DNA of 64,000 bases from Sulfurimonas autotrophica DSM 16294 (GTDB lineage: Bacteria; Campylobacterota; Campylobacteria; Campylobacterales; Sulfurimonadaceae). The notes under the pieces were generated by a model. It had not been told where the DNA came from. It worked only from the letters and a program-made list of their open reading frames with translations, and did not search any database. The stretch lies in assembly GCF_000147355.1 (NCBI RefSeq), contig NC_014506.1, forward strand, positions 1,302,001 through 1,366,000, given 5' to 3'. Positions 1-64,000 of the stretch are shown one piece after another. Positions within the stretch are counted from its first letter, which is position 1, and every line of letters begins with the position of its first letter. Both the position numbers and the translations under genes were made by a program.

Positions 1-1023
1 TTTGATATTAAGCTCTGCTGTATGAATCCTCTGCAGAGCCAGTTCAAGCTGCATCTGCTGCTCTTTTGATTTATAAATAATCTGCTGATTCAGTGCATCG
101 GCTTGGAGTTTGACAGCCTCTTTTTGCTCTTTGAGTGTTCCAAAATCAAAGAGTCTTATGCCGACTGTAGCCATCACTTCGTTTTGATTATTTAAAAGCT
201 GTATAGGTTGCCCTGCTAAAACCGGCTTGTCCTGATAACCATAAACTGTATACGTCTCTTCTATATGTATTGTCGGGTAATAATAACTGTCGATTGTTTC
301 ACTTAAATTTTGCAGTGCTGTTTTAGTATATTTGAGTGCTTGTATAGAGTCTAGTTCATTCTGAGTCTCTTGCACTGTTTTTTCAAAGCTTGAATTTTCT
401 AATGAGCTTATTTTTTTACCGACTTTAAGCTCCAATCCTTTTTTCACTGCCGTTATTTGAAATTTTATAGATTCTATTGCATAGATATTGCTGTCATACG
501 CAGATTGGAGTCTATCGACATCATCGCTCGTTGCCAGCTCGGCTTCATAAAAATGTTGCATTCTCTCTAGTTGTGCTTTTACTGCTTTTGAAGCTTCTAT
601 TCTGGCTTCAAGAGAAGAGTTCAAACTTTTCAGGTTATAATAATCTTGTGTGATAGAGAGCAAAATAGACTTTTTTGTATCTTTATAAGTAAAAGAAGCT
701 GATTTGTGTTCATTCTCTTTTTGTTGTTTAGTGTATGATTTTTTCCCGCCGTCATATATATCAAAGCCTATTTTTGCATTTGCTCCATAGGTTGTTCCAG
801 GCTGAAAAGGACTCGCATCATCATCTCTTTTATAAAAAGCACTCGCATCTAAAGTAGGAAAATAATTACTTGTTGCACTTTTTACCTCTTTTTCTTTTGC
901 TGCAACTGAAATTTTAGAAGCGTTTACAAGGTTGTTATTTTCTTTTGCAAAATCCAAAAGAGATTTTAAATCATCACCAAATAAAAGAGCCGGTACAATA
1001 CCGAGTAAAAGTAGTTTTTTCAT
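1..1023 (-). CDS. TolC-family outer membrane efflux protein (C-terminus cut by window edge)
   Basis: The frame is open from an ATG at 1021-1023 to the window edge, giving 341 codons without a stop. The N-terminus (MKKLLLLGIVPALLFG) is a signal peptide. Long amphipathic helices and a periplasmic barrel-like segment (FPTLDASAFYKRDDD) follow, as in TolC-type trimeric exit ducts. GGAGAAA lies just upstream of the ATG. The gene starts 2 nt after the stop of the TetR regulator and is therefore probably repressed by it. Adaptor and pump genes are expected beyond the edge, but that is inference. The family is clear; the substrate is unknown. Confidence 0.85.
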   Translation of the reverse strand, partial: MKKLLLLGIVPALLFGDDLKSLLDFAKENNNLVNASKISVAAKEKEVKSATSNYFPTLDASAFYKRDDDASPFQPGTTYGANAKIGFDIYDGGKKSYTKQQKENEHKSASFTYKDTKKSILLSITQDYYNLKSLNSSLEARIEASKAVKAQLERMQHFYEAELATSDDVDRLQSAYDSNIYAIESIKFQITAVKKGLELKVGKKISSLENSSFEKTVQETQNELDSIQALKYTKTALQNLSETIDSYYYPTIHIEETYTVYGYQDKPVLAGQPIQLLNNQNEVMATVGIRLFDFGTLKEQKEAVKLQADALNQQIIYKSKEQQMQLELALQRIHTAELNIK

Positions 1024-1025
1024 AA

Positions 1026-1616
1026 TTATTTCTCCATTAAATCAAATAAAATATCTATTTGATTATTTATTTTTTGTTCTAAGTTAGCGATGGCACTTGT
1101 TGTGACACTCATAATAAAAGCACCCTGCGCAAAAGCAAATATACCCATTATAAGTTCTTTTGCTTCAGGCTTTAACTCATTATTTGCTATACCTTCTTGT
1201 ATAATACTTTCCATCCATTTCTCATATAAAATATAACACTCAGTTTGAAAAGAGACCATATCATCATTGCTGCTGCTTAGAGCAATAGCAGTGAACTGTT
1301 TGTATATTTCACGCAGTTCTTCATCTTCGTCAGTATAAAAAAAGCTGAAAAAGCTTTTCACCTTTTCTCTTGTGGTTACATGTAAAGCAAGTTTTGCTTC
1401 TTTTCGTTTGTTGTGCTCTTGCATTAGAATCTCAACTAATTCAAAAACAATTTCATCTTTATTTTTAAAGTATTCATAAACTGTACCTTTGCCAATATTG
1501 GCAGCTTTTGCTATTTGAGAAATTGTTATATTATTGATTCCATCGTTTAAAATCAGCTCTTTTGTTCCAATTGCAATATCTTTTTTTTTCTGTTCTTTGT
1601 CAACTATAATTGCCAA
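1026..1616 (-). CDS. TetR/AcrR-family transcriptional regulator
   Basis: This is a 196-aa one-component repressor. The N-terminal helix-turn-helix (ITISQIAKAANIGKGTVYEYFKNKDE, given here in two parts: ITISQIAKAANIGKG and TVYEYFKNKDE) is the classic TetR DNA-binding domain; the remainder is an all-helical ligand-binding domain. I chose the TTG at 1614-1616 because GGAGG lies at 1623-1627, six nt upstream. An upstream in-frame TTG at 1647-1649 has no ribosome site and falls inside the predicted operator. It is co-directional with the TolC gene 2 nt downstream, so it probably controls an efflux operon and itself. The inducer is unknown. Confidence 0.88.
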   Translation of the reverse strand: MAIIVDKEQKKKDIAIGTKELILNDGINNITISQIAKAANIGKGTVYEYFKNKDEIVFELVEILMQEHNKRKEAKLALHVTTREKVKSFFSFFYTDEDEELREIYKQFTAIALSSSNDDMVSFQTECYILYEKWMESIIQEGIANNELKPEAKELIMGIFAFAQGAFIMSVTTSAIANLEQKINNQIDILFDLMEK

Positions 1617-1631
1617 CTCTAACCTCCATAA

Positions 1632-1657
1632 TGACCGACTATCGTTCAATTATTATA
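1632..1657 (-). promoter_or_regulatory. Promoter and probable TetR operator of the tetR-tolC operon
   Basis: On the minus strand a perfect -10 box TATAAT lies at 1652-1657. Immediately downstream, at 1632-1648, is the imperfect palindrome TGACCGA-CTA-TCGTTCA (7-bp arms, one mismatch), placed where it would cover the transcription start. This is the usual arrangement for an autorepressing TetR protein. A related half-site TGAACG occurs at 1762-1767. The -35 box is weak. Binding is inferred. Confidence 0.55.
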
Positions 1658-1772
1658 GTGATTTTAGGATTAATGTTTGATTAAAGCTTTTGCTTTGCTA
1701 AAAACTGTTGAATTGATTTTTAAAGATTCGGCAGAGCATCATCGTCTATATATAAATTCATTGAACGTTTAC

Positions 1773-2147
1773 TCAATTCAGAGCCATATAAACTAAAGGC
1801 GGATAAATAAGCAGTCCTATATATGGCATATATTTGTCGAGTTGTGTTGATAAGGCAATTTTTAATTCATCAGAAATTTTTTTATCTATAAAAATTTGTT
1901 TGATAAAATACAATTTTGTAAAAATATCCGCTGCTTTGAGAAGAAACAAGACAAGAGCATATATATTATAATCACTCAGTATCATAAGCCAAATAGCAAA
2001 ATAGAGTGTTGGATGCATAATCAAAAACAAAAAAATGCTTTTATTATAATATGTATACATTCTTGAGAGCATATCCATAAGTGTCGGTGCGCTTTGCCAC
2101 TGCACTTCATATATTTCTAATAAAATATAAAAAAACACTAATATCAT
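1773..2147 (-). CDS. Small integral membrane protein, function unknown
   Basis: This 124-aa protein is dominated by hydrophobic stretches at about residues 1-12, 37-58, 60-80 and 105-123, suggesting three or four membrane helices. I recognise no family motif. It starts 3 nt after the stop of the Cache-GGDEF gene and has only a weak GAAG ribosome site inside that gene's end, so it is probably translated from the same mRNA. A role as a partner of the cyclase is possible but unsupported. Confidence 0.7.
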   Translation of the reverse strand: MILVFFYILLEIYEVQWQSAPTLMDMLSRMYTYYNKSIFLFLIMHPTLYFAIWLMILSDYNIYALVLFLLKAADIFTKLYFIKQIFIDKKISDELKIALSTQLDKYMPYIGLLIYPPLVYMALN

Positions 2148-2150
2148 AAA

Positions 2151-3713
2151 TTATACTTCATAAATTGTTACTTGATTTTTCCCATTTTGTTTCGATGTAT
2201 ACAGTGCTTCATCCGCCACTTTTATAAATTTTTCTAAAGAACTCATCATGCCATAAGCTATACCGAAAGAGACTGTATAGCCTATAGTCATATCACCACT
2301 TGTAATTCTATTATTTTCAAAATCTTTTCTTATCTTTTCAAAAAGTTTTTCTACATCCTCTTTAGAAATATCATCAAGTAAAGCACAAAATTCTTCACCG
2401 CCAAAGCGTGCAAACAAGTCATATTTGCGAAGATTTCTCTCTAATACTTTTCTAACTTCAATAATAGCCAAATCTCCAATGTCATGGCCATAAGTGTCAT
2501 TAATAGCCTTAAAATTATCAATATCTATCATAATCACTGCCAACTTAGTGTTTTTACGCTTAGCCCGAGAGAAAAGTGCCCTGGCAACTTCAAAAAAGTA
2601 TCTTCTGTTATATGCACCGGTCATATAATCTTTTACCGTTTGCAGTTTTAATTTCTCATTTGTATTTTTTGATTTTTGATATAAACAGATTAAATAAAAA
2701 CTCAGCAACATAAGCATAAAAACAGGGAAAGTATATATGAGAGATTTCAACCATATGGTATATGCACTGGCGATATAAATAAATCTAAACTGTGAATCAG
2801 GCAGCGTTTTTACAAAAATATACTTGGAATCTGTATACTGTACAGAATCCAAAGTCTCTTGTATGTTTAATATTGATGGAGCAACAAAATTATTTATTTT
2901 ATATATTTTGCTTCGATTAAAATCTCTAATCATATTGTGACTGGCCACAATTTGGTTTTTTTCATTATAAATAGCAATTTGATTATCAAAATAATCTAGA
3001 CGTGACAATGCATTATCAAAATTGTTGAGTGTTATATCTACATCAAGAGTCCCCATAAACTTATTATGGTAATACAAAGGCTTGCCAACTGTCACCATAA
3101 GTCCTTTCCCTATCGCATCCATATATAAAGGTGTAAAAAACAATTTCTTTTGAGGGTTAACTTTAGGGGTTGCATAGTGGTAAAAAGGCTTCTTTTCCAA
3201 TGCAGGCGTAAAGTTAAAATCTTTAGATGATATATAGGGATAAAGTACCGTAAAATGATTTTTTGAATAGTAATAAACCCAGGCAAAATTTTTATTTTGA
3301 ATATAAATCAGTTTTAAAAATGGAGCAAGTCGCAATGCTGCTTCCATTTCTTGTAATGTCTTTTTTTCTGACAGTGTTGTTTTTCCAAATCCCAATAAAT
3401 TTATTTCTTTATTTAAAATGGCAGTTACCGGTTCATAGCTGTCTAATGCATAACTTCCATTCTCATTAATGTATTTAATATTTAATGCTTTGTGTAGTTT
3501 TATTTTTTCTTTATTGTTAAAAATATGCAGTGCCGCTAAATGAAGATACTCTACGGCCTTTATACTGTTATGCAATTTATTCTCAAGATTCGAGGCTATA
3601 TCATTTGCATTCCTGAAAATATCTTTCATCTGCATTCTATTAAATTCTAAAAAAAATATCATATTTAACAAAAGAGTAATAAATATCGCAATTATGAGTT
3701 TTTTATTGTCCAT
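2151..3713 (-). CDS. Membrane-bound diguanylate cyclase with periplasmic sensor (Cache-GGDEF)
   Basis: This 520-aa protein makes c-di-GMP from GTP. A membrane helix at about residues 5-24 is followed by a periplasmic region of about 290 residues resembling a double Cache sensor domain. A second helix lies at about 322-345, and a C-terminal GGDEF domain runs from about 357 to 520. The active-site loop is GGEEF at residues 438-442, which is catalytically competent in this family. The inhibitory I-site RKYD (429-432) stands five residues upstream, so product feedback is expected. It is co-directional with a small membrane protein 3 nt downstream. The ligand is unknown. Confidence 0.92.
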   Translation of the reverse strand: MDNKKLIIAIFITLLLNMIFFLEFNRMQMKDIFRNANDIASNLENKLHNSIKAVEYLHLAALHIFNNKEKIKLHKALNIKYINENGSYALDSYEPVTAILNKEINLLGFGKTTLSEKKTLQEMEAALRLAPFLKLIYIQNKNFAWVYYYSKNHFTVLYPYISSKDFNFTPALEKKPFYHYATPKVNPQKKLFFTPLYMDAIGKGLMVTVGKPLYYHNKFMGTLDVDITLNNFDNALSRLDYFDNQIAIYNEKNQIVASHNMIRDFNRSKIYKINNFVAPSILNIQETLDSVQYTDSKYIFVKTLPDSQFRFIYIASAYTIWLKSLIYTFPVFMLMLLSFYLICLYQKSKNTNEKLKLQTVKDYMTGAYNRRYFFEVARALFSRAKRKNTKLAVIMIDIDNFKAINDTYGHDIGDLAIIEVRKVLERNLRKYDLFARFGGEEFCALLDDISKEDVEKLFEKIRKDFENNRITSGDMTIGYTVSFGIAYGMMSSLEKFIKVADEALYTSKQNGKNQVTIYEV

Positions 3714-3765
3714 ACTTTTCCACTTGTTTCTTATTTACATAAGTATATCGAATCTTTTTGTGATA

Positions 3766-4479
3766 TCAAAATATTATGTTCCCTTGTAGATTTTTAGAAG
3801 AAACAACTTTTTTATCTTCTATTTTTAAAATTCTGTCGCAAAGCGGCAACATAGCTTCATCATGTGTTACCATAATTACTGCCACATTTTGCTCTATAGC
3901 TATTTTTTTGAGCATCTTTACAACATCCACAGAACGCTTCGAATCGAGTGCCGCAGTCGGTTCATCAGCTAATACTATTTGTGGTTTATTTGCCAAAGCT
4001 CTTGCAATAGCGGCTCTTTGATTTTGCCCGCCTGAAAGTTCTGATAGCATTGTATAAGCTTTATCTTCTATTTCAAAATATTTTAAAAGCTCAAAAGCAA
4101 TTTTTTCACTCTCTTCTTTTGAAACACCGTTTGCTTGAGGTACCAATGTAATATTTTCCATAATATTTAAAAAAGGAATGAGATAATGCTCTTGAAATAT
4201 AAAACCTATTTTTTCCCGTCTGATTTTTCTGGTTTCTTTAGTCAGCCATTTATTATCATATACTTTTTCACTCCCGAGCCATATTGCACCGCTTGTCGGT
4301 TCCTCCACGCAGCCTATCATCATTAAAAGTGTTGTTTTTCCGGCTCCGCTGGGAGCAACCAAAGCTACAAGTTCACCTTTATCCACACTAAAAGATGCTC
4401 CTTCTAAAACTCTCACAAGAGAATCACCTTTTCCAAAATTTTTTACTAAATTTTTTACTTTTATTGCTTGCTTATTCAT
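3766..4479 (-). CDS. ABC transporter ATP-binding protein (LolD/MacB/DevA type)
   Basis: This 237-aa ATPase ends a four-gene efflux operon. The Walker A loop is APSGAGKTT at residues 42-50, with alanine replacing the usual first glycine. The signature LSGGQ is at 148-152, and Walker B ending in ADEPT at about 171-175 leads to the D-loop. It starts 1 nt after the FtsX-like permease gene. This subfamily drives tripartite export with a periplasmic adaptor and a TolC duct, not through a twelve-helix pore. The cargo (lipid, peptide or small molecule) cannot be told from sequence. Confidence 0.92.
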   Translation of the reverse strand: MNKQAIKVKNLVKNFGKGDSLVRVLEGASFSVDKGELVALVAPSGAGKTTLLMMIGCVEEPTSGAIWLGSEKVYDNKWLTKETRKIRREKIGFIFQEHYLIPFLNIMENITLVPQANGVSKEESEKIAFELLKYFEIEDKAYTMLSELSGGQNQRAAIARALANKPQIVLADEPTAALDSKRSVDVVKMLKKIAIEQNVAVIMVTHDEAMLPLCDRILKIEDKKVVSSKNLQGNIIF

Positions 4480-4480
4480 A

Positions 4481-5626
4481 TCAACCGCCTATCGCTTCTG
4501 ACGGGTCTGCGGCAATTACTTTTTTGACACCCACCAATGAAGCTAAAATAGATGCAAAAATAACAACAATAAAAAGCAAACCGGCGTCCGGAATTTCCAA
4601 TACAACTCTTTTTGGAAATTTTGCATAAATAAGATGTGCAAAAATATTCCCTGATATAAAAGCTAAAACACCCATTATAATTGTCTCTTGCACTATCATT
4701 TTAATAATCATACTATTTGGTATACCGATAAGTTTCATAATCGCTATCTCTTTCATCTTTTCAAGCGTCATAGTGTAGATAATAAGCGCAATAATAATGG
4801 TTGAAACAATAACAAGTATAACCGTAAACATTCCAATTTGTTTTGAAGCCATTTTTATCAGGTTTTGAGTAAGTATAGTTTTTTCTTCATCTTTTGTATA
4901 TACACTGTTATGTTTAAATTTTCTTATATTTTGGGCTATTTTATCTGTATTATAACCACTCTTTTTTGTTGCAATAACTGCATTGACTATATGAGAATTT
5001 AGAATGTTTATGCCTCTGGCTCTGTCATTTCTAATTCTTTCATTTGAGTACAAAAACTGCAGTTCCTGTGCATCTTTTAAGCTTATATATACCAAAGGGT
5101 CTCCGCCTGAGGAGACTGTTCCGTGTGTTATACCCACAACCGTGTAATCATCTCGTCCAAGATGAATAATGTCATGGAGTTTAAAGCCTGTTTTATCGCC
5201 TACAACCATTTCATAATGACTTTTATTAATTCCTCTGCCTTGTATAATTCTCTCTGGATTTATAGGATTTATGTCTCCAAACGGATCAAATCCGACTGCA
5301 AAAACACGAATGGCTCCCTCTTTGGAAGGAAGCTGCAGATTTTGAAAAGTAATCCCTTCAGATTTGTCTATACCTTCAATAATCCTGATAGTATCTTTTA
5401 AATCTTCATGCACTCTCGATGATTCGGCAAAGGGCCCTAAAGTATTTTCCTGAACAATCCAAAAATCAACATCCAAATCATTGAGCAGTACCTGTGCATC
5501 TATCATCATACCGCGATAAACACCCATCATTATAAGGACAATGCCAAGAAGCATACCCACGCCCATAGCAGTTACTATAAATTTTCCAAAAGTATGAACT
5601 ATCTCTTTTTGTGCTAAATTTATCAT
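4481..5626 (-). CDS. ABC transporter permease, FtsX-like (DevC/MacB type)
   Basis: This 381-aa permease has one N-terminal membrane helix (about 15-38), a periplasmic MacB-like core of about 220 residues, and three C-terminal helices (about 270-295, 310-335, 345-370). That is the four-helix FtsX fold of mechanotransmission exporters. The conserved FtsX segment EKMKEIAIMKLIGIPN is present. It overlaps the upstream adaptor gene by one base at 5626 and lies 1 nt from the ATPase gene, so all are translationally coupled. The sequence reads intact. Confidence 0.9.
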   Translation of the reverse strand: MINLAQKEIVHTFGKFIVTAMGVGMLLGIVLIMMGVYRGMMIDAQVLLNDLDVDFWIVQENTLGPFAESSRVHEDLKDTIRIIEGIDKSEGITFQNLQLPSKEGAIRVFAVGFDPFGDINPINPERIIQGRGINKSHYEMVVGDKTGFKLHDIIHLGRDDYTVVGITHGTVSSGGDPLVYISLKDAQELQFLYSNERIRNDRARGINILNSHIVNAVIATKKSGYNTDKIAQNIRKFKHNSVYTKDEEKTILTQNLIKMASKQIGMFTVILVIVSTIIIALIIYTMTLEKMKEIAIMKLIGIPNSMIIKMIVQETIIMGVLAFISGNIFAHLIYAKFPKRVVLEIPDAGLLFIVVIFASILASLVGVKKVIAADPSEAIGG

Positions 5627-6765
5627 TAGTAAATTCTCATGCCCTCGCTCAAAGATTTTTTATTTTTATCCGGCATTAAAAGTTTAGTGTTTTCATCCAA
5701 ATTTTCAACAGCTGCCTGTTTATCTGTGAGGGCGATAATCTTTACATGTAAGAAGTGTGCATGTCTATTTTGTTCTACCCAGACACCGGCTTTTTCACCT
5801 TGATATACAATCAAGTCAGCAGGTATTTTCAAAACATTTTTAAACCGCTCAGTCATGATTAAAACTTCCGCCTGTTCATTCATATAAAAAGGAATCGGCG
5901 ACTTATCAAAACTGACATCAACTTCTCTTTCTTGTGTCACAGCGTCACTTTGCGCTACAATACGGCTTACATGTCCGCTTAATTTCTTGTTGCTTTGAGA
6001 ACGCAGCGTAATTACTGCACGCTGCCCTACTTTTACATCACCGCTTATTTTTTCATCTATATAGGCTTTAATCCATACCGTTTTAGGGTCAACTACTTTA
6101 AGTATAGGCTGTGTCCCTGCAACACTCTGCGCCACCTCAGCATCTTTAGAAATGACATACCCGTCAACCGGAGCATAAATTTTATAACGTGAAAGCTTGA
6201 CGCTCAAAGCTTCTAAAGATTTTTGCAAACGAACAACCTCTGTTTTTGATGAGTCTATATGCGCTTGTATTGCTTTTATATTTGCTCGTATAGTGTCTAA
6301 ATCTGCTTTTGCCTTGTCGTACTCTGATTGTGAAACAAAAGCTTTTTCTTTTAACTTTTTATATCTATCATACGTCAGCTTGGCTAAGACCTTTTGTGCA
6401 AACAGAGAATCCAGCTCTTTTTGTGTCGCCTGCAATTCAGAATCTGCTTTGTATACCGACATTTTTGCTTCTTCTATGAGCTGAGGCAAATCAACAGCAT
6501 CTATAACAGCAAGTAAATCTCCTTTTTTTACCCATTTTCCCTCATCTGTTGTTATCTGTAGTATTTTTCCGCCTGTTTGTGCGTTTATAGTATAAATATT
6601 TTTTGCCCCTACTTCACCTATGCCGAAGACCTCTTTGTTTAAATCACCCTTACTCAGTTGCATAGTTTCAAATGTATGTTTGGGTATATAAACTTTATTA
6701 TAAAAAACAAATCCCAGTGCAGCTATTACAACTATAAAAATTGTATATTTAACTATTTTACTCAT
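5626..6765 (-). CDS. HlyD-family periplasmic adaptor of the ABC efflux operon
   Basis: This 379-aa protein has an N-terminal membrane anchor (about residues 5-22), a split lipoyl-like domain (GEVGAKNIYTINAQTGGKIL and later KIYAPVDGYVISKD), and a long alpha-helical hairpin at about 90-190. A beta-barrel domain follows. This is the DevB/MacA-type adaptor linking the permease to a TolC duct. The operon order TolC, adaptor, permease, ATPase with one-base overlaps supports one dedicated machine. A perfect TTACATGTAA palindrome lies inside the gene at 5742-5751, encoding Leu-His-Val. Confidence 0.9.
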   Translation of the reverse strand: MSKIVKYTIFIVVIAALGFVFYNKVYIPKHTFETMQLSKGDLNKEVFGIGEVGAKNIYTINAQTGGKILQITTDEGKWVKKGDLLAVIDAVDLPQLIEEAKMSVYKADSELQATQKELDSLFAQKVLAKLTYDRYKKLKEKAFVSQSEYDKAKADLDTIRANIKAIQAHIDSSKTEVVRLQKSLEALSVKLSRYKIYAPVDGYVISKDAEVAQSVAGTQPILKVVDPKTVWIKAYIDEKISGDVKVGQRAVITLRSQSNKKLSGHVSRIVAQSDAVTQEREVDVSFDKSPIPFYMNEQAEVLIMTERFKNVLKIPADLIVYQGEKAGVWVEQNRHAHFLHVKIIALTDKQAAVENLDENTKLLMPDKNKKSLSEGMRIY

Positions 6766-8018
6766 TATATTTTTCCTTTTAAATACTCAATTCTATCTAT
6801 ACTCAATGTTTTTTCATAATATGCTTCAAGCAAACCTAGTTGTGCATCCAGTACCAAACTACTTGCATCCAAAACTTCTATATAAGTAGAAAGTCCCTCT
6901 TTGTATCTGCCCTCAAGCACTCTTTGTGTACTTTTTGCCGCATCTAGTTGTGCTTTTTTTGCGGCTATTGTCTCATCATACCTGCGTATGTCCAAAACAA
7001 GATTACTAATTTCTTCTTTAAGTGCCAACTCTTTAGAAGATTTTTGTTGCTTTGCTATTTGCGTCCCGAGTTCTGCATTTTGTTCTTCTGAAGATATTCG
7101 TCCTCCACTGTATAAAGGAATATTCAGTACAACACCGACAAGCTGCGAATCATACAGGCTTAAAGAGCCTACACGATTATAAGAAGCAAGTAAATCAAGC
7201 GAGCCGTAATGTGAAGCTTTGGCAGATTTGTGCAGCAGTACATTTTTTTGTATGGTTTCATTATAAATTTTTAACTCATTATTTGTACTTAGAACCTCTT
7301 TTGCGGTATTTTTATCAAAGTTAAAATCTTTTTTTATAACATCTCTTTGCAAATCTACATCATCGGAAATTTTTTCTCCCATATATAAAGACAAAGAATT
7401 TTTAGCTTTTTCATAGGAAGCCTTGGCAATGGCTAAATTATCTTTTGCCGAATAAACAGCTGATAAAAAACGGCTTGTATCCGCTTGGGTTTTAAGTCCC
7501 TGTTTAAAAAGTGCTTTTGCCTGGGCATAATATACCTCTTTTACATGTAAGTCTGCTTCTCTTACCTTAATTGCCTCACTTTGGACAACCATAAGCTCAT
7601 ACAAAGATTTTACTTTTGACGCGAGCAGTACTTTTAAATCTTTTAATGAAAGTTTTGATATATCTTCATCTCTTTTACTTGCGTCTATTTGAAAACTTGT
7701 TTTGGAAAAATCCCAGATTTTTTGTTTGAGACTCGCTCCTATATTCCAGCCTGTATCATTAATGGTATGAAATTTTCCGTTTACGGGAAGTGCATAGGTC
7801 TGTGTAGGATTATACTCAGCAGATAAGTTCACCTGAGGCAGGTAATCTGCACGTGCAGATTTGTAGCCCATATGAGATTGCTGTGTTTTAAGCGTAAAAA
7901 TTTTAACATCAGGGTGACTCTGCAGTGTTTTTTCTATACTCTGCTGCAGTGTCAGTGTTTGCGCATTCAAAGCGAATGAAAGTAGTAAATTAAGACATAA
8001 TATTTTTTTCATGTACAA
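6765..8018 (-). CDS. TolC-family outer membrane efflux protein of the ABC operon
   Basis: This protein of about 417 aa has a signal peptide (ILCLNLLLSFALNAQ) and two repeats of long coiled helices typical of OEP/TolC proteins (TLQQSIEKTLQSHPD; YKEGLSTYIEVLDASSLVL). I start it at the TTG at 8016-8018 because AGGAG at 8025-8029 is six nt away; the ATG at 8010-8012 would be twelve nt away, and either leaves the signal peptide intact. It is the first gene of the four-gene efflux operon and shares a one-base overlap with the adaptor. A TTACATGTAA site lies at 7541-7550. Confidence 0.9.
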   Translation of the reverse strand: MYMKKILCLNLLLSFALNAQTLTLQQSIEKTLQSHPDVKIFTLKTQQSHMGYKSARADYLPQVNLSAEYNPTQTYALPVNGKFHTINDTGWNIGASLKQKIWDFSKTSFQIDASKRDEDISKLSLKDLKVLLASKVKSLYELMVVQSEAIKVREADLHVKEVYYAQAKALFKQGLKTQADTSRFLSAVYSAKDNLAIAKASYEKAKNSLSLYMGEKISDDVDLQRDVIKKDFNFDKNTAKEVLSTNNELKIYNETIQKNVLLHKSAKASHYGSLDLLASYNRVGSLSLYDSQLVGVVLNIPLYSGGRISSEEQNAELGTQIAKQQKSSKELALKEEISNLVLDIRRYDETIAAKKAQLDAAKSTQRVLEGRYKEGLSTYIEVLDASSLVLDAQLGLLEAYYEKTLSIDRIEYLKGKI

Positions 8019-8055
8019 ATTATACTCCTTTCATGTTAGCGCAATGTTAAAACTG

Positions 8056-8061
8056 TATAAT
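8056..8061 (+). promoter_or_regulatory. -10 box of the amino-acid permease gene (possibly leaderless)
   Basis: TATAAT at 8056-8061 ends seven bases before the ATG at 8068. A transcript starting the usual distance downstream would begin at or next to the start codon, giving little or no leader. No ribosome site precedes this ATG. The -35 region is weak. Confidence 0.4.
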
Positions 8062-8067
8062 AAAATT

Positions 8068-9369
8068 ATGAAAAATCTTGGTTTTAAAGAGCTGCTGGCA
8101 ATTGCTGTTGGGGGAATGGTCGGCGGTGGTATATTTACAATTTTAGGTATATCCGTCGCTATGGTGGGAGCACTTGCTCCCTTTGCCATTGCTCTAGGTG
8201 GATTTGTAGCTTGGGCAGCAGCATACTCTTATGTAAAAATGGGAGTATACTACAAAGATGAAGGAGCAACATATGCTTTTTTTAAAAGAACATATCCCTC
8301 CTCACATTTAGCGGCCTCTTTTATTGGCTGGTATACAATATTCGGTTACATCAGTACCTTGGCTCTTTATGCATATACCTTTTCCTCCTATATTATCAGT
8401 GGATTTGATTTTGCCCATAATGATGTCATACGAAAAATAGTCGCGATTGGTGTCATAGTCTTGTTTGCTCTCATCAATTTATGGAGCGTTAAAGGGATGG
8501 GACGTATAGAAGATTTGATGGTTTATGTAAAATTAATTATTTTAGCACTCATTTCCATTTTATTGATATATTATGCAAAAATTGATTTTCATACTTTTGC
8601 ATCAATGGTACAGAGTGACTTTCACTCAACCCCTCTCATGAGTATTTTAATCGTCTCTTCAATTACATTTGTAGCATATGAAGGATTTCAGCTTGTTATT
8701 AATGCAGTCAATGAGATGGAAAATCCTGATAAAAACATTCCAAGAGCAATTTACAGTGCTATCATTTTAGTAGCCAGTATATACTTCATCATTGCTCTGG
8801 GTGCTGTTTTGGCAATTCCGGCAGCTGACCTTATACATAACAAAGAGTCGGCACTGGCCTCCGGAGTTGGCGAGATAATGGGGAATATCGGACAAAATTT
8901 TGTCATATTTGGTGCTGTATTAGCAACAAGCAGCGCAATAAACGGAACACTTTTTGGTGCTTCGAGACAAATGGCAAGAATTTCTGATGATGGATATTTA
9001 CCTCCAATCATATCACACAGACAAAACAATATTCCGACAACTGCCATTATTGCTATGACCGGCACAGCAAGTTTACTTATTGCTGTTGGTGGTCTTAGAC
9101 TTATACTCGAGTTTGGAAGTATCACTTTTTTACTGGTATCATTCCTGATGTCCATAGCAAACTTCAAGATTAGAAATGCTACAAAGAGTTCTTATATCAT
9201 CACGATAAGTTCAATTGTTACCCTTTTTATAGGAACATTGCTGATTCTTTATTATGAGTATAAAACAAATGCAGAACAACTACTTTTTATTGGAGTGCTC
9301 TATATAGCCTTGAGTGTTGGAGCATTTGGATATGCCAACTTGCATAGAAGATTTCGAATTTTTAAATAA
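8068..9369 (+). CDS. APC-family amino acid permease
   Basis: This 433-aa inner-membrane transporter has about twelve hydrophobic helices. The N-terminus GFKELLAIAVGGMVGGGIFTI carries the glycine-rich helix 1 motif of APC-superfamily substrate sites, and helix 6 carries ITFVAYEGFQL. I start at the ATG at 8068-8070, since the family normally begins with a few residues before this motif. An upstream in-frame ATG at 8011 would overlap the divergent TolC gene and its promoter. Proton- or cation-coupled uptake is typical of the family; the substrate is unknown. Confidence 0.85.
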   Translation: MKNLGFKELLAIAVGGMVGGGIFTILGISVAMVGALAPFAIALGGFVAWAAAYSYVKMGVYYKDEGATYAFFKRTYPSSHLAASFIGWYTIFGYISTLALYAYTFSSYIISGFDFAHNDVIRKIVAIGVIVLFALINLWSVKGMGRIEDLMVYVKLIILALISILLIYYAKIDFHTFASMVQSDFHSTPLMSILIVSSITFVAYEGFQLVINAVNEMENPDKNIPRAIYSAIILVASIYFIIALGAVLAIPAADLIHNKESALASGVGEIMGNIGQNFVIFGAVLATSSAINGTLFGASRQMARISDDGYLPPIISHRQNNIPTTAIIAMTGTASLLIAVGGLRLILEFGSITFLLVSFLMSIANFKIRNATKSSYIITISSIVTLFIGTLLILYYEYKTNAEQLLFIGVLYIALSVGAFGYANLHRRFRIFK

Positions 9370-9377
9370 CTTCAAAC

Positions 9378-11363
9378 TTAATTATATTGTTTTCTCATAT
9401 CTGTATCTATAAAATTTATTACTTTTTGAATTGATATATCTTCTATAAAACATTGTCTTATAGTGCATACAAGATAATTTTCATACGCAACAGCTTTACT
9501 TAAAAGATATGGATATTTGATTTGTAAAATTCTTTGTTGATTATTTATCAAATTCTTTTTAGAACTTTTAAGCGTTACTACACCCAACTCCTGCATTAAG
9601 TAGGCTTTTGCCAATGCCGGTGCGTTTGCCTGCTTTACTGCAAGTTCTGGTTTGATATTCTCTATAGTTTTTCTGGCAAATTTTTCATACACAAAAGAAG
9701 CCTTGAGTGCTGCTAATTTCAGTATATTCTGCAGTATTTTTGAGAGTGGAGAAGTATAATATTTATCATTAAATCCCGCCTTTACATGTAACCCATCATT
9801 TGAAAGGTACCAAACACCATTTTTATAAAATTTACTCTTTGCAAGGTTGAGCAAATACTCCGCAAAATCAAGCTTTTGTATATCATAATCAACCTCATAT
9901 CCTGCAATCAAAGCAGATATGAAAAAACTGTAATCTTCCAACAATCCTTTTTGTTTGGGTTTTATACCCAGTAGAGTTTGATGATAGAGTTCCCCTTGTC
10001 TAAACATCAAATTTTTCAAAGCTTGTAAGTTTTTATCTGCTGTTTTTGCATATCTTTTATCAATCACAGAAGCTTTGTAGAGTGCTTCTATCATCATAGC
10101 ATTCCATGCCGTGTTTATCTTTTTATCTATAAATGGATACTCTTTTTTTTGTCTGATTTTTTCTAAATTATTTTTAAAAGCCTCAAAGCCGCGTGGTCTG
10201 TCATCATTATAGAAGTTTACATGTACTTTGTCTTCAAAATTACCCTCTATGCCTAATCCCATGGCATCTTCTATCTCTGCGGCATATGGATTATTTTTTA
10301 AAGCTTGTTTTACTTCTTGCGTCGTAAATGTAAAAAACTCACCCTCTTTTCCTTGGCTGTCTGCATTACTCGCGCTCCAGTACAAATTATTTTTTAAAAA
10401 TCTTTTTTGAGTCATGAGTATAGTCTCTTGCACCACACTTTTATAGAGTTTTTTATGACGCAGTGTGTAACCTCTTAGATATAAAGGAATAAGTTCAGCC
10501 TGATTGTAAAGCATTTTTTCAAAATGTGGAATTTCCCAGTTTACATCCACACTGTACCTGAAAAAACCTCCGCCTATATGGTCATATAAACCGCGAAGTG
10601 CCATAATATCAAGCATTTCAAAAGACTGTTTTTGCAGTTTTTTATCTTGCGTTATAGCCGCCAAATCCATCATCAAAGAGAGTTTTGAAGCTTCGGGAAA
10701 CTTTTTTCCTGTTCCAAATCCGATATAAATATCATCAAATGATTTTTTGAGAGATTTTTTGAGTGTACTAAGTGAAACATTTTCATCTCCAGGGTTTGAA
10801 ATTTTTACTGCAGAGGTAACATCTTTTTGGATTTCGTCTATTTTTTCTTTAAGTGCTTTTTTATTTTTATACAATTTTGACAGTCTTATTATCAAGTTTG
10901 AAAAACCTTCAGAATAAAACTCTTTTTGTGGAGGAATATACCCTGTTATATAAAAAACTTCTCTTTGCGGTGTCATAAAAACACTTAAAGGCCAACCGCC
11001 CGTTCGTTTGTTTACATGGTAATAGATGTTTTGATACAGTGCATCAATATGAGGCATCTCTTCACGGTCTACTTTGATTGATATAAAGTTGTCATTTAAA
11101 AGCTTTGCAATTTTTTTATTTTCAAAAGACTCTTTCGCCATCACATGACACCAGTGACAGGTTGAGTAGCCGATAGACAAGAAAATCGGCTTATGCTCTT
11201 TTTTTACCTTTAAAAGTGTTTTTTCATTCCATACATACCAACGCACAGGATTATTCTCATGCTGTTTTAAATATGGCGATGTCTCGTACTGCAAAGCATT
11301 TTTAATGTTATTTGCATACAGCAGTGTTGTAAAAATCATATAAAATAAAAATAAAAGTTTCAT
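9378..11363 (-). CDS. Thioredoxin-like DUF255 / YyaL-SSP411 family protein, exported
   Basis: This 661-aa protein has a signal peptide (about residues 1-17). An N-terminal thioredoxin-like domain follows with the family signature YLKQHENNPVRWYVW, then CHWC at residues 69-72 followed by HVM. The remainder is an alpha/alpha-toroid domain related to N-acylglucosamine 2-epimerases and glycosidases (PHFEKMLYNQAELIPLYL). The biochemical role of this widespread family is not established; CHWC suggests redox or metal chemistry. The signal peptide is notable, since many relatives are cytoplasmic. It is convergent with the permease. A TTACATGTAA site lies at 9782-9791. Confidence 0.88.
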   Translation of the reverse strand: MKLLFLFYMIFTTLLYANNIKNALQYETSPYLKQHENNPVRWYVWNEKTLLKVKKEHKPIFLSIGYSTCHWCHVMAKESFENKKIAKLLNDNFISIKVDREEMPHIDALYQNIYYHVNKRTGGWPLSVFMTPQREVFYITGYIPPQKEFYSEGFSNLIIRLSKLYKNKKALKEKIDEIQKDVTSAVKISNPGDENVSLSTLKKSLKKSFDDIYIGFGTGKKFPEASKLSLMMDLAAITQDKKLQKQSFEMLDIMALRGLYDHIGGGFFRYSVDVNWEIPHFEKMLYNQAELIPLYLRGYTLRHKKLYKSVVQETILMTQKRFLKNNLYWSASNADSQGKEGEFFTFTTQEVKQALKNNPYAAEIEDAMGLGIEGNFEDKVHVNFYNDDRPRGFEAFKNNLEKIRQKKEYPFIDKKINTAWNAMMIEALYKASVIDKRYAKTADKNLQALKNLMFRQGELYHQTLLGIKPKQKGLLEDYSFFISALIAGYEVDYDIQKLDFAEYLLNLAKSKFYKNGVWYLSNDGLHVKAGFNDKYYTSPLSKILQNILKLAALKASFVYEKFARKTIENIKPELAVKQANAPALAKAYLMQELGVVTLKSSKKNLINNQQRILQIKYPYLLSKAVAYENYLVCTIRQCFIEDISIQKVINFIDTDMRKQYN

Positions 11364-11438
11364 AACACATTGTACACCAAAAAGTGTAAAAAATCGTAAA
11401 TGTGATTTTTATGTGATATATGAAAATAAAATATATGT

Positions 11439-11444
11439 TATAAT
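11439..11444 (+). promoter_or_regulatory. Probable -10 box of the RND efflux operon
   Basis: TATAAT at 11439-11444 lies 43 nt before the tolC-like start codon at 11487. A second TATAAT occurs at 11461-11466. The divergent DUF255 gene starts at 11363, so this 123-bp AT-rich gap should hold both promoters. A short inverted repeat TACAC/GTGTA sits at 11373-11388, on the DUF255 side. The ribosome site AAAAGGAT is at 11471-11478. Confidence 0.45.
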
Positions 11445-11486
11445 TTAAAGTTAAAATTATTATAATTATAAAAAGGATAATGAAAA

Positions 11487-12833
11487 ATGAAAAAAATAGT
11501 GGGTATTTTTGCGTTTTCCTTGCTGTTACATGCATCTACGTCAACAACCAATACACTGACGTTAGATCAAGCATTACAGCTTTTAAAAACAAAAAACTTG
11601 GAAATTAAGGCAGCAAAATTTGATGAGCTGTCTGCAAAAGAGGATATTGACGCGATATCGGGTAAAAACTGGGGAAAATTAACTTTTACTCAAGACATTG
11701 CACGTTCAAATGACGCGGGAAATGTATTTGGTTTTAAACTTGCTTCAAGAGAAGCCGTTTTTAGAGACTTCGGATTTGCACAATTTGGGTCAATAAATAT
11801 TGACACACCGCCGGATGATTTAAATTATCCTGGCTATAAAAGCTTTTTCCAAAGCAAACTAAAATATGAAGTGCCTCTTTTTACAGGTTTTATGCTCAGC
11901 TCTTATACTGACATTATGAAAAAAATGCAAGAGATGAAATCTTTAGATAAAAGTAAAATAAAAACGCAAAAAGAATATGAACTCAAAAAAAGTTTTTATG
12001 ATATGGCTCTGCTTGATTCTTCCATAAAAAATCTCAACAGGATTTTAGACAATATAAATATATTGGAAAACACTACAAAAACAATGATAGACGTCGGCTA
12101 TGCAAAAAAAGTCGATTTACTCGAAGTTAAAGCTAAAAAAGGAAACGTTGAAAGACTTTTGGTGCAGATGAACTCCAATAAAAAACTGTTGTATCACTAT
12201 ATCAGTTTTTTACTCAACCAAAAAGTAGACCATATTCAGACACCTGCTGCAGAAGTTGCTATGCCCGGTATGAGTGATGAAGAGATTTTAGATCATAATG
12301 TTGACTTAAAAAAAGCTGCAACAGGACTTAAAATCACAAAAGATATGCTTAGTGCGAGTCAGGCTGCCTATTATCCTACTCTTGGGGCTTTTGGCGAAAT
12401 GAGCACCGCAGATGATACCTTTTTGGGTGATGCAGACAAACACAAAGCATACACAATAGGTGCAAGACTGAGCTGGAATCTTTTTGACGGCGGCATAGAT
12501 GCGGCAAAAATCGAAAAATCAAAAATACAAAAACTGAAAATGCGTTCGCAGGTTGAACTTGCAAAAAAAGGGATTCTTTTAAAAATTGCAAAAATAAGAA
12601 CAGAAATAGAAGGTGTTGATGTTGAAATTGCATCACTCAAAAAAGAACTGGACTTGGCAAATGCTATTTATGAAAACTATGAAGGCAGATACAAAGAAAA
12701 ACTTGTTTCTATGAGTGATGTCATCATAAAACAGTCTGCACAAATAGAAAAAATACTGCAACTACAAATAGCGCAAAACAAAAGAACAGAAAAAATACTT
12801 GCATTAGAAAAATTAGCAAACGGAGAAAACTAA
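11487..12833 (+). CDS. TolC-family outer membrane protein of the RND operon
   Basis: This 448-aa protein has a signal peptide (MKKIVGIFAFSLLLHA) followed by paired OEP repeats rich in helices (LDQALQLLKTKNLEIKAAKF and, near the C-terminus, NYEGRYKEKLVSMSDVIIKQ). It heads an operon with an adaptor and a two-part RND pump, giving a complete tripartite drug or solvent efflux system. The adaptor starts one base after its stop. The overlapping ATG at 11480 is out of frame, so 11487 is the start. Confidence 0.9.
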   Translation: MKKIVGIFAFSLLLHASTSTTNTLTLDQALQLLKTKNLEIKAAKFDELSAKEDIDAISGKNWGKLTFTQDIARSNDAGNVFGFKLASREAVFRDFGFAQFGSINIDTPPDDLNYPGYKSFFQSKLKYEVPLFTGFMLSSYTDIMKKMQEMKSLDKSKIKTQKEYELKKSFYDMALLDSSIKNLNRILDNINILENTTKTMIDVGYAKKVDLLEVKAKKGNVERLLVQMNSNKKLLYHYISFLLNQKVDHIQTPAAEVAMPGMSDEEILDHNVDLKKAATGLKITKDMLSASQAAYYPTLGAFGEMSTADDTFLGDADKHKAYTIGARLSWNLFDGGIDAAKIEKSKIQKLKMRSQVELAKKGILLKIAKIRTEIEGVDVEIASLKKELDLANAIYENYEGRYKEKLVSMSDVIIKQSAQIEKILQLQIAQNKRTEKILALEKLANGEN

Positions 12834-12834
12834 A

Positions 12835-13581
12835 ATGAAAAAACTACTACTGATACTGGCACTGGGGGCTTCACTTATGGCTGAGACTTTAACACTCTCA
12901 GGAAGTGTTATTTCAGACAATCAAAAGATGATAACAAGCCGTTTTATGGGTTTTGTTACAAATGTGAACACAAGTGAAGGTGAAAAGGTCAAAAAGGGAC
13001 AGGTTCTTTACAGTATTGATTCTAGAGAAATTGATTCGGCAAAACGTCAGGCGGAACTTTCGCTGCAAATGTATGAGAACCAGTATACAAACGTCAGACT
13101 TAATCTTGAACGTTACAAAAGACTACTTCAAAAAGATATGGTTTCAAAGTATGAAGTAGAAAATCTCGAACTTGCGGCAAAAAATCTACAAGATATGATA
13201 AATATAGCCAAAGCAAGACTCCAAGAAGTAGAAAATCAATATAAATACTTACATGTAAAGGCTCCAAACAACGGCGTTGTTGTTGCCAAAAACATCAAAG
13301 TCGGTGAGATGGCAATGCCAGGCATGCCTGCCATTGTACTTTCAGACTTAAGTGATTTGAAAATTTCGGCAGAGATTGCAGAAAGTAATTTAAATCTTAT
13401 CCATCATGGAAAAAAAGTAAAAGTGGAAATCCCTTCTATCGGAGTCAAAACCATTGGAACAATAACGGCAATTATTCCAAATTCAAATCCTATGACACAT
13501 ACTTTTAAAATAAAAGTATCATTTAAGACACTGAACAAATCAGTCTACCCTGGTATGTATGCCACTGTAACTATTAACTAA
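12835..13581 (+). CDS. RND periplasmic adaptor (membrane fusion protein), short form
   Basis: This 248-aa protein is shorter than the usual 350-400 aa adaptors. It has a signal peptide (MKKLLLILALGASLMA). A lipoyl half-motif (GFVTNVNTSEGEKVKKGQVL) precedes a helical hairpin at about 65-125. The second lipoyl half (HVKAPNNGVVVAKNIKVGE) and a beta-barrel (to about residue 245) follow. The membrane-proximal domain appears to be reduced. It carries TTACATGTAA at 13249-13258. It should bridge the split RND pump and the upstream TolC protein. Confidence 0.88.
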   Translation: MKKLLLILALGASLMAETLTLSGSVISDNQKMITSRFMGFVTNVNTSEGEKVKKGQVLYSIDSREIDSAKRQAELSLQMYENQYTNVRLNLERYKRLLQKDMVSKYEVENLELAAKNLQDMINIAKARLQEVENQYKYLHVKAPNNGVVVAKNIKVGEMAMPGMPAIVLSDLSDLKISAEIAESNLNLIHHGKKVKVEIPSIGVKTIGTITAIIPNSNPMTHTFKIKVSFKTLNKSVYPGMYATVTIN

Positions 13582-13594
13582 AAGGGGAAACAAT

Positions 13595-15184
13595 ATGAAT
13601 CATCATAAACCGTATAATCCCAAGGATATTGCCGGAAAACTGGCAAAATCATTTATTAAAAACCCTCTTACTTTAGTTTTAGGAATTTCTTTACTGGCAA
13701 TCGGATACTTGGCACTTATAATTATGCCACGTGAAGAAAACCCACAGATGGTTGTCAGTGGATCTACCGTAATAGTTGCTTTGCCTGGGGCCAGTGCAAA
13801 AGAGGTAGAAAAAATAATAGTACAGCCTTTGGAGCGAAAACTTAAAGAGATTAAAGGGGTTGAGCATATTTACGGCTCTGCTATGGACAATGTCGGTGTT
13901 GTCAATGCAGCCTTTTATATAGGTGAAGAAAAAGAAGATTCAAACCTAAAAATATATGACAAAATAATGCAAAACGCCGATATGTTTCCAAAAGGTGCTA
14001 TGAAGCCGATTATCAAACCTTTGGATATTGATATTGATATTCCTATTGTAACTGTTGCTTTTTATTCTAATGACAGACAAATGAGCCAGACAGAGCTTTA
14101 TGATAAAGTGAAAAAAATCCAGCATCACATCAATGGTTTAAATAATGTTGCAGTTACGGCACTTAAAGGCGGACATAAACACCAGTTCAATATAGAAGTA
14201 GACTTAAACAAACTCTCCGGATACAACCTCTCTATGGGACAAATCACTCAAGCTGTTCAAGCCGTTTCTTATAATGTTCCCGCAATTAAGAACAAAACAA
14301 AAAAGAATAAAATTGTTATGCTTGGTGTAAAAAATGCCATAGAAGATGCAAAAGATGTCGGTGATATTATCGTAGCGCAATATATGGGCTCGCCAATATA
14401 TTTAAGACAAGTTGCAAAAGTAACAAACTCTTATGATATTCAAAACTTCAAATCAGCACTAATCAGTAAAAAAGAAAAAGAGGGTAAATTTATGCCCTTT
14501 GAAAATCAAGTCACACTTACAGTATCAAAACTCCAAGGCACAAATGCCGTCATAATTGCAGATGAAGTAAAAGAAGAACTGCAAAATTACAAAAAAGAGT
14601 TAGATAAAATCGGTGTCAATTATGTTATTACGAGAAATGACGGAGAAAGAGCTGATGACGCGGTAAATGAACTTGTTATGCACTTGGTTCTATCCATTGT
14701 AATTATCGCTATTCTTCTTATATTTGTTCTTGGATGGAGAGAATCACTCATTGTAACATTTACTGTGCCTGCTATTTTGGCAATTACACTTTTTGTAGCC
14801 TATTTAAGTGGTCAAACTATCAACAGAATTACGCTCTTTGCATTTTTACTTGCTTTAGGACTCTTGGTTGATGCTGCCATTATTGTTATAGAAAATATTC
14901 ACAGACATTATCATTCTGTGGAATCTGCACATGAAAGCAATGATGAACTTATGGTCAAAGCGACAGATGAAATCGGAGCACCGACAAATATTGCAACACT
15001 TGCCATCATTATGACAATGGTACCTATGGCTTTTGTCGGCGGTATGATGGGACAATTTATGAAGCCAATTCCTGAGAATGTTCCCGTAGCACTCATTGCT
15101 TCACTCTTTGTAGCATATATTTTCACCCCATACCTTGCGGTGAGAATTTTAAAAAGACCAAAACATGAAAAAGGAGAGCATTAA
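13595..15184 (+). CDS. RND efflux pump, N-terminal half (helices 1-6)
   Basis: This 529-aa protein matches the first half of AcrB-type pumps: helix 1 at about 25-45, periplasmic porter domains (GASAKEVEKIIVQPLERKLK), then helices 2-6 ending in FVAYIFTPYLAVRILKRP. The helix 4 proton-relay segment reads LLVDAAIIVIEN, keeping one aspartate (D426) and replacing the second by alanine. It ends precisely where the cytoplasmic linker between helices 6 and 7 lies in full-length (about 1,040 aa) pumps. Its stop overlaps the next start (TAATG). This looks like a clean gene split, not a frameshift remnant. Confidence 0.9.
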   Translation: MNHHKPYNPKDIAGKLAKSFIKNPLTLVLGISLLAIGYLALIIMPREENPQMVVSGSTVIVALPGASAKEVEKIIVQPLERKLKEIKGVEHIYGSAMDNVGVVNAAFYIGEEKEDSNLKIYDKIMQNADMFPKGAMKPIIKPLDIDIDIPIVTVAFYSNDRQMSQTELYDKVKKIQHHINGLNNVAVTALKGGHKHQFNIEVDLNKLSGYNLSMGQITQAVQAVSYNVPAIKNKTKKNKIVMLGVKNAIEDAKDVGDIIVAQYMGSPIYLRQVAKVTNSYDIQNFKSALISKKEKEGKFMPFENQVTLTVSKLQGTNAVIIADEVKEELQNYKKELDKIGVNYVITRNDGERADDAVNELVMHLVLSIVIIAILLIFVLGWRESLIVTFTVPAILAITLFVAYLSGQTINRITLFAFLLALGLLVDAAIIVIENIHRHYHSVESAHESNDELMVKATDEIGAPTNIATLAIIMTMVPMAFVGGMMGQFMKPIPENVPVALIASLFVAYIFTPYLAVRILKRPKHEKGEH

Positions 15185-16899
15185 TGTTTAAAAAATTTGA
15201 AAAATTAGTACTTAACGGTATACAAAGCTCTGCTCAAAGAAAATTTATACTTATCTCGACATTAATAGCTTTCATCATCTCGGTTTTAATGATATCGCCT
15301 ACAGAAATTGTAAAAGCTAAAATGCTACCGGGAAAAAATAATGATACTTTTAATATCTATGTAAAACTTCCAACTGGTAGTTCTATTCAGCAGACAAAAG
15401 AAGTTACAGACTGTGTAAGCAGTTATGTTATACAAGAAAAAGAAGTGCTTGATACCGAAGTATTTTTAGGTATGGGTTCACCTCTTGATTTTGCCGGACT
15501 CATTAAAGGAAGTCAATTTAAGAACTCAGAAAATGTTGCAGAAATTGTACTCAATATTACAAAAAAACATGAAAGAGAAGAACCGTCATATATGATGGTA
15601 CAACGCCTGCGTCCTCTCATACAGGGAAATTGTGAAAAACTCTATCCAAATACGCATATATCTTTTGTAGAACCACCTGCAGGTCCTCCGACACTCTCAG
15701 CTATTGTTGCTGAAATCTACGGTGATAATGCACCCGGAATTAGAAAATTAGCTGCTCGTGTTGAAGATGTCTTCAAGCATACAAACGGTCTGGTTGACAT
15801 TGATATAATGCAAGATGATATGTATGATACTTTTGAAATTATAGTTAACAGTACAAAAATTGCCAAATCAGGACTTAATGTCAAACAGCTTAACAATATT
15901 TTATATCTTGCTTTTGAAGGTATGGACATATCTGTCAAAAATTCAGATAAATACAGCGACCAGATTCCTCTCTTTTTAAGATTGTCGGATGAATCAAAAA
16001 GATTTAGTAAAAAAGATTTAGATTCTGTTAAATCAAAACTGACTTCACTAAAGTTGATGAATAAAAAGGGAATGATGGTTCCGGTAACTGAACTTGTAAC
16101 AGTTATTCCTAAGAAATCAAACCCGATGATTATGAGCAAAGATTTACATCAAATGACAAATGTTCTGGCTGAAACAGATATGGTTTCTCAGGTTTATCCT
16201 CTGCTTGATGCAAGAAATACCATCATAAATACATTCAGTGATGAATACAAAGTCGAAAAGACAGGTTTGTTTAATCTTATGCTAACAGATAAAAAAACAG
16301 ATAAAGTTTATAAACTTATCTGGGACGGAGAGATGAAAGTCACTATGGATACTTTTAGAGATTTGGGCGGTGCATTTATTGCTGCGCTAATCCTTATATT
16401 TTTACTGATGGTTATTTACTATAAAAGTTATACTCTCAGCGGTATCATTCTTTTAGGCTCATTTTTATCTATTGTAGGTGTCATTTTCGGTCACTGGATA
16501 ATGGACATTTTCACAACGGATACATTCTTTTTAACAGCAACATCACTGATTGGTTTTATTGCCCTTATAGGAATCAGTTCACGAAACTCTCTTTTGCTGA
16601 TTGATTTTACAAAATCTCTTATGAGTGAAAAAGGAATGCACAAAGCTGAAGCTATCGCATATGCAAGTGCTACACGTGCAAAACCAATTTTCCTCACAGC
16701 AGTAGCTATTATGCTGGCATCAACACTGCTTGCAAGTGATGCAGTTTTTGGCGGTCTTGGGGTTGCCTTGATTTTTGGTACTATAGCAGCCGTCGTGGCT
16801 TCACTTATTGTAGTACCGGTACTTCTTTACATGTCAGATTTGGAAGATCACTTTCATTTTCATGAGAAAAAAGCCGTATCGGTTGAAGACCCTGTCTAG
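15184..16899 (+). CDS. RND efflux pump, C-terminal half (helices 7-12)
   Basis: This 571-aa protein matches the second half of AcrB-type pumps. Helix 7 is at about 22-42. The second porter region begins at GKNNDTFNIYVKLPTGSSIQ, and helices 8-12 start at about residue 395. The helix 10 segment reads GISSRNSLLLIDF, with arginine (R467) in place of the lysine of AcrB but the following asparagine kept. Helices 11-12 contain RAKPIFLTAVAIMLA. It overlaps the first-half gene by one base, which should couple translation one to one. Both halves appear intact. Confidence 0.9.
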   Translation: MFKKFEKLVLNGIQSSAQRKFILISTLIAFIISVLMISPTEIVKAKMLPGKNNDTFNIYVKLPTGSSIQQTKEVTDCVSSYVIQEKEVLDTEVFLGMGSPLDFAGLIKGSQFKNSENVAEIVLNITKKHEREEPSYMMVQRLRPLIQGNCEKLYPNTHISFVEPPAGPPTLSAIVAEIYGDNAPGIRKLAARVEDVFKHTNGLVDIDIMQDDMYDTFEIIVNSTKIAKSGLNVKQLNNILYLAFEGMDISVKNSDKYSDQIPLFLRLSDESKRFSKKDLDSVKSKLTSLKLMNKKGMMVPVTELVTVIPKKSNPMIMSKDLHQMTNVLAETDMVSQVYPLLDARNTIINTFSDEYKVEKTGLFNLMLTDKKTDKVYKLIWDGEMKVTMDTFRDLGGAFIAALILIFLLMVIYYKSYTLSGIILLGSFLSIVGVIFGHWIMDIFTTDTFFLTATSLIGFIALIGISSRNSLLLIDFTKSLMSEKGMHKAEAIAYASATRAKPIFLTAVAIMLASTLLASDAVFGGLGVALIFGTIAAVVASLIVVPVLLYMSDLEDHFHFHEKKAVSVEDPV

Positions 16900-17525
16900 T
16901 TAGAGAGGGTTATCAGCCTTTTTTCAATCAAGAGGTTTGAAAATTCAAACCTCTGTTGTATCCACTCAAATGTTTTTTTCGTATAGAAAAAGACATGAGT
17001 CGGATCGTTTTTATAATACCATGAAGAAAACTCTATCCTCTCATCATATATATCTGTCATTAAAAATAATTTTGCATCTTTTTTAAGCAAAGACTTTAAG
17101 AGTTCAAATTCTTTTGCAGGATGGTAAAAATGCTCTATCACCTCACAAGAAGCTATATAATCATATTTTTTTTCTAAAAGTTCTTTCTCAGGATGAAAAT
17201 AGGGATCATAAGCACTTATGTCATAGCCTTTTTCCTGCATTACTTTTGTAATAATACGAGAAGTTCCCGCACCAAAGTCCAATCCTTCATCCTCTTTAGT
17301 AAAACTTCTTTCAATATTTGAAGTTATGGGAGAAACAAACTTTCTATATCCTGCATCATCAGCATTATCATCATGCAGTTCATAACGCTCTTTTTCACTT
17401 TTTTCATCAGGGAGCTGTGCTTCATCTACAAATATGCCATGACAGACCTTACATGTAAAGTAACTCTGGCTCTCTTTATAAAAAAAACTTGCACTGTTTT
17501 GACATAGGGGGCATTTTTTTATCAT
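16896..17525 (-). CDS. SAM-dependent methyltransferase with N-terminal zinc ribbon
   Basis: This protein of about 209 aa opens with a four-cysteine zinc-ribbon (CPLC at residues 4-7, then CKVC), followed by a class I methyltransferase fold. Motif I is LDFGAGTSR, and the acidic motif II is in ISAYDPYF. The segment IASCEVIEHFYHP matches type 11/12 methyltransferases. I prefer the ATG at 17523-17525 to an upstream GTG at 17538. Its end overlaps the end of the RND gene convergently by 4 nt. The substrate is unknown. A TTACATGTAA site at 17449-17458 encodes the ribbon's Thr-Cys-Lys. Confidence 0.82.
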   Translation of the reverse strand: MIKKCPLCQNSASFFYKESQSYFTCKVCHGIFVDEAQLPDEKSEKERYELHDDNADDAGYRKFVSPITSNIERSFTKEDEGLDFGAGTSRIITKVMQEKGYDISAYDPYFHPEKELLEKKYDYIASCEVIEHFYHPAKEFELLKSLLKKDAKLFLMTDIYDERIEFSSWYYKNDPTHVFFYTKKTFEWIQQRFEFSNLLIEKRLITLSN

Positions 17526-17601
17526 AGCTAATCTTATCACATCAACCGTTGATAAGCAATAAAAAGCTAAAATCTCATTATTATAAATTTAAGGAAACTA
17601 T

Positions 17602-18156
17602 TTGCTCAATTTGCCAAATTTATTAGCATCCCTACGTATACTTATTGCACCCGTGATGTTTTGGATTATACTTAATCCTCAGGTTTTCACTGCCAACGGT
17701 TTTGACATTACCTGGAACTACTATTTTGCCTCACTTTTATTTGTTTTAGCCTCTGCAACAGATTTTTTTGACGGCTATATTGCAAGACAATGGAATCAAA
17801 TGACAATGCTTGGCGCCATCCTTGACCCTCTTGCAGACAAAATGCTCACACTTGCGGCATTTTTAGGACTTATGGTTATGGGAGATGCTTCACCTTGGGC
17901 TATTTACATCATCATTGTACGTGAGCTTTTCATCACAGGACTTCGTACCGTTGGCGTCAGTGAAGGCATCAGCGTTAAAGCATCTTGGTCAGGTAAGGTG
18001 AAAACAGTTGCGCAGATGATAGCCATAGGTTTTTTACTGATGCATTGGCCTTACGGTACCGCACTTCTTTGGTTTGCCGTATTCTTAACTGTTTATTCTG
18101 GGCTAGAATACCTTTGGGGATTTAAAAAAGCAATTATGAAGGAGAGCATAGTATGA
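17602..18156 (+). CDS. pgsA: CDP-diacylglycerol--glycerol-3-phosphate 3-phosphatidyltransferase
   Basis: This 184-aa inner-membrane enzyme makes phosphatidylglycerol phosphate, the first committed step to phosphatidylglycerol and cardiolipin. The CDP-alcohol phosphotransferase motif DGxxARxxxxxxxxGxxxDxxxD is present (DGYIARQWNQMTMLGAILDP, then LADK), within several hydrophobic helices. I use the TTG at 17602-17604: AAGGAA lies five nt upstream, and MLNLPNLLASLRI matches the expected N-terminus. It overlaps rseP by 4 nt (ATGA). Confidence 0.93.
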   Translation: MLNLPNLLASLRILIAPVMFWIILNPQVFTANGFDITWNYYFASLLFVLASATDFFDGYIARQWNQMTMLGAILDPLADKMLTLAAFLGLMVMGDASPWAIYIIIVRELFITGLRTVGVSEGISVKASWSGKVKTVAQMIAIGFLLMHWPYGTALLWFAVFLTVYSGLEYLWGFKKAIMKESIV

Positions 18157-19205
18157 GTTGGTTAGTTTCACTTTTAGTCCTCTCAGGGCTTATATTTTTC
18201 CATGAACTTGGGCATTTTACGGTCGCACGCCTTATGGGTGTTTATGTAGAAGTATTTAGCATAGGTTTTGGAAAGCGTCTTTTTACTTTTCGTGCTTTTA
18301 ACACAGACTGGAGTATTTCAGCTATTCCTCTTGGCGGATATGTCAAGATGAAAGGTCAAGATGATGCGGATCCGAGTAAAAAAAGCTATGATGCAGACAG
18401 TTACAATACAAAAACACCTCTGCAAAAGATTTTAATTCTTTTAGCAGGTCCTGCGGCGAATTTTGTTCTTGCATTTATACTCTATTTTATTATAGCGCTG
18501 GGTAATCCTCAGGTTTTAGCGCCCATTGTCGGAACAGTTGTCAAAGACTCCCCTGCTTTTGTAGCAGGATTAGAGTCAAATGATACCATTATGAACATCA
18601 ACGGGAAAAAAATCACCACTTGGAAAGAGATGGCTCACATGATTTCTGAAGCCAAAGGTTCTATTGCCTTGCAAGTAGACAGAAACGGATACCTTAAACT
18701 CATAAAACTTGAACCAAAACTCCAAGATGCAAAAAATATGTACGGAGAAAATGTCAAGCGTAAGATGATAGGTATTTCTGCAGCCGGTGTTATGCATGAA
18801 CAAAAACTGGGTTTCATAGACAAATTAAAATATGCGACTGATCAGACAGTTTTTGCTTCTACTCTTATTTTTACAGGTGTAAAAAAACTCATTATGGGCG
18901 ATGTTCCCGCTTCTGAAATGGGTGGAGTAATTTCTATTGTAAAACTAACCTCTGATGCAACGGCAGTAGGATGGATGAGTGTTTTATTTTTTGCGGCACT
19001 AATTTCTGTCAACCTTGGCGTACTCAATTTACTCCCTATTCCAGCACTTGACGGCGGACATATAATGTTTAACTTATATGAAATGCTCTTTAGACGAGAA
19101 CCGAGTGAAAAAGTTGTTATTAAGCTGACAATAGCCGGATGGGTTATACTGTTTGGTCTTATGGGACTTGGAATTTTTAATGATATAAATAGATTAGTAG
19201 GATAA
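18153..19205 (+). CDS. rseP: Site-2 intramembrane zinc metalloprotease RseP
   Basis: This 350-aa membrane protease carries the zinc-binding HELGH at residues 17-21 in its first helix. A PDZ domain lies at about 110-190 (VVKDSPAFVAGLESNDTIM). The third zinc ligand is in LDG near residue 300 (LLPIPALDGGH). The family cleaves membrane-bound anti-sigma factors and signal-peptide remnants. It is translationally coupled to pgsA and followed 3 nt later by yggS, a common lipid/envelope neighbourhood. Confidence 0.93.
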   Translation: MSWLVSLLVLSGLIFFHELGHFTVARLMGVYVEVFSIGFGKRLFTFRAFNTDWSISAIPLGGYVKMKGQDDADPSKKSYDADSYNTKTPLQKILILLAGPAANFVLAFILYFIIALGNPQVLAPIVGTVVKDSPAFVAGLESNDTIMNINGKKITTWKEMAHMISEAKGSIALQVDRNGYLKLIKLEPKLQDAKNMYGENVKRKMIGISAAGVMHEQKLGFIDKLKYATDQTVFASTLIFTGVKKLIMGDVPASEMGGVISIVKLTSDATAVGWMSVLFFAALISVNLGVLNLLPIPALDGGHIMFNLYEMLFRREPSEKVVIKLTIAGWVILFGLMGLGIFNDINRLVG

Positions 19206-19208
19206 AAA

Positions 19209-19883
19209 ATGAATGAAATAGAGTACAAATTATATATAGATAATGTAATCAGACGCGTTGAGACTGCACGCTTAAAAGTAAGTGATCATCTTATAGTAAA
19301 AATTGTTGCGGTTAGTAAATACTCAACTGCCGAGGATATCAAAAGACTTTACAATATCGGTCAACGAGCTTTTGGTGAGAACAAAGTACAGGATTTAAAA
19401 GCAAAAGCAAAAGAACTGGAAGATTTGCCGCTGGAATGGCATTTTATAGGCAATTTACAAAAAAATAAAATCAACAATCTCTTAGATATTAATCCAAGCC
19501 TTTTTCAAGCACTCGACTCACTTGAGCTTGCCGAGGAACTACAAAAGAAACTAAAAGCAAAAAATATGACGCTTGAATGTTTAATGCAGATAAACTCGGC
19601 AAAAGAAGAGAGTAAGCACGGTTTTATGCCCGAAGATACGATTTCTGCATATACTCAGATTATAAGTGAATGTCCAAACATAAACCTAAAAGGTGTAATG
19701 AGCATAGGTGCACATAGTGATGATAAACAGGTAGTCAAGAAAAGTTTTGAGACAACCCATGCAATCTACAAACAGCTTCCAAATGCAACAATCTGTTCTA
19801 TGGGGATGAGCGGAGATTTTGAACTGGCAATAGAGTGCGGCTCAAATATGGTGCGACTCGGCTCTATAATGTTTAATAAATAA
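19209..19883 (+). CDS. YggS-family pyridoxal-phosphate homeostasis protein
   Basis: This 224-aa single-domain TIM-barrel protein (PLPBP/YggS) binds PLP and is not a catalytic racemase. The PLP lysine is K37 in VAVSKYS. Family motifs QRAFGENKVQ, WHFIGNLQKNK and, near the end, SMGMSGDFELAIECGSNMVR are all present. The family influences vitamin B6 and amino acid balance. It starts 3 nt after rseP in the same operon. Confidence 0.93.
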   Translation: MNEIEYKLYIDNVIRRVETARLKVSDHLIVKIVAVSKYSTAEDIKRLYNIGQRAFGENKVQDLKAKAKELEDLPLEWHFIGNLQKNKINNLLDINPSLFQALDSLELAEELQKKLKAKNMTLECLMQINSAKEESKHGFMPEDTISAYTQIISECPNINLKGVMSIGAHSDDKQVVKKSFETTHAIYKQLPNATICSMGMSGDFELAIECGSNMVRLGSIMFNK

Positions 19884-19896
19884 CTTTTTTATCTAA

Positions 19897-19944
19897 CCTT
19901 ATTATAATTATTATAAGCTATACTTACATTTAATTATAATAAGG
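19897..19944 (+). promoter_or_regulatory. 14-bp perfect inverted repeat covering the ribosome site of the next gene
   Basis: CCTTATTATAATTA at 19897-19910 and its exact reverse complement at 19931-19944 flank a 20-nt loop. The right arm ends in AAGG, the ribosome site of the gene starting at 19953. In RNA the stem would hide that site; in DNA each arm contains TATAAT, so promoters may overlap the arms. It could alternatively be a terminator for yggS, but there is no T-tract after the stem. Confidence 0.5.
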
Positions 19945-19952
19945 ATTAAAAT

Positions 19953-20345
19953 ATGACAAAAACAACTTTTATGGAAAAATACCCTGTATTTTCTTTACAT
20001 GTAAACAAAAATGAAACAAGCTTCAAAAATGCAGATGAAATAGTAGAACATTTCAAACAGCTTATACAGAATCATCCTATTGCTAAATTTATTGCACTAT
20101 TTGACCATTACGAACATACTTCTTCAATGCAAGAGGGCGTCATTGCACCTGAAATAAAAGATGCAAAAAACGTCATCTTCTGTTTTGGTAAGCAGCTTCC
20201 AAATGCTAAAATACTGGCAGTTCGTCCAAGAAGTATAGGTATCTGCGAATTTGAAGATGGTTTTGAAATAAACTTTTTAGAAGTACCCAATGAACAGCTC
20301 CACAGTGTTGTTGAAACTTGGGCTAAATCTGTAGTAAACGCCTAA
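19953..20345 (+). CDS. Conserved hypothetical protein, function unknown
   Basis: This 130-aa soluble protein lacks a signal peptide and membrane helices. The N-terminal part (residues 1-50) is helical and charged; the middle has alternating beta-like strands (FIALFDHYE, NVIFCFGK, FEINFLEVP). I do not recognise a catalytic motif. It is preceded by the 14-bp inverted repeat at 19897-19944, so its translation may be controlled by RNA structure. TTACATGTAA lies at 19995-20004, encoding Leu-His-Val. It ends in a 4-nt convergent overlap with the DTW-domain gene. Confidence 0.8.
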   Translation: MTKTTFMEKYPVFSLHVNKNETSFKNADEIVEHFKQLIQNHPIAKFIALFDHYEHTSSMQEGVIAPEIKDAKNVIFCFGKQLPNAKILAVRPRSIGICEFEDGFEINFLEVPNEQLHSVVETWAKSVVNA

Positions 20346-21001
20346 CTTTTCAAAGTATTACGTTTAAATCTCACTGCATGACTTTTAGGATTAGCAATGA
20401 GGTTTTGCTGATACTCTATCATCTTTTGAAAAGGTCGTAAAAAACCATGCAACGCTGTTTGCTCCACATGTTCAACTTCCCACTTGTTTAATAATTCAAG
20501 CACCACCAAAGTCGATTCTATCGTAGAGAGATAATTTTCATCAGGCTGTATTTTTATCTGATACTGTGATGTTTTTGTCGTTGTAAAGCTCATATGTTTG
20601 AGCTTTTTTAAATTTTCACTCTGTGTAAATATTTTTTTTGTACATGCCCAGGTAGAATCTATCAAAAAAATTGCCATAGGTTTTTCACTGTTTTTTGGAT
20701 ATGTGGTAGTCAAGTTTAGCGCATTTTGCGAAGGAAAAAGGATGTAACTCTCATGGGTTGCAATAATCTCATTAATTCTTTTGTTACATGTAAAGTCTAT
20801 GCCGATAAAAAGTTCAGAATTATCAAGACTTTGATGTGTAAAATGCCCTGTATTGTTTTTGACTTTTTTAAACTCTTTTGGATGCATTAAAATTACAAAT
20901 TTAGTCTGCGTATTTATATGCTCAAAATGTCCACACATACACGAGCTCTTGGGTCTGTAACATTTATAACACTTCTCTCTGTCGCCATAATAAGTTTTCA
21001 T
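20342..21001 (-). CDS. DTW-domain protein (probable tRNA-uridine aminocarboxypropyltransferase)
   Basis: This 219-aa protein belongs to the DTW/TapT-YfiP family, which transfers the 3-amino-3-carboxypropyl group of SAM to tRNA uridines. A cysteine cluster (CYKCYRPKSSCMC, residues 11-23) is followed by HPKEFKK and the signature here written DSTW (ILIDSTWACTKK in most relatives is DGTW); the protein reads FLIDSTWACTKK. The later segment SQYQIKIQPDENYLSTIE is also typical. TTACATGTAA lies at 20784-20793. It is divergent from the flavoprotein gene. Confidence 0.85.
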   Translation of the reverse strand: MKTYYGDREKCYKCYRPKSSCMCGHFEHINTQTKFVILMHPKEFKKVKNNTGHFTHQSLDNSELFIGIDFTCNKRINEIIATHESYILFPSQNALNLTTTYPKNSEKPMAIFLIDSTWACTKKIFTQSENLKKLKHMSFTTTKTSQYQIKIQPDENYLSTIESTLVVLELLNKWEVEHVEQTALHGFLRPFQKMIEYQQNLIANPKSHAVRFKRNTLKS

Positions 21002-21027
21002 TAATGCAATTATACTAAAATTACAGT

Positions 21028-22266
21028 ATGAATGAAGAAAATTATGATTTAATAGTTGTCGGAAGCGGTGCAGCTGGAATCATTGCGGCAATAATCGCGG
21101 CACGTGAAGGCAAAAAAGTGCTGCTTTTGGAAAAACTTTCAAAAATAGCTTCAAAATTAAAAGCCACGGGCGGCGGCAGATGTAATTTAACAAATACGCT
21201 CTCAAATGAAGATTTTATGGCTCGTTTTGGACGAGATGGACGATTTATGCAGGATGCCCTCAACGAATTTGATTATAAAAAACTCATAAATTTTTTAGAA
21301 GAAATCGGCATAGAGACACATGCACCTGACGGTTTTCGCGTTTTTCCCACTTCACACTCCTCTGCGACTATTATTTCAGGTTTAAAAGAAGAGATGCAGC
21401 GCCAAGGTATTACAATAAAATGCAATCAAAAAGTAACCAGGCTTTTAGCAACAGGTAATCATATTGACGGTGTCAAAACAGAGGCTGAAACATTTTTATC
21501 ACCGAATATCATCATTGCAACAGGCGGCCTGGGCTATCCCGTTCTTGGTGCTGAGGGTGACGGCTATAATCTTGCCAGTGAAGTCGGTCATAAAATAACC
21601 GACCTCTCTCCCGCCATGATGCCTCTAAAAACAAAAGAGACCTGGGTCAAAAACTGCCGTGCAGATACCATAGCAAAAGTTGAACTGCGTGTAGATATAA
21701 AAAAACATAAAAAACTTCGCGCCATAGGTGATTTGATTTTCACAAACTCCGGCATACGCGGACCTGTCGTACTTGATTTTGCCAGAGAAGTAACACCGCT
21801 TTTAAAAAAATACGGGGAAGTTCCACTGCTGCTCAACCTGACAAAAGGGAAAAATGAAGAACAGATACGTGAGCATTTCAAAAAAGAGAGTACCAAAGAG
21901 AACATAACAACAGTCCTTGAACTACTCAAAACTCTCCTGCCCGAAGCACTTAGTCTTGAGCTGTGTCATCTTGCAAAAATAGAGCCCGATACAAAGTATA
22001 AAAAAGTTGAAGGAAAAAAACGTGATAAACTCATTTCACTGCTTGCTTGGACACCCCTTACTGTTACCGGACACGACGGCTTTAAAATGGCGATGATCAC
22101 AAGAGGAGGCGTCTCACTCAAAGAGATTAATCCAAAAACAATGCAGAGTAAAATTATAGACGGTTTATATTTCTGCGGAGAAGTGATGAATCTTGACGGT
22201 CCGTGCGGAGGCTACAACTTACAGTGGAGCTTCGCCAGCGGTTATTTAGCCGGAAAACTGCTATAA
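21028..22266 (+). CDS. FAD-dependent oxidoreductase, HI0933/YhiN (BaiN-like) family
   Basis: This 412-aa flavoprotein begins with a dinucleotide-binding fold (LIVVGSGAAGIIAAIIAARE) and has the family marks KLKATGGGRCNLTN and IIATGGLGYP. The C-terminal FAD contact is FCGEVMNLDGPCGGYNLQWS. Relatives have been assigned as flavin reductases acting on unsaturated substrates, but the physiological role is mostly unknown. It is a monocistronic gene, convergent with hsdR. No defects are visible. Confidence 0.88.
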   Translation: MNEENYDLIVVGSGAAGIIAAIIAAREGKKVLLLEKLSKIASKLKATGGGRCNLTNTLSNEDFMARFGRDGRFMQDALNEFDYKKLINFLEEIGIETHAPDGFRVFPTSHSSATIISGLKEEMQRQGITIKCNQKVTRLLATGNHIDGVKTEAETFLSPNIIIATGGLGYPVLGAEGDGYNLASEVGHKITDLSPAMMPLKTKETWVKNCRADTIAKVELRVDIKKHKKLRAIGDLIFTNSGIRGPVVLDFAREVTPLLKKYGEVPLLLNLTKGKNEEQIREHFKKESTKENITTVLELLKTLLPEALSLELCHLAKIEPDTKYKKVEGKKRDKLISLLAWTPLTVTGHDGFKMAMITRGGVSLKEINPKTMQSKIIDGLYFCGEVMNLDGPCGGYNLQWSFASGYLAGKLL

Positions 22267-22278
22267 ATAAAAACTTTT

Positions 22279-25116
22279 TTACAAATCATAAAAAGTATCT
22301 ACAAATTTTACAATTTTATCCAAAACTCTTGGAATTATCTTTTTTCTCTCCAGTAACTTCGGTTTGACTTTAAGTGTTTTTGCCACATCATCTTTGAGAG
22401 GTTTTCTCTCTTCATATATGTAAGTATCTACAACCTGTTTGACTTTTTCACAATCAAGATTTTCCTCAGAACATAGTTTATCGTAAGCTATTTCTTTCTC
22501 TTTTTCCCAAAATTTCTCAAACTCATTTTCAATAGTATCGGAGTCATTGATATTTATCATATTTTCATTAATAAACTTCTCAATAAGCTCTTTTTTACTT
22601 CTCAGGTGTGTTTGACCGCTGATTATGCTCATAATGTTGTTTTTATGTGCTTCTTTGTCTTTTTCATCTGCATCTTTATATCTTGCAAGCAGCTGCAGGA
22701 TGTAGGCTACATTGATTTCATCTTTATGAATGAGTTCAAGTTCAAAGTCCACATCATCAAGTATGGAGACTTTCTCAGCCCCTTCACCTCTCTCACTTTT
22801 AATCTTTTCGTACAAATCAAGATATTTAGACTTATAATCTTCAAACTCCTGCGCACTCATAGACAAATCAGTCCATTTAAAATCACTAAAACTGCCGAGT
22901 ATATTTTTAAGCCGCATTATATTTCTAAAAGTCTGCACAAATTCCAATACTTTGTCTTCACCCTGACCCTGTAAAGTATCTACGCTATCAACTGTTGGAG
23001 CTATTTGCAGCAGTTTAGCAAATGCCTCATTGAAATACTTCACATACTCCTCATACGGCTGCATGATGATTATATCTTTGGCATCTTTGTTTGAAAAGAG
23101 TGCTATTGCATCATCGGTGTTTTTCTTCAAATTTCTAAAACAAACGATGTTACCTTGGGATTTTTTTTCATTTAAAATCCTGTTTGTTCGTGAAAAAGCT
23201 TGAATTAAACCGTGATACTTTAGATTTTTATCAACATAGAGTGTATTTAATGTTGGAGAGTCAAATCCTGTTAAAAACATATTTACTACAAGAAGTATAT
23301 CTATCTCTCTGTTTTTTACTTTTTTTGAGATGTCATTGTAGTAGTTATAATAACTTTGAGAATCTCGTGTTGTAAACTTCGTGCCAAATAATGCGTTATA
23401 ATCACCGATGTAACTCTCCAACTTATCACGGGAGTGCTGATTTATATGCTCTTCATCTACGTTAGCACCATCACTTTCATCAAGTTCGTAAATCCCGTCT
23501 GCATCTTTGTCATCTTCGTTTGCACTGTAAGAAAAGATTGTAGCAATTTTTAAGTTATGCTCTTTGCTTTTAAAAAGTTCATAATACTTTGTAAGCATAT
23601 CGACACTGCCCACGCACATCATAGCCGTAAATTCCTTACTATGTGTCTTTCGCGGATGATTGGCTATGATGTAGTCTGTTATCTTTTCTATTCGTTCATC
23701 ACTCTCTAAAAGCTCTTTAGTGTCTATGTTTTCTACATCTATATCAATATTTGAGGCACTGCCCTCTTTATCTTTGTATTTGCCTACATATTCAACTGAA
23801 AATTTCAATACATTATCATCGGCAATGGCATCCGTGATGACATATTTATGAAGTGATTTATCAAAAAGTTCCGTGGTAGTTCTTTTACCAAGTTTATTAC
23901 CCACTGCATTTTCGGCAAATATCGGCGTACCTGTAAAACCTATCATTTGATTTTTATGAAAGAACTTTGTGATTGCCAAATGTGTTTCACCGAACTGACT
24001 ACGATGGCACTCATCAAAGATAAATACTATGTGTTTGTCCTGCAGTTTTTCCATTTGAGATAAATACTGTTTTTTACTTATTGCAGTATTTAATTTCTGA
24101 ATTGTTGTGACGATGAGCTTCGTATCATCACTAAACTGTTTTACAAGTGCTTTTGTGTTGTCCGTTCCATCTACTGAGCCGTCACTGAAACTGTTAAACT
24201 CTTTTGTGGTCTGATAATCCAAATCTTTTCTATCGACGACAAAGACAACTTTTTCAACATGAGGAAGTTTCATAAGTATCTGCGCTGTTTTAAAGCTTGT
24301 GAGTGTTTTTCCGCTTCCCGTTGTATGCCAGATATACCCGTTTTTATCTGAGTTTTCAACTCTGTCTATGATAGATTCCGTTGCATAAAACTGATACGGT
24401 CTGAGTATCATCAGTATCTTTGGAACCTGCGCTAAAACGATATACTTACAAATCATTTTAGAGATGTGGCATCGCTCCAAAAACGCATTTGTAAACTCTT
24501 CAAGATTGGTGATGTTTTTATTGTCCACATCAGCCCAGAAGAAAGTTTGTTTAAATGACTGTTTACGGTTGTTTGCAAAGTATTTTGTATCGACTCCGTT
24601 ACTTATGACAAAGACCTGCACATAGTTAAAAAGAGCATTGTTTGAAGAGTAAGAGTGTCTTTGGTAGCGGTTTATCTGATTAAAAGCCTCTTTTATCTCC
24701 AAGCCTCTGCGTTTGAGCTCTATCTGTACAAGTGGCAGCCCGTTTATAAGCAGTGTTACATCATAGCGGTTTTTATAAGTGCCATCAACTGTTATTTGGC
24801 TGCTTACCTGAAAAAGGTTTTGACACCAGTGCTCTGAGTCTAAAAATTCTATGTACTTGCTCGTACCATCATCAAGAGGCAACACAAACTTATCTCTGAG
24901 TATCATCGCCTTTTCAAACACAGAACCTTTGTTTAGATGGTTGAGCACTCTTTTAAACTCTGTGTCACTCATAGTAAACTTATTATGTTTTTCGAGCTGC
25001 GTTTTGAGGTTGGCTTCAAGCCATTTGTCATCTTTAATGGTGACTTTTTCATACTCTAAATCAACAAGCTGTTTGATTAGGTTGGCTTCTAGAACTGCTT
25101 CGCTTTGTGTACTCAC
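22279..25116 (-). CDS. hsdR: Type I restriction endonuclease subunit R
   Basis: This 945-aa subunit combines nuclease and translocase. An N-terminal PD-(D/E)xK nuclease (D119, then IELK with E133 and K135) is followed by a superfamily 2 motor: Walker A TTGSGKT at about 265-271 and DECH at 368-371, then TGTP. The C-terminal helical region contacts HsdM. The start is the GTG at 25114-25116, seven nt after AAGGA. It is separated from fic by a 234-bp gap that holds an oppositely oriented antitoxin-like gene, so hsdR probably has its own promoter. All motifs are intact. Confidence 0.95.
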   Translation of the reverse strand: MSTQSEAVLEANLIKQLVDLEYEKVTIKDDKWLEANLKTQLEKHNKFTMSDTEFKRVLNHLNKGSVFEKAMILRDKFVLPLDDGTSKYIEFLDSEHWCQNLFQVSSQITVDGTYKNRYDVTLLINGLPLVQIELKRRGLEIKEAFNQINRYQRHSYSSNNALFNYVQVFVISNGVDTKYFANNRKQSFKQTFFWADVDNKNITNLEEFTNAFLERCHISKMICKYIVLAQVPKILMILRPYQFYATESIIDRVENSDKNGYIWHTTGSGKTLTSFKTAQILMKLPHVEKVVFVVDRKDLDYQTTKEFNSFSDGSVDGTDNTKALVKQFSDDTKLIVTTIQKLNTAISKKQYLSQMEKLQDKHIVFIFDECHRSQFGETHLAITKFFHKNQMIGFTGTPIFAENAVGNKLGKRTTTELFDKSLHKYVITDAIADDNVLKFSVEYVGKYKDKEGSASNIDIDVENIDTKELLESDERIEKITDYIIANHPRKTHSKEFTAMMCVGSVDMLTKYYELFKSKEHNLKIATIFSYSANEDDKDADGIYELDESDGANVDEEHINQHSRDKLESYIGDYNALFGTKFTTRDSQSYYNYYNDISKKVKNREIDILLVVNMFLTGFDSPTLNTLYVDKNLKYHGLIQAFSRTNRILNEKKSQGNIVCFRNLKKNTDDAIALFSNKDAKDIIIMQPYEEYVKYFNEAFAKLLQIAPTVDSVDTLQGQGEDKVLEFVQTFRNIMRLKNILGSFSDFKWTDLSMSAQEFEDYKSKYLDLYEKIKSERGEGAEKVSILDDVDFELELIHKDEINVAYILQLLARYKDADEKDKEAHKNNIMSIISGQTHLRSKKELIEKFINENMININDSDTIENEFEKFWEKEKEIAYDKLCSEENLDCEKVKQVVDTYIYEERKPLKDDVAKTLKVKPKLLERKKIIPRVLDKIVKFVDTFYDL

Positions 25117-25138
25117 TACTTATTCCTTGTATTTTTTA

Positions 25139-25176
25139 TTGCTTTGTAAGTGCAATTTGTATATAATGAATGCACT
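25139..25176 (+). promoter_or_regulatory. Promoter and candidate operator between hsdR and the antitoxin-like gene
   Basis: On the plus strand TTGCTT (25139-25144), a 17-nt spacer and TATAAT (25162-25167) form a good sigma-70 promoter for the 51-aa gene at 25209. The inverted repeat AGTGCA (25149-25154) / TGCACT (25171-25176) brackets the -10 box symmetrically. The same stretch lies upstream of hsdR on the other strand and could serve both directions. Operator function is inferred. Confidence 0.5.
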
Positions 25177-25208
25177 AAAAATCTATTATGTATTGGAGCT
25201 TTATTATT

Positions 25209-25364
25209 ATGAAAAAAACTATTGCAAACTCTAACAAGCATTTTACTTCCTCTGCAAAAAAGCAAAAGATGATTATTAATTCTGTTTATACTTCGGCTAA
25301 AGTTGAAGGTTCTAAAACTACAAAAAAAGAGCTTATTGAGCATTACAAGCTTATTCATTCCTAA
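25209..25364 (+). CDS. Putative Fic antitoxin (VbhA/YhfG-like), 51 aa, convergent with fic
   Basis: This is a small basic, largely helical protein. Residues 29-34 read SAKVEG, matching the inhibitory motif [S/T]xxxE[G/N] by which class I Fic antitoxins block the ATP site of Fic enzymes; from memory VbhA has SQRLEG at the same kind of place. A helix rich in Lys and Glu follows (KKELIEHYKL). GGAG lies ten nt before the ATG, and a strong promoter is at 25139-25167. The gene lies on the opposite strand to fic and the two ends overlap by 14 nt, unlike the usual co-directional antitoxin-toxin pair. Fic itself lacks a clear copy of the motif. The assignment rests on motif and position, not on a database match. 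Confidence 0.68.
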   Translation: MKKTIANSNKHFTSSAKKQKMIINSVYTSAKVEGSKTTKKELIEHYKLIHS

Positions 25365-26145
25365 GCCCTTCTTCGATTTTCATCTGCAATAACTCTTTCA
25401 TCGGTTCATAGTTACATTCGTAACCTGAATGAACTCTCTCTAAATATTTATCGCCTTTTTTTAGTTTTAAGCCTATCATAGGCAAACCGTTTTTTGCAAG
25501 AATAATGTCACATATAAGTCTGCTAATTCTTCCATTTCCCTCTCTAAACGGGTGAATAAATAAAAAGTCACATGTACATTTTGCCAAATCATTCGTAATC
25601 TCATCAACACTGTCATACTCTTTAACAGAAATCTCTTTTAAAAACACATCAAACTCAGGAAGTCCATTTAAAAATTCAACTCTCCATTCCCAAGCTTGCA
25701 ACCCATTGCCTTTGCTCATATTTACAGTTCTATTTTTCCCTGCAAAGGGGTAGATAGTCTCAAATACCATCTTATGCCACTCTTGTATAGTTTTAAAACC
25801 AAAAGATTTGGATATGTCAAAATTCTCTACAAGATAACTATACATTTCAAGGAGTTTCATATCTTCATTTTTTGTGATGAAGTCATGATTTGTTGATTTG
25901 AGATAATTAATACAGATACCATCTTTGGAAATGATTTTTTGTACATCGTTGGATTTCCATTCAAGCCAAGGGTTTTGTATAATCTCATCTTCATCTATCG
26001 TATCTAACGTTTTACTGTTTGCATCTAGTAGGTATTTAGGTGGTTTTGTCTGAACAAAATACTTTTCATCTGTTTCATACCAATACAGATATTTATTATT
26101 CTTTTGTTGTTTGAAAGCATAAAGTAAGTATTTCGTTTTTGTCAT
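25351..26145 (-). CDS. fic: Fic-family AMP-transferase (probable toxin)
   Basis: This 264-aa enzyme carries the complete Fic catalytic motif HPFREGNGRISR at residues 198-209, which transfers AMP (or another nucleotide moiety) to protein hydroxyls. The preceding segment YPFAGKNRTVNMSKGN is the flap/substrate region. I find no SxxxE(G/N) inhibitory motif before the catalytic core; the C-terminus has MKIEEG, which lacks the Ser/Thr. It sits between hsdS (13 nt upstream) and hsdR, in the hsdM-hsdS direction. Control by the opposite-strand small protein is proposed. The target is unknown. Confidence 0.92.
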   Translation of the reverse strand: MTKTKYLLYAFKQQKNNKYLYWYETDEKYFVQTKPPKYLLDANSKTLDTIDEDEIIQNPWLEWKSNDVQKIISKDGICINYLKSTNHDFITKNEDMKLLEMYSYLVENFDISKSFGFKTIQEWHKMVFETIYPFAGKNRTVNMSKGNGLQAWEWRVEFLNGLPEFDVFLKEISVKEYDSVDEITNDLAKCTCDFLFIHPFREGNGRISRLICDIILAKNGLPMIGLKLKKGDKYLERVHSGYECNYEPMKELLQMKIEEGLRNE

Positions 26146-26158
26146 TTTTCACCCATAC

Positions 26159-27400
26159 CTACACAAACATCTTTTGAAGGAGTGCTTTTTTGAACTCTTT
26201 TGTAGCGTCAAGCTCTTTGTTTGTGAGTGCTATCTTCTTATCTAAAGAGGAGAGGAAGTTTGCTATTTTTGTTTGTTCTTTGATACATGGCATATTCCAT
26301 TTTAATGTCAAAAAATCTTTTTTACTCATGACTCTATTTCTTCCTGCCCCACCCGGTGAAATCAAATCGAGCATAAATCTAAATTTTTTTTGAATAATGA
26401 CATATTTAAAAAATTCATGAGTGGCAATTTTTTCATCAAATGTGTAAGTTGGAAACCGATGTGAAACCAAACCATTTTTATCTTCTTTCTTTACTATTGC
26501 TATTGCACTTTCCCACGCAAATGTAATACTTACAATTAAATCATTTTCTTTTACTAAAAATAATTTTTCCATGGCAATTTTATGAGGTTCTGAATCAGGT
26601 TTTTGAAAAGTACCTTTACAATGACTTCTAATACCTATTGCCAAATAATTCTCTGTTGGCTTAGGAACTTTTCTCAATGTTAAAATTAAAAAGTCCCCCA
26701 ACTGCTTCTCAACCCACTCAGGAAACTCACTTTCATCATCATCTTTAAAACGCAGTTCTTGGGAGAAGATTTTTTGCATGACACCTTTTTTGTACTGCTC
26801 AAGCAGTGTTTTCTTTTTGCTGAGTTGTTCTATCTTACTATCCACCGAGCTTAAAAAAAAGGCGATTTTTTCTTGTTCTAGTTTTGAGGGTAAAACAATT
26901 TTAACAGAAGCAATATCTTCTTGCCCTATTGTTGTCATAGTAGTTGTTTTCCCTCGAATTATGAATTGTTTTCTCGCATATAAAGTAGTAAAATTATAGT
27001 ATAAAAACAATGGTGAATAATTTTGTTTATTAGGACGCATTCTAATCAAATGTCCATCAAAAGTTAAATCATTTGCATTATTAAGGTTTATATTGGAATA
27101 TGCAATACCTTCTTTAACTAATGAAGACCTTGTAAAAAAAATATCACCATATTCAACTCTATTTTTCAAAAATTCTTTTTCATCAAGTGCAACTCTCAAT
27201 AGATTAGAAATATTTATTCTTCCATCAATATACATGTCTTTTACATTAATAATCCGATAACCATGACCCGCTTTTTTTGGGTCGTTAAAAGCTCCATTGC
27301 TAAAACCATTTTTAGACAGTTCAATAAGTTGTTTCTCGTCCCACTCCCCACTAAACTCAGCAAACCGTAGCTCAGGTACTTTACATGTAACACGCATCAT
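26159..27400 (-). CDS. hsdS: Type I restriction-modification specificity subunit S
   Basis: This 413-aa protein has two target-recognition domains, at about residues 10-175 and 225-370. Each is followed by a conserved helical spacer (EQEKIAFFLSSVDSKIEQLS and EQTKIANFLSSLDKKIALTN). It therefore recognises a bipartite DNA sequence and recruits HsdM and HsdR. It begins 6 nt after hsdM. A TTACATGTAA site at 27381-27390 encodes Val-Thr-Cys-Lys at its start. The recognition sequence cannot be read from the protein. Confidence 0.94.
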   Translation of the reverse strand: MMRVTCKVPELRFAEFSGEWDEKQLIELSKNGFSNGAFNDPKKAGHGYRIINVKDMYIDGRINISNLLRVALDEKEFLKNRVEYGDIFFTRSSLVKEGIAYSNINLNNANDLTFDGHLIRMRPNKQNYSPLFLYYNFTTLYARKQFIIRGKTTTMTTIGQEDIASVKIVLPSKLEQEKIAFFLSSVDSKIEQLSKKKTLLEQYKKGVMQKIFSQELRFKDDDESEFPEWVEKQLGDFLILTLRKVPKPTENYLAIGIRSHCKGTFQKPDSEPHKIAMEKLFLVKENDLIVSITFAWESAIAIVKKEDKNGLVSHRFPTYTFDEKIATHEFFKYVIIQKKFRFMLDLISPGGAGRNRVMSKKDFLTLKWNMPCIKEQTKIANFLSSLDKKIALTNKELDATKEFKKALLQKMFV

Positions 27401-27406
27401 AATCTC

Positions 27407-28969
27407 TTAAAACGGTGTAGCGATGCCAAGTTCGCTACAGTATGAGGCTATGGTTGCGTTTGTCGTGTTTATCTCATTTTCTAAGGCTTTGAGCTCTTGT
27501 GATACTGCGTTTAGGTCTATGGGCTCTTCCTCTTCAAAGGTATCTACATAACGCGGGATATTTAGATTGTAATCGTTTTCTTTTATCTCTTTTAGTGTTG
27601 CAAGGTGAGAGTATTTATCTATTGTACTTCGCTCTTTAAAAGTAGTGATAATTTTGTCAATATTTTCATCTGTCAGTACATTTTGGTTTTTTGCTTTTTC
27701 AAACTCATTACTTGCATCTATAAAAAGAACATTTTCGCTGTCTTCACGACACTTTTTAAAGACTAAGATACATGTAGGTATTGATGTGCCGTAAAAGATG
27801 TTTGCAGGAAGTCCGATGACTGCGTCAAGATAGTTTCTATCTTCTATAAGGTAGCGTCTTATATGCCCCTCTGCCGCTCCGCGAAATAAAACACCGTGAG
27901 GAAGTACCACTGCCATAGTGCCGTTGTCATCAAGCTGATAAATCATATGCTGCACAAAGGCATAGTCTGCTTTTGATTTTGGTGCAAGTTTACCGTACTG
28001 AGAAAATCTGTCATCACTCATAAAAAGAGGGTTTGCCGACCAGTGCGCTGAAAAAGGTGGATTTGCCACGATGGCTTCAAATCTTTTGTCTCTATGCTGC
28101 GGATTCTCAAGTGTATCTTCTTGCTTGATGTCAAACTTACGGTAGTGAACATCGTGCATTATCATATTCATCCGTGCAAGGTTGTAAGTAGTACGGTTAA
28201 GCTCTTGTCCGTAGAAGTTGCTAACATCTTGGACCTCTTTGGCTACGCGTAAAAGCAGTGAACCGCTTCCACATGTAGGGTCATAGACTGATTTTAGTTT
28301 TGTTTTTTTGTTGGTGACTATCTTTGCAAGGATTTTACTCACTTGCTGCGGCGTGTAAAACTCTCCCGCTTTTTTTCCTGCACCGCTTGCAAACTGCGCT
28401 ATTAAGTACTCATACGCATCACCCAGTACATCACGGTCATGGTTTTTCAGCTCAAAGTCTATCTTATCAAGGTGAGAGAGCACTTTTGCTATGAGCTTGT
28501 TCTTCGCCTCTTCTGTTTTACCAAGTTTCGTGCTTGTAAGGTCTAAGTCTTCAAACAAATGCTCAAAGTCATCTTCACTCTCATGCCCCATAGTGCTTTG
28601 TTCTATGTTTCTGAGTATGCCCGTGAGATCTTCAAGGATGAAGTTGTTCGTGTCTGAGTTTCCTCTTTTGGCTACGGCGGAGAAAAGCTCTGAAGGTTTG
28701 AGAAAATAGCCGAGTGATTCGATGGCATCTTCTTTGATGGCTTCTAACATCTCTTTGCCCTCTTCGCTGTTTTCATCTAAGTCACAAAAAAGTATCTTAT
28801 CCTCTTTAAGTAAGTTGTCTGCGTAATCGTTAATTTTTTCAGAGAGATATTTGTAAAAGATAAATCCTAGTATGTAGTCACGAAACTCATCCGCATCCAT
28901 CTTGCCCCTAAGAGTATTTGCAATGTTCCAAAGTTGTTGTTCAAGTAGTTTTTTTTGCTCTTCACTCAT
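27407..28969 (-). CDS. hsdM: Type I DNA methyltransferase subunit M
   Basis: This 520-aa adenine-N6 methyltransferase has an N-terminal helical domain (LRGKMDADEFRDYILGFIFY), the SAM-binding motif DPTCGSG at 230-236 and the catalytic NPPF at 303-306. Family segment GEFYTPQQVSKILA precedes motif I. It is the first gene of the restriction locus and methylates host DNA with HsdS. The promoter at 28994-29023 lies directly upstream. Confidence 0.95.
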   Translation of the reverse strand: MSEEQKKLLEQQLWNIANTLRGKMDADEFRDYILGFIFYKYLSEKINDYADNLLKEDKILFCDLDENSEEGKEMLEAIKEDAIESLGYFLKPSELFSAVAKRGNSDTNNFILEDLTGILRNIEQSTMGHESEDDFEHLFEDLDLTSTKLGKTEEAKNKLIAKVLSHLDKIDFELKNHDRDVLGDAYEYLIAQFASGAGKKAGEFYTPQQVSKILAKIVTNKKTKLKSVYDPTCGSGSLLLRVAKEVQDVSNFYGQELNRTTYNLARMNMIMHDVHYRKFDIKQEDTLENPQHRDKRFEAIVANPPFSAHWSANPLFMSDDRFSQYGKLAPKSKADYAFVQHMIYQLDDNGTMAVVLPHGVLFRGAAEGHIRRYLIEDRNYLDAVIGLPANIFYGTSIPTCILVFKKCREDSENVLFIDASNEFEKAKNQNVLTDENIDKIITTFKERSTIDKYSHLATLKEIKENDYNLNIPRYVDTFEEEEPIDLNAVSQELKALENEINTTNATIASYCSELGIATPF

Positions 28970-28993
28970 AGTTATTACATCCAGTTTTAATTA

Positions 28994-29023
28994 ATTATAG
29001 ATTTTAGCGAAATTGCGTTAAAA
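28994..29023 (-). promoter_or_regulatory. hsdM promoter overlapped by a near-palindrome
   Basis: On the minus strand TATAAT lies at 28994-28999. Upstream, at 29002-29023, is a 22-bp near-palindrome (plus strand TTTTAGCGAA-ATTGCGTTAAAA) spanning the spacer and -35 region. It could be an operator controlling the restriction locus. As RNA it could form a weak terminator for the upstream thiE-like gene, but no clear T-tract follows. Confidence 0.4.
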
Positions 29024-29045
29024 CACTCTGATACTCAAAAAAATA

Positions 29046-29561
29046 TTATAAAAAGTATCGAATAGAGGCAAAACCGTATGCATCTGTATTTGCTACTGCA
29101 TCTACTTCTTTCTGGCTTATGATGCCTCCAAGTGCGAAAATTTTCACATCAGTCATAGAGACAATACTTTGTAAATCTTCTACACCTTTAGGCTCTCCTT
29201 TATCAGGCGAGGCAAATACAGGGCTGTATGTTACATAATCGGCACCCATTGCCTCAGCTACATGTACTTCATCGTGTGTATGCGTACTGATGATAACCTC
29301 AAGCCCCAGCTCTTTTGCTTTTGGTATCTCATCAAACTGTTTTGAGGTCAGATGCACACCGTGTGCTCCCAATTTTGCAGCTAATTCATAATCTTGATGC
29401 AAAAAGACTTTGAGAATTTTAAGCGGTTTGCACATCTGCACAAAATTTTGTGCCTCATCTGCATAATTTTTATTTTCTTTATCGCGGTAAAGGGCGAAAT
29501 CCGGCATATATTTTCTGAGCTGAAAATACGAGGGATTGGCTGTTATAAGATACTTTTTCAT
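29046..29561 (-). CDS. Thiamine phosphate synthase / TenI-like protein
   Basis: This 171-aa protein has the TMP-TENI fold: an ALYRDK-type phosphate-binding start, GVHLTSKQ, GADYVTYSPVFASPDKGEPKG and the GGI phosphate loop near the C-terminus. It is shorter than classical ThiE (about 210 aa), and the usual HLGQ motif reads HLTS. It may be a thiazole tautomerase-like TenI or a divergent ThiE. It lies 7 nt after a small hypothetical gene in the same direction. Confidence 0.75.
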   Translation of the reverse strand: MKKYLITANPSYFQLRKYMPDFALYRDKENKNYADEAQNFVQMCKPLKILKVFLHQDYELAAKLGAHGVHLTSKQFDEIPKAKELGLEVIISTHTHDEVHVAEAMGADYVTYSPVFASPDKGEPKGVEDLQSIVSMTDVKIFALGGIISQKEVDAVANTDAYGFASIRYFL

Positions 29562-29568
29562 TGTAAAA

Positions 29569-29997
29569 CTATTGTCTTAAAAGCGGATTTTCAAAGTCTA
29601 TTCTTTGCACATCTACATCTTTTTCATAACGCTGGGCCATTGCATTTACATGGTACTCTAATCTGTCTAAAAGATAAAGTTCAGACTTGGTATATTTTGC
29701 TTTGGCTTCTTGTATATAATTTTGTAAAAATTTTAAAGCTTTCTGTTCGTCTTCAAAGTTTATTGCCGCGATTATCTCTTTAATATCATCATACTCATCA
29801 CCGCATGCAGATAAAAAATCATAACTCAAATCCATCGTCTTTAAATTATCGAGTGCTTTTGAAAATGCAAAATGATTATAGAGCATACAACCGACAAAAT
29901 ACTCAATATCTGAGGGTTCATATTCAGAATATTGATTGTTCTCATCCTCAAAATATGTATGCCAAATATGTAAAACTTCTTCTATTCTTTTATCCAT
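29569..29997 (-). CDS. Hypothetical acidic protein
   Basis: This 142-aa soluble protein is strongly acidic and appears all-helical (YEPSDIEYFVGCMLYNHFAF, then EDEQKALKFLQNYIQEAKAK). I recognise no domain or motif. It is co-directional with the ThiE/TenI-like gene 7 nt downstream and divergent from the FliK-like gene, sharing a roughly 50-bp promoter region with it. Confidence 0.75.
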   Translation of the reverse strand: MDKRIEEVLHIWHTYFEDENNQYSEYEPSDIEYFVGCMLYNHFAFSKALDNLKTMDLSYDFLSACGDEYDDIKEIIAAINFEDEQKALKFLQNYIQEAKAKYTKSELYLLDRLEYHVNAMAQRYEKDVDVQRIDFENPLLRQ

Positions 29998-30048
29998 ATT
30001 CTCTCTTTACTTTTTGCGTATTATACTCAACTATGATAAACTTGTACT

Positions 30049-30981
30049 ATGATAAATTTAAATAACACCGCAGCTAAGCATTTACAGTTAATTTTGCCAA
30101 ATACAAATAAAGCTTTGGCACAGGTTTTAAAGAATGCATCACCCGAGGAGTTACAGACACTTACGCAGTCAAAAGATTTAGGCTCAATCTTAGACTCGCT
30201 ACTCAAACGCGCAACAACATCAGATACTGCACAAAATAAATTGCTCTTAGAACTCCTTAAAAACAATCCTACACTTAAAAGTCTCTCAAATGCAAATACA
30301 ACAATTAAAGAGCTTATTCAAACACTAAAACAAGAAAAAAATCCTTTGTCTTTGGAAAAAACTCTTGAAAATTTTTTGACAAATATAAAAGAAATTAATC
30401 CAAAAGAGTTAAAAACAAAAATGCAAACTTCCGGTCTGTTTTTAGAATCAAATATAAAAAATACGCAAAATCCAAAAGAGCTTTTTAGCTCTGACATCAA
30501 GGCTCTTTTGCTCAAGGCGCATGATGAATTAGCTAATTCAACCCAAACCAATAAACAAGAAATACTCAAACACATAGACAAACTTTTGCTCCAAATTGAC
30601 TATAACCAACTCGTATCGCATCTCTCAAATGCATCTTCTTTATATATACCCTATGAATGGAAAGATTTGAAAGATGGTAATATAACACTTAAAAATGCTA
30701 AAGATGACAGATTTTTTTGTGATATTCATTTAAACTTAAAAAGCTACGGAGAGCTTGATTTACGACTGGCACTGTTTCAAAATGACCAGCTCAATATAAA
30801 CATTAACACTAAAAGTGAAGCATTGAAATCTATACTGCAGCAAAATTTGCCAACACTCAAGAAACAGCTCTTACATGTAAACATAACACCCAAAGAAATT
30901 CGCTTTATAAATGAAAAGTCCAATATATATGAAAAACAGATAAATGATAATTTGGCAATGGATTTTGAGGTAAAAGTATGA
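30049..30981 (+). CDS. FliK-like (flagellar hook-length control-like) protein
   Basis: This 310-aa protein is Leu/Lys/Asn/Ser-rich and helical in its first 200 residues. A C-terminal globular domain (about 215-300) reads GELDLRLALFQNDQLNININ, resembling the FliK C-terminal switch domain. The strongest support is context: it overlaps by 4 nt (ATGA) a gene for an FlhB C-terminal paralogue, the same partnership as FliK with FlhB in export-specificity switching. TTACATGTAA at 30871-30880 encodes Leu-His-Val. Function is inferred. Confidence 0.65.
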   Translation: MINLNNTAAKHLQLILPNTNKALAQVLKNASPEELQTLTQSKDLGSILDSLLKRATTSDTAQNKLLLELLKNNPTLKSLSNANTTIKELIQTLKQEKNPLSLEKTLENFLTNIKEINPKELKTKMQTSGLFLESNIKNTQNPKELFSSDIKALLLKAHDELANSTQTNKQEILKHIDKLLLQIDYNQLVSHLSNASSLYIPYEWKDLKDGNITLKNAKDDRFFCDIHLNLKSYGELDLRLALFQNDQLNININTKSEALKSILQQNLPTLKKQLLHVNITPKEIRFINEKSNIYEKQINDNLAMDFEVKV

Positions 30982-31235
30982 AAGAAAAAGCAGTAGCTCT
31001 TACATACGACAAAGAAAAAAATCGTGCTCCTGTTATCAGTGCCAAGGGAAAAGGTACTACTGCACAAAAAATCATTAAAATTGCGAAAGAGCATGGTGTA
31101 CCTATAAAAAAAGATGAAGATTTGATAGAGCTATTGTCTAAAGTTGAACTAAACAAAGAAGTACCGCCCCAAATGTATAAAGCAATTGCCGAAGTTTTCA
31201 GCTTTATCTATTCAATTACAAGAGAAAAACAATAG
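30978..31235 (+). CDS. FlhB C-terminal-domain paralogue (FlhX/YlqH type)
   Basis: This 85-aa protein corresponds to the cytoplasmic C-terminal part of the flagellar export gate FlhB: AVALTYDKEKNRAPVISAKG, then HGVPIKKDEDLIELLSKVEL and VPPQMYKAIAEVFSFIY. It lacks the membrane part and the NPTH autocleavage motif. In other Campylobacterota such proteins can replace the cleaved FlhB fragment. It is coupled to the FliK-like gene by an ATGA overlap. Confidence 0.88.
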   Translation: MKEKAVALTYDKEKNRAPVISAKGKGTTAQKIIKIAKEHGVPIKKDEDLIELLSKVELNKEVPPQMYKAIAEVFSFIYSITREKQ

Positions 31236-31289
31236 TCAAATTAAGCAACTGTATGATATTATTATTTTATCTTATAAATAAGGACAATT

Positions 31290-33086
31290 GTGGGACAAAA
31301 ACTTGTGTGCGAAAATTTAAATGAAGCGCAACTTAGCCAGCTTAACATCACCCCAAAAGAGTATGAAAATATTCTCAATATACAAAGTGCCATTTTACAA
31401 AAATTAGCTCTTTACCACAATTATGATGATATTTTACAGCATCTATGTCTTCTAACCGAACAGCTTTTACCAAATTCTGTAGCATCCATTATGCTTGTCA
31501 ATAAAAAAACAGGGCTAATGAGTGTACTTTCTGCGCCCTCTATTCCTGAATCAGGATGGAAAGCTTTAGAAAATCTTAAACCTGGACCCGGCGGTGGTTC
31601 TTGCGGAAATGCCGTATTTAGGAATAAACCTCAGTATGTATTAAATACATTTAAAGATGAAAGATGGGTGGACTTGAGAAAAGTCGCCTTTGATTTTAAT
31701 CTTTGTTCATGCTGGTCTATGCCCATTGTAGATGAGAACAACAAAGCTATAGGAAGTTTTGCCCTCTCATCATTTGAGCATCGTCTGCCGGCTCCTTTTC
31801 ATAAAAAACTGCTTGAAACAGCAGCATCTATCGTCAATATTGTATTAAAAAACAAAGAAATTGAAAATAAACTACAGCGTATGCTTTATTATGACAGCTT
31901 AACAGGACTGCATAATAAAACATATTTAGATGAAATTTTAAGTAAAAATAAAGAGCAAATACTTCTACTTCTTGATATCAATAATTTTAGCTATATAAAT
32001 AATACCTACGGTTTTGAAATAGGAGATAAGCTCCTAATACAGGTAGCAAATATACTAAACAAAGAATTAAAATATCAAAAAATATGCAAACTAGAAGCTG
32101 ACCAGTTTGCCATTGTCCTTGGTCCCGATACAGACATAAAAAAAGATGTTGAAAAAATTAAAGAATATTTTTATGCGCATGAACTTCTTATTGATTCTAT
32201 CGCCTTAAATATCTCTTTTACCTATGGAGCGGCAACAGGTAATGAAAACCTATTTAAGCATGCTATTATCTCCTTAAAACATGCAAAAGGCAGAGGAAGA
32301 AGTTCTCTTTATATCTTCAACAATGAAGAAGAAGATATATGCTTTGCCAAAAGAAAACAATTTATTGAAGCGAACAATATTTTATACAATGCCCTCGCAT
32401 CTGATAAAATAATTCCGTTTTTTCAAGGAATAAGAGACAACAGAAGCGGTACAATCACAAAAGTAGAAGCTCTTGCCAGAATCAAAAAGGATGAAGAAAT
32501 TTTATCACCCTATCTCTTTTTGGAACCTGCTCATTCATCCGGTCTTATACCGGAAATTACAAAAATAATGATAGACAAAACTTTCAAAATAATGGCAGAT
32601 AATGATTACACTTTTTCAATTAATATCACTGAAGATGATTTAATAAGACACTATATACTCGAGTATTTAAATAAAAAGTCTGCACAATACAATATATTGC
32701 TTGCACGTGTTACCCTCGAGATACTTGAAGGGATCAGCGCAAGCGGAAAGAAAAATCATATAAAACAGCTCAGTTCCTTAAAAGAAAAAGGCTATTCTAT
32801 TGCCATTGATGATTTTGGAGTGGAATATTCAAATTTTGAACGTATTTTAAACCTTGATATAGACTTTTTAAAAATTGATGCAAAGTACATAAAAGATATT
32901 GACACAAATCCAAAAAGCTATGAAATCACCAAAGCCATTGTATTTTTTGCTAAAAATGCAAATATTCCCTGTGTAGCAGAGTTTGTACACAATGAAAGTG
33001 TACAGAAGGTAGTAGAAGATTTAGGAATTGAGTATTCGCAAGGATACTATTTCAGCGAACCGAGTCCACTGCCTCTTTCTTCTTAA
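31290..33086 (+). CDS. GAF-GGDEF(degenerate)-EAL protein, probable c-di-GMP phosphodiesterase
   Basis: This 598-aa cytoplasmic protein has a GAF domain (about 40-190; GPGGGSCGNAVF and CSCWSMPI). A GGDEF domain with LEADQ (268-272) in place of the active loop follows, so cyclase activity is unlikely. The EAL domain (about 360-590) is well preserved: EALAR at 393-397, the Asn of FSINI, DDFG, K in FLKID and the late AEFV/QGYYF. It should hydrolyse c-di-GMP under GAF control. The start is the GTG at 31290, five nt after AAGGA. It lies 54 nt after flhX. Confidence 0.9.
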   Translation: MGQKLVCENLNEAQLSQLNITPKEYENILNIQSAILQKLALYHNYDDILQHLCLLTEQLLPNSVASIMLVNKKTGLMSVLSAPSIPESGWKALENLKPGPGGGSCGNAVFRNKPQYVLNTFKDERWVDLRKVAFDFNLCSCWSMPIVDENNKAIGSFALSSFEHRLPAPFHKKLLETAASIVNIVLKNKEIENKLQRMLYYDSLTGLHNKTYLDEILSKNKEQILLLLDINNFSYINNTYGFEIGDKLLIQVANILNKELKYQKICKLEADQFAIVLGPDTDIKKDVEKIKEYFYAHELLIDSIALNISFTYGAATGNENLFKHAIISLKHAKGRGRSSLYIFNNEEEDICFAKRKQFIEANNILYNALASDKIIPFFQGIRDNRSGTITKVEALARIKKDEEILSPYLFLEPAHSSGLIPEITKIMIDKTFKIMADNDYTFSINITEDDLIRHYILEYLNKKSAQYNILLARVTLEILEGISASGKKNHIKQLSSLKEKGYSIAIDDFGVEYSNFERILNLDIDFLKIDAKYIKDIDTNPKSYEITKAIVFFAKNANIPCVAEFVHNESVQKVVEDLGIEYSQGYYFSEPSPLPLSS

Positions 33087-33090
33087 AACA

Positions 33091-34110
33091 TTATCCCATA
33101 GGGTATAAAATTTCTTGATGTACTTTGTCGCATGCCTGTAAAACTTCTTCTGAGAGTTCCAAGTCCATTGCGGCCAGACTTGCATCGAGCTGGTGGGGTT
33201 CTGTTGCGCCTATAATTGTAGAGGCAACAAACGAAAACTGCTTTGACCATGCTGTAGCCATTGTTACGGGGTCCAATCCTGCATCATGCGCTATTTTAAG
33301 ATACTTTTGCGTAGAAGCAAGTGTTTTATCATTGACAAATCTTTGCGCCATCAGACGCTGTCTTGAATCACTTGCATTCATATAGGCACTAAATCTGCCC
33401 TGCGCATTTGTCGGTTGATTATATTTTCCACTTAACACACCACCTCCAAGAGGTGAATACGGTAGTAGTGAAACATGCTCTTTTTCACATAAAGTAGAGA
33501 GTTCATCCAAAAATCTTCTATTTAAAAGTGAGAAATTATTTTGAATAGACTCAAATCTTGCATATCCTTTAAATTCGCTTGTCATTAATGCTTTTGAAGT
33601 CCCGTATGCCGTATCGTTTGATGTTCCTATGTAACGGACTTTACCGCTTTGCACCAATCTGTCGAATGCTTTTAAACTCTCTTCAATGGGCACAACAGTA
33701 TCAGGCCAGTGCATTTGATACAAATCTATGTAGTCTGTCTGTAAACGTTTCAAAGAACCTTCTATAGCGCGTTCAATATGAAAACTATCTATAGCTGTAA
33801 GCCCATGACGAATAGGCGGCACAAACCAACCGTTTGCCGCACCTGCAACTTTTGAAGCCAATATAATACTATCGCGTGGTTTAGTTTTAAGCCAACGTCC
33901 TACTATCTCCTCTGTCAAACCTGCAAGTTTTGCAGATGGGGGTACAGGATAAAGTTCTGCCGTATCAAAAAAATTCACGCCTGCATCATAGGCTTTATCC
34001 ATGATTTTAAAAGCCACTTTTTCATCGGGTGTCTGCGTACCAAAAGTCATAGTTCCAAGACATATAGGACTTACTCTCAAACCACTTTTACCGATGTATC
34101 TAAACTGCAT
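33091..34110 (-). CDS. Aldo/keto reductase
   Basis: This 339-aa NADPH-dependent TIM-barrel oxidoreductase shows the catalytic tetrad residues: Asp and Tyr in NFFDTAELYP, Lys in LASKVAG and His in YQMHWPD. It resembles the Tas/YajO-like group (LGTMTFGTQTPDEKVA). The physiological substrate is unknown. Its start overlaps the polA stop by one base (TAATG), so it is made from the polA mRNA. It ends four bases beyond the convergent EAL gene. Confidence 0.92.
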   Translation of the reverse strand: MQFRYIGKSGLRVSPICLGTMTFGTQTPDEKVAFKIMDKAYDAGVNFFDTAELYPVPPSAKLAGLTEEIVGRWLKTKPRDSIILASKVAGAANGWFVPPIRHGLTAIDSFHIERAIEGSLKRLQTDYIDLYQMHWPDTVVPIEESLKAFDRLVQSGKVRYIGTSNDTAYGTSKALMTSEFKGYARFESIQNNFSLLNRRFLDELSTLCEKEHVSLLPYSPLGGGVLSGKYNQPTNAQGRFSAYMNASDSRQRLMAQRFVNDKTLASTQKYLKIAHDAGLDPVTMATAWSKQFSFVASTIIGATEPHQLDASLAAMDLELSEEVLQACDKVHQEILYPMG

Positions 34111-36833
34111 TACTTTAATTCTCCCCAGTTATCGCCAATATTTAAACTTGCTTTTAACGGTATATTTAACTCTACAATATGATCCATAATATCTCTAAAT
34201 CTATTGCCAAGTTCATCAGCCACTTTTTCATCGACTTCAAAAATCAACTCATCATGAATTTGCAACAGCATTTTTGCTTGAAGCTTTTCTTCATTTATAA
34301 TAGTATGAATCTTATTCATACTTAACTTTATAACATCACTGACACTTCCCTGAAAAACACTATTTACTGATTCTCTTTCATAAGCTGCTCTGTACATCGG
34401 TGTCGCATTTTCATAATCAAAGTAACGTCTGCGTCCCAGTAATGTCTCTACATAACCTTTCTCTTTTGAGCTCTCAACGATGGAACGGAAATATGCTTTT
34501 ACGGTATGAAATGATTCAAAATATTTTTCTATGATTTCTTTGGCTTCTTTAGTTGTTATGCCGAGTGTATCTGAGAGTTTTTTTGGACCCATTCCATATA
34601 ATAAGCCAAAATTTACTGTTTTTGCTATGTTTCTCTTGTGCGCTGCCTCTTCTTCTCCAAAGAGTACAATAGCAGTTTGGAGGTGAATATCTTTATCATG
34701 CATAAATGCATTTACTAAAACAGGATCTTGTGAAAAATGTGCAAGAAGTCGAAGTTCCATTTGCGAGTAATCAATTCCTATGAACTTTTTTCCTTCTCCT
34801 GCCACAAATCCTCTACGGATTTTTGCGCCAAGCGGTGTCCGTGTCGGGATATTTTGCAGATTAGGATTTTTTGAACTGAGCCTTCCTGTTGCTGTTCCAG
34901 TTTGAACAAAAGAGGTATGAATTCGATGTTGTTCGTCTTCATTCGCCAGCTTCAAAAGAGGATCTATATAAGTTGAATAAAGTTTATGAACTTCACGGTA
35001 TTCTAAAAGTTTAGGAATAATAGGATGCTTGTCTTTTAATGAACTCAGCACTTTTTCATTTGTTGAATAGCCTGTCTTTGTTTTTTTACCTACAGGTAAT
35101 CCAAGTTTTTCAAAGAGTATATTGCCAAGTTGTTGTGTAGAATTGATGTTAAATTCACTACCTGCAAGTTCATAAATACTTTTTGTCAAATATTCCAGAG
35201 TCTCTTTTACCTCAACCAAAAACTTTTCTAAAAAACCTGTATCTACTTCTATACCTTCTTCTTCCATTTTCAGTAGTGTATGCATAAAAGGAATTTCGAC
35301 CGTTTTTGCTTCTTCTATAAGATGTGTAGCATCCTGTAATTCAAGTTTTTTCAAAAAAAGTTTATAAAGTTTTCTTGTTATAAAAGCATCCTCTGCAGCA
35401 TATACACAGGCATCATCAAGTTCCACGGTAGAAAAATTTTCACCTTTTTTTACTGTATCTTTAAAATGAACCATTTCATGACCTAACAGTTTGTCTGAAA
35501 GTTTATCCAGACTGAGTGCTGATTCCGGATTAATCAGCCATGCTAAAATCATACTGTCACAATATACAGGTAAATCTTTTTCTTCTAAAAAGCGTGTCAC
35601 AAAATGCAAATCAAATTTTATATTGTGACCTACTACTTTAGAATTAAAAATACGGCGCATTGCCTGTTTTGCAACATCTTTACTCACCTGATCTGCAACA
35701 CCGAGATAAAAATGTCCAAAAGGAACATAATAGGCCTCTTCATCATTAAAAGAAAAACTAAAACCTACGAGTTTGTTGTTAATATAATCGAGTCCTGTTG
35801 TTTCTGTATCAAAAGCCACTATGGTCTCTTTATTAAGCTTATTAAGAACACTGTTGAGTTCTTTTTCATCACTAAGCAGTGTTGCTTTAAATTCCAGCTT
35901 TGCACTCTTATCAGTGCAAGACTCTTGGAGCTTTTGCGCATTTTCCTTCTGCTCGGGAGTTACCATATTTTTTGCATGAAGTGTTCTGAGAATTGCATTT
36001 TGTTCATACTTGACAAGTTCATCATAAATATTTAAAAATGGATTTTCCACATCCATTTTATACTCTTCAAAATCAAACTCTTTACACTCAAAAACATTAG
36101 GATGCAGAGTTACAAGCTCTTTTGACATATAAGCCTGTTCACGTGATTCTATAAGTTTTTTTTGTGTTGCACCTTTTATTTCATCAATATGCGCATAAAT
36201 ATTATCCAGTGTGCCGTACTCTTTTAAAAGTTTCTCAGCACCGACTTTTCCTATACCTTTTACACCCGGTACATTATCCGCACTGTCTCCAAGTATTGAC
36301 TGGTAATCTATAAACTGCTTCGGGGTTACTCCATACTTGTCATAGCATGCTTTTTCGTTTACATATTTCTTTTTAATGGCATCGACAATAACTACTTTAT
36401 CATCATCTATAAGCTGGTACAGGTCTTTGTCATGAGAGACAACCCTTATTTTATAGCCTTTCTCTTTTACACAGCGAACGACTGTTGCGATAATATCATC
36501 TGCTTCAAAACCGCTTTTTCCAAGTGTTTTGTAGCCCATCTTGTTTATCCACTCTATAGCAACAGGAAGCTGTTGTGTGAGTTCCGGCGGCGGAGCACTG
36601 CGGTTTGCTTTATAATTTACATCTATTTCATTTCGAAAGGTTTCACCCTTGGAATCTATGGCAAAAATAATATAATCACTGTCATGTTCTTTTTGCAGTG
36701 TTGCAATAAAATTGGTAAAGCCTGTCAAAAGCCCGGTGGGAAAACCGTCTTTTGTACGCAGGTGTTGAGGAAGAGCATAAAAACTTCTAAAGAAAAAACC
36801 AAATGTATCTATAACTGTAACAGTTTTGCTCAT
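34110..36833 (-). CDS. polA: DNA polymerase I
   Basis: This 907-aa polymerase has all three domains. The N-terminal 5'-3' exonuclease ends in the helix-hairpin-helix GVKGIGKVGAEKLL. The 3'-5' proofreading domain keeps the active-site motif FDTETTGL, which many bacterial PolI proteins have lost. The polymerase domain has motif A (IDYSQMELRLLAHF), motif B (KTVNFGLLYGM) and motif C (QIHDELIFEV). Its start overlaps the HDOD gene by 4 nt (ATGA), and its stop overlaps the aldo/keto reductase gene. Confidence 0.96.
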   Translation of the reverse strand: MSKTVTVIDTFGFFFRSFYALPQHLRTKDGFPTGLLTGFTNFIATLQKEHDSDYIIFAIDSKGETFRNEIDVNYKANRSAPPPELTQQLPVAIEWINKMGYKTLGKSGFEADDIIATVVRCVKEKGYKIRVVSHDKDLYQLIDDDKVVIVDAIKKKYVNEKACYDKYGVTPKQFIDYQSILGDSADNVPGVKGIGKVGAEKLLKEYGTLDNIYAHIDEIKGATQKKLIESREQAYMSKELVTLHPNVFECKEFDFEEYKMDVENPFLNIYDELVKYEQNAILRTLHAKNMVTPEQKENAQKLQESCTDKSAKLEFKATLLSDEKELNSVLNKLNKETIVAFDTETTGLDYINNKLVGFSFSFNDEEAYYVPFGHFYLGVADQVSKDVAKQAMRRIFNSKVVGHNIKFDLHFVTRFLEEKDLPVYCDSMILAWLINPESALSLDKLSDKLLGHEMVHFKDTVKKGENFSTVELDDACVYAAEDAFITRKLYKLFLKKLELQDATHLIEEAKTVEIPFMHTLLKMEEEGIEVDTGFLEKFLVEVKETLEYLTKSIYELAGSEFNINSTQQLGNILFEKLGLPVGKKTKTGYSTNEKVLSSLKDKHPIIPKLLEYREVHKLYSTYIDPLLKLANEDEQHRIHTSFVQTGTATGRLSSKNPNLQNIPTRTPLGAKIRRGFVAGEGKKFIGIDYSQMELRLLAHFSQDPVLVNAFMHDKDIHLQTAIVLFGEEEAAHKRNIAKTVNFGLLYGMGPKKLSDTLGITTKEAKEIIEKYFESFHTVKAYFRSIVESSKEKGYVETLLGRRRYFDYENATPMYRAAYERESVNSVFQGSVSDVIKLSMNKIHTIINEEKLQAKMLLQIHDELIFEVDEKVADELGNRFRDIMDHIVELNIPLKASLNIGDNWGELK

Positions 36834-37654
36834 GAAGATGCCTTAACTGCATCAAGCATATCATTAATAGTCTCTTGAAGCAGATTTTCATCATACCCTG
36901 CATCACTTGCATGTCTTAGTCCAAAATTAATTGCCTGTTCTGATAATGGAGCATTAACTGGCAACACAGTTTTTACTATATTTAAAGCAGTTGAATACTC
37001 CTTCATCTCATCCGGTGCTGCAGATGGGTTATCTGCATAATGAATCATCTCTACAAACTCTGTATCAAATCCCCAATGCTGAAAGACTTCTGCCGTAACC
37101 TCTGCACTCGTAACGTCTACGTAAGATTTTTCTACTTGTGCCAAATTATTTGAATGCTGGGCTTCTGATTTAAAGCTCACATCTTCATCTTCTTGAATAA
37201 CATCACTTGCGATTAATATTTTTCCAGTTTCTTGTAGAAATGCAGCTAAATAGAGTTTGTCAGCTTTTTGTTTATCTACTTTAGAATACCATTTACGAAT
37301 AAGTGTAGCCTGCATTGCAGATACCTCGGCAAATTTTTCACTTGTGATTCCATAAGGCTGCATATCTACATTTAAAAGTTTACGAACAGAATTTCCAAGT
37401 GCAATAGAGCGTGTCATACTCATTCCAAAAAGTGAAACAGCCTGTGTAACATTTCTAATTTCTTTACCAAATCCATAAAGTGGAGAATTAGCATTTTTAA
37501 GCAAATTGGCAACTATCATGGGATCACCTTCGATAACCTTTGCCAAGTCACCAATTCCAGCCTCTTCATCTGCATAAACTCTATTTATATCAATAATGGT
37601 TTTTGAAAGAGGAGGAAGCGATTTAATACTCTCAATGATTGAGCTTTTCATCAC
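36830..37654 (-). CDS. HDOD-domain signalling protein
   Basis: This 274-aa protein consists of one HDOD domain, an HD-related fold without a complete metal site (LPPLSKTIIDINRVYADEEA; DPMIVANLLKNANSPLYGF; AVSLFGMSMTRSIAL). HDOD proteins usually act as adaptors in signalling or stress responses. It is the first gene of an operon with polA, overlapping by 4 nt, which suggests a possible link to DNA repair or growth state, but that is inference. Confidence 0.88.
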   Translation of the reverse strand: MMKSSIIESIKSLPPLSKTIIDINRVYADEEAGIGDLAKVIEGDPMIVANLLKNANSPLYGFGKEIRNVTQAVSLFGMSMTRSIALGNSVRKLLNVDMQPYGITSEKFAEVSAMQATLIRKWYSKVDKQKADKLYLAAFLQETGKILIASDVIQEDEDVSFKSEAQHSNNLAQVEKSYVDVTSAEVTAEVFQHWGFDTEFVEMIHYADNPSAAPDEMKEYSTALNIVKTVLPVNAPLSEQAINFGLRHASDAGYDENLLQETINDMLDAVKASS

Positions 37655-37731
37655 ATAAGCCTTTGTTTTTCTCTTATTATATCATATTGTGCTAAAATGT
37701 TTTTATAAGATATATTATTAAGGTAATTAGA

Positions 37732-40302
37732 ATGGAAACAGGTGATAAGAGTTTAACCGGTTTAACACAAGAAGAAGTACAAGAACGTCTTAAAAAGTAT
37801 GGTTATAATGAGCTCAATGAAAAAGAGGAGAACTGGGTTCATCGTCTCTTTAGAAGATTCTGGGGACCAATTCCGTGGATGATAGAAGCAGCAGCAGTGC
37901 TCTCTGCTCTTGCGCACAGATGGGAAGACTTTACCATTATTATAATTTTACTCTTTGTAAATGCAATAGTTGATTTTTACCAAGAAGCAAAAGCACTTAA
38001 TGCCATCTCTGTACTTAAAAAGAAACTTGCACGCAAGGCTGTCGTTTTGCGTGATGGAAAGTGGCAGGAGATAGATGCCAAAGAGATTGTGCCTGATGAT
38101 ATCATAAAAATTAAAATCGGTGATATTGTTCCAGCCGATGTCAAACTTCTCAGCGGAGGATATTTTTTACTCGTAGACCAATCTGCACTTACGGGAGAAT
38201 CACTGCCTGTTCATAAAAAAGTAGGAGATGATTTATATGCAAATGCCATTATAAAACAAGGCGAAATGCTTGCCACTGTTACAGCAACTGCAAAAAACAC
38301 CTACTTTGGTAAAACAGTGGGACTTGTTGCAAAAGCACAAAATGAAGAAGTCAGCCATTTTCAAAAAATGGTTATTAAAGTCGGAAACTTTTTAATTCTT
38401 CTGACAATTGCAATGATTGCAATCATTATCTATCACGGTATTAAAACGAACCAGCCGACAATAGAGCTCTTAGTTTTTGCTCTTGTATTAACCATATCTG
38501 CCATTCCTGTGGCAATGCCTGCGGTACTTACCGTAACAATGGCCATCGGCGCACAGGTTTTGGCTGCAAAACAGGCAATTGTCAGTCGTTTGGCTGCCAT
38601 TGAAGAAGTAGCAGGTATGGACGTATTATGTTCTGACAAAACGGGAACGCTTACTCAAAATCGCATGAGTCTGGCAGAACCGTATCTTGCAAATGGCTAC
38701 ACAGCACAAGAACTTATGATTTATGCAGCACTTGCCAGTAAAGAGGAAAATCAAGATCCTATTGAAAAACCTATATTTGACTATATCCATCAAAATAAAT
38801 TAGAAGACAAATTACCGCTGCAAAAACTGAAAAAATTTCTCCCTTTTGATCCTGTTCACAAAAGAACAGAAGGTATATACGAGGGTGAAGATTGTGAGTT
38901 AATTTACACCAAAGGGGCACCTCAAGTCATTATAGAACAAAGTGATGATAAAGAGTTTGACAAAGAACAAGCCTATAAACAAGTTGAAGAATTTGCTTCA
39001 AAAGGGTTTAGAACTTTAGGTGTTGCATTTCGTAAATGTGAAGAGGATATCTACCACTTTGTCGGTCTTATTCCTCTTTTTGATCCTCCTCGTGAGGATT
39101 CTGTAGAAGCAATTGCCGAGGCAAAAGCCAAGGGTATTGCTGTCAAAATGGTTACCGGCGATAATATTGCCGTTGCCAAATACATTGCTTCTTTATTAAA
39201 TATCGGTGAAAAGATACAAGATATTCATACGCTTAAAGGGGAATCTATTGAAGAGTATATTTATCTCTCAAAAATTCTCTCTAAGGCCATTACAGAATCA
39301 ATCCATCCAAGTGCTTCTAAAAATGAAATTGATGAAAGTGTGAAAAAAATAGTGCAAAAGGTACAAAAAGAACTCTACAATATGCCGCTGCCAAAAGGGA
39401 GTGTCAAAAAACATGAGTCTGAAATTATTGCTCTCATTGAGGATGCCGACGGTTTCGCACAGGTTTTTCCCCAAGACAAATACTTTATAGTAGATGAACT
39501 TCAAAAAGCCGACCACATTGTCGGTATGACGGGAGACGGAGTCAATGATGCACCGGCACTGAAAAAAGCAGACTGTGGTATTGCGGTTAGTGGTGCTACA
39601 GATGCAGCCCGAGCCGCAGCAGATATTGTACTGATGGCACCGGGTTTAACAGTCATTGTCGATGCTATAAAACAGGCACGCCAAATATTTGAAAGAATGA
39701 AAAGTTATACGATTTTTCGTATTGCTGAGACTATTCGTGTTATTATATTTATGACGCTGGCAATTGTTATTTATGATTTCTACCCTATTACGGCGCTAAT
39801 GATTATCATCTTGGCACTCTTAAATGATATTCCTATTATGACAATAGCCTATGATAATACAAAACTGCGTGAAACCCCTGTACGATGGGATATGAAAGAA
39901 GTTTTCGTATTAGCTTCCTGGCTTGGAATTGCTGGAGTTTTATCCTCTTTTACACTCTTTTGGATTTTAATCTCACTTATGCATCTGCCACTTGATTTTG
40001 TGCAAAGTGTCTTTTTTGCAAAACTCGTTATTGCCGGACACGGAACTATTTACAATACCCGCATAGATGACTGGTTTTTCAAACGTCCTTGGCCGTCCTG
40101 GACTCTTTTTAATGCAACATTTTTCAGCCGTGTTGCAGGAACCATCATTGCAGTGTACGGTTTTGGTTTAATGGAGCCTATCGGCTGGGAATGGGGTTTA
40201 TGGATGTGGGCATATGCTTTGACATGGTTTGTGTTTAATGATGCCGTTAAGATGGGTGTTTTGAGATACTACAGAAAAAAATACAACGAAGATATCATAT
40301 AA
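37732..40302 (+). CDS. Plasma-membrane-type P3A H+-transporting ATPase
   Basis: This 856-aa primary proton pump is related to fungal and plant plasma-membrane H+-ATPases. The phosphorylation site SDKTGTLTQ has the acceptor D302. TGES lies in the actuator domain, KGAPQVI in the nucleotide domain and MTGDGVNDAPALKKADCGIA at the hinge. About ten membrane helices are present, with PVAMPAVLTVTMAIGA in helix 4. There are no N-terminal metal-binding domains. It heads an operon with the SQR-like flavoprotein, so it may use or adjust proton force during sulfur oxidation (inference). Confidence 0.93.
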   Translation: METGDKSLTGLTQEEVQERLKKYGYNELNEKEENWVHRLFRRFWGPIPWMIEAAAVLSALAHRWEDFTIIIILLFVNAIVDFYQEAKALNAISVLKKKLARKAVVLRDGKWQEIDAKEIVPDDIIKIKIGDIVPADVKLLSGGYFLLVDQSALTGESLPVHKKVGDDLYANAIIKQGEMLATVTATAKNTYFGKTVGLVAKAQNEEVSHFQKMVIKVGNFLILLTIAMIAIIIYHGIKTNQPTIELLVFALVLTISAIPVAMPAVLTVTMAIGAQVLAAKQAIVSRLAAIEEVAGMDVLCSDKTGTLTQNRMSLAEPYLANGYTAQELMIYAALASKEENQDPIEKPIFDYIHQNKLEDKLPLQKLKKFLPFDPVHKRTEGIYEGEDCELIYTKGAPQVIIEQSDDKEFDKEQAYKQVEEFASKGFRTLGVAFRKCEEDIYHFVGLIPLFDPPREDSVEAIAEAKAKGIAVKMVTGDNIAVAKYIASLLNIGEKIQDIHTLKGESIEEYIYLSKILSKAITESIHPSASKNEIDESVKKIVQKVQKELYNMPLPKGSVKKHESEIIALIEDADGFAQVFPQDKYFIVDELQKADHIVGMTGDGVNDAPALKKADCGIAVSGATDAARAAADIVLMAPGLTVIVDAIKQARQIFERMKSYTIFRIAETIRVIIFMTLAIVIYDFYPITALMIIILALLNDIPIMTIAYDNTKLRETPVRWDMKEVFVLASWLGIAGVLSSFTLFWILISLMHLPLDFVQSVFFAKLVIAGHGTIYNTRIDDWFFKRPWPSWTLFNATFFSRVAGTIIAVYGFGLMEPIGWEWGLWMWAYALTWFVFNDAVKMGVLRYYRKKYNEDII

Positions 40303-40312
40303 GGAGACGGCA

Positions 40313-41683
40313 ATGAATACACAAAATAAACTCTCTCGAAGAGATGCCATAAAAGCTATGGGCACACTGAGCGCCTCTCTTTTGCTCTCAACTTCAGCAC
40401 AGGCGACAACAAAACTCTCTCAGCCGGCAAGTCATAAAAAAGTAAAAATTGTCATTGCAGGCGGCGGAACAGCTGGAATGATAGCTGCCGCACGTCTGGG
40501 AAGATCTGCTCCCAATGCACACATTACACTCATTGCTCCAAATAAAACGCATCTGTATCAGTCCGGACAAATGTTTGTAGCTGCCGGTTTATATATACAA
40601 GATGATAATGAGCGTAAAACTGCCGAGCTTTTAGAAGATAAAGTAGAGTGGCTCAAAGAACATATCATTGCATTTCATCCAAAAAACAATTCGCTCACAA
40701 CAGATAAAAGCGGCGATATTTCTTATGACTACCTTGTAGTTGCTCTTGGTGTGGAGTATAACTATGAAGCTATTGAGGGTTTAAATAAGGATATGATAGG
40801 AAAAGACTGCATTGCAAGTGTCTATGCCAATGATACGCTTGAGGGCAGTGCAACAGGTGGAGATATTACGGACCAATGGTTTAAAGAGATTCGCCGGCAT
40901 GCCCAAAAGAAAAAAACAAAAATAATATGCACTGAGCCAAATACCCCGATTAAAGGTGTTGGAACGAGTTTAGATATTCTTTTTTTAGGCAATGATATTT
41001 TTAGAGGCAAAGGACCTTTTAGTAAACGTAATGTAGTGAAAAATATAGAATTTAGTTTTGCAAAACCGGACAATACGCTTTTCCCTTTTACAAAATTTCA
41101 TACCGTTATTGAAAAAAAGATAAAACAAGAAAAAAATATTACTCCTTTATATGAACATCAGCTCAAAGCTGTGGATGCCAAAAATAAAATTGCTACTTTT
41201 CTCTCAAACAATAAAAAAATAGATATAGCCTATGATTTCTTACATGTAGTACCTCCTATGCGTGCTCCAAAAGTCTTTAGAGATTCACCGCTTGCGTTCA
41301 AAGACGGTAAATATCAGGGATATATGAATGTCGATGCGCAAACTCTATGCCATAAAGAGTACAAAAATGTGTTTGGTCTTGGAGATATTTTAGGCATATC
41401 ACTTGGAAAAACCGGCGGTTCTGCACAAGAGCAGGCTATCATTATTCAAGACAATTTAGCTGCGGCTATAGAAAACAAGCCACTTCCTATGCAATATAAC
41501 GGCTACACGGTCTCTCCTGTAAAAATAAAATTCGGCGAAGTTTTACTAGCAGAGTTTAATGAAAAAAAAGCACTGCCTACTTTTTGGATTGACCCGTACA
41601 AACCGAGATGGATATGGTGGGAACTTAATTTACATGTAATGAGAAAAGCTTACTTTTCCCTAATGATGAGAGGAATGATGTAA
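40313..41683 (+). CDS. Sulfide:quinone oxidoreductase-like flavoprotein with Tat signal
   Basis: This 456-aa protein has a twin-arginine signal (SRRDAIKAMG, hydrophobic to about residue 30), an FAD-binding GGGTAGMIAAA at 50-60 and a C-terminal amphipathic region (WIWWELNLHVMRKAYFSLM) like the membrane anchor of SQR. Cysteines at 166 and 346 match two SQR redox positions, but the central one, normally in a KCAGAP segment, is glycine (NTPIKGVG, residue 215). Cys206 lies nine residues earlier. It is therefore either a divergent SQR or a relative with another substrate. It sits 10 nt after the H+-ATPase gene. TTACATGTAA lies at 41630-41639. Confidence 0.82.
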   Translation: MNTQNKLSRRDAIKAMGTLSASLLLSTSAQATTKLSQPASHKKVKIVIAGGGTAGMIAAARLGRSAPNAHITLIAPNKTHLYQSGQMFVAAGLYIQDDNERKTAELLEDKVEWLKEHIIAFHPKNNSLTTDKSGDISYDYLVVALGVEYNYEAIEGLNKDMIGKDCIASVYANDTLEGSATGGDITDQWFKEIRRHAQKKKTKIICTEPNTPIKGVGTSLDILFLGNDIFRGKGPFSKRNVVKNIEFSFAKPDNTLFPFTKFHTVIEKKIKQEKNITPLYEHQLKAVDAKNKIATFLSNNKKIDIAYDFLHVVPPMRAPKVFRDSPLAFKDGKYQGYMNVDAQTLCHKEYKNVFGLGDILGISLGKTGGSAQEQAIIIQDNLAAAIENKPLPMQYNGYTVSPVKIKFGEVLLAEFNEKKALPTFWIDPYKPRWIWWELNLHVMRKAYFSLMMRGMM

Positions 41684-42591
41684 TGAAAAAAAATGAAACA
41701 GTATTGCCTTGGGAACATCCAAAACTTCAAGAAGAAGACCCTCAATCTTTAAAGCTTATTAAAACTATTATGAAAAGCCCGACGTATACGATGGCTGAAG
41801 AGGATATGGATTTTTTAAATTCATATGAAGCCAGAGGCATTCGACTTGAACTTGATTACCTCAAACCTGAATTAAAAATGAAAGAGTATGGTGTTGAGCA
41901 TACTATAGTAGTCTTTGGAAGTGCACGTATTGTAGAAAAAGAGACAGCGATGAAACGACTCTCAACTCTTCAAGAAATGTTACAAAAAAAACCAAACGAC
42001 AGAGACCTTTTACATGAACTCTATGTTGCGGAACGTATGGTGGGAAAAAGTATTTATTATGACGATGCCAGAAAATTTGGCCAACTTGTAGGAAAAAGCG
42101 GGAAAAGTGCCGAAGATTGCCGTGTCACAATAATGACAGGAGGCGGTCCAGGTATTATGGAAGCAGCAAATCGCGGTGCTTATGATGTAGGCGCTAAAAG
42201 TATAGGACTCAATATTAAACTTCCACACGAACAGTACCCAAACCCTTATATTACACCCGATTTATGTTTTTTGTTTCGTTATTTTGCCATTAGAAAACTG
42301 CACTTTTTAAACCGTGCAAAAGCATTGGTAATTTACCCAGGAGGTTTTGGAACTTTTGATGAACTGTTTGAAACCTTGACACTGATTCAAACAAGAAAAA
42401 CGCAAAAAATACCGGTTGTTCTTATTGGAAAAAGCTACTGGGACAAAGCGATTGATTTTGAGTTTTTAAAAGATGAAGGTGTTATTGCTCCACAGGATTT
42501 GAATATTACTATATTTGCAGATAATGCAGATGAAGCGTGGAAGCATATTTTAGCATGGCATAAAAAACAGGGAAATCCGCTCTATAACTAG
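41683..42591 (+). CDS. LOG-family protein (Rossmann fold nucleotide hydrolase-like)
   Basis: This 302-aa protein carries the lysine-decarboxylase-like/LOG signature GGGPGIMEAANRGA and PGGFGTFDELFE. LOG proteins act as nucleotide 5'-monophosphate phosphoribohydrolases, first known from cytokinin activation. The N-terminal 80 residues are an extra helical segment compared with minimal LOG proteins (about 190 aa). It overlaps the SQR-like gene by one base (TAATG), so it is translationally coupled. Confidence 0.9.
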   Translation: MKKNETVLPWEHPKLQEEDPQSLKLIKTIMKSPTYTMAEEDMDFLNSYEARGIRLELDYLKPELKMKEYGVEHTIVVFGSARIVEKETAMKRLSTLQEMLQKKPNDRDLLHELYVAERMVGKSIYYDDARKFGQLVGKSGKSAEDCRVTIMTGGGPGIMEAANRGAYDVGAKSIGLNIKLPHEQYPNPYITPDLCFLFRYFAIRKLHFLNRAKALVIYPGGFGTFDELFETLTLIQTRKTQKIPVVLIGKSYWDKAIDFEFLKDEGVIAPQDLNITIFADNADEAWKHILAWHKKQGNPLYN

Positions 42592-42611
42592 ATAATGATT
42601 AGGTAGTATAC

Positions 42612-43355
42612 ATGGATATATATTTCGCAGTTTTAAACTTTACGCTTTCAGGAGCTATCGGACTTGTGGGCATACTTACTTTAAATAAAGTAAGCACACC
42701 CAAAGAAGTTCTTTTTGCCCTTTTACCCTTGCTCTTTGCACTGCATCAATTTGATGAAGGTTTTGTCTGGCTTGGTATGAATGAATATATTAACACACGT
42801 GCTTTAGAAATTGCCGCAGGTATTTTTGTCTACTATGCACAAGGATTACTGCCGTTTTTAGTCCCCTTAGCTATTTGGCTTATAGAAAAAGACAGTTATA
42901 AAAGAAAACTTGTAGGGATATTAACAATTTTTGGATTTGGACTTGCAATATATACAATGTACGGACTCACAACAGTTCCTACGAATGTCAGTGTTGTAAA
43001 CAACACACTTTATTACAGAAATCCATGGACAGAAAACTTTTATGATGCAAGTATTTATGTACTGACGACCTGCGGTTCTTTAATGCTCAGCAGTAGTATT
43101 TCCATCCAGCTTTTCGGGTTTTTAAACCTCATTGGACTTACCATTATTTTTCTGCTTCGACCGTATGGATTCACCTCCTTATGGTGCTTATATGCCGCAG
43201 CTATCAGTGGGCTTTTATATTTTTATTTTATTGAACGACGCATTAAGTTTCTACAAGAGATTAAAAGAAAAAAGGAGGGTATAAATGAAAAATTCGAGCG
43301 AGAATTAAACAAGCTCGAAAAAAGTCATCCAAAACTTTTTAGCACAAACCTCTAA
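42612..43355 (+). CDS. Multi-helix membrane protein (DUF6629-like), function unknown
   Basis: This 247-aa protein has about seven hydrophobic helices, with an acidic/aromatic segment FALHQFDEGFVWLGM in helix 2 and a charged, coiled C-terminal tail from residue 210. It resembles the family I recall as DUF6629; no function is known. It is the last gene of the H+-ATPase/SQR-like operon, 20 nt after the LOG gene, and overlaps the end of the convergent SafE gene by 4 nt. Confidence 0.78.
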   Translation: MDIYFAVLNFTLSGAIGLVGILTLNKVSTPKEVLFALLPLLFALHQFDEGFVWLGMNEYINTRALEIAAGIFVYYAQGLLPFLVPLAIWLIEKDSYKRKLVGILTIFGFGLAIYTMYGLTTVPTNVSVVNNTLYYRNPWTENFYDASIYVLTTCGSLMLSSSISIQLFGFLNLIGLTIIFLLRPYGFTSLWCLYAAAISGLLYFYFIERRIKFLQEIKRKKEGINEKFERELNKLEKSHPKLFSTNL

Positions 43356-44059
43356 TGACACTGCAGAAGTGTTCGCAGAGGGTTTGTCAGGTAATCATAA
43401 CCGTTGTAAATCGTAAACGCACCATAAAGTATTACAGCCACAGAGGAGAGGCTCATCATCATATTTCTAAAACTTGTCGCCGATGCAAGAGATGATAAAA
43501 ACCCTAAAGAAAACATTGCCGGAATGGTGCTGACACCAAATATAAACATCACCAAAGCACCATAAAGGGGACTTGCCGTACTTGCTGCAGTAATAGCAAA
43601 AAAGTAGACAAAACCGCAAGGAAGCAAACCGTTTAGCATTCCAAGAATGAAAAAACTTGCATTTGATTTTGAATGTAAAATTGCCTGAAAAGATTTTTTA
43701 TAAAAATTTGATGAAGATATCGAATGTTCTATCAGTGTTAAAAATTTTATTTTTCCCATTAGTGATAAACCGGCTAAAATCATGGCAATTCCAGCGATGA
43801 TTAGCAACGTACCATTTGCAGTATTGCTAAATGTGGCAACACCGCCGATTGCACCAAAAAGAGCTCCCAAAATTGTATATGTCAAAACTCGACCGAAGTT
43901 ATAAAGTAAATGTGCTACAGTTTTAGAAATCTTGGAACTTGCAGGCTCAATTTTAATAGTTGAATATGCCAGAACAATGCCACCGCACATGCCAATGCAA
44001 TGTCCAAAAGAACCTAAAAAAGCGATAGTAACAATTGTTAATAAATTTACACTGTCCAT
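43352..44059 (-). CDS. Sulfite exporter TauE/SafE-family membrane protein (copper-associated subgroup)
   Basis: This 235-aa protein has about six helices and begins with FLGSFGHCIGMCGG. The HCxGMCGG motif marks the SafE subgroup found with cytochrome oxidase and copper-handling genes, and is a likely metal site. A second segment MLNGLLPCGFVYFF repeats a cysteine in a helix. It overlaps the NosL-like gene by one base, which supports a shared role in copper delivery to periplasmic enzymes. Transport of sulfite is not implied. Confidence 0.85.
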   Translation of the reverse strand: MDSVNLLTIVTIAFLGSFGHCIGMCGGIVLAYSTIKIEPASSKISKTVAHLLYNFGRVLTYTILGALFGAIGGVATFSNTANGTLLIIAGIAMILAGLSLMGKIKFLTLIEHSISSSNFYKKSFQAILHSKSNASFFILGMLNGLLPCGFVYFFAITAASTASPLYGALVMFIFGVSTIPAMFSLGFLSSLASATSFRNMMMSLSSVAVILYGAFTIYNGYDYLTNPLRTLLQCH

Positions 44060-44562
44060 TACTTTCCTATTAGCTGTTTTCTTATTTTTGGGTCTTGCAT
44101 AGTTTCACCTCGAAGCATTTTGAGGCGCATAGTATCAAAGTCAACTGCACCCTCTTTTTTATGTTCATACGCACCAAAACCATAGCCCATCGGTGTAATT
44201 TCATTTAATGTGTAGTAGGCTTTTCTTCCATCTATCCACCTGTGGGTATCTCGGCTCATGACCCATATCACTGCACTGTCTTTAAACTTTTTATCGCTAA
44301 GCCAGTGCACAAAGTCTCCATGGTCATGAAAAAACCATGTTTTTCCATCAGGCGCAACAACTTGTGAAGCATAAGTTAAATCATCTATAACCATACCACA
44401 ATCACTATCTTGAAACTTATGCAGTTCCATCTTCAAAGGCAGTTGTTTGAGGTTTCCCTCTTTAATAACGACCATGTTCTGCGTTTTTGCCAAAGACAAA
44501 AAAAGTGCAACTATAACAACAATGATAACTCCGATAAGCACAATTGGCATAATTTTTTTCAT
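44059..44562 (-). CDS. NosL-like copper-binding protein, membrane-anchored
   Basis: This 167-aa protein has an N-terminal membrane anchor (about 5-25) rather than a lipobox, then a periplasmic NosL-type domain: DCGMVI with the metal-binding Cys-Gly-Met, and YTLNEITPMGYGFGAYEH. NosL proteins deliver Cu(I) to nitrous oxide reductase; other members serve other cuproenzymes. No nos genes are in view. Its stop overlaps the SafE start. Confidence 0.85.
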   Translation of the reverse strand: MKKIMPIVLIGVIIVVIVALFLSLAKTQNMVVIKEGNLKQLPLKMELHKFQDSDCGMVIDDLTYASQVVAPDGKTWFFHDHGDFVHWLSDKKFKDSAVIWVMSRDTHRWIDGRKAYYTLNEITPMGYGFGAYEHKKEGAVDFDTMRLKMLRGETMQDPKIRKQLIGK

Positions 44563-44582
44563 ATTTTTCGAACCTTATTTAT

Positions 44583-44604
44583 TAGACTTTTTGCAAGAAG
44601 TCTA
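44583..44604 (-). promoter_or_regulatory. 5' leader stem-loop upstream of the nosL-like gene
   Basis: TAGACTT (44583-44589) and AAGTCTA (44598-44604) form a 7-bp stem with an 8-nt loop. It lies between a -10-like TATAAT on the minus strand near 44620 and the ribosome site AAGG before the ATG at 44562, so it should be in the leader RNA. It could be a regulatory hairpin or a weak terminator for the upstream HD gene. Confidence 0.35.
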
Positions 44605-44642
44605 TTCAAACAGCATTATATAACTTAATTGTTACAGTCATA

Positions 44643-45119
44643 TTAATTTCTTCTTTTTTTACCTTTACCCAAATCATCATAATGCAAAAATCTTCGTAAA
44701 TCTTCTTGTAAATCTTCGTCTAAAGCATCCCAAATCATTTTTTTTTGAGCATATCTTTTTGGATCTTCTTTTTTTGATTTTTTTATATCTCGAATGAGGT
44801 AATGATACCGTACAATCTTTTTAGTGTATTCACTGATAAAAGGCCAGCTTTTTATTATTTGATAACTTCGCTCTTCATGATCCGTAAAACTCCACTCATT
44901 AAATTCATAATCTTCTTCATCTTTTTTAAAAGCAGTAAAAGGCTTTCCAACATCATGTAAAAGCCCTGCAGCAAAAAACTTAAAATCCCCTGCTTTGAGT
45001 GCATAGTAAGTTACACGGAGTGTATGCACTATTACGCCATGTTGGTGCCATTCATTTTGCATAAAAAAGAGCGAGTCCAAAAAAGGATATGAAAATATTT
45101 TATTGTTTATTTTATTCAT
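44643..45119 (-). CDS. HD-domain protein (putative phosphohydrolase)
   Basis: This 158-aa protein carries metal-binding HD-superfamily residues: His in the first helix (WHQHGVIVHTLR), the doublet in LLHDVGKPFTAF, and DHEE. It may hydrolyse a nucleotide phosphate, but the substrate is unknown. A basic C-terminal tail (KGKKRRN) is present. Its start overlaps the Xer recombinase stop by 4 nt (ATGA). Confidence 0.85.
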   Translation of the reverse strand: MNKINNKIFSYPFLDSLFFMQNEWHQHGVIVHTLRVTYYALKAGDFKFFAAGLLHDVGKPFTAFKKDEEDYEFNEWSFTDHEERSYQIIKSWPFISEYTKKIVRYHYLIRDIKKSKKEDPKRYAQKKMIWDALDEDLQEDLRRFLHYDDLGKGKKRRN

Positions 45120-45943
45120 ATCTTCTCCTTAGCCATAGGGTGGCAAACTTCTACAGTATCTTTTAAATCCTGTTTTTGAATATGGGTATATATTTGGGTT
45201 GTCAGCAATGAAGCATGTCCTAAAAGTTCCTGTACTACCCGTAAATCAGCTCCGCCTCGAATCAGTGAAGTCGCATAAGAGTGACGCAATACATGAGGAG
45301 AAACACCAAGATACTTTTGTGTTATTTTGTATGCAGATATCCGGCTGAGTTTGCCTCCTTGATAGTTACACCAAACATATTCTTTATTTATAGCACTTGC
45401 AAACATATATTCATCTACTGCTTTTTTTGCGACTTTTGCCAAAGGCACTATTCTCTCTTTTTCTCCCTTTGCATGCCTTACATGTAACCATCCCTCTTCT
45501 ATATCACCTAGCATAAGTTCTAAACATTCACTTATTCGCGTACCGCTCGCATATAAAAAAAGTATAAGTGCATAGTCGCGTTTGCCTATCCAGTTTGTTC
45601 TGTCTATCAAATCCAGACCACTCAGTATATCTTCATAAGACAAAAATTTCGGAAGAAGTTTAGGGATTTTTGCAAATTTCAGTTTTGTCTTTTGACTGCT
45701 AAAATGCTGCTTATAACAAAATTCAAAAAAAGCATTGACAGAGGAAAGTTTTCTGTTGAGTGTACGTTTATTTTTATATGAAAACAAAACACTCATAAGT
45801 TTTTGTGTATCAAGACAGATGAGCGGTTTAGAGAGTTTTTTTTCAATTGCGCAGAGGTCACTTTTATAGGCCTCTACACTTTTTTTACTCAAAGCTCTTG
45901 TTACAGTAATATACTCTAAAAAGGCTTCTAATTCATTAGACAT
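45116..45943 (-). CDS. Tyrosine recombinase (XerC/XerD-like)
   Basis: This 275-aa site-specific recombinase has an N-terminal SAM-like core-binding domain (to about residue 95) and a complete catalytic set: R136 (GTRISE), K160, H217 and R220 (HVLRHSYAT), H243 (LLGH) and Y252. It could act in chromosome dimer resolution; many Campylobacterota use the longer XerH instead, so this may be a second enzyme. No att sites or integron features lie nearby. TTACATGTAA at 45478-45487 encodes Leu-His-Val next to the active site. Confidence 0.9.
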   Translation of the reverse strand: MSNELEAFLEYITVTRALSKKSVEAYKSDLCAIEKKLSKPLICLDTQKLMSVLFSYKNKRTLNRKLSSVNAFFEFCYKQHFSSQKTKLKFAKIPKLLPKFLSYEDILSGLDLIDRTNWIGKRDYALILFLYASGTRISECLELMLGDIEEGWLHVRHAKGEKERIVPLAKVAKKAVDEYMFASAINKEYVWCNYQGGKLSRISAYKITQKYLGVSPHVLRHSYATSLIRGGADLRVVQELLGHASLLTTQIYTHIQKQDLKDTVEVCHPMAKEKI

Positions 45944-46939
45944 CTATTTTATAAGAATTTTCTCATTATCAACATAAAAAGCTTTATCTCCGACAAAAAC
46001 AAGTCCGTCATTCAAATCTACTTCATGTATAGTATAGTCAAAAGTTTTCTTATTTACAACTATCATATACCCTTCTTTTTCCAGAACATATAAATTGTCT
46101 CCGTCACTAATCATGCCTAAAAAGTGTGCGAAAGGAAATTTTACCTTGGAGTCAACCTGTAAAGAAGGTGTCAAAGAAATAATTTCACCTTGTTTTGTTG
46201 TTATAAATATATTTTTATCATCATGGACTATATTTCGTACTTCAAACTTGGCACGCACCTCTTTTTGTGAAAGTGCCAAAATTTTTGAATCACTTGAAGC
46301 AATAATTTTATCGCCAAAAATACTAAAGTATATAATATTATTAAAATAATCATCAGATGAAACTATGACGGTTCTGAGTCTTTTTTTCAATTTAGAATTA
46401 ACAATAACAATTTTGCCATCCAGAGTTGAAAAGATTACTAAATCATTCATAAAATAGGGCTGTACTATTCTAATGTCATTTGCAAGTGCCTTACCGCCCT
46501 GCTCTTTAAACAATAATTCTTTTGAATCCATATCATATAAGGCTATTTCATTATTGGCAAATAAAACTGCTAAAATATTATCTTTTACACCTGCAGTTGC
46601 TATTGTTCTTTTCAACTCAAAATGTTTTGCAAGTTTAGGTGTTTTTTGTGATGTAACAGTTAAATTTCCATCAATAGTAGCAGACAAAACCCAGCCGTCA
46701 CTTTCGCCAAGTACTCTTTGATATTCACTGTCTATTTGTATACTTACATTGCCGTCTCTGCCTAGAATTTTACCATTACCCAAAAGTGCTGCATTAGATG
46801 CTATATCAACTATATCATCTTCAATATCAGCGTACTTTTCCCAGTCGTTAGCAACTTTTTTCGGTTCAAAAACTTCTTTTGTACTACAAGCACTGAACAA
46901 TAAAATAATGGCTGATGCAAGAAATATATATGTTTTCAA
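45944..46939 (-). CDS. Beta-propeller lipoprotein (BamB-like)
   Basis: This 331-aa lipoprotein has a lipobox near residue 18 (LLFSACS). Repeated beta-rich units of about 40 residues follow (NNEIALYDMDSKELLFKEQG; STLDGKIVIVNSKLKKRLRT), as in the PQQ-like propeller of BamB. Directly upstream, 3 nt away, is a YfgM-like membrane protein; in Escherichia coli yfgM and bamB are also adjacent. This supports a role in outer membrane protein assembly, but similarity is structural in style, not strong in sequence. Confidence 0.68.
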   Translation of the reverse strand: MKTYIFLASAIILLFSACSTKEVFEPKKVANDWEKYADIEDDIVDIASNAALLGNGKILGRDGNVSIQIDSEYQRVLGESDGWVLSATIDGNLTVTSQKTPKLAKHFELKRTIATAGVKDNILAVLFANNEIALYDMDSKELLFKEQGGKALANDIRIVQPYFMNDLVIFSTLDGKIVIVNSKLKKRLRTVIVSSDDYFNNIIYFSIFGDKIIASSDSKILALSQKEVRAKFEVRNIVHDDKNIFITTKQGEIISLTPSLQVDSKVKFPFAHFLGMISDGDNLYVLEKEGYMIVVNKKTFDYTIHEVDLNDGLVFVGDKAFYVDNEKILIK

Positions 46940-46942
46940 AAT

Positions 46943-47539
46943 TTACTTTACTCCATAATGCATTAAAGCACGAGAAACCTGTGCCAATGGAGAACTAGTA
47001 CTAATCATGCTTAATTTAGAGTGTGCCTCATCCAGTTTTTTTTCTTTCATTAAAATAATTGCGGCCTGAACCTGTGCCAAATCTCTGTAGATTGCATTTT
47101 GTTTCTCGCTGTAATTTTCAAGTTTATTTAAATCTTGCAAGTTTTGTGCAGCTTCATATGTGGATAAATCATCTATTAATAAAGCTTTTGAACTTTGAAG
47201 TTTTTCTAACTCTTTTACATTTTTGGCTACAACTGCCTGAGAATACATCCATACATCATGCAAAGCAGGACTTAATGAGGCCAACGTAGCCAATGTTGCT
47301 TCATCTTTCGGATTTGCTTCCAATTTCAAAAGTGCTTCATTTGCAGCTTCAAGCGTATGCTCTTTATTGATATTATAAGTAATATTACCTACAACAAACA
47401 GTGTAATTGCGACAACTGAACCAATCATGACATTTTTATATTTTTTTACAAACTTCTCTGTAACTACTGCTTTCTCAAAAAACTTCTCTTCTGAAGTCAA
47501 TTCATCTTTAACCATTTCAATATTGTCTTTTAAGCTCAA
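46943..47539 (-). CDS. YfgM-like membrane-anchored TPR protein
   Basis: This 198-aa protein has a short cytoplasmic head, one membrane helix (about 36-56) and a periplasmic helical region with TPR-like units (DLAQVQAAIILMKEKKLDEA), matching the YfgM/TPR_21 layout of the SecYEG-associated chaperone. The start is the TTG at 47537-47539, with AAGGA upstream. It heads the operon with the BamB-like lipoprotein, a Xer recombinase and an HD protein, and is divergent from gatC. Confidence 0.75.
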   Translation of the reverse strand: MSLKDNIEMVKDELTSEEKFFEKAVVTEKFVKKYKNVMIGSVVAITLFVVGNITYNINKEHTLEAANEALLKLEANPKDEATLATLASLSPALHDVWMYSQAVVAKNVKELEKLQSSKALLIDDLSTYEAAQNLQDLNKLENYSEKQNAIYRDLAQVQAAIILMKEKKLDEAHSKLSMISTSSPLAQVSRALMHYGVK

Positions 47540-47669
47540 AAATTATTCCTTGTATTTTCTAAAAGTTTATAATGTTACCCACAAATAAGTTAAAGTTTTA
47601 TCAAATACCTGAGTAAACCTAAGTTTTCTATGATAAAATTTAAAAAATAAAATATTTACAGGATAAAAA

Positions 47670-47960
47670 ATGCAAGTAGATGATGCACTATTAACAAGAT
47701 TGGAAAAATTATCTTTTTTACATGTAAGTGATGATAAACGTAAAGAAATTGTATCACAACTCTCAGAAATCGTAAGTTTTGTAGACAATTTAAGTGAGCT
47801 AAATACAGAAGGGGTAGATGATACTTTTGCTATGAACGACAAAGCAACCCCGCTAAGAGAAGATACTCCTCACTGCGACTCATCCATTAGTGAAGAAATT
47901 TTAATACATGCTCCAAACAGTGCAGACAACTTTTTTATTGTTCCAAAAATCATAGAGTAA
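47670..47960 (+). CDS. gatC: Asp-tRNA(Asn)/Glu-tRNA(Gln) amidotransferase subunit C
   Basis: This 96-aa protein is the small stabilising subunit of GatCAB. It has the typical helix LLTRLEKLSFLHVSDDKRKE, the segment LSEIVSFVDNLSELNTEGV and the C-terminal PLREDTPHCD before the NFFIVPKIIE end. It is found where asparagine and glutamine tRNAs are made by transamidation, as in Campylobacterota. gatA and gatB are not here. TTACATGTAA lies at 47718-47727. Confidence 0.94.
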   Translation: MQVDDALLTRLEKLSFLHVSDDKRKEIVSQLSEIVSFVDNLSELNTEGVDDTFAMNDKATPLREDTPHCDSSISEEILIHAPNSADNFFIVPKIIE

Positions 47961-47964
47961 TATC

Positions 47965-48306
47965 ATGATAAAAGTTTATGGCATTAAAAATTGCGACAGT
48001 GTCAAAAAGGCACTCTCATTTTTTAAAAAACATAATGTAGAATATGAACTTTTCGACTTTAAAACACAAGAACTTCCTTGTGAAAAAATACAAGACTGGG
48101 TTTCAAAGGTCAGTATAAAACCTCTCTTTAACGCCAGAAGCACTACCTATAGAAATCTAAAACTAAAAGAATTAAACCTTAATGAAGTCCAGCAGCAAGA
48201 GTGGCTCTGTAAAGAAAATCTACTCATAAAACGCCCCGTAATTGAGTATAATGATAATGTCATTGTAGGATTTAATGAAGAACAATATCAAAGGAGTTTC
48301 TCATGA
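47965..48306 (+). CDS. ArsC/Spx-family protein
   Basis: This 113-aa thioredoxin-fold protein has the ArsC-family start VYGIKNCDSVKKAL, with a single N-terminal cysteine, and the C-terminal KRPVIEYNDNVIVGF. The intermediate NARSTTYRNL resembles YffB-like members more than true arsenate reductases. No ars genes are near. It lies 4 nt after gatC and overlaps pilT by 4 nt (ATGA). Confidence 0.85.
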   Translation: MIKVYGIKNCDSVKKALSFFKKHNVEYELFDFKTQELPCEKIQDWVSKVSIKPLFNARSTTYRNLKLKELNLNEVQQQEWLCKENLLIKRPVIEYNDNVIVGFNEEQYQRSFS

Positions 48307-49400
48307 GTGAAGAAGTAGCAGCACAGAGTTCGTCTCAAAAAATGGATATAAAAAAACTGTTAAAAAGTGTTTTGGCATTTAAGTCTTCTGATTTACACCT
48401 GGTTGTCGGTAGTGAACCGCAGATTAGAATAGACAAAGAGTTGCGTGCTTTGAACCTTCCTGTATTAACTGCTAATGATGTTGAAGAGATGGCATATTCT
48501 TTGATCGAGGACAAGCAAAAGAAAGTGTTTGAAGAACACAACGAGTTAGATTTCTCATTTGAACTTAAAGATATTGGCCGTTTTCGTGCAAACTTTTATA
48601 GAACTATTCACGGAATTGCCTGTGCTTTTCGTATGATTCCTATTGAGATTCCAACACTTGACGAATATGGTAATCCTCCGATTTTTAAAGAGCTTGTAAA
48701 AAAGGAAAAAGGGCTTATTTTAGTGACCGGCCCTACGGGTTCCGGTAAATCAACAACACTTGCATCAATGCTTCATGAAATAAATATGACAGAACGCCGC
48801 CATATTATCACGATTGAAGATCCGGTGGAGTTCGTTCATAAAAATATAAAATCTCTCTTCTCTCAACGTGATGTAGGAAGTAATACAGAATCATTTGCCA
48901 CAGCACTCAAATATTCACTTCGTCAAGATCCCGACATCATTCTCATCGGGGAGATGCGTGATGCTGAAACCATTGGTGCCGCATTAACAGCAGCCGAAAC
49001 AGGTCACTTGGTTTTTGGAACCCTGCATACAAACTCTGCACCTGGAACTATTAACCGTATTATTGATGTATTTGACGGCGAAGAACAAGCTCAAGTTAGA
49101 GCACAGTTGGCCTCTTCATTAGTAGCTGTAGTTTCCCAAACACTTATTCCAAGAGTGGGAAGCGGTAAAGTTGCTACTCAAGAAATTCTCATTACAAATC
49201 CGGCTGTGCAAAATCAGATTAGAGAAGACAAAGTCCATCAAATTTATTCACAAATGCAGCTGAATCAACAAGAAACGAATATGACAACGCAAACACAACA
49301 GCTTATAGAACTGCTTCAGAAAAAAGTTATTTCAAAAGAAAATGCTATAAAAAACTCCAATAGACCTGAGGAATTACTTAAAATGATAGGGGCTCTTTAG
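48303..49400 (+). CDS. pilT: Type IV pilus retraction ATPase PilT
   Basis: This 365-aa hexameric ATPase depolymerises pilin fibres. An N-terminal PAS-like domain (FKSSDLHLVVGSEPQIRID) precedes Walker A GPTGSGKST, the Asp box (IEDPVEFVH), Walker B (PDIILIGEMRD) and the His box (GHLVFGTLHTNSA). The AIRNLIRE-type retraction motif is not evident; the corresponding stretch reads AVQNQIRED. It is the last gene of the gatC operon and overlaps the convergent MidA gene by 4 nt. Confidence 0.94.
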   Translation: MSEEVAAQSSSQKMDIKKLLKSVLAFKSSDLHLVVGSEPQIRIDKELRALNLPVLTANDVEEMAYSLIEDKQKKVFEEHNELDFSFELKDIGRFRANFYRTIHGIACAFRMIPIEIPTLDEYGNPPIFKELVKKEKGLILVTGPTGSGKSTTLASMLHEINMTERRHIITIEDPVEFVHKNIKSLFSQRDVGSNTESFATALKYSLRQDPDIILIGEMRDAETIGAALTAAETGHLVFGTLHTNSAPGTINRIIDVFDGEEQAQVRAQLASSLVAVVSQTLIPRVGSGKVATQEILITNPAVQNQIREDKVHQIYSQMQLNQQETNMTTQTQQLIELLQKKVISKENAIKNSNRPEELLKMIGAL

Positions 49401-50389
49401 GCACCCTTTCTAAATTTTATCATTTTAAATCTTTCTCCTAAAAAATTTGGCATTATCAGCATTTTTGCTTTTTCAAGTTCCTGTTTATATATTTTTTCAT
49501 CAGCATTGGCTTTTAACATCTCTAAAAGCTCTAAAATCCCCATATCTACAAGTGCAACCATTTGTGCTTTAAACTCTACAAATTCCACACCTGCCTCTTC
49601 ATAAGCATCCTTTACATGTAAAAAGGTGACATCATAGGTTATATCACTTTTACCAAAAAGTTCTGCTCTGTTTAAACCCTCTTCAAAAAATGGATGGACT
49701 TCATGCTTTGTATAAATTCTGAGAGAAAAATCAGGACGAGCCTGCATCTCACCGTAATCAAAACTTATAAATTCAAATTTTTTAGCAGCATTAGCCATCT
49801 CTTTTGCAAATTCTTCATATCCTACGGCTATTTCGCCTCTGTCTTTATGATATTTTTTTGCCTTTATTTGCACCCAGTCATCTTTTACATCAAACAGTAC
49901 TTCATGATTTTCAACTCTTGCACTCTCACCTTTAAAGTAAAGTTCACAAGGAAATGCATCAAATATTTCATTTGCTATAAAAAAAGCATTTTCACATTGC
50001 AGCTCATTTAAAGATTTGTAATGTGTCAATGCAACAGCATCACCAAAACTCTCGCCAAAATACTCTCTTTGATATTTTTGCAAATCATCAAATCTCTCTA
50101 TAATTACAAACTGAAATGTAGACAAAAGTTCCGGTCTCAGTGTATAAATAAACTCGCACACATCCGCCAAAAAATACCCATGATGCGCACCTATTTCACA
50201 AATCACTGCATCTTTTTGCAAAAACCCTTCATCCACAAGCGAAATAATATGCTTGGCAATCGTACCGCCAAAAAATTTGCTTGTACTTACTGCCGTGTAA
50301 AAATCACCGCTTTTTCCTATATTTTTATATGTTGCATAGTAACCATCTTCGCCATAAAGCCACTCTGTCATATATTCACTAAATTTCAT
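49397..50389 (-). CDS. MidA/NDUFAF7-family SAM-dependent methyltransferase
   Basis: This 330-aa protein belongs to the DUF185 family, whose mitochondrial member methylates a complex I subunit. The segments FYTAVSTSKFFGG and CEIGAHHGYFLAD hold motif I, and IANEIFDAFPC is the family hallmark. In bacteria the substrate is unknown. Its ATG follows the stop of the upstream TolC gene without a gap. TTACATGTAA at 49612-49621 encodes Leu-His-Val. Confidence 0.88.
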   Translation of the reverse strand: MKFSEYMTEWLYGEDGYYATYKNIGKSGDFYTAVSTSKFFGGTIAKHIISLVDEGFLQKDAVICEIGAHHGYFLADVCEFIYTLRPELLSTFQFVIIERFDDLQKYQREYFGESFGDAVALTHYKSLNELQCENAFFIANEIFDAFPCELYFKGESARVENHEVLFDVKDDWVQIKAKKYHKDRGEIAVGYEEFAKEMANAAKKFEFISFDYGEMQARPDFSLRIYTKHEVHPFFEEGLNRAELFGKSDITYDVTFLHVKDAYEEAGVEFVEFKAQMVALVDMGILELLEMLKANADEKIYKQELEKAKMLIMPNFLGERFKMIKFRKGA

Positions 50390-51622
50390 TTATTCTCCGT
50401 TAACATACATCTCATAGAGATTTAAAAGTTCTAACTGTTTGTCTATTTCATATATTTTTGTATCTATATTTTGTATCTGCAGAGAGTTTTCAAGTGTTTT
50501 GACATCATACTCTGTCTTATATCCTGCCTTAAAAAGTTCTTTTGTATCGTTTAAAAGCTTGGCATACAACGCAATATTTTCATTACTCAAAGATATTTTT
50601 TTATTAAAATTTTCAATATTGTGCATGACCTGTTCATACAAAGAATTTAATTCTCTTTGCTTGTCTTTTTGCACAACTTTCGCTTTTAAATAATCTACTT
50701 TTGCAGATTCAATATCCCTGAATGTATTAATATCAAGCGGAATTGAAGCAGAAACTCCATAATCATAATAATCCAATTCATTTGAATTACTTACAACCGT
50801 CGAACCAACTTGAAAAGCTTGATTTGTCGTCAGTTTCCAATTATATCCTGCTGTGAGGTTTACTCTTGGAAGGTATTTTGCAATAGTTACATCTTTATTG
50901 TATCTGTTTTTCTCTATTTGAGCTTTATTCATTTGTAACACTATATTATGCTTTAAAAACTCTTCATTATTTAAATAGTCCAAATGAGGAATATTTACTT
51001 TTTTATAATCCAAATCACTTAAAGCATGAAACGAACTGATTAATTTCTCTTTAGCCGTTTGAATATCATATAAAGCAGATACAGCTACATTTTTTTGTAT
51101 AATTGCATCATCTAAAAAACCGGAGTCAAGCTGCCCGCTGAAATACTCCTCTTTTTTTTGTTCTAAATTTATTTGGGCGTTTTTAATTTGTAATTCTTGC
51201 TTCTCTTCTTTAAGCTGTGTCTGTTTTATCTGCATTAAAGTAGCAATTGTATCTTTAATCATTTTACGTTTTGCTACATCTATGGAATAATTTGTATAGT
51301 ATTTACTTGCATTGGCAAATTTGATGCCGTAGTAAATACCTCCACTTTGAAAAATAGGCTGATTTATACGTATTGCTGCACTTTGATTTGACTGCTTCGT
51401 ATTATACGGATTACTTTTGGAATAACTGTAATTAATTTGAATAGGTGCTATCCATGAATCACGCAGTTTAGAACTCTGGGCATCATTTTTTTCATAGTCA
51501 TATTGAAACTGCAGCTGCTTATAAGAAGATATAAACTTCCCTAAAGTGCTGTTATGCTCATCTGCAAAAAGAGTGCTGCTAAAGCTGAGACATAGCAGAG
51601 TTAAGAGCGCTAAAGCCTTCAT
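50390..51622 (-). CDS. TolC-family outer membrane protein
   Basis: This 410-aa protein has a signal peptide (MKALALLTLLCLSFSSTLFA) and the two-fold OEP helical repeats (DVAKRKMIKDTIATLMQIKQ; YAKLLNDTKELFKAGYKTEY). I start it at the ATG at 51620-51622, with GAGGAAA six nt upstream. It therefore begins 44 nt inside the end of argD, and is probably translationally coupled to it. An adaptor-like protein is encoded three genes upstream (54522-55322); no inner-membrane pump is in view. Confidence 0.88.
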   Translation of the reverse strand: MKALALLTLLCLSFSSTLFADEHNSTLGKFISSYKQLQFQYDYEKNDAQSSKLRDSWIAPIQINYSYSKSNPYNTKQSNQSAAIRINQPIFQSGGIYYGIKFANASKYYTNYSIDVAKRKMIKDTIATLMQIKQTQLKEEKQELQIKNAQINLEQKKEEYFSGQLDSGFLDDAIIQKNVAVSALYDIQTAKEKLISSFHALSDLDYKKVNIPHLDYLNNEEFLKHNIVLQMNKAQIEKNRYNKDVTIAKYLPRVNLTAGYNWKLTTNQAFQVGSTVVSNSNELDYYDYGVSASIPLDINTFRDIESAKVDYLKAKVVQKDKQRELNSLYEQVMHNIENFNKKISLSNENIALYAKLLNDTKELFKAGYKTEYDVKTLENSLQIQNIDTKIYEIDKQLELLNLYEMYVNGE

Positions 51623-52760
51623 CAATTTCCTCTTTTGTTATTGTAAGCGGCGGTAAAAATCTGAGCGTATTTCTTCCGGCTTTAAGGACCATTACACCAT
51701 TCTGTCTTGCAAGATTTATAATATTTGTTAGAGTATCGCCGTCTTTAACACGAAGTCCACACATCATTCCTATGCCGACTTTTTGTGTGAATGTGTCTTG
51801 ATATGCCTCATAAAATTTTTCCAATGCCTGGTTAAACATTAAAGAAGTTATTTCTAAATCACCGCTTTGTTTTTTTTCATTAAGAATATCTACAACTTCA
51901 CAAACTGCATGGCTGCTTAAATAGTTACCGCCGAAAGTTGAACCATGATCTCCTGCTTGTAAAACATGTTTGAGTGTTGTCATTACAATTCCGACAGGAA
52001 CACCACCGCCGACACCTTTTGCCAGTGTAATAATTTCAGGTTCTATCTCATAAGCTTGACTCGCCGTAAATTCACCGATTCTATAAGCTCCGGTTTGTAC
52101 TTCATCAACAATAAGAGGAATTTCACGTTCTTTTAACAATTTTGCCACTTGTTGTACTTTTTCTTTATTTTGAGGTTCTACTCCGCCCTCACCCTGAATT
52201 AATTCGATCATCACACCTGCTGTATGATCATCTAACAGTGATTCTATTTCATCTATATCTTCAGCATATACAAAGCCATCAGGAAACGGTCCGAAATAAT
52301 TATGCATAGACTCCTGACCGGTTGCTTTAACCGTTGTAATAGTACGTCCGTGAAATGAATGATTCAATGTAATAATTTTGTATCTTTTTATCTCCCCGTC
52401 ACGTTCACCATGTTTTCTTGCAATTTTTATAGCCCCTTCATTTGCTTCAGCACCGCTGTTTCCAAAAAAACACTGCATATCATAGCCGCTTGCCTCTACA
52501 ACTTTTTGTGCAGCAAGTGCCTGCGGAGCAATATAATAAAGGTTTGATGTATGTGTGAGACTTGCAACCTGCTCACATAATGCTTTGGCCACTCTTTCAT
52601 TGGCATGACCGACAGAGACCACACCGATTCCTGACGTAAAATCTATATATTTTTTTCCCTCACTATCAAAGAGTGTGGCATTTTTACCACTTACAAATTC
52701 AACGTCAGCCCTTGCATATGTAGGTAAAACATATTGGTTATCTATTTCTTTAATGTTCAT
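51579..52760 (-). CDS. argD: Acetylornithine aminotransferase
   Basis: This 393-aa class III PLP aminotransferase acts in arginine (and often lysine) biosynthesis. The PLP lysine is K248 in TLAKGVGGGVPVG; phosphate contacts include FFGNSGAEANEGAIK, and the Asp of VDEVQTG holds the ring nitrogen. Length and motifs are typical. It lies between a molybdopterin oxidoreductase gene (17 nt upstream) and a TolC gene that overlaps its 3' end by 44 nt, an unusual company for a biosynthetic gene. Confidence 0.93.
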   Translation of the reverse strand: MNIKEIDNQYVLPTYARADVEFVSGKNATLFDSEGKKYIDFTSGIGVVSVGHANERVAKALCEQVASLTHTSNLYYIAPQALAAQKVVEASGYDMQCFFGNSGAEANEGAIKIARKHGERDGEIKRYKIITLNHSFHGRTITTVKATGQESMHNYFGPFPDGFVYAEDIDEIESLLDDHTAGVMIELIQGEGGVEPQNKEKVQQVAKLLKEREIPLIVDEVQTGAYRIGEFTASQAYEIEPEIITLAKGVGGGVPVGIVMTTLKHVLQAGDHGSTFGGNYLSSHAVCEVVDILNEKKQSGDLEITSLMFNQALEKFYEAYQDTFTQKVGIGMMCGLRVKDGDTLTNIINLARQNGVMVLKAGRNTLRFLPPLTITKEEIDEGFSALNSAMSQL

Positions 52761-52776
52761 TTTTTATATTCTCTCT

Positions 52777-54522
52777 TTACTTTTTAGTAATTTTAACTTT
52801 ATTTTCTTGAAAAACAGCACTTTTACCTTCATAAGAATGTTTTGATGATGTCAAATTATTCACACCGGGCGTTCCGCTGTATATTAAAAGTGTATCATCA
52901 CGCAGTCGATTATCATTTTTTACTTCTAAAACGACACTACCGTTTTCTGAAGTGAGTTCCAGCTGTTGTGTGTCATTATACCCATGAGAGGGGTTTATAT
53001 AGACATATGTGTCTCGCTTAAACTGTGAATTCAAACTTGTATGACTTTTAGGTGTTATAAGATTAAATTCATCTTCACCTTCACTCTGCTGTGTTTCAAA
53101 CTCCTCAAGAAAAACAAATTCTGAATCACTTGTGTCAAAACCGTCTTTGTACGGAATTGCTTCTCTGTTTTCAACTTCAAAGCATCCGTTTATTTTTTTA
53201 ATACCAAAATTTTTAAAATACTGTAAATATTCTTGTTCTGATTTAAGTTCTATGTTAAATTCTTTACATAAATAAGCGGCCAAATCATACTCGCTGATGC
53301 CGATATCACTCTCGATTTGTTTATTCATAACCATTAATCCGTTATGAGAATATGAAGTTCTTATATCTTCCTTTTCCAAGAAAGTTTTTGCAGGAATAAC
53401 CAAGTCTGCCATTGCACTTGTTTCATTCTCATATAAACCGAAATAAACTACATTCGGCGTTTTTTCCAGTGCGTTTTTGACTCTCAAGCTGTCAGGCATT
53501 TGTGCAAGAGGATTAGAACCCTGAATAAAAACAGTATCAAACTCATCAAAATTGGTATTTACTTTAGAAACTCGTTTGGCTTTTATCTCAAAAGGTGATT
53601 CAATTGCCTCTTTGGAATTTCCAAGATAAGCAACTCCACATCCTTCTTTGCCAAAAAAGCCCAGAGAAACGGCAAAAGCATCAATACTGCGCATTACATC
53701 AGCACCGTCTCTATATTTTTGAATACCAACGCCACAAACTATGGCCACTTTTTTATCAATGGTATATTCTAGTATATCACCTATGTTACCTAAAGTCACA
53801 CCTATATTTTCAAGCGTAGTCTTAATACGGACACTCTGTGTCAGTTCATAATATTCTTCAAACTCACTTGCATATTTTTCAACGAACTCTTCATTCAAAC
53901 TGTCATTAATATGAACAAATCTTGACAAAAGAAGCGCAAGATAAATATCAGTATGGGGCTTAATCTGTACATGTAAATCAGCCATTTGAGCTATTTTAGT
54001 TTTAACAGGATCAATTACTATAATGGTTTTATCTTTTATAAGTGGTAAAAGATGCGAAGATGTCGTATGTGGATTTCTTCCCCAAAAAATAATAACATCA
54101 GATTTCTCAATCTCACTCAAAGACATATTTTTATTGCTGCCTCTGCCTTCTATAATTCCTGCTTCTCCCGCACCGTCACATAAAGTTCCGTTCGTAAGCG
54201 TTGCACCGAGATTTGCAAAGAAATGGTCAGTCACTTCCTGCATTAAGGCAAAATTACCACTTCCGCGATAATGCAAGATATCACTTTTAAGTTCAGATTT
54301 AAAAAGCTCTTTCAGTTTTAGAAGTGCCTCTTTCATTGTGATTTCTTGACCTTTATATCTTGGCTTGATTATTCTTTCAAATTTGTCGTAATGGTTTAAA
54401 TGAGAACATAAAAAACCGTTAGTGTGTCCATTTTTAAAAGGTTTTAATCTATTTTCATCATAAATTATACCACATGCATCATAGCAGTCAAGCGGACATG
54501 CTGTTATACTACTTTTTTTCAT
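52777..54522 (-). CDS. Molybdopterin-dependent oxidoreductase (DMSO reductase family), cytoplasmic
   Basis: This 581-aa protein is shorter than most of its family (700-900 aa). An N-terminal [4Fe-4S] motif (C9, C13, C17, C39) precedes molybdopterin-binding segments (WGRNPHTTSSHLLPLI, VFIQGSNPLAQMPDS) and a C-terminal MopB domain (TYVYINPSHGYNDTQQLELT). C115 in TLCDGAGEAG is the likely Mo/W ligand by position. It has no Tat signal, so it should be cytoplasmic. The substrate is unknown. Its start overlaps the adaptor gene by one base. Confidence 0.9.
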   Translation of the reverse strand: MKKSSITACPLDCYDACGIIYDENRLKPFKNGHTNGFLCSHLNHYDKFERIIKPRYKGQEITMKEALLKLKELFKSELKSDILHYRGSGNFALMQEVTDHFFANLGATLTNGTLCDGAGEAGIIEGRGSNKNMSLSEIEKSDVIIFWGRNPHTTSSHLLPLIKDKTIIVIDPVKTKIAQMADLHVQIKPHTDIYLALLLSRFVHINDSLNEEFVEKYASEFEEYYELTQSVRIKTTLENIGVTLGNIGDILEYTIDKKVAIVCGVGIQKYRDGADVMRSIDAFAVSLGFFGKEGCGVAYLGNSKEAIESPFEIKAKRVSKVNTNFDEFDTVFIQGSNPLAQMPDSLRVKNALEKTPNVVYFGLYENETSAMADLVIPAKTFLEKEDIRTSYSHNGLMVMNKQIESDIGISEYDLAAYLCKEFNIELKSEQEYLQYFKNFGIKKINGCFEVENREAIPYKDGFDTSDSEFVFLEEFETQQSEGEDEFNLITPKSHTSLNSQFKRDTYVYINPSHGYNDTQQLELTSENGSVVLEVKNDNRLRDDTLLIYSGTPGVNNLTSSKHSYEGKSAVFQENKVKITKK

Positions 54523-55322
54523 TACTTTCTCTCTTGTAATTCAATTTTTTCTAATTTTGAAAATACTTTTGGACTCTTAATTATAATCTGTGCCTTATAT
54601 TTTGATATGTTTTTTTCATCAGCTATATAAGAAATTCTCGATATTTTATAATCTGTTCTTTTACCATCAATAAATATTATTTTTTTCTCTAAACCTGCTA
54701 AATCATCTTCATCCAAATAGATTGTAAGCAGTGCTTTAGAAGCATCTGCCACCTTTGCTAAAGGCGTTGAAAGATTCACAGTTTGCCCTGCTTTGACAGC
54801 TATATCATACAATACAAAATTTTGGGCACTTATGTTTTTATCGTTTATATTTTTTATGAGCTGCTGCTTTCTTAACTCTAAATCAGCAATATTTATTTTT
54901 AGATTATTTATCTCTTTTTGGGTTGAAAGGTGTGAATTTTCACTGCTTACTACATCATAAAATTCTTTGTCTTTTTCTATACGGGATTTAATTTTTAAAT
55001 TTTTTATTTTTGTATAGTTTTCTTTTTTTCTCTTTAGCATCTGCTTTAAATTTTTTAATATTTTTTCATCTAGAAGTAAAGTATTTTTTTGATAAATAAG
55101 TTTTTTGTTAACAGCATTGAGTTCATCTTCATCAAGTTCAGAATCAATTTTTATAAACACTTTCTCTGAAAGCTTTTTTCCAATCATATTATCATCTGTA
55201 AAGAGCACTATTCCAGATACATTTGATGCTATTGTTCTAATTTCATATGGCTCAACTTTTGAATAATATACTTTTGAAAAAGCAAATGTATATGTTAACA
55301 CTAAAGCTAATATAATTTTCAT
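54522..55322 (-). CDS. Periplasmic adaptor-like protein (HlyD-like)
   Basis: This 266-aa protein has a signal peptide (MKIILALVLTYTFAFS) and a lipoyl-like start (EPYEIRTIASNVSGIVLFTD). A long Lys-rich helical hairpin (about 75-165) is followed by the second lipoyl half (VLYDIAVKAGQTVNLSTPLA) and a short barrel. It probably works with the TolC protein encoded downstream. It is the first gene of a mixed operon with the molybdenum enzyme and argD. Confidence 0.75.
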   Translation of the reverse strand: MKIILALVLTYTFAFSKVYYSKVEPYEIRTIASNVSGIVLFTDDNMIGKKLSEKVFIKIDSELDEDELNAVNKKLIYQKNTLLLDEKILKNLKQMLKRKKENYTKIKNLKIKSRIEKDKEFYDVVSSENSHLSTQKEINNLKINIADLELRKQQLIKNINDKNISAQNFVLYDIAVKAGQTVNLSTPLAKVADASKALLTIYLDEDDLAGLEKKIIFIDGKRTDYKISRISYIADEKNISKYKAQIIIKSPKVFSKLEKIELQERK

Positions 55323-55436
55323 AATTTAATTCCTAACTGATATATATACTTATTTTAGCATTTCATTATTAACATTCAAGCCTAATTCATTTTATTTTTG
55401 ATACTATTAAGAGATATTTAAAATTAAGGGTATTCT

Positions 55437-56381
55437 ATGTCTGTATTAGATAATGTTGATGCTGCTACAAATCTGGCAAAAAATAATGAGTTGCAATTAT
55501 TAGTTTTCAAAGTTAGTGAAAAAGATGATTCTGCATTCTATGCGATAAATGTATTTAAGACCAGAGAAGTTGTAGAGTCAAAAAATCATTTTTTGACTCA
55601 AATACCTTCAGCCCATCCTCTTTTAGAAGGTACAATTATTTTACGTAATTTACAAATACCAATCTTGAATCTTCCAGCATGGTTAGATGTAACACTAAGC
55701 GAAGATGAAATCAATCACTCAAATATCTTAATTTGTGACTTTAACGGTATTATCATAGGTCTGAGAATTATGTCAGCGTATAGAGTTATTAAAAAGAACT
55801 GGAATGAAATGCATGCACCGGAGAGCTACAGACTCAAAGAAGATGGTGTTGTAATGAATGACACAAGACTTGAAGATGGAAGTTTATGCCTCATTTTAGA
55901 TTATGAAAAACTTCTCGCAGATGTCCTGCCCCAAGCACTTGTTGATGTTGACAAGGACACGGAGTTATTAAAAGAAATTACTATACCTGATAAACTAAAA
56001 TACGGAACCGTTCTTATTGCAGAAGACTCAAAAACTGCTCAAAGACATCTCATTCAACTTTTTCAAAAAGCAAATATCAATATAAAACTCTTTGACAATG
56101 GTAAAAAGCTTATAGACTATATCAGTGCACTGGGTGAAAAAGCAAGTGAAATACCGGCGATTATTACAGATATTGAAATGCCTGAAATGTCCGGATTTAC
56201 AGTTATACAAAAATTAAAAGCCATCCCTATAACAAGCAATATCCCAATTATAGTTAACAGTTCAATGACAGGTGAAAACAATAAAAGAGAAGCTGAAGGC
56301 TTAGGAGCAAGTGGTTTTATAGATAAAACAAAAAGTCATAATGTAATTCCGTTGATTGTTTCAGTAATGGACAAAGCTTAA
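55437..56381 (+). CDS. cheV: Chemotaxis coupling protein CheV
   Basis: This 314-aa protein has a CheW domain (about 15-160; FYAINVFKTREVVE, PSAHPLLEGTIILRNLQIPI) joined to a response-regulator receiver domain (about 190-312). The phosphoacceptor is D245 in ITDIEMPEMSGF; the acidic pair is in LIAEDSKTAQ and the conserved Lys is in GFIDKTKS. It couples chemoreceptors to CheA. AAGGG lies before the ATG. I saw no clear sigma-28 or sigma-54 promoter upstream. Confidence 0.94.
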   Translation: MSVLDNVDAATNLAKNNELQLLVFKVSEKDDSAFYAINVFKTREVVESKNHFLTQIPSAHPLLEGTIILRNLQIPILNLPAWLDVTLSEDEINHSNILICDFNGIIIGLRIMSAYRVIKKNWNEMHAPESYRLKEDGVVMNDTRLEDGSLCLILDYEKLLADVLPQALVDVDKDTELLKEITIPDKLKYGTVLIAEDSKTAQRHLIQLFQKANINIKLFDNGKKLIDYISALGEKASEIPAIITDIEMPEMSGFTVIQKLKAIPITSNIPIIVNSSMTGENNKREAEGLGASGFIDKTKSHNVIPLIVSVMDKA

Positions 56382-56432
56382 CTTTAAAAAATCAAATAAA
56401 AAATATTAATTTTAAAATAGAATACGACGAAT

Positions 56433-56531
56433 AAATTTAAAGAGTGGTGTAAGTGCTAGGCATTGACGAGGAAGCGGACATAAAGTACGTGACGAGGAGA
56501 TAACGACGCAATTGCGCCGCTATTTAAATTT
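56433..56531. other. GC-rich structured element between cheV and oadB (candidate RNA or repeat)
   Basis: About 79 bases (56442-56520) are roughly 53% G+C in a genome near 35%. The ends form a 15-bp stem: AAATTTAAAGAGTGG at 56433-56447 pairs with CCGCTATTTAAATTT at 56517-56531, with one G-A mismatch and one G-U pair. Inside, TGACGAGGA occurs twice, at 56464-56472 and 56490-56498 (26-nt period). The palindrome CGCAATTGCG at 56507-56516 forms a further hairpin. The right arm reaches the oadB stop codon. It is not a tRNA or a recognisable rRNA piece. It may be a structured 3' UTR, a small RNA or a dispersed repeat. The functional strand is unclear. Confidence 0.55.
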
Positions 56532-57865
56532 TACTGATACAGTGAGATTAAAACCCCAGCTGCTACGGCGGAACCTATCACACCCGCAACATTAGGACCC
56601 ATAGCATGCATTAAAAGCATATTAGTACGGTCATATTCCATACCAACCTTATTTGATACACGTGCTGCCATTGGAACTGCTGAAACTCCAGCTGAACCAA
56701 TTAACGGATTAATTTTATGACCAGGGAAAAGGTTCATAAGTTTTGCCATTAAAACACCTGCTGCAGTACCTACAGAGAATGCAATAATTCCAAGAACCAT
56801 AATAAAAAGAGTCTCTGGCACTAAAAATTGATCAGCTGCAAGTTTAGAACCGACACCAAGACCTAAGAAAATTGTTGTAATGTTAATAAGTGCATTTTGC
56901 AATGTATCATTTAAACGTTCAACAACACCTGATTCCTTTAAGAAATTACCGAACATAAATGCACCAATAAGCGGTGTAGATTCAGGTAACACCAAAATTG
57001 CCAGCATTAAAACTAAAACAGGGAAAACAAGTTTTTCCAAACGAGAAACATGACGCAGTGTAGTCATTCTCATTTTTCTCTCTTTTTCAGTCGTCAATGC
57101 TTTCATAATCGGAGGTTGAATAATTGGCACCATTGCCATATAACTATATGAAGCAACAGCAATTGCCCCTAATAGCTCAGGAGAAAGTTTTGTTGCAATA
57201 AAAATTGATGTCGGACCATCCGCACCACCGATAATTGAAATCGCAGATGCTTGTTTGAGTGTAAAGTCAACAAAACCATAATGTGCAAGAACAACGGCAC
57301 CTACAAGAGTACCAAAAATACCAAATTGTGCAGCACCGCCTAGCAGTGCCGTTTTAGGATTTGATAAAAGCGGACCAAAGTCAGTCATCGCACCGACACC
57401 CATAAATATTATAATAGGAAAAAGTTCGTTTGAAAGACCTGCCTGATAAATAACACCTAAAAATCCGTGAGGTCCTGCTATATCTGCTATGGGAATATTA
57501 GCTAACAACCCGCCAAAGGCAATCGGTAACAACAAGAGCGGTTCAAAGCCTTTAGCAATCGCAAGCCAAAAGAGCAAAAAAGTCACTAAAATCATAATCA
57601 CACGGCCAAGACCTTTGTGAAAATCACTCATCTGTTCTCCAGTTGCACTTAACTCATCTGCTCTTGGGCTTACAAGCGCGACAACACCAGTTGACTTTAA
57701 AAATCCTGTTATCATCTCACTGAAAGGCTTAGACTGATATGTTTCTTCTTGGTGTGCCGAAGCCTTAGTAGAAACCTGTTCGTGCTCTGAAGCTACAGCA
57801 TTGGCCGAAAAGGCAAATGCGAAAAGCATCATAGATGCAAGTAATTTAATTACAATATTTTTCAT
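56531..57865 (-). CDS. oadB: Sodium-pumping oxaloacetate decarboxylase, beta subunit
   Basis: This 444-aa membrane subunit couples decarboxylation of carboxybiotin to Na+ export. The conserved [10 protein letters not shown] has the key Asp at residue 216; about ten helices follow residue 85. An N-terminal signal-like helix ([11 protein letters not shown]) and a Ser/Glu-rich segment to about residue 80 precede the usual start of the family. The gene lies 4 nt after oadA. Its stop codon abuts the GC-rich structured element. Confidence 0.93.
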
Positions 57866-57869
57866 TTAT

Positions 57870-59666
57870 TTATCCTAAGACTGCTACGACTTGACCTTCT
57901 ACAACTTTATCATTTGTAGCTACATTGATAGACTTCACTACACCGCCGCGAGGTGCTACTACATCAATTTCCATTTTCATAGATTCAAGAATCATAACAA
58001 CATCACCTTCGTTTACACTTTGACCCGGATTAGCAACAATTTTCCAAACATTACCCGGAAGCAATGCTTTAATTTCTGTGTCATTTCCTGATGCTACAGG
58101 AGCTGCCGAAGTTTCTGCAGCTGCACTCTCACCGTTTACTGCCGTCACTTGAATATCTGCATTACCCTCTGCTACTTGAACACTAAATTTTTGACCATCT
58201 ACAACTACTGTATAGTTTCCATTACCCATTGAACTTCCTTCACAATCTTTTTTCATCTCTGATATTTTACGAACGTTTAATTCGCCTTCACCTTTAAGGA
58301 AAGCGATACCTTTTTCTTGACATGCTGCAGCTATAAAAATATTTTCTTCCGTAATTTCTATATCTTCATCTTTAAGTCTGTTAATCCAGCTCTCTAAAGA
58401 TTTTGCAGGATCCGCATCAGCCAAATCAAGTGCTTTTTCAGTTGTCGGCTCTAGTTTTAATTGCTCAGAAGCAATTTTTACTATTTCAGGATCCGGTGCA
58501 ACCGGAGTTTTTCCAAAATATCCAAGTACCATTTTTCCATAACCCGGAGCGATTGCTTTCCATGGTCCCTGCATTACATTGTTAAGTGCCTGCTGAAAAT
58601 AAAACTGCGAAACAGGTGTTACAGAAGTACCATAACCGCCTTTTTCCACAACTTCTTGCATTGCAGCAATTACATCCGGAAATTTATCCATAATGCCATT
58701 GTCTCTCATCATTTGAGAATTTGCAGTTAAAGCACCACCCGGCATTGGAGAAAATGGAATGATCGGAGAAACCATTGTTGCTTCAGGCGGCATAAAATAG
58801 TCACTCAAACATGACTGTAATTCTTTTTCATATGTAAGAATTTTACCAAGTTCAAGTCCACCAAGGTCATAATTCATTCCCTTTGTTGCATGTAACATTG
58901 TTAAAATATCAGGCTGAGATGTTCCACCGCTCACAGGAGCAGCGGCCATATCAATACCATCAACACCTGCTTCAAGCGCAGCCATATAAGCAGCGACAGA
59001 AACACCTGCTGTTTCATGTGTATGTAAACGAATATGTGTATCATCGCCTAAAAGTTTTCTAGCCATTTTAATTGTTTCAAAAACTTTTTGAGGGTTTGAG
59101 GTACCGCTTGCATCTTTAAAGCAGATACTATCATACGGAAGACCGCTATCCATAATATTACGAAGTGTTTTTTCATAAAACTCAACGTTGTGAGCACCAT
59201 GACATCCCGGTGGTAAGTCCATCATTGTAACAACAGCTTCATGCTTAAGACCATGATGTGTAATTCTCTCAGCAGAATATTTTAAATTTTCTATATCATT
59301 TAACGCATCAAAATTACGAATTGTTGTTGTTCCGTGTTTTTTAAACATTTTTGCATGTAAATCTATAAGTTCTTTTGAACCGGTATCAAGCATAACAGTA
59401 TTTACACCACGAGCGAGTGTCTGTAAATTTGCGTCTGGTCCTACAATCTTACGGAATTTATCCATCATTTTAAATGCATCTTCTCTTAAATAAAAGTACA
59501 AAGATTGAAATCTTGCTCCACCACCAAATTCAAAGTGGTTAATACCTGCCATTTTTGCGGCTTCAACTGCTGGAAAAAAATCTTCCATCAATACGCGTCC
59601 ACCAAATACTGACTGAAAACCATCCCTGAAAGTTGTATCCATTACATCTATAAATTTCTTAGCCAT
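57870..59666 (-). CDS. oadA: Oxaloacetate decarboxylase, alpha subunit with biotin domain
   Basis: This 598-aa protein has a carboxyltransferase TIM barrel (MDTTFRDGFQSVFGGRV; ICFKDASGTSNP; RLHTHETAGVSVAAYMA), a conserved PYC_OADA helical region, an Ala/Glu-rich linker (about 505-530) and a C-terminal biotin carrier domain with ESMKME, biotinyl K564. It transfers CO2 from oxaloacetate (or a related acid) to biotin. It is 8 nt after oadG and 4 nt before oadB. Confidence 0.95.
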   Translation of the reverse strand: MAKKFIDVMDTTFRDGFQSVFGGRVLMEDFFPAVEAAKMAGINHFEFGGGARFQSLYFYLREDAFKMMDKFRKIVGPDANLQTLARGVNTVMLDTGSKELIDLHAKMFKKHGTTTIRNFDALNDIENLKYSAERITHHGLKHEAVVTMMDLPPGCHGAHNVEFYEKTLRNIMDSGLPYDSICFKDASGTSNPQKVFETIKMARKLLGDDTHIRLHTHETAGVSVAAYMAALEAGVDGIDMAAAPVSGGTSQPDILTMLHATKGMNYDLGGLELGKILTYEKELQSCLSDYFMPPEATMVSPIIPFSPMPGGALTANSQMMRDNGIMDKFPDVIAAMQEVVEKGGYGTSVTPVSQFYFQQALNNVMQGPWKAIAPGYGKMVLGYFGKTPVAPDPEIVKIASEQLKLEPTTEKALDLADADPAKSLESWINRLKDEDIEITEENIFIAAACQEKGIAFLKGEGELNVRKISEMKKDCEGSSMGNGNYTVVVDGQKFSVQVAEGNADIQVTAVNGESAAAETSAAPVASGNDTEIKALLPGNVWKIVANPGQSVNEGDVVMILESMKMEIDVVAPRGGVVKSINVATNDKVVEGQVVAVLG

Positions 59667-59674
59667 TATAATCC

Positions 59675-59908
59675 TTAACCTTGTCTATGATGTGCTATTG
59701 CAGCTGTAATTGCCGCAACTATTTTTTTATTGTCTTTTTGTGTACCGCCAGATGCAGTCTCTTCTACTGCATGTGGTTCAGGGAAAAACTTATGTATAAT
59801 TAATGACATCAGGTTCACTGCGCCTATCATTATAACTAAAAATGTGAACACAGTCCCCATTCCTAAAAACATAAACTTAACTCCCTCCATTACGAGGTTA
59901 GTTTCCAT
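59675..59908 (-). CDS. oadG: Oxaloacetate decarboxylase, gamma subunit
   Basis: This 77-aa protein has a single membrane helix (about 12-35; FMFLGMGTVFTFLVIMIGAV), a proline/acid hinge and a C-terminal His-containing tail (IAAAIAHHRQ-like; the protein ends AIAHHRQG). It assembles the alpha and beta subunits. It heads the oadGAB operon; a -10-like TATACT lies on the minus strand near 59945. Confidence 0.92.
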   Translation of the reverse strand: METNLVMEGVKFMFLGMGTVFTFLVIMIGAVNLMSLIIHKFFPEPHAVEETASGGTQKDNKKIVAAITAAIAHHRQG

Positions 59909-60105
59909 AAAATCACCCTTTATTCATAATTTGTGGGCTTAGTATAGTATAAAGATGTTTAAATAAAGTTTTTAAAAGATTTTTTATTTTTAAATTAATA
60001 TGCAGTTGTTACTTTTTGGTAATTTAATTTTATTACTTAAACTAAACACTAATACTTTTTGGATAAAATGCTTCTATAACAATAAAATATAGGAAGTTTT
60101 TTCAG

Positions 60106-60411
60106 ATGATAGCAGGTATGTACGAACAAAATTTTATAGCATATATAATTTTTGGACTCATTTTAAATTTTGCATTTTCCATTATGTTTGGAATTTATTT
60201 GAGTAACAATATTGGAATGAAAGAAATGATAGAATCAAAAGGAGATAAAGAGCAGTCTATGCTTATTAGGCTGAGTCTTCTTATTCCTTATGCCAAAATG
60301 CTTGTAACACTCTACAGAGTGGCAATTTTACAACTCTTTTTTCTCAACAAAGGATATAGCCATAAAGAATTCTGGATTTATATGACAAATGAGCAAAAAG
60401 AAAATTCTTAA
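60106..60411 (+). CDS. Small membrane protein, function unknown
   Basis: This 101-aa protein has two hydrophobic helices, at about residues 10-32 and 49-75, joined by a charged loop (MKEMIESKGDKEQ). AGGAAG precedes the ATG by nine nt. I recognise no family. The 197-bp gap before it, after the divergent oadG, is AT-rich and should contain both promoters. A 56-aa membrane protein gene follows 9 nt later. Confidence 0.75.
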   Translation: MIAGMYEQNFIAYIIFGLILNFAFSIMFGIYLSNNIGMKEMIESKGDKEQSMLIRLSLLIPYAKMLVTLYRVAILQLFFLNKGYSHKEFWIYMTNEQKENS

Positions 60412-60420
60412 AGGGAAAAT

Positions 60421-60591
60421 GTGAAAGATTTCAAACTCAAACTTATTCTTAGTGTTCTAAGTGCAATTGTCTTCTCTTTCATTTTTATACTTCTGGCATT
60501 TGCTCTGCCTATACATAAAAAAGGAACGGTAGCACCTATGAAAGCAAAAGGAAAACTAGAACAGGTTTCGAAATCTTTTAAAAATAGATAG
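60421..60591 (+). CDS. 56-aa single-helix membrane protein, function unknown
   Basis: The reading frame runs from a GTG at 60421 to TAG at 60591. AAAGGGA lies a few bases upstream. The protein is MKDFKLKLIL followed by a helix (about 8-30) and a basic periplasmic or cytoplasmic tail (KKGTVAPMKAKGKLEQVSKS). It begins 9 nt after the upstream membrane-protein gene, so the two probably form an operon. No function can be assigned. Confidence 0.68.
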   Translation: MKDFKLKLILSVLSAIVFSFIFILLAFALPIHKKGTVAPMKAKGKLEQVSKSFKNR

Positions 60592-60593
60592 AG

Positions 60594-61109
60594 TTATAAA
60601 GAACTTTTTACTTCTATCAGTTTAAATGTGTCATAAGCACACTTTGGACGCAACTTAATAGCACATACTTTTAAAGCTTCCAAACAGGCAAGCAGATAAT
60701 CTAAATTATCTTTTTTCATCAATTCATACAGTAATATTTCTGCATCTTTTATTCGTAAATTTCTTGCAACACCTAAATTTTTATGTGCCAGCTCCCGAAA
60801 TGCAGTATAATCTAAATCATCATGATTGTCTTGTGAATTTTGAAGTGTGCTCAAGTAATCTTCAAATTGAACAACTGCTTTAATAACCTGTGCTACATAA
60901 TCATCAACTAGTTGAGCGACTAGTTCTTTGTCTAATCCTAATTCACGCACAGCAATTGAAATATCATACTTATAATTTTGTATTTTTAAATCACTCAATA
61001 TGCCTGTTGCCAATACAATACATATTTTTTTTGCATCATGTAACATTTGCGTAACAGATTGATCATTTGATGATTTCATAAAAATTTTTAATTTTTCCAA
61101 CATAAACAT
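60594..61109 (-). CDS. Hpt-like helical protein
   Basis: This 171-aa helical protein contains LAHKNLGVARNLRI around H109, resembling the histidine-phosphotransfer motif AHxLKGxAxxLG, though Lys-Gly reads Asn-Leu-Gly. The flanking helices fit a four-helix bundle. It may be an Hpt-type relay or a structural mimic. No kinase or receiver gene is adjacent. It is convergent with the 56-aa membrane-protein gene, 2 nt apart. Confidence 0.5.
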   Translation of the reverse strand: MFMLEKLKIFMKSSNDQSVTQMLHDAKKICIVLATGILSDLKIQNYKYDISIAVRELGLDKELVAQLVDDYVAQVIKAVVQFEDYLSTLQNSQDNHDDLDYTAFRELAHKNLGVARNLRIKDAEILLYELMKKDNLDYLLACLEALKVCAIKLRPKCAYDTFKLIEVKSSL

Positions 61110-61164
61110 AAGATATCATATTTTTGTGTTAAATAACTAAAAAATGAAAAATAATGGGAGAGAG

Positions 61165-61197
61165 TTTGAATGAGTGCTACAATTACACTCATTCAAA
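61165..61197 (-). terminator. Stem-loop 3' of htpG
   Basis: TTTGAATGAGTG (61165-61176) and its perfect complement (61186-61197) make a 12-bp stem with a 9-nt loop, starting four bases after the htpG stop. There is no T-tract after the stem in the htpG direction. It is therefore probably an mRNA 3'-end or stabilising hairpin, not a canonical intrinsic terminator. Confidence 0.55.
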
Positions 61198-61201
61198 AAA
61201 G

Positions 61202-63094
61202 TTATACTGCTTTTGTAATGATTCTATTAAGTCTCATTGCAAAATCTGCTGTATCATCAAGTTCTTTACCGTCAAACAGTTTTGCCTGGTCAAATAATAC
61301 ATGTGCAGCATCTTCAATTAAGTTTTGATCACTTGAGTTTTTTAACTTTTCAATCAATTCATGTTTAGGGTTGATTTGTAAAATTGGAGCAGGCTCCTCT
61401 ACATCACCGCCCTGTCCCATTTGTTTCATCATCTGTGCCATCATATAAGAAGGGTCTTCTTTGTCTATTTTAAGTGCCACAGGAGATTCAGTAAGTTCAG
61501 TTGTCACTTCAACCTCTTTGACAGCTTCACCTAAAGTCTCTTTAAACTCTTTAGCAAGCCCTTCATACTCTTTTGTTAACTCTTCTTTTGCTTTTTTATC
61601 TTCTTCGCTCTCTTCAAATTTTGCATCTGTTGCCGGTATAAGCTTGTACTCTTTGTACTCTGTAACCATTGGGAAAATGATAGTATCTACCTCTTCGTTT
61701 AAAAGCAATACATCTATACCACGTGCTCTAAATTTTTCCAATACAGGAGAATGTTTAAGCATATCTATAGAACCTTTACTTGCTAGATAGTAAATTTCTT
61801 TCTTGTCTTCATCCACATTTTTAGCAAACTCTTCTATAGTTGTCATTTCATCAGAGTTTAAGGTATGGAATTTTAACAGTTCTAAAATTTTCTCACGATT
61901 TGCAAAATCATTATAAAGCCCTTCTTTTAGAACATTTCCAAACTCTGTATAGAATGTATCATACTTTTCAGGTTCTTTTTTCATCATTTTTGCAAGTTCT
62001 GAAAGCACCTTTTTAACCGAAGCATTTTTTATTTTTGCCATTACAGGATTTGACTGTAAGATTTCACGAGAAACATTTAACGGTAAATCTTTAGAATCAA
62101 TCACACCACGCAAAAAACGTAAGTATGTAGGCATTAACTCTTTGTCATCATCTGTAATAAATACACGGTTGATGTAGAGTTTTACACCAGGCTGATAATC
62201 TACTCTATAAATATCCATCGGCGCTTTACTTGGAATATAAAAGAGCGTAGTATATTCAATCGCCCCTTCAGCTTTGTGGTGCATCCACGTTAAAGGTTCT
62301 TCATTTGAATGCGCAAGTGTTTCATAAAATGCTTTATAATCTTCATCTTTTAACTCATTTTTGGAAATTGTCCAAAGAGCATTCGCACTGTTAATTTGTA
62401 CATTCTCTATTTCAGTACGTGCAGGCTCTGTCTCTTTACCATCATCGTCAGTAACTGCCGGAATATGCTTTTCTTTGTCCATAAAAATCGGGAATGGAAT
62501 ATGGTTAGAATATTTTTTCACAATAGCTTCGATACGGTGCTCTTCTAAGAATTCCTCTTCACCTTCATTTAAATGCAGAATAATTTCTGTTCCATGACCC
62601 TCTTTTGTAGTCTCTTGTATTTCAAATTCGCCGTTGCCGGTACTTATCCATTTATATGCCTGTTCTTCACCTGCTTTTTTCGTGATAACCTCAACTGTGT
62701 CAGCCACCATAAATGCAGCATAAAAACCTACTCCAAATTGACCGATTAGATGAGAATCAACTTTTTGATCACCTGTCATATTTTCTAAAAATGCTTTTGT
62801 TCCTGATTTGGCAATTGTACCAAGGTTATTTAATAGATCTACTTCGTTCATACCTATTCCGGTATCAGTAATAGTCAGTAATTTATTCTCTTTGTCTTTT
62901 TTTATGTCGATTCTAGGGTCAAATTTCACGCCCTTATACTCTTCATTTGTTAAAACCAACATATTGAGTTTATCAAGTGCATCCGATGCATTTGAAATTA
63001 ATTCACGAAGAAAAATCTCCTTGTTTGAATAAAGTGAATGAATCATTAGTTGTAAAATTTGATTTGCTTCTGTTTGAAATTGATGTTTAGCCAT
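61202..63094 (-). CDS. htpG: Chaperone HtpG (Hsp90)
   Basis: This 630-aa ATP-dependent chaperone has an N-terminal GHKL ATPase domain (SNASDALDKL, the Asp-containing DTGIGMNEVDL and GQFGVGFYAAFMV), a middle domain (GVKLYINRVFITDDDKELMP; LNVSREILQSNP) and a C-terminal dimerisation domain. I start at the ATG at 63092-63094 (MAKHQFQTEA), which has AAGGAT upstream; an upstream in-frame start would add 20 atypical residues. A good promoter and a HAIR-like heat-shock operator lie upstream. Confidence 0.96.
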   Translation of the reverse strand: MAKHQFQTEANQILQLMIHSLYSNKEIFLRELISNASDALDKLNMLVLTNEEYKGVKFDPRIDIKKDKENKLLTITDTGIGMNEVDLLNNLGTIAKSGTKAFLENMTGDQKVDSHLIGQFGVGFYAAFMVADTVEVITKKAGEEQAYKWISTGNGEFEIQETTKEGHGTEIILHLNEGEEEFLEEHRIEAIVKKYSNHIPFPIFMDKEKHIPAVTDDDGKETEPARTEIENVQINSANALWTISKNELKDEDYKAFYETLAHSNEEPLTWMHHKAEGAIEYTTLFYIPSKAPMDIYRVDYQPGVKLYINRVFITDDDKELMPTYLRFLRGVIDSKDLPLNVSREILQSNPVMAKIKNASVKKVLSELAKMMKKEPEKYDTFYTEFGNVLKEGLYNDFANREKILELLKFHTLNSDEMTTIEEFAKNVDEDKKEIYYLASKGSIDMLKHSPVLEKFRARGIDVLLLNEEVDTIIFPMVTEYKEYKLIPATDAKFEESEEDKKAKEELTKEYEGLAKEFKETLGEAVKEVEVTTELTESPVALKIDKEDPSYMMAQMMKQMGQGGDVEEPAPILQINPKHELIEKLKNSSDQNLIEDAAHVLFDQAKLFDGKELDDTADFAMRLNRIITKAV

Positions 63095-63125
63095 AATATA
63101 AATCCTTTTTTTGAAATTTGACAGT

Positions 63126-63189
63126 ATTTTACCAAAAAAAGTTAATAGTTGCAAGTTTTATCAATATTGTTTAGTCAATTTAACTCAAG
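63126..63189 (-). promoter_or_regulatory. htpG promoter with HAIR-like (HspR) operator
   Basis: On the minus strand TTGCAA (63149-63154), a 17-nt spacer and TAAAAT with a TGG extension (63126-63131) form the promoter. Just upstream, plus-strand GTTTAGT-CAATTTA-ACTCAAG at 63169-63189 matches the HAIR consensus CTTGAGT-N7-ACTCAAG at 12 of 14 positions. HspR represses chaperone genes in Helicobacter and Campylobacter through such sites upstream of promoters. hspR itself is not in this window. Confidence 0.6.
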
Positions 63190-63223
63190 TTTGTTCTTTT
63201 TATATTTTTGATATAATGTTTGA

Positions 63224-63535
63224 ATGAAAAATGATTATATTAATTTAATAGAACCTACTCCTGTTTTACATACAAAAAAGTGTCAACTCATTGCATTGTT
63301 AATGAAGTTTTTATTACAGTTTACTCCTATTGTAACTGCTTTAACAGCTTGGTATTTATATGATTATTTTATAGCAGGAGCAACTTTACTTATAATGTTT
63401 GTAGTTGTTGGCATTATAAGAGCTAAAATGAGAAACAGCGTTATACCTCCGTCTCAAAGGGAATATCATTATAATGATGAAGGTATAGCAAAATGGTTTA
63501 CGGCAAAAGAGATATGTCCAAAAAATGACGAGTAA
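63224..63535 (+). CDS. Small membrane protein, function unknown
   Basis: This 103-aa protein has two adjacent hydrophobic helices (about 23-45 and 48-68) and a soluble tail ending with a YHYNDEGIAKWFTAKEICPK segment. No family is recognised. It is divergent from htpG across the HAIR-like region; a -10-like GATATAAT stretch lies directly before its ATG. It is convergent with the CopD-like gene, 2 nt apart. Confidence 0.75.
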   Translation: MKNDYINLIEPTPVLHTKKCQLIALLMKFLLQFTPIVTALTAWYLYDYFIAGATLLIMFVVVGIIRAKMRNSVIPPSQREYHYNDEGIAKWFTAKEICPKNDE

Positions 63536-63537
63536 GA

Positions 63538-63984
63538 TTAAAGCATTGCACGAATCATAATCGCATAATGCAGAACAAAAAGATTTAAAAAGAATATAAG
63601 TAAAGAAGACCCGCGTGATATAATGTTTTGTATTTTTGTTCGTTCTTTACCATTTGTACGAAATGCTATAAAAAAATGAATAATAGTTGCAATAACAATA
63701 ATAGCCACTATAAATAATTTCTTTCTTAGCGCTTGGACTATAATATTGTCATCATGAGTCAAGAGCATATGGTATAAACCATTATCAACAATCATCACAG
63801 TCCCTGTCAACAACAATACAACTATAGAAACCAATTCAAAATAGCCAAAAATAGGCCCGATATGAGGATAAACCTGTTTTTGTTTCTCTTTATCGAGCAG
63901 TGTAACGCCTAAAACAAACATAAATATAGAACCGCCTATCCAAGCAATAGCAGCTATTAAATGAATATGTATAAATAAACCCAA
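63538..63984 (-). CDS. CopD-like four-helix membrane protein
   Basis: This 148-aa protein has four hydrophobic helices with histidines in the first (FIHIHLIAAIAWIGGSIFM), in a loop (YPHIGPIFGYFE) and in later helices (IIHFFIAF; VLHYAI), as in CopD-type or cytochrome b561-like bundles that bind heme or copper. The start is a TTG at 63982-63984 with AAAGGAT upstream. The function is not established. Confidence 0.72.
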   Translation of the reverse strand: MGLFIHIHLIAAIAWIGGSIFMFVLGVTLLDKEKQKQVYPHIGPIFGYFELVSIVVLLLTGTVMIVDNGLYHMLLTHDDNIIVQALRKKLFIVAIIVIATIIHFFIAFRTNGKERTKIQNIISRGSSLLIFFLNLFVLHYAIMIRAML

Positions 63985-64000
63985 ATAAAATCCTTTAAAT

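Follow-up and report, generated by a model that had tools for sequence, protein, structure and literature searches.

A family of imperfect hairpins at gene edges in Sulfurimonas and related bacteria, with a possible role as a one-way transcription boundary

Introduction

The window, that is the whole 64-kb stretch of DNA analysed here from a genome of 2,153,198 bp, carries a compact 102-bp element (56432-56533, + strand) between the convergent genes cheV (+ strand) and oadB (- strand). The first-pass annotation, made from the letters alone, had described it as a G+C-rich island with a closing stem and internal repeats and had suggested a structured RNA. The element is a member of a family of imperfect hairpins of ~85-140 nt, here termed rods, that mark gene edges.

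Structure of the element

The element was delimited with two covariance models, scoring 82.5 bits (E 3e-16) with the broader model R2 and 102.6 bits with R1, which was built partly from the window copy itself. Its pairing was read from the predicted fold and from A1, an alignment of 25 near-complete copies that gives a rod of 32 pairs. The parts of the element and its neighbours are as follows.

55437..56381, + strand: cheV, the convergent neighbour, with CheW and receiver domains (PF01584, PF00072)
56432..56533, + strand (antisense to oadB): the whole element, a gene-edge rod, by covariance models R2 and R1
56433..56441, + strand: left arm of the outer stem, AAATTTAAA, pairing with 56523-56531 by the fold; outer pairs covary in A1
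56443..56451, + strand: left arm of the closing stem, AGTGGTGTA, pairing with 56513-56521
56454..56456, + strand: left arm of the second stem, TGC, pairing with GCA at 56508-56510 (A1)
56464..56472, + strand: first TGACGAGGA, the 5' side of a tandem-GA internal loop (A1 and window sequence)
56474..56479, + strand: 5' arm of the apical stem, GCGGAC, pairing with GTACGT at 56485-56490, here with one G.A
56490..56498, + strand: second TGACGAGGA, the 3' side of the tandem-GA internal loop (A1 and window sequence)
56501..56522, wobbles those of the oadB-sense strand: local hairpin TAACGACGCA / TGCGCCGCTA around a 10-bp palindrome
56523..56531, + strand: right arm of the outer stem, TTTAAATTT, which is the foot of the rod and overlaps the oadB stop codon by one base
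56531..57865, - strand: oadB, the anchor gene, encoding the beta subunit of a Na+-transporting oxaloacetate decarboxylase (PF03977, E 2e-153)

The + strand folds into a single long hairpin of -30.5 kcal/mol (z = -3.72), which none of 200 shuffled sequences equalled; the minus strand reaches -17.5 kcal/mol (z = -2.04), equalled by 10 of 200 shuffles. What the first-pass annotation had picked out by inspection is confirmed in part. The near-perfect enclosing stem is present as AAATTTAAA.GAGTGGTGTA / TGCGCCGCT.ATTTAAATTT; it contains a single G.A mismatch, and its three U.G pairs are nearly invariant in A1 (25, 23 and 23 of 25 copies). In the 64 kb, the duplicated 9-mer TGACGAGGA has no copies beyond the two at 56464 and 56490 (spacing 26 nt), the palindrome CGCAATTGCG at 56507-56516 is perfect over 10 bp, and the end of the element does touch the oadB stop codon (56531-56533), sharing with it the single base 56531. 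The two 9-mers oppose each other across the rod as both sides of one internal loop, in which GACGAGGA set against itself gives G.A, A.G, C-G, G.A, A.G, G-C, G.A and A.G, a pattern of tandem G.A pairs with single Watson-Crick pairs between them.

The proposed island of about 18 points in G+C content holds solely against the left flank (42.4% in the element, 22.2% in the left 99 nt, the end of cheV included), because the 100 nt of oadB on the right have 45% and because 11.7% of all 99-nt windows across the 64 kb (step 10 nt) are as rich as the element or richer. No tRNA or tmRNA was found in the window, and searches with Rfam 15, of the window at gathering cut-offs and of 56300-56700 at E 10, returned no match to the element.

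A covarying family

Both sequence checks proposed with the structured-RNA suggestion gave positive results. BLASTN found homologues in the own genome (one full copy) and in the same genus, with matches at E <= 0.01 in 57 of 100 genomes, many of which cover the AT-rich flank alone. In A1, the tool counted compensatory change at 19 of 32 pairs and a script of our own at 20, mainly in the apical and outer stems; four of the six pairs of the apical stem, whose motif may resemble helix 25 of 23S rRNA, change on both sides. With homologues and abundant compensatory changes, the suggestion is borne out in part, as a prediction from comparative sequence.

Model R1 was built from 25 of 30 BLASTN loci, L026, L029, L037, L039 and L043 being excluded as partial. 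At E <= 0.01 it finds the family in 97 of 135 Sulfurimonas genomes, with 1-8 copies each, and in 13 of 200 genomes (7 of 47 genera) of a sample of the phylum; six of these 13 genomes belong to the own genus and several of the others are weak. The broader model R2 takes in related rods, many of them with a longer middle stem, and at E <= 0.1 finds matches in 19 of 29 chosen genomes, including 14 in G252, six in G262 and three in G174. These three genomes belong to family f7, which we take to be Arcobacteraceae; R2 was empty or marginal in four of five genomes of another f7 genus and in families f2, f3 and f8. The element is a multi-copy repeat, as had been suspected, with four R1 and nine R2 matches in the window genome, of which two and seven, respectively, are diverged relatives and not near copies.

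The window copy matched neither plasmids nor phages, and an exact pattern of the element found no match in viral contigs. One match of the exact pattern in Campylobacter concisus (L148), lying inside a coding gene, was rejected as chance. A short core pattern was, for most genomes, hardly commoner than its reversed control, and the matches outside Sulfurimonadaceae and f7 were, by eye, mostly coding-like. No description of the rod family was found in the literature searched. A genome-wide study of ncRNAs in Arcobacter sp. L reports novel intergenic motifs that are mostly rare, genus-confined and unnamed (PMC6429828), and the rod family may overlap with them.

Position relative to genes

Rods recur at the same few genes across genomes, antisense to them and close to the stop codon. 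Two sets of 81 and 100 matches were merged into 120 distinct places and, after removal of opposite-strand doubles, into 114 copies, of which 105 have an antisense open reading frame in reach and 100 also a left neighbour, which makes them testable; the nine without an anchor are contig ends, one copy in a 16S-23S spacer and L081-L083. The foot lies within -9 to +21 nt of the antisense stop codon in 95 of the 100 testable copies, a range that was picked after the data had been seen, and uniform placement in the gap would give 34.4 (maximum of 53 in 20,000 simulations). The positional rule had no part in building the models, which used sequence and fold only. The far side of the rod is loose, with a median distance of 85 nt.

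Among the 114 copies, the most frequent anchors are ilvC (29 copies, 26 of them at exactly -9 nt), an mrp/NUBPL-type gene (19) and oadB (16), followed by a Pfam-less gene of ~169 aa (10), purH (7), a sensor-like gene (5), ffh, cheV and acnB (2 each) and single others. Names were assigned by Pfam for ilvC, purH, mrp, oadB, ffh, cheV and fabH and by eye for the rest. The other strong R1 copy of the window genome stands on ilvC, and weaker copies include one on fabH and one in a 16S-23S spacer beside a tRNA. The window element itself belongs to the oadB edge, antisense to oadB and on its stop codon, like its relatives elsewhere.

Convergent neighbours flank 71 of the 95 placed copies and co-directional neighbours the other 24, a ratio for which the seven gene ends of the window that face gaps of at least 100 nt are too few to serve as a baseline. 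In some convergent pairs, both genes have a rod of their own. A 51-nt mini rod without the apical half (L061:1385-1435, - strand) was also seen on the end of cheV, opposite a full oadB rod.

The same polarity is seen in f7 at different genes, for 13 of 14 R2 matches in G252, four of six in G262 and three of three in G174, by our own reading with genes from our own ORF caller. The exceptions are L305, which lies inside a reading frame, and L309 and L312, which stand in sense orientation 85 and 27 nt before a gene start. Further weak or diverged matches that misfit the rule or are ambiguous include L204, L321 and L322 in G011, L202 and L326 in G068, L230, L232 and L330, and most of those in G188, G317 and G143.

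Related rods also adjoin the CCA end of genes for tRNA-Val, tRNA-Asp, tRNA-Ile and tRNA-Ala, again in antisense orientation. Two of these loci were confirmed by Rfam as 16S-23S spacers, and we take the remaining tRNA-Ile/Ala loci to be such spacers as well. The foot of this tRNA type is A-rich and has no U tract. Rods in sense orientation stand before tRNA 5' ends at L216, L212, L218, L295 and L325, some of them weak matches, and in one tRNA cluster (L212) the 5' ends of two rods face each other across 18 nt. Stated generally, so as to cover both 5' and 3' ends of tRNAs, rods mostly have their 3' foot directed at a gene edge.

The strand that folds

The strand antisense to the anchor is the better-folding one in all 25 copies of A1, all 27 aligned ilvC copies and all seven tRNA-Ile/Ala copies (59 of 59); among other loci, it is not the better one in L225, L314 and L331. 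Wobble pairs agree. Counted on the antisense strand, G.U and A.C pairs of the rod stand at 116:8, 99:3 and 44:6 in the three sets and, when columns with a wobble as their commonest pair are excluded, at 22:8, 8:3 and 9:3, which is weaker and in the same direction. The excess of G.U points to selection on the antisense strand. The local hairpin beside the stop codon is reversed, with G.U:A.C at 0:33 in the ilvC set (L074, one of 27 rows, being entered as zero) and 10:40 in A1, and selection may thus act on the gene-sense strand at this place. No single mechanism is at hand for both patterns.

Residence at orthologous sites

Similarity was compared for 84 of the 114 copies and averages 0.746 between copies at the same anchor in different genomes, 0.701 between different anchors in different genomes and 0.726 between different anchors within one genome, where the best of 29 pairs reaches 0.85. 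A recently moving element was rejected, since none of these 29 pairs is near-identical. Compensatory change has also occurred in place, at 10 of 32 pairs among the ilvC copies (27 of 29 aligned) and at 12 of 37 pairs among the seven rods behind tRNA-Ile/Ala. Two ilvC loci (L107 and L110) hold a hairpin next to the stop codon alone (CGGCGCATCTTTTGCGTCG type), which we read as a decayed remnant. In 18 ilvC genes followed by the main rod, a different rod or a remnant, the encoded proteins end alike (...N, mostly ...KN), which places the rod behind a finished gene. From these comparisons the rods look resident and functional, with occasional loss.

A possible one-way transcription boundary

The antisense strand forms a rod whose purine-rich internal loops are conserved and whose 3' foot rests on a stop codon or, in related members, on a tRNA end. 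We tentatively propose that the rod may act as a directional boundary against antisense transcription into housekeeping genes. Polymerase would enter from the intergenic side, at this locus from the convergent cheV or from a spurious promoter, and the rod RNA would be made just as polymerase reaches the gene. We infer that the rod, together with its AU-rich foot in the subfamily of the window, would then stop or release polymerase at the foot, perhaps assisted by a protein that reads the GA loops, and antisense RNA would be kept out of the anchor gene. There may be something to block: according to one review, ~46% of open reading frames in Helicobacter pylori have at least one antisense start, and housekeeping genes are included, with 28% of tRNAs and the leader regions of rRNA (PMC8322730).

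This proposal draws support from the covariation, which is also found in place at ilvC and tRNA-Ile/Ala, from the 95 of 100 placements and the equal polarity in f7, from the better fold and the G.U bias on one and the same strand, and from convergent pairs that can bear two rods, one per gene. It is weakened by the A-rich foot of the tRNA subfamily, by the sense rods before tRNAs, which would cut the tRNA/rRNA operon unless read through, and by the 24 of 95 copies with a co-directional neighbour. The gene-sense wobbles of the local hairpin (33 A.C and no G.U on the + strand), the weak and diverged matches that break the positional rule, the three loci in which the antisense strand is not the better-folded one and the blank terminator scan given below also tell against it.

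A more specific version would have a dedicated factor, in at least two Campylobacterota families, read the GA-loop rods made only by wrong-side polymerase and stop it at the gene edge, so that the rods would serve housekeeping genes, tRNAs and rRNA spacers as directional insulators; this is rather doubtful at present. If the boundary function is true, these bacteria would hold ready-made one-way transcription boundaries, and the long-standing question of how genes are shielded from pervasive antisense transcription could be addressed by removing a single 100-bp element. Should the mechanism be wrong, the rods still form a clearly delimited family of structured elements whose position follows a strong rule.

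Alternative explanations

Like intrinsic or bidirectional terminators, the rod is a hairpin that stands at the 3' end of a gene between AU-rich flanks, and an ordinary terminator common to convergent genes, unusually long and GA-rich, would suit the 71 of 95 copies that lie between such genes, the AU-rich flanks on both sides in the main subfamily and the local hairpin before the foot. A consensus scan, however, found no intrinsic terminator at 56432-56533 on either strand, where the foot CTATTTAAATTTTA is interrupted, and the rods differ in being ~100 nt long, in the conservation of their GA-rich loops, in the covariation of the apical stem and in their fixed polarity towards one gene. The apical half has no evident use in a terminator, yet it is conserved and covaries; a single rod would suffice for the two genes, yet paired rods exist; and the relatives at tRNA edges have no U tract. 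An ordinary terminator is on balance unlikely.

Action in the sense RNA, as a 3'-UTR element that governs stability or processing of the anchor mRNA, would account for the nearly fixed distance to the stop codon and for the sense-strand wobbles kept by the stop-adjacent hairpin (33 to 0 in the ilvC set), and the sense RNA is the one transcript whose production can be taken as certain. Taken whole, in contrast, the rod keeps the wobbles and GA loops of the other strand, the antisense strand being the better folded in every one of the 59 aligned copies, which leaves a 3'-UTR element improbable.

The conserved, RNA-like fold of the antisense strand would fit a small RNA that is transcribed from its own promoter and acts in trans or on the anchor gene. 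The tRNA-Val subfamily also overlaps an Rfam antisense RNA of H. pylori, HPnc0260 (RF02194). The 3' half of tRNA-Val, where these rods stand, is matched in antisense orientation by the model of this RNA, which has no match to the window element. At L216, two tRNA-Val copies score 61.0 and 60.8 bits with HPnc0260 (gathering cut-off 59), and five other rod-bearing tRNA-Val copies score 43.8-54.4 bits. Two copies at L327 behind which no rod was found still reach 38.1 and 39.2 bits, so the antisense tRNA part carries much of the score. At gathering cut-offs, nine loci besides that of the window element gave tRNA and HPnc0260 only. HPnc0260 is described as a NikR-repressed transcript divergent from ureA (PMC5385501). 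Against a small RNA, a scan of the window region found no promoter, the base-frequency profile of the 60 nt upstream of the rods has by eye no common -10, and the facing 5' ends of the two rods in the tRNA cluster leave scant room for promoters. A promoter-driven small RNA is accordingly a reading of low probability.

Mobility, either as folded single-stranded DNA or via an RNA copy, with the 3' end of the element joining gene edges, is also hard to credit. It would explain a strand-specific fold with many copies and a patchy distribution, a 3' end that is mostly at the joint, tRNA 5' and 3' ends included, and the two genomes with only a putative remnant behind ilvC. The missing near-identical copies (best 0.85 of 29 pairs), which also speak against a remnant of a MITE or insertion sequence, the compensatory change in place at one orthologous site and the blank searches of viral contigs (exact pattern) and of phages and plasmids (window copy) all stand against it, as do the transposase surveys. 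A TnpB guide-RNA scaffold, considered because it would explain a 3' end pointing at conserved genes, was rejected with TnpB over the cut-off in none of 25 genomes and one weak sub-threshold match (G062).

REP elements are imperfect hairpins, strand-specific and scattered over the genome, that often lie at gene 3' ends and sometimes form inverted pairs. Rods share these traits and differ from REP/RAYT systems in being longer, few per genome and fixed in orientation to the gene. The Y1_Tnp domain occurs in 15 of 25 genomes, and a REP/RAYT origin was rejected because the 17 loci searched around Y1 transposase genes, some of which are not RAYT-like, contained no rod at E <= 1, and because the rod-bearing genomes G101, G055, G032, G031, G317 and G174 have no Y1_Tnp at E <= 0.001. 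The seven RAYT-like genes (~170 aa; L341, L342 and L344-L348, e.g. L345:1710-2219) each lie, by eye, amid their own different GC-rich repeats, and a repeat finder reported inverted pairs in most of the five RAYT-like loci it was given.

Integron attC sites fold from the bottom strand, with the 3' end on a gene 3' end and the end boxes RYYYAAC / GTTRRRY. The likeness to rods lies in this geometry of the fold relative to the gene. Unlike attC, the rods have no core boxes at their ends, which by eye are of the AAATTTAAAGAG...CTATTTAAATTT type in the 25 aligned copies, and they are anchored to core genes in orthologous positions instead of to cassettes.

Variants of the rod

A rod subfamily without the CAAGGC/AACGNAG loop keeps the same apical GGAGC...GUGAC motif and was seen at the same ilvC edge in two genomes (L320 and L329) and behind an rplS-like gene (L316). 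Other palindromic repeats (GCGCTTCGCTCGCAATGAC; CCTGAATTTAATTCAGGGTCT) occur in the 60 nt upstream of rods at L050, L101 and L109. Finally, the apical half of five rods (L086:1501-1629, L087:1501-1638, L091:1501-1662, L093:1501-1633 and L119:7170-7307) carries a nested insert of similar, variable sequence (~GCCCTGAA...AAGTACTCTTGGGGT), which is a second small element within the rod.
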